Shown piece after piece: positions 1 through 11,912 of a stretch of DNA of 11,912 bases; the stretch's first letter is position 1, and each line of letters starts with the position of its first letter. A program made the translations under genes and the position numbers. Where the stretch lies: NCBI GenBank assembly GCA_030605285.1, contig JAUWIQ010000016.1:1-11912 (forward strand). Reading direction: 5' to 3'. The notes under the pieces were generated by a model, which saw only the letters and a program-made list of their open reading frames with translations, was not told the origin of the DNA and did no database searches. Source of the DNA: Planctomycetota bacterium. GTDB lineage: Bacteria > Planctomycetota > Planctomycetia > Pirellulales > UBA7805.

Positions 1-219
1 AGTCCCATCTTGTATCCCATTCCGCACGACAGTTTGCTGGGAAAACTCAATACATTTAATCCAATCACCCATATTGCAGAAACGTCGCGCAACATTCTAC
101 TCGGTTCCTTATCGGCCCCGCCCGGATACTGGTTCGTCACTTTGGGGATCCTGGTATTTCTGCTGGTCGCTTGGCGTTTTTTTTTCATAGCTCAGCGTCG
201 ATTGGCGGAAAGAATATAG
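1..219 (+). CDS. ABC-2 type polysaccharide export permease, C-terminal end (Wzm-like), 5' truncated by window edge
   Basis: The frame is open from base 1 and ends at TAG 217-219, so only the last 72 residues are visible; the real start lies upstream of the window. The fragment opens with SPILYPIP, followed by an NPITHIAETSRNILLG stretch and a hydrophobic span (about visible residues 43-63) ending in a short basic tail, AQRRLAERI. This order is typical of the C-terminus of ABC-2 permeases of the Wzm/TagG/KpsM group, which form the inner-membrane channel that exports a completed, lipid-linked polysaccharide. Only 4 nt separate its stop from the Wzt ATPase start, as expected for a cognate pair in one operon. 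Seen: motif order, hydrophobic span, spacing. Inferred: substrate is the glycan made by this locus. Confidence 0.85.
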   Translation, partial: SPILYPIPHDSLLGKLNTFNPITHIAETSRNILLGSLSAPPGYWFVTLGILVFLLVAWRFFFIAQRRLAERI

Positions 220-223
220 ACCG

Positions 224-1429
224 ATGAAAGATCCGGTACTCGATGTTACAAAACTAGGCAAAAAATATTGTCGAACCTTGCGCCGTTCCATGCTGTACGG
301 CTTGGGGGATATCGCACGTGATTTTATCGGGGTCTCAACAAAACCGGATCGTTTGCGACAACATGAATTCTGGGCACTGCGAGATGCCACGTTCCAGTTG
401 CAACCGGGGCGCTCACTCGGCGTGATAGGTCGTAACGGATCGGGCAAGACAACGCTGCTCAAACTGCTAGCCGGTATTGTACAACCTGATCTGGGAACGT
501 TAACGGTGCAATGCCGTACAGGATCGCTGATTGAAATTGGCGCCGGCTTTCATCCGCTACTCACAGGCCGGGAAAACATTTTCATCAACGGAATGATTCT
601 CGGCATGAGTCGCCAGGAGATCATCCGTCACTTTGATGCGATTGTTGAATTCGCAGAAATTGGCAACTTCATCGATGGACCGGTACGCAACTATTCAAGC
701 GGCATGTATGTTCGCTTGGGTTTTGCCATTGCAGTACACGCTCCTGTTAACCTGCTACTGATCGACGAAGTTTTGGCCGTCGGCGATCTTGCATTCAGCC
801 AGAAATGTGTTCGCAAATTACTCGAGTTCAGATCGGCAGGCGGAACAGTTGTCCTTGTGACCCACGCGATGAAAAACGTCAAATTTCTTTGCGATGAAGC
901 CCTCTGGATTGATAATAGCGAGGTGAAACAGACCGGATCTGCATTGGAAGTGGTCGACGCCTACGAAACACACGTGAATGCCAATGCAGAAACAGGCGGG
1001 CAGGTCCTTGCTCATGACGACTGCGTGGACGTACTTGAAGTTCGCTATCCTGAGGCGATGCGTGTTGGCGAGCGACTGGAAGTAGAAATTGACTTTGAAT
1101 TTCAGCGACCGATACAGCAGCCAATATTTAATTTCCACCTCTTCGCCAACACCGATGAAACGCTTGTTGTCTCACATCACTCAGATCTGGAAGGATACAA
1201 TTGGGACTTGGCGAGCGGAAAAAAACGATTGCGAATTGCAACTGAGCCATTGTGGCTTCGCAGTGGAACGTACCTGATTACCTTCTCCGTTTCTGAAGGA
1301 CACATGAACAATCCGCTATTGGGTTATTACAAGTGTTACAAAATTGTTATTCAAAACCCCCACGAAATTTATGGCATCCTTGATGGTCGCGTAACATTTG
1401 AACTCTCCGATCAGCATGTTTTTATTTGA
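224..1429 (+). CDS. wzt: Polysaccharide ABC exporter ATPase with C-terminal glycan-recognition domain (Wzt-like)
   Basis: 401-residue ATPase of the O-antigen/teichoic-acid export group. Walker A is GRNGSGKT (69-76), the signature motif is YSSGM (157-161, the Wzt/TagH form of LSGGQ), Walker B is LLLIDE (177-182, catalytic Glu182), and the H-loop His is 214. The nucleotide-binding domain ends near residue 250. Residues about 265-395 are a beta-rich extension matching the position and size of the Wzt C-terminal domain. In E. coli O9a that domain recognises a modification at the non-reducing end of the finished chain before export. The N-terminus before Walker A is long, with an about 20-residue insertion before HEFWALRD, also common in this family. 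The start ATG follows the permease stop by 4 nt. The 3' end overlaps the methyltransferase gene by 14 bp. The family assignment is firm; which glycan is recognised is unknown. Confidence 0.95.
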   Translation: MKDPVLDVTKLGKKYCRTLRRSMLYGLGDIARDFIGVSTKPDRLRQHEFWALRDATFQLQPGRSLGVIGRNGSGKTTLLKLLAGIVQPDLGTLTVQCRTGSLIEIGAGFHPLLTGRENIFINGMILGMSRQEIIRHFDAIVEFAEIGNFIDGPVRNYSSGMYVRLGFAIAVHAPVNLLLIDEVLAVGDLAFSQKCVRKLLEFRSAGGTVVLVTHAMKNVKFLCDEALWIDNSEVKQTGSALEVVDAYETHVNANAETGGQVLAHDDCVDVLEVRYPEAMRVGERLEVEIDFEFQRPIQQPIFNFHLFANTDETLVVSHHSDLEGYNWDLASGKKRLRIATEPLWLRSGTYLITFSVSEGHMNNPLLGYYKCYKIVIQNPHEIYGILDGRVTFELSDQHVFI

Positions 1430-2123
1430 CACAGAGCGACAGCAACAATACCTGCAAACAGATAAAATTGCAGCTCGGTTGCCACAGATAGCGCGCACAC
1501 TCGATACCGACATCGATACGCATAAATGGCTGGTTGAGTCCAGTGCGAAACGGATGATTTTTGATGCGGTATATCACGATTTACTAGAGCCATCCCAGCA
1601 AAAGCAGCGCGTACTGGATGTCGGTGGTGGTTATACGGCGCTAACGCGAATTTTGGTCGAGCAGCACGATTATTGGACACTCGATGTGGGCGCACATACC
1701 GATACCCTGCAGATTCGTCAACTCGAGGAGGACTTGGGGAAACCATTCTGGATTTGTGAAGACTGGCAGCAGCACCCTGCCGACGATCCTTATCAGATCG
1801 TCATTGCCAATGACATATTCCCTAACGTTGATCAGCGGTTGGAGCTTTTCCTTAACACCTATTTGCCTCGCTGCAGTGAACTTCGGCTAACCGCAACCTA
1901 CTTTCACAGATACCACTGGTATCGCACACAACGTATTGATGCAGATGAGATCCTACATGTGTTAACCTGGAATGGTGCCCAACTGAAACAGGTGCTGAAC
2001 AAGTACCGTTCGTGTATCGTGGACCCAGACCTGGACTTGTTACTCAAACCCCGTCCCAGTCCGTTTGCCAACGACCGCCAAGTTGCAATGATTACATTTC
2101 GCGGAGAAAGAGATTTGTCGTGA
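1416..2123 (+). CDS. Class I SAM-dependent methyltransferase-like protein
   Basis: 235-residue protein if started at ATG 1416. A TTG at 1398 would add six residues, but ATG is preferred; neither has a convincing ribosome-binding site, which fits translational coupling with wzt, whose stop at 1427-1429 lies inside this gene. The SAM-binding motif I is RVLDVGGGYT (66-75). The acidic end of the next strand is LDVG (89-92), and VIANDIFPN (129-137) sits where motif post-II/IV is expected. No metal-binding or radical-SAM motif is seen. It could methylate a sugar hydroxyl on the glycan; directly after a Wzt with a recognition domain, a chain-terminating methylation is attractive but is inference. 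The 3' end overlaps the next gene by the 4-nt GTGA. The exact methyl acceptor cannot be told from sequence, and the part after residue 140 is not one I recognise. Confidence 0.8.
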   Translation: MFLFDTERQQQYLQTDKIAARLPQIARTLDTDIDTHKWLVESSAKRMIFDAVYHDLLEPSQQKQRVLDVGGGYTALTRILVEQHDYWTLDVGAHTDTLQIRQLEEDLGKPFWICEDWQQHPADDPYQIVIANDIFPNVDQRLELFLNTYLPRCSELRLTATYFHRYHWYRTQRIDADEILHVLTWNGAQLKQVLNKYRSCIVDPDLDLLLKPRPSPFANDRQVAMITFRGERDLS

Positions 2124-2812
2124 AACCTATTCGTGTCACATTCTTTGGAGATTCGATCTGTGTCGGACAATACATATCGATTCATAGTGGTTGGGTAGTA
2201 AAAATTTCAGAGCAGCTTTGCCAACTCAGCATTGAAATGCAACGGCCAATAGTTGTCAGTAATTCTTCGGCAAATGGTCGCACCACGCGCCAGGCACTGG
2301 AACATATCGGCTATGAGATTCAATCACATCAGGTCGCCCTCTTGCTGGTCCAATTTGGCATGAATGACTGCAACTACTGGCGCAATGATCGTGGGCTCCC
2401 ACGGGTAGGACCTGAGGCGTTCGCCGCCAACTTACGTGAAATTATAGAGCGCGCTTACCATTTCGGAACGGACACCGTTTTCTTGAATACAAATCATCCG
2501 ACCTCCCGCGATTGCGAAACGATACCTTACACTGATATCACCTACTAAGAAATTAATCGGAAATACAACGATCTTATTCGTGAGGTCGCGGCAACGTGCG
2601 GTGCCCCTACGCAACTGAATGATGTGGAAAAGGTCTTCAGGGAATATGTGGGCGATGATAAGACACGATTAGTAGAACTTTTGCTACCGGAACCGGACGG
2701 TCTCCATCTGAGTCAAAAAGGCCATGATCTCTACTTTGAAACAATCTATCCTCGGCTGGAAACCGCAGTGCAACGGTTGACTGACAAATCAGACAGCGAA
2801 CAACGGCAATGA
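2120..2812 (+). pseudogene. SGNH/GDSL hydrolase interrupted by one in-frame TAA
   Basis: A 230-codon frame runs from GTG 2120 to TGA 2810-2812, broken only by TAA at 2546-2548 (codon 143). Before the stop are block I FFGDSI (nucleophile Ser12), the block II region with Asn/Gly in SSANGRTT (49-56), and block III GMNDCN (80-85, Asn82). After the stop the same frame continues EINRKYNDLIREVA and reaches block V, PDGLHLS, with the catalytic Asp193 and His196. Both halves are clearly one SGNH esterase/acyltransferase-like protein, so the 142-residue truncated product would lack the Asp-His pair. Family members deacylate or acylate sugars and glycans. The gene starts inside the methyltransferase stop (GTGA) and ends inside the next start (ATGA), so operon architecture is intact. 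A GTG at 2624 could in principle start a second fragment, but I see no good ribosome-binding site. Nonsense mutation, sequence error and readthrough cannot be separated here. Confidence 0.85.
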
Positions 2813-3765
2813 ATCCTGATCCGATCCATTTAGAACTTGAAAAGCTGTTATTTTCAAAATATGCCGTACCGGGTGCGACCGCTAACACACCGACAGTCTT
2901 CGTACTGGCTTCTCCGCGAGCGGGTAGCACACTGTTGTACCAATGGCTGATCAACCACTTCGATATTTTCTATTTTCCCAACTTGGTAAATGAGCATTTT
3001 TCGGCAACACCAATTCTAGGAGGCCTGCTGGATTCGGCTCTGGCTTCAGTACGACCTCTCAAATATTCCAGCGCGTATGGCAAAACGACCGGCGCGCTAT
3101 CACCCTCCGAGGCATCGCTGATATTGCGGCACTGGTTTGGTGGGAAGCATCCATCACAGACCAACAGTTGCGCGATATTTCCCGAACAGGTATCGCATTT
3201 GATCGCCACCCTGACCGGTATTCATGCCATGACCGGAACACCGAGCCTCATCAAGAATGCCTGGAATTGTTTCCGCATCCAGTCGCTCGCGGAACGGTTA
3301 CCCGCTGCATGTTTTATTTGGTTGCGACGCGGTATTGGAAAAGCAGCACTCTCTGACCTCGAGTCCCGCTACCGCCATGGTTCGCCTCAGGAATGGAATT
3401 CGGCAACCCCCCACAACTACCGTCAGTTGAGCCAGCTGCCCTATTGGTAGCATGTAGTTTAGAAGCAAATTGAAACGAAGCATGCCGTCTGTCAACAACT
3501 GCAGAAATTGCCCACAGGCCGATTCATTGAGATCGGGTATTAGCAACTCTGCAATAGCCCAGGGATAATTCTTGGTCAAATCCGCGATTTTTTTGGCGTG
3601 CATCACCTCACCTGTGAAAATCTGGAAGTCGCAGTTCCAACATTGCAAGAATCTGCGGGGCCGCAAAACATGGAAGAGGACAAACGCCATATCGATGATT
3701 ATATTCGATTAGCAGAAGATCGCTTTAAGCCGTACCAATTCGATTCGGTTGCAGCGAGCGACTGA
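2809..3765 (+). pseudogene. Sulfotransferase family gene interrupted by three in-frame TAG codons
   Basis: The frame from ATG 2809 to TGA 3763-3765 spans 318 codons, a normal length for bacterial sulfotransferases, and contains TAG at codons 214 (3448), 218 (3460) and 245 (3541). The PAPS 5'-phosphosulfate loop is LASPRAGSTLLY (33-44). The 3'-phosphate-binding region is FIWLRRGIGKAALS (169-182), where a Gly at 175 replaces the Asp often seen after the two Arg. After the first stop the frame still reads as family sequence: KQIETKHAVCQQL, then GRFIEIGY, stop, QLCNSPG, which matches the usual Y-E-x-L element, then GQIRDFFGVH. No indel is seen. The start is coupled to the SGNH gene by ATGA. If active, it would transfer sulfate from PAPS to a sugar of the exported glycan. 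As written, only the N-terminal 213 residues would be made and they would probably not fold into an active enzyme. Confidence 0.82.
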
Positions 3766-3842
3766 TACCTGCCCTTGCGGCCGTGTGAATTTCCGAGACG
3801 GTGCCATATTGGGTTCTTTCACTTTCAGCTTGAAATAACAAC

Positions 3843-5267
3843 ATGGGAAGCAAACCTCGGCGAATCCTGATAGTTTACGAACACCCCAATTCGGTGCCTT
3901 GTCGCGAAACCATGCGCAGCCACTTGAAGGTGTTTGAGGCCAGTTCAACAGAGCATCAGATTGAATACTTCAACTGCCGTGATGTCCTACCTCCGGACTG
4001 GGCACGTCGAAAAGTTACTCTTTCCCAACCAGCCGAGATACAAGGACGTTCATTTGACGTCGTGATTTTTCATTACAGCCTCTTAGGAATGCGGACGCTC
4101 GGTCAGACGTTTTTTCATTGGAAACAAATTTTTCGTTGGCTGGCAGATCTTCCCGGTTTGAAAATTGCAATCCCACAGGATGAGGGCGATTATGCCTCCC
4201 TACTGGATGAGTGGCTGGATGAGCTCGGAGTATCCATTATTTTTAGTGTCCACTATCGCCCGGAGGGTCCACTCTATCCAATGATGCGGCACAACGCGTC
4301 AATCTATCCCTGCCTACCTGGTTACATTGACGAAATGCATGCGCAACGCATTTCCGAATCACTGGTTCCAATGGCTGATCGGCCGATGGACATTGTTTAC
4401 CGGGCCCGTAATTTGTCATTCCGCTATGGATCGGCAGGCCGCCAAAAAGCATCTCTGGCTGAGGCAATCCTCAAATGCGCCGCACAACAAGATTTTGCCA
4501 TCGACATTTCGACCTGTCCTGCGGATACCATTACTGGAAAACACTGGTTCAATTTTTTAGCTTCCGCACGCGTCGTGCCAGATGCAGAAGGCGGGTACAG
4601 TGCCATCGACTGGCGGGGAGAATTACGGTCGCAATGCAATGCGCTGCTGCGTGAGGAGCAGGAGCTGTCGTTTGAGAAATTCTGTGGCTTGCTTCCCGAT
4701 GATTGGGATAATTATCAGTTGCGGACAATCACACCACGACATTTTGAAGCAATCATTACCAAGTCGTGTCAAGTTTTGGTAGAGGGAGATTACAAGGGTG
4801 TACTCAGGCCTCATGAGCATTACCTTTTGCTCCGTAAAGATTTCAGCAATCTTACGGAAGTCCTAGATACAATCCGCAACTACGGTTATCTTCAAGAGAT
4901 TGCTGATCGTGCCTACGAAGAAATCTATAGATCGAACGCTTATACCTACACAACGTGGGCACACCACCTGGAGACTGTCATCGAAGAACACGAAGTAAGC
5001 GACCAAACGAAGGATCTGCTCATGTCCGAATCTGATACTGATAAGTCCGCGGTCGATGCCTTGGAACGACAACTAATTGCGGCACGACAAGAAAACGCTC
5101 GGATTCAAGCCTCCTTGCATGAAATGGTGGGGGAAATTTCTGATCAGGTTGTGTCTCGTGTGATGCAAGAATTTCGATGTGCCATTATTCGTCGTCTACC
5201 ACTCTTAGTGGTAGGACTCATCGTGACAATTATGGTAATTGGGATTTTGATTTTCGCGACTCACTGA
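3843..5267 (+). CDS. Glycosyltransferase-like protein with coiled coil and C-terminal membrane anchor
   Basis: 474-residue protein. An in-frame TGA at 3831-3833 leaves ATG 3843 as the first possible start; no clear ribosome-binding site precedes it. The N-terminus (RRILIVYEHPNSVPCRETMRSHL) looks like the first beta strand of a GT-B type fold. The segment VLVEGDYKGVLRPHEHYLLLRKDFSN (from residue 311) matches the donor-side element found in a family of polysaccharide-locus glycosyltransferases, where Glu and His lie near the nucleotide sugar. A Glu/Gln-rich helical stretch (about 402-447) looks like a coiled coil. It is followed by a hydrophobic span (about 452-471) with only a few residues after it, so the protein ends as a tail anchor. 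Likely role: sugar transfer at the cytoplasmic face of the inner membrane. The fold call is moderately sure, while donor and acceptor are unknown. The frame is intact, unlike its two upstream neighbours. Confidence 0.8.
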   Translation: MGSKPRRILIVYEHPNSVPCRETMRSHLKVFEASSTEHQIEYFNCRDVLPPDWARRKVTLSQPAEIQGRSFDVVIFHYSLLGMRTLGQTFFHWKQIFRWLADLPGLKIAIPQDEGDYASLLDEWLDELGVSIIFSVHYRPEGPLYPMMRHNASIYPCLPGYIDEMHAQRISESLVPMADRPMDIVYRARNLSFRYGSAGRQKASLAEAILKCAAQQDFAIDISTCPADTITGKHWFNFLASARVVPDAEGGYSAIDWRGELRSQCNALLREEQELSFEKFCGLLPDDWDNYQLRTITPRHFEAIITKSCQVLVEGDYKGVLRPHEHYLLLRKDFSNLTEVLDTIRNYGYLQEIADRAYEEIYRSNAYTYTTWAHHLETVIEEHEVSDQTKDLLMSESDTDKSAVDALERQLIAARQENARIQASLHEMVGEISDQVVSRVMQEFRCAIIRRLPLLVVGLIVTIMVIGILIFATH

Positions 5268-5539
5268 CAACTGTGATGCTGGAACGACTGCCAACGAGCC
5301 CAAAAAAGACCTCTTCGTCATATGGGAACCAAGGTTTGTTTCGGATGGTAGGCACCGCACATTTCTAGTCGGGTTCGCCTTACGGGGACGCCGTCAACGC
5401 TCGAAACAGATTGCACTCGTTTACGCTCAGGCTAGTGATTGGTACAATGAGTATGGCTGGGCCCAAAGCATAAGAACAAACCTGTCACAATGCTCGTCTG
5501 ATTCCGTCACGGAGCCCTCCCCTCTAGGGAAAACCAACA
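5268..5539. other. 272-bp gap between the export and sugar-synthesis blocks
   Basis: No gene with a start codon fits here. One + strand frame (starting at positions such as 5311) has no stop from 5251 to the asnB start and beyond, and reads like possible protein (for example DLFVIWEPRFVSDGRHR), but it has no ATG or GTG and I do not recognise it. It may be a gene remnant or chance. The right half contains a possible promoter and the asnB ribosome-binding site AGGGA at 5526-5530. Confidence 0.4.
5420..5448 (+). promoter_or_regulatory. Possible sigma70-type promoter for asnB
   Basis: TTTACG at 5420-5425 and TACAAT at 5443-5448 are separated by 17 bp. The -10 matches the consensus at five of six bases and the -35 at four of six. 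Transcription would start near 5455, giving an about 85-nt leader before asnB. The gap from block 1 makes a separate promoter plausible, but such matches also arise by chance. Confidence 0.3.
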
Positions 5540-7456
5540 ATGTGTGGTATCGCAGCAGCACTGCAACTCTCCTCGCAACCTGCCGAGCGGTTGGAAATTT
5601 CCCTGGGCGTCATGAACAAGCTCCAGCAACATCGGGGGCCGGATGGCGAAGGGCTCTGGAGCCATCCTCGCGGGCATGTGGGGCTAGGGCATCGTCGGTT
5701 GAGTGTGATTGATCTGGTGACTGGCGACCAGCCGATGGGCGACAAAGGCGGGAATTGGGTCAGCTACAACGGCGAGATCTACAACTATCGCGAGCTCCGC
5801 AATGAACTGGGGGCCGAGAACTTTACGACCACGTCCGATACCGAAGTCATCCTGCATGCCTATCGCAAATGGGGCCCCGACTGCGTGAGTCATTTTACAG
5901 GGATGTTCGCTTTCGCGCTGTGGGATGAACAAAGCCAAACCTTGTTTTGCGCCCGGGATCGATTCGGCATCAAACCTTTTTATTACGTGGTGGTGGACGA
6001 TCTCCTCTACTGCGCCAGTGAGGCCAAAGCTTTATTGCCCTTTCTTCCTCAAATCCGAACCGATATCGAAGGGCTCAAGGACTATCTCGCTTTTCAATTT
6101 TGTCTGGCCGGCAAGACACTTTTTCAAGATATCCACGAACTCCAGCCGGGACACTCCCTCACGGTGCGAAACGGCCAGCTGGCGGTGAATCGCTACTGGC
6201 AGGTCTACTACGATCTGGATTGGCAGCACACGGGGGATTATTTTCAGGAACAAATCTACCGACTGCTTGAGGACTCGGTGCGACTGCATCTTCGCGCCGA
6301 CGTTCCCGTGGGCAGCTACATCAGTGGCGGCTTTGATTCCGGTGCGGTCACCGCGATGGCAGCCCGGATGGTTTCCGACCCCTTGATGGGATTTACCGGA
6401 AAATTTCCGCTCGGCCCCGAATACGATGAGAGCCCTTATGCCCGCCAATTGGCTGAGCAGTATGCAATTTCACTCGACGAAACAGCAATTACGGCAGATG
6501 ATTTTCTAAAGAATATTCGCCGTGTGATCTACCACCTCGACTATCCTGTCGCGGGCCCTGGGTCGTTTCCGCAATTTATGGTTTCACGATCTGCGTCTCA
6601 GCACCGTAAGGTGGTGTTGGGAGGACAAGGGGGTGACGAAATCTTCGGTGGCTATGCACGGTATCTGATCGCATACTTTGAACAATGCATCAAGGCAGCA
6701 ATCGATGGAACGATGCACAACGGCAATTTCGTTGTTACGTACGAGAGTATCATTCCGAGCTTGTCGACTCTGAGACAATACAAGCCGCTGTTACAGCAGT
6801 TTTGGCGCGAGGGTCTCTTTGAAGATCTGGATCGGCGCTATTACCACTTGATCAATCGTACACCGGTACTTGAAAATGAAATCCGCTGGGAGTTGTTGGG
6901 CGACTACTCATCCTTTGAAACATTCAAAAATATTTTCCACGGTGAGAATGTTGAGAAAGAGTCGTATTTCGACCTGATGACACATTTTGACTTCAAGACA
7001 CTTCTGCCAGCGTTGCTGCACGTGGAGGATCGCGTCAGCATGGCGCATGGCCTGGAATCTCGGGTCCCGCTGCTCGACCATCCATTGGTTGAATTGTCGG
7101 CAACGATTCCCGCCAATATCAAGTTCCAGAACGGACACCTGAAACATATTTTCCGGGAGGCAACGCGCTCCCTGCTGCCAGACGGTATTGTGAACCGGAA
7201 CGACAAAATGGGCTTTCCGGTCCCGCTTTCCGAATGGATGCAGGACGAAGCAGGCGAATTCGTCCGCGACGTGCTTACTTCACGGGCGGCGAAGGGACGT
7301 GATTTTGTGAACAATGAATTGGTCGCGAGCCAAATCGACAACGAACCCCGCTTTGGCCGCAAGATCTGGGGGTTGCTGAGCCTGGAGTTATGGCAACAGG
7401 AATTTCACGACAAGGAGTCCCAATTCAAGGGTTTATTGCAGGACGCGGTGGTCTAA
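5540..7456 (+). CDS. asnB: Glutamine-hydrolysing asparagine synthase-like amidotransferase
   Basis: 638 residues, full length for the AsnB family. The protein starts MCGIAAAL, so removing Met exposes the Cys2 nucleophile of the class II glutaminase domain. HRGPDG (31-36), NGEIYNY (77-83) and the TTSDTEV stretch (97-103) complete that domain. The synthetase domain carries the PP-loop SGGFDS (262-267), which binds ATP, and GGQGGDEIFGGYARY further on. Ribosome-binding site AGGGA lies 9 nt before ATG 5540. It uses glutamine ammonia and ATP to amidate a carboxylate. In housekeeping the substrate is aspartate; in polysaccharide loci homologues are thought to amidate uronic acid sugars. Its position just before two sugar-nucleotide SDRs favours the glycan role, but sequence alone does not exclude asparagine synthesis. 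No key residue appears missing. Stop is TAA; a 101-bp gap follows. Confidence 0.93.
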   Translation: MCGIAAALQLSSQPAERLEISLGVMNKLQQHRGPDGEGLWSHPRGHVGLGHRRLSVIDLVTGDQPMGDKGGNWVSYNGEIYNYRELRNELGAENFTTTSDTEVILHAYRKWGPDCVSHFTGMFAFALWDEQSQTLFCARDRFGIKPFYYVVVDDLLYCASEAKALLPFLPQIRTDIEGLKDYLAFQFCLAGKTLFQDIHELQPGHSLTVRNGQLAVNRYWQVYYDLDWQHTGDYFQEQIYRLLEDSVRLHLRADVPVGSYISGGFDSGAVTAMAARMVSDPLMGFTGKFPLGPEYDESPYARQLAEQYAISLDETAITADDFLKNIRRVIYHLDYPVAGPGSFPQFMVSRSASQHRKVVLGGQGGDEIFGGYARYLIAYFEQCIKAAIDGTMHNGNFVVTYESIIPSLSTLRQYKPLLQQFWREGLFEDLDRRYYHLINRTPVLENEIRWELLGDYSSFETFKNIFHGENVEKESYFDLMTHFDFKTLLPALLHVEDRVSMAHGLESRVPLLDHPLVELSATIPANIKFQNGHLKHIFREATRSLLPDGIVNRNDKMGFPVPLSEWMQDEAGEFVRDVLTSRAAKGRDFVNNELVASQIDNEPRFGRKIWGLLSLELWQQEFHDKESQFKGLLQDAVV

Positions 7457-7557
7457 GGACGATCCGCCTGTGATTGACCCGGTAATCCTGCCCGCAGAGC
7501 GGACCCAGCCCAACGTTTTTCGGCCACCGTGCCATCGATGTTCAACCTGGAGACCCT

Positions 7558-8493
7558 ATGAAAATCTTAATTACCGGTGGAGCCGGTTTTATTGGATCCC
7601 ATTTAGTCGATCGCCTCAGAGCACGTGGCGACGAGTTGCTCGTAATCGATAATTATACAACCGGCAGGCGCGATAATCTCGCGGAGCAGGATCGTCTCAC
7701 GATCGTGGAGGGAACCATTGCGGAGGCGGAGGTCGTCGATGAGGCATTTGACCACTTCGAGCCCGAAATGGTCGTCCATGCAGCCGCATCCTACAAAGAT
7801 CCCGACAACTGGTTGGAGGATATCCGCACCAACGCGTTGGGCACAGCGCACGTGGTACGCGCTGCCGAGCGGCATCGTGTCAAGCGATTGATCTACTTTC
7901 AGACCGCCCTCTGCTACGGACTGCATCCGCAGGAGCAACCCATCACCCTATCGCACCCCATCGATTCGACTGCCAGCAGCTATGCAATCAGTAAAACTGC
8001 CGGAGAGCAATATATCGCTCTCTCCGGACTGGATTTCATCTCGTTTCGCCTTGCGAACTGCTACGGTCCCCGAAATCTCAGCGGGCCCCTGCCTACATTT
8101 TTCCACCGACTCACCAACGACCAACCGTGCTACTGTGTCGATACGCGGCGGGATTTTGTCTTTGTGGACGACCTGCTGCAGGTTGTGGAAATGGCCATCG
8201 ACGGCAAAGGCTCCCGCGGGTACTACCACATCTCATCCGGGGGTGATTATTCGATTAAAGAACTTTTCGACGCCGCGGTCACCGCGATCGGTATCACGCT
8301 CGAAGAGGATGTCGAGGTAAAATCTCGTGGCGAAGATGATGCCTATACCATCCTGCTAGACCCGAGTCGTACCTGTGAGGATTTTGGCTGGTCGGCCGAC
8401 ACGCCCCTGGCGACTGGCGTAGCCCGGGCGGTTGCCTACTACCAGGAATATGGCATTCAAGAGACCTATACCCACCTGCAGCATAAAGGTTAG
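7558..8493 (+). CDS. NAD-dependent sugar-nucleotide epimerase/dehydratase (extended SDR)
   Basis: 311 residues. The Rossmann glycine motif is GGAGFIG (7-13), and Asp31 at the end of the second strand favours NAD over NADP. The catalytic set is Thr116 in FQTALCYG with Tyr142 and Lys146 in YAISK. RDFVFVDD (198-205) is the usual substrate-side element of UDP-sugar epimerases. The short C-terminal half (residues 170 on) binds the nucleotide sugar. GGAG is preceded by a normal start: TGGAGA at 7548-7553 lies 4 nt before ATG 7558. It probably acts on a UDP-hexose or UDP-hexuronic acid, in the cytoplasm, to feed the glycan locus. Which carbon is epimerised, or whether it is a decarboxylase or dehydratase, cannot be read from the sequence. 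The stop is TAG, 27 bp before the next SDR, so the two are likely cotranscribed. Confidence 0.92.
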   Translation: MKILITGGAGFIGSHLVDRLRARGDELLVIDNYTTGRRDNLAEQDRLTIVEGTIAEAEVVDEAFDHFEPEMVVHAAASYKDPDNWLEDIRTNALGTAHVVRAAERHRVKRLIYFQTALCYGLHPQEQPITLSHPIDSTASSYAISKTAGEQYIALSGLDFISFRLANCYGPRNLSGPLPTFFHRLTNDQPCYCVDTRRDFVFVDDLLQVVEMAIDGKGSRGYYHISSGGDYSIKELFDAAVTAIGITLEEDVEVKSRGEDDAYTILLDPSRTCEDFGWSADTPLATGVARAVAYYQEYGIQETYTHLQHKG

Positions 8494-8520
8494 CGGACCG
8501 CCTTCCCGCGATAATCTACC

Positions 8521-9591
8521 ATGGCCCGTATCCTGGAACCGATTGCTGGATCCCACATTCTGATTGTGGGAGGCGCGGGTTTTGTCGGCAGCAATCTGGT
8601 GCGGCACCTGGTGGCTGGCAAAGTTGCACAAATCATCATTGTTGATAATCTACTCTCCTCCCAGCGGGATAATCTTCCACAAGCAGACAGCATCCGCCTG
8701 ATTCACGCGTCGATTAACACGGATGCGGTTTTGGAACAACTTCGGGACGAATTCGATTTTATCTTCCATCTGGCGACGTACCACGGCAATCAAAGCTCAC
8801 TCCACGATCCTCTAGCAGATCATGAAAATAACACGTTGACCACGCTCAAGCTATGCGAGCACATTAAGGATTTCCAGCGAGTCAAGTCGGTGGTCTACGC
8901 ATCGGCCGGTTGCACGGTGGCGAAAAAGACGAATGAAACGGCCACGGCCACGAATGAGGACGCGCCGGTTTCTCTTATCATGGACAGCCCCTATCAAATC
9001 TCAAAAATCATTGGCGAGCTTTACGGAAATTTTTATTTCAAACAATATGGACTGCCGTTCATCAAGGCCCGCTTCCAGAATGTCTACGGACCAGGCGAAG
9101 TACTCGGTGCCGGCGCATGGCGGGGGACGCCTGCGACCGTCTGGCGAAATGTAACACCCACATTCATTTACCGAGCCTTAAAGGGCATGCCGCTCGTCGT
9201 AGACAATGCAGGCGAAGCCACCCGCGACTTTATTTATGTGGATGATATTGTGGACGGTTTGTTGCGGTGTGCGATCCATGGTCAGGCAGGCGAAGTTTAT
9301 AATCTAGCGAGTGGTGCAGAGACCTCAATCAGAGAACTGGCAATCGCAATCAATCGCATCACCGGCAACTCTGCCCCCATCGAGTTTGGTCCTAGGCGAA
9401 CCTGGGACAGGTCGGGACGCCGCTTTGGCAGCACCTCAAAATCTGCGGAGGTGTTGAAATTCCGTGCCCAGACAACCCTCCCCGAAGGGCTTTCGCGTAC
9501 CATCGACTGGACGCGCAACAACCTGGACCGGATTGAAGCGTGTATCCAACGCCACGCCGAGGCAATGGCCCTCGCTGAGGGCCGAGAGTAA
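8521..9591 (+). CDS. Second NAD-dependent sugar-nucleotide epimerase/dehydratase (extended SDR)
   Basis: 356 residues with a ten-residue N-terminal extension before the Rossmann core. NAD-binding GGAGFVG is at 17-23 and Asp42 ends the second strand. Catalytic residues are Ser128 in ASAGC and Tyr158/Lys162 in YQISK. HLATYHGNQSSLHDP (83-97) and RDFIYVDD (235-242) are family hallmarks. An about 20-residue segment near 195-215 (GAGAWRGTP) is an insertion relative to the first SDR. The two SDRs are only distantly similar, so they likely catalyse different steps of one pathway rather than being a recent duplication. The start has no clear ribosome-binding site and may depend on reading from the upstream gene. 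Together with the upstream amidotransferase it resembles, as I recall it, the SDR/amidotransferase sets of O-antigen loci that make diacetamido-uronamide sugars (for example Bordetella wbm genes), but I cannot confirm homology here. Confidence 0.92.
   Translation: MARILEPIAGSHILIVGGAGFVGSNLVRHLVAGKVAQIIIVDNLLSSQRDNLPQADSIRLIHASINTDAVLEQLRDEFDFIFHLATYHGNQSSLHDPLADHENNTLTTLKLCEHIKDFQRVKSVVYASAGCTVAKKTNETATATNEDAPVSLIMDSPYQISKIIGELYGNFYFKQYGLPFIKARFQNVYGPGEVLGAGAWRGTPATVWRNVTPTFIYRALKGMPLVVDNAGEATRDFIYVDDIVDGLLRCAIHGQAGEVYNLASGAETSIRELAIAINRITGNSAPIEFGPRRTWDRSGRRFGSTSKSAEVLKFRAQTTLPEGLSRTIDWTRNNLDRIEACIQRHAEAMALAEGRE
9567..9583. repeat. Perfect 7-bp-arm hairpin at the end of the second SDR gene
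   Basis: GGCCCTC and GAGGGCC flank a GCT loop, inside the last codons of the SDR gene. No T-run follows on either strand, so it is not a standard intrinsic terminator. It may only stabilise the mRNA end or be coincidence of Ala/Leu/Glu codons. Confidence 0.35.
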
Positions 9592-9730
9592 GTCCGAATT
9601 GAGTGCCTGTGGCCAGAGAGTAATCCCTGGGCATTGAATAAAGCGAAGAAACGGCGGGGAAAGAAGTTAGCGATCTCTGAGCGCAGCTGAACTTGCAGCA
9701 TCCTGACCGTCGCGCACCTCTCCGGGTGAG

Positions 9731-10516
9731 CTACCGCCGCCGCCGTCTGATAAAACCGCGTGGGAGCAGAGCCAACCCTAAGAGGGCCAGCAGCAGTGCA
9801 CCCGGCTCAGGAATCGCAGCAGAAGATCCGGAAGTGGCGGGAGAAAATGAAAACTGGACAATCACGCTCAAGCCCGGATAGACCGACTCCGCAACCCCAT
9901 CGAGCGGTTGAGAGTCTTCCATGTATTTTAAAACGCTCGTATAAGGGGCGGTGTTTGTGTAATTCGTATCCAAAACAAATTTTTTATTGCTGAAATTTCC
10001 CGCCCATTCCCAATCAAACAGCAAGTCTCCCGCCAGCGGATCGTAGGTGAAGGGTGTAAGAAACGGAACCAAGATATCAAAGGCACTCGGAGAACTCGCT
10101 CCTCCCGGAGACGAGAGGGTCACCGGCCCGCTGTAGACGGTGGTGACATCAGCACCGACGTTATCCGCCAGCGTTGTGGACATGCTGCTTACGGTTGTTA
10201 CGGCAGTCGAAAGGCGGATCTCGAAATCTGTAAACGAGGCGCTGGTTGTTGTTGCACTTTTATCCAGGCGAAACGCAACCGAGTCGATGACAACGGGCAC
10301 ACCCGGCCCCGAAAAAAAGGAGCCGTCCATCATCATTTGATCATGTTCCGCGTCGGGTCCGCTCACGGGATCAAAGTGATAGAACCCGGGAGCTTCCAGG
10401 CTCTCATAATGCGGAACAATCGTGACCGTCTGGCCGTACACCGACCCAACGCCAGCCATCGCCCCCAGCACCACCGTGCACACCAAGACCCTGTGGGCCG
10501 TGGGTATTAAACGCAT
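9731..10516 (-). CDS. PEP-CTERM sorted secreted protein
   Basis: 261 residues from ATG 10516; an ATG at 10522 would add two. AGGGG at 10523-10527 sits 6 nt before the ATG at 10516 but directly abuts the ATG at 10522, so the inner start is preferred. The N-terminus is a signal peptide (Arg-rich start, hydrophobic stretch, cleavage likely after VYG near residue 28). The C-terminus has the sorting signal: IPEPGALLLALLGLALL followed by an Arg-rich tail. The middle is Ser/Thr-rich and beta-like, with an NKKFVLDTNYTN segment, and no enzymatic motif is seen. Proteins of this class are exported by Sec, processed by an exosortase and placed on the cell surface or in the matrix. No exosortase gene is in the window. 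The domain between residues 30 and 235 is not one I can name. Confidence 0.85.
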   Translation of the reverse strand: MRLIPTAHRVLVCTVVLGAMAGVGSVYGQTVTIVPHYESLEAPGFYHFDPVSGPDAEHDQMMMDGSFFSGPGVPVVIDSVAFRLDKSATTTSASFTDFEIRLSTAVTTVSSMSTTLADNVGADVTTVYSGPVTLSSPGGASSPSAFDILVPFLTPFTYDPLAGDLLFDWEWAGNFSNKKFVLDTNYTNTAPYTSVLKYMEDSQPLDGVAESVYPGLSVIVQFSFSPATSGSSAAIPEPGALLLALLGLALLPRGFIRRRRR

Positions 10517-10574
10517 CCCCATCCCCTGTAGCGCAGCTCTCGCTTGAACCCCTGTGAAGCAACCACTAACGGCT

Positions 10575-10603
10575 AATATATCGGTAAATCAGCTTGCCTG
10601 CAA
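10575..10603 (-). promoter_or_regulatory. Likely sigma70-type promoter of the first PEP-CTERM gene
   Basis: On the minus strand, TTGCAG (10603-10598) and TATATT (10580-10575) are separated by exactly 17 bp. The -10 matches five of six consensus bases and the -35 three. Transcription would begin near 10568, giving an about 50-nt leader to ATG 10516. Position supports it; the -35 is weak. Confidence 0.35.
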
Positions 10604-10705
10604 GAAATTTACACGCCCGTGGTGGCGGGCCTGCTGCTCAATAAACTGGGATAAATAAGAAACTGAGGAGCCGCATTGTGTGGCAAGATTCTCGAAAAAC
10701 CCTAG

Positions 10706-10728
10706 AAAAATTGGGTGCTGTTCACCCA
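10706..10728 (-). terminator. Intrinsic terminator after the second PEP-CTERM gene
   Basis: On the minus strand TGGGTG, loop AACAG, CACCCA form a perfect 6-bp stem (10728-10712) followed by ATTTTTC, a five-T run at 10710-10706. It lies about 120 nt past the stop of the gene ending at 10848. A second T-run at 10699-10695 follows. This makes the two PEP-CTERM genes separate transcription units. Confidence 0.55.
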
Positions 10729-10847
10729 CACCTCGGGGTGGCGCAAGTTACGAAACTACCGAGCCGCGTCGCAGCAGAGGAAAAAATCTCAAAGAAAACC
10801 GTTGCTGGGTACTCTGATCGGACCAGAACGCACAGATTTTAGCGTCT

Positions 10848-11600
10848 CTACCCCGCAGCGTGGCGCCGCCGCCGGAGTGCGCCACGTCGTGCCAGCAGGG
10901 ACAGGCTCAGCAGGGCTAGCAGCAGCGCACCCGGTTCGGGCACCGCGCTGACTCCGGCTGCTTCGTAGGTGTAGATCAATTCATAGGAAGCAGCAGCGGT
11001 CGTTTGAAACATACTGGCAACGTTCCCCTGGGAATCGGTTGCCTGGCTGCTACCCGACGCATCAACTGCCAGCGTGAGCGTACCCAAGCCACCTGCAATA
11101 CCATCGGCATCGGTGAAGTTCGGAAGTAAAATCGCCTCGACGACAGGATGGAAACTGGTAGTGCTGAGCGAGTCGGAGGCACTGCCGGTCAAACCCAACA
11201 AAGACTGACCGGAAGTACCACTGAAGTCGATCGTGCCATCGTAACTCGGAACCCCGTTAAAGGTGTCCAAATGGTTCGGAGTAATGCTGAGATCAAAAGG
11301 AACAGATGTACCGAGAACTTCACCGTCAATGCTTACTGCGGATTCTAAGATGATGTCGTTGCTGACCGCCGCCAGATTCTCATAACCGGCATTAGCATTG
11401 ATGTTACCAAAGAGGCTCAACTCAACGGACAACAGGGTACCGACAGTACCATCAAATTTGTCGAGTGCAGCCGTGCTGCTCCAGTTCGTATTCTGCAAAC
11501 TGAAGGAACCATTCTGTGTGATTTGATCGAATCCCTCAGCAGGTATTCCGACCATCACTGAAAGCGAAACGCCAAAGCTAATTAGAATGATCTTTTTCAT
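10848..11600 (-). CDS. PEP-CTERM sorted secreted protein, choice-of-anchor E-like
   Basis: 250 residues from ATG 11600, giving a classic MKKIILIS signal-peptide start; a GTG at 11606 would add two residues and has no better ribosome-binding site. A signal peptide covers about residues 1-23, with cleavage likely near AEG. Residues about 25-60 (FDQITQNGSFSLQ, then ALDKFDGTVGTLLSVELSLFG) match, by recollection, the opening of the choice-of-anchor E domain: a small beta-rich surface domain found ahead of different sorting tails. The tail is VPEPGALLLALLSLSLL then an Arg-rich end. Function of the domain is not known; the tail shows surface sorting by exosortase. The C-terminus reads PEPGALLLALL, identical for 11 residues to the neighbouring protein, while the bodies of the two proteins are unrelated. 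GC-rich coding and codon use look like the other minus-strand gene. Confidence 0.85.
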   Translation of the reverse strand: MKKIILISFGVSLSVMVGIPAEGFDQITQNGSFSLQNTNWSSTAALDKFDGTVGTLLSVELSLFGNINANAGYENLAAVSNDIILESAVSIDGEVLGTSVPFDLSITPNHLDTFNGVPSYDGTIDFSGTSGQSLLGLTGSASDSLSTTSFHPVVEAILLPNFTDADGIAGGLGTLTLAVDASGSSQATDSQGNVASMFQTTAAASYELIYTYEAAGVSAVPEPGALLLALLSLSLLARRGALRRRRHAAG

Positions 11601-11912
11601 TTCCACTGCGCATATTCATTCTTGAACATGACCTTCCGAAGGTGCAGACTCAAAGAAGCCCAACTACGGCCACGGTTTCTTTAATCTACCCGCATTGCGG
11701 GCAAAAGCAAGTGGTTTTTCGGGGCAACTGCCTGCGACGCCCGCAGCCGTTTCGTCAAACACTGCAGGAAAAGAGGCGGGAATCAACAGCAGGATGCAGG
11801 GCTCAAGGCCTGAAAATAAAAGCGGTCACAGAAAGGTTTCTCCGCGACCGTTTCCACGACTGCCTAGTCAACTGTCGCCACCGCTTCCCCTGTGAAAGAC
11901 TGACATAAAGAG
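11601..11912. other. 312-bp region upstream of the second PEP-CTERM gene, no gene supported
   Basis: A + strand frame (11642-11908) is open but starts with GTG without a ribosome-binding site and reads unlike a protein I know. Two short dyads are present: ACCTTC/GAAGGT (11631-11643) and CCCGC/GCGGG (11689-11701). I find no convincing -35/-10 pair for the downstream gene. Confidence 0.4.
11631..11643. repeat. Short palindrome upstream of the second PEP-CTERM gene
   Basis: ACCTTC and GAAGGT are perfect inverted arms around a single C, about 30 bp before the start codon at 11600. A regulator could bind there, but a 6-bp-arm dyad is weak evidence on its own. Confidence 0.25.

What the first reader, a model, noticed from the sequence alone, without database searches (positions are those of the whole stretch)
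3448..3765. Sulfotransferase frame continues through three amber codons with no indel
Seen: from ATG 2809 one frame runs to TGA 3763 and is broken only by TAG at 3448, 3460 and 3541. Family-like sequence resumes after each stop, including the Y-x-Q/E-L-C element spanning the third stop. All three are substitutions; a drifting pseudogene would usually also collect frameshifts. Each TAG is one base from GAG or CAG, and the third sits where the family usually has Glu. Either the gene was inactivated very recently by point changes, the base calls are wrong, or TAG is suppressed in this message.
Basis: partly seen in the sequence, partly recalled or inferred. Interest (0 to 1): 0.72.

Follow-up and report, generated by a model that had tools for sequence, protein, structure and literature searches.

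The report
Likely base-call errors in sulfotransferase gene
A bacterial sulfotransferase gene and its neighbour look broken by four stop codons, but near-identical unbroken copies exist elsewhere and the differences carry the fingerprint of sequencing-machine misreads, so this is most likely an ordinary working gene in a poorly read stretch of a metagenome contig.

Summary
Frame 2809-3765 holds TAG at 3448, 3460 and 3541, no indel, and aligns end to end with an uninterrupted 318-residue protein (P0001, 94% identical). All four stops sit where the nearest relative has Glu.

The window differs from these relatives at 23 residues. Fifteen, including the four stops, are explained by an A/C or G/T exchange (two of the 15 also by another transversion). 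In all 11 of these that are not stops, the relative holds the family's commoner residue. Ten sulfotransferase differences fall within about 110 bases, none a transition; its seven transitions lie outside. A/C and G/T exchanges were the commonest HiSeq miscalls in one study, and indels rare (PMC3334598, passages). A weaker test on four other genes showed no clear excess. TAG and TAA end neighbouring genes.

Best reading: base-call errors in a thinly covered metagenome contig. A real recent pseudogene is the serious rival. Suppression is very unlikely.

The parts
2809..3765 (+). Sulfotransferase gene (PF13469, Sulfotransfer_3), 318 codons, interrupted in this contig by three TAG
   Evidence: same length and end as uninterrupted relative P0001 (94%)
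3448..3450 (+). in-frame TAG no. 1; Glu column in the family (89%)
3460..3462 (+). in-frame TAG no. 2; Glu column in the family (91%)
3541..3543 (+). in-frame TAG no. 3; Glu of the family's W-Y-E-x-x-C element (94%)
3433..3543 (+). patch of 111 bases with 10 of the 19 residue differences from P0001: none a transition, 9 of 10 compatible with an A/C or G/T exchange
2120..2812 (+). SGNH/GDSL hydrolase gene (PF13472), 230 codons, interrupted by one TAA; 4 of 4 differences from P0241 are A/C or G/T exchanges (start residue not compared)
2546..2548 (+). in-frame TAA in the SGNH hydrolase; Glu in the two closest relatives, mostly Gln in the wider family
224..1429 (+). ABC transporter ATPase with Wzt C-terminal domain, intact (polysaccharide export)
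1416..2123 (+). methyltransferase-like gene, intact, syntenic in relatives (Pfam hit below the curated cut-off; the calls used 1425-2120)
3843..5267 (+). 474-aa protein without Pfam or NCBIfam match above cut-off, intact, in the same loci as the sulfotransferase in 11 of 16 genome loci
5540..7456 (+). asparagine synthase-type amidotransferase, intact, ends in TAA
7558..8493 (+). NAD-dependent sugar epimerase/dehydratase 1, intact, ends in TAG (TAG acts as a terminator in this contig)
8521..9591 (+). NAD-dependent sugar epimerase/dehydratase 2, intact, ends in TAA

Best explanation
The sulfotransferase and SGNH-hydrolase genes are most likely intact in the organism. The four stops and about eleven missense differences in the same two genes are base-call errors that an assembler kept because this part of a metagenome contig rested on one or a few poor short reads. 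Shown: uninterrupted close relatives exist; the changes are private to the window, clustered and dominated by A/C and G/T exchanges, with no indels. Inferred: that the platform was Illumina with low coverage here, since reads and coverage are not available. The intact enzymes would decorate a surface polysaccharide exported by the Wzt-type transporter (inferred from the gene neighbourhood).
For: Uninterrupted relatives: P0001, 94% over 100% of the frame; P0241, 98% over 100%; P0242, 85% by BLASTP and 95% in the alignment. Of 23 residue differences (19 sulfotransferase vs P0001, 4 SGNH vs P0241), 13 are unambiguous A/C or G/T exchanges, 2 are compatible, 1 is another transversion, 7 are transitions. 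13 of 14 unambiguous transversions are of this class (binomial 9e-4). 15 of 23 compatible gives p 3.7e-3, 2.0e-4 and 1.8e-6 at transition weights 1, 2 and 4; 13 of 23 unambiguous gives 0.033, 3.5e-3 and 7.9e-5. Polarity: in 15 of 15 the relative holds the family's commoner residue (trivially so for the 4 stops, so 11 of 11 informative), against 2 of 8 among the other differences (5 the other way, 1 tie). Clustering: 9 differences in 32 residues, reached by 233 of 200,000 random placements; transversions inside and transitions outside the patch, Fisher 7e-4. Published HiSeq errors: A/C 29.2% and G/T 26.8% of substitutions, substitutions 99.5% of errors in one data set, 6.5% error in low-quality read tails, densely packed regions (PMC3334598, passages). 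In 16 of 16 genome loci the matched sulfotransferase stretch has no stop; it reaches past residue 245 in 14 of the 16.
Against: No reads, coverage or platform data could be examined. The relatives' DNA could not be fetched, so synonymous changes are unseen and each class is inferred from a residue and a codon. The relatives are different strains. The protein database lists predicted proteins, so it would not show interrupted copies as such. The patch was picked because of its stops, so its p-values are partly post hoc, and the strictest variant (13 unambiguous of 23, no transition bias) is only 0.033. A/C plus G/T makes up 56% of HiSeq errors in PMC3334598, less pure than 9 of 10 in the patch. 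The control on other genes is weak: it uses conserved columns against distant relatives, and in the SGNH gene that same test caught only 1 of the 4 known private changes. An oxidative mutator would give the same exchange classes (recalled). P0001 itself deviates at 8 conserved columns, more than 27 of its 35 relatives (the window: 15, exceeded by 1 of 35), so constraint may be relaxed in this lineage.
Confidence: 0.8

Rival explanations
1. A genuine, very recent double pseudogene: this strain has lost the SGNH hydrolase and sulfotransferase by point mutations while sister strains keep them, perhaps in a background with oxidative (8-oxoguanine) mutation bias.
For: Four stops in two adjacent genes plus missense changes at near-invariant columns, private to the window; the flanking genes are intact. 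Oxidative mutagenesis gives G:C to T:A and A:T to C:G (recalled, no call), the same two classes as seen. P0001 is already somewhat deviant.
Against: Ten changes in about 110 bases of one gene, with no clear excess of that class in the 474-aa gene, methyltransferase, amidotransferase and epimerase 1 (a weak control), is odd for a genome-wide mutator; ordinary decay would show transitions and indels.
Confidence: 0.17
2. TAG (and TAA) are read through as an amino acid, presumably Glu, in these two messages or in this organism.
For: All four stops stand where the nearest relative has Glu, and the frame is preserved after each.
Against: Both TAG and TAA would have to be read; epimerase 1 ends in TAG and two other genes in TAA, with matches to relatives running to residue 310 of 311, 638 of 638 and 349 of 356; missense changes at near-invariant residues sit among the stops; none of 5 places, 23 places in 21 matching genomes of 392 or 4 places in 4 of 384 has TAG or TAA inside (one weak hit in each of the last two has TGA only); no tRNA in the window (the genome is not held).
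Confidence: 0.01
3. Mis-assembly joining reads from two strains, or a diverged paralogue, rather than base-call error.
For: The patch is about one read long and the rest of the gene is close to P0001.
Against: A second strain should differ largely by transitions and at variable columns, not by private changes at conserved ones. No paralogue from the own genome could be sought.
Confidence: 0.02

Closest known systems
Sulfotransferase family PF13469 (Sulfotransfer_3)
   Same: Window piece 2809-3447 scores above the curated cut-off (43.9 vs 27 bits), as does P0001 over nearly the full profile (64.7 bits); 35-48% identical to the other 119 listed relatives.
   Different: Three stops in the window copy. 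(The listed relatives are predicted proteins, so they could not show internal stops; the six-frame genome searches showed no TAG or TAA in the sulfotransferase matches.)
Spurious gene disruption from Illumina base-call error (error profile of Minoche et al. 2011, PMC3334598; author name recalled)
   Same: A/C and G/T exchanges dominate, indels are absent, errors are densely packed in a stretch about one read long (passages seen).
   Different: There errors were scored in reads against a reference; here they are inferred from protein-level comparison with sister strains, and the reads are not available.
TAG/TAA reassignment or suppression (phages such as crAss-like, listing; ciliate codes with TAA and TAG as Glu, recalled)
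   Same: In-frame TAG/TAA at positions where relatives have a sense residue.
   Different: TAG and TAA terminate other genes of the same contig, and the in-frame stops are confined to two genes beside private missense changes.

Membership tests
Sulfotransferase PF13469 | Profile match above the gathering score | tested here: met
   (N-terminal piece 43.9 bits, cut-off 27; C-terminal piece alone 15.1 bits, below it); P0001 64.7 bits
Sulfotransferase PF13469 | N-terminal PAPS-binding motif P-R-x-G-S-T (role recalled) | tested here: met
   residues 36-41, conserved columns
Sulfotransferase PF13469 | Sulfotransferase activity | not testable with these tools
   only weak matches to solved relatives (CurM sulfotransferase, tyrosine sulfotransferase; E 2.3e-5 or worse)
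Illumina base-call error patch | Excess of A/C and G/T exchanges over other classes | tested here: met
   13 of 14 unambiguous transversions
Illumina base-call error patch | Changes private to this sequence, absent from close relatives | tested here: met
   (relative's residue commoner in the family in 11 of 11 non-stop changes)
Illumina base-call error patch | No indels | tested here: met
Illumina base-call error patch | Low coverage or poor quality in the reads at the patch | not testable with these tools
   no reads held; no genome held
Stop-codon reassignment or suppression | Reassigned stop not used as terminator, or used rarely | tested here: not met
   epimerase 1 ends in TAG, amidotransferase and epimerase 2 end in TAA, near the end of the matches to relatives
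Stop-codon reassignment or suppression | Cognate suppressor tRNA | tested here: inconclusive
   no tRNA in the window; genome not held
Stop-codon reassignment or suppression | Same in-frame stop in relatives | tested here: not met
   (six-frame searches)

The most novel reading that the evidence does not exclude
The changes are real: a burst of oxidative-type transversions (A/C and G/T classes) confined to about 1.3 kb has switched off two glycan-decorating genes in this strain while sister strains keep them, i.e. local hypermutation of a surface-polysaccharide locus.
Probability: 0.05. Interest if true: 0.5.

Novelty: not a real feature. Interest (0 to 1): 0.08.

Why it matters
It shows a way to tell a base-call artefact from a pseudogene or recoding in a single metagenome contig: polarise residue differences against a close relative and the family, then sort them by exchange class. 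Here that argues against a would-be amber-suppression case. If the stops were real, the strain would have lost two conserved steps of a surface-glycan cluster.

Tried and rejected
Suppression or reassignment: rejected for the reasons given under rivals. A window-wide error rate: tested by deviations from conserved columns. The 474-aa gene deviates at 12 of 126 (1 unambiguous A/C-G/T, 4 transitions, 1 other transversion, 2 with all three classes possible, 4 multi-step). The methyltransferase deviates at 2 of 34 (none of that class) and the amidotransferase at 6 of 157 (1 unambiguous, 2 with all classes possible, 1 transition, 2 other transversions). Epimerase 1 deviated at 38 of 159 columns against only 6 relatives: 7 unambiguous A/C-G/T, 5 that or another transversion, 6 other transversions, 6 transitions, 14 multi-step. 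Five of the 7 crowd in bases 7636-7849. With the closer relative L029, 9 of 119 columns remained: 3 of that class, 1 ambiguous, 2 transitions, 1 other transversion, 2 multi-step. So there is no clear second patch, but a small one is not excluded. That alignment of ten rows contains near-duplicates (by equal identity, L032 of L016 and L033 of L030); L031 was left out as a copy of L016. The transporter and epimerase 2 were not tested (1 and 3 usable relatives). This control is weak: applied to the SGNH gene it showed only 1 of the 4 changes that the sister comparison shows.

Searches that led nowhere: plasmids by DNA, no match, and by protein, 2 records under 30% identity; viral contigs, none; Rfam, none; tRNA, none. 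The one genome-contig scan gave 16 loci of 36-50% identity, not the sister strain; the genome searches likewise. The DNA behind P0001 and P0241 was not found in these collections; metagenome scans are capped at zero and were not tried. A literature search on spurious stops in metagenome assemblies gave nothing I used (listing only); one on reassignment was seen as listing only.

Full report
What is there. The frame from ATG 2809 to TGA 3765 encodes a sulfotransferase interrupted by TAG at 3448, 3460 and 3541 with no indel. The pieces before and after match consecutive parts of Pfam Sulfotransfer_3, the second below the cut-off. The frame with X at the stops aligns end to end with P0001, an uninterrupted 318-residue protein 94% identical, from a 10,640-base contig; the other relatives listed are at 48% or less (120 of 130 hits listed). 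A second close relative, P0242, also lacks the stop but is 24 residues shorter in the middle. The protein database holds predicted proteins, so it shows that uninterrupted copies exist; it could not show interrupted ones as such.

Setting. No genome is held for the window. The window length, 11,912, equals the contig length listed for its own 474-aa protein P0121, so it looks like a complete metagenome contig (inference). The gene order is Wzt-type ABC ATPase, methyltransferase-like gene, SGNH hydrolase, sulfotransferase, 474-aa protein, amidotransferase, two sugar epimerases/dehydratases, then two PEP-CTERM-like proteins on the other strand. In 16 loci from named genomes the sulfotransferase match has no stop in 16 of 16 (the matched stretch reaches past residue 245 in 14; L006 ends at 218 and L013 at 234). 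An SGNH match is present in 13 of 16, a methyltransferase match in 12 of 16 and a 474-aa match in 11 of 16, some partial. Two SGNH matches contain one stop each, at query residues 221 and 224 of 230, i.e. near the natural end. The order methyltransferase - SGNH - sulfotransferase - 474-aa - amidotransferase - epimerases is kept in four of the 16 (L003, L008, L009, L016), recorded as Opitutales or Opitutia. The cluster is therefore conserved and probably a surface-glycan locus; the broken state was seen in this contig only. Taxonomy of the window is not settled.

The differences. Against P0001 the window differs at 19 of 318 residues, against P0241 at 4 of 230 (the start residue was left out). 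Each was classed by the single-base routes between the window codon and the relative's residue. The sulfotransferase gives 7 transitions, 9 unambiguous A/C-or-G/T exchanges, 2 that are that or another transversion, and 1 other transversion. The SGNH hydrolase gives 4 of 4 A/C-or-G/T exchanges. All four stops are of that class. Against the second SGNH relative, P0242, there are 10 differences: 4 of that class, the stop among them, and 6 transitions. Of 14 unambiguous transversions (P0001 and P0241 comparisons) 13 are A/C-or-G/T (binomial 9e-4). Of all 23 differences 15 are compatible (p 3.7e-3, 2.0e-4 and 1.8e-6 for transition weights 1, 2 and 4); counting only the 13 unambiguous ones gives 0.033, 3.5e-3 and 7.9e-5.

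Polarity and clustering. In 15 of 15 of the A/C-G/T-compatible differences the relative, not the window, holds the family's commoner residue. For the 4 stops that is trivial, so 11 of 11 are informative. Among the other 8 the split is 2 relative, 5 window, 1 tie. So there seem to be two populations: scattered transitions that look like ordinary strain divergence, and window-private A/C-G/T exchanges. The second is concentrated: 10 sulfotransferase differences lie in residues 209-245 (bases 3433-3543) and none is a transition, while all 7 transitions and two further A/C-G/T exchanges lie outside (Fisher 7e-4). Nine differences in 32 residues was reached by 233 of 200,000 random placements. These tests are partly post hoc because the stops drew attention to the patch.

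Why base-call error. PMC3334598 (passages seen) reports for Illumina HiSeq that A/C (29.2%) and G/T (26.8%) exchanges are the commonest substitution errors, each pair sharing a laser; that 99.5% of errors are substitutions in one data set; that low-quality read tails carry 6.5% errors; and that errors pile up in distinct regions. A MiSeq study (PMC4381044; passages) also notes a bias of A and C, read by the same laser. A patch about one read long with roughly 9% non-synonymous changes per base, nearly all of this class, and no indel, is what a contig stretch resting on one bad read could show. This step is inference: no reads could be examined, and the patch is purer in these classes than the 56% average of that study.

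Why not the alternatives. Reassignment: TAG ends epimerase 1, and TAA ends the amidotransferase and epimerase 2; matches to relatives run to residues 310 of 311, 638 of 638 and 349 of 356. Reading both TAG and TAA would be needed, and private missense changes at near-invariant columns (residues 215, 219, 224, 243) accompany the stops. Six-frame genome searches showed no TAG or TAA inside the sulfotransferase matches: 5 places in 5 genomes, 23 places in 21 of 392, 4 places in 4 of 384. One weak hit in each has TGA only. The five genomes are those of L016, L003, L007, L011 and L002, and two of them recur, so these are not independent.

A real pseudogene remains possible. The same exchange classes arise from 8-oxoguanine mutagenesis (recalled). 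P0001 already deviates at 8 conserved columns, more than 27 of its 35 relatives; the window deviates at 15, exceeded by 1 of 35. A mutator should mark the neighbouring genes too. Tests on the 474-aa gene, methyltransferase, amidotransferase and epimerase 1 show no clear excess, but that control is weak, since in the SGNH gene it caught only 1 of 4 known changes.

Verdict. Most likely (0.8) an intact sulfotransferase and an intact SGNH hydrolase, made to look broken by base-call error in a thin stretch of a metagenome contig. Not a real biological feature; interest low.

Noticed in passing
   Followed up: yes
window 3843-5267: 474-aa protein without Pfam or NCBIfam match above cut-off, with relatives in 11 of 16 genome loci that hold the sulfotransferase: an unnamed family of surface-glycan clusters.
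   Followed up: partly
window 7609-7888: First part of epimerase 1 showed several A/C-G/T-type deviations from six relatives; most vanished with a closer relative.
   Followed up: partly
window 9731-10522 and 10848-11606, - strand: Two proteins with PEP-CTERM-like C-termini (below the curated cut-offs), one with a choice-of-anchor E domain, downstream of the cluster.
   Followed up: no
P0242 (relative of window 2120-2812): A close relative of the SGNH hydrolase, in a 1,153-base contig, lacks 24 residues in the middle; possibly another assembly artefact.
   Followed up: no
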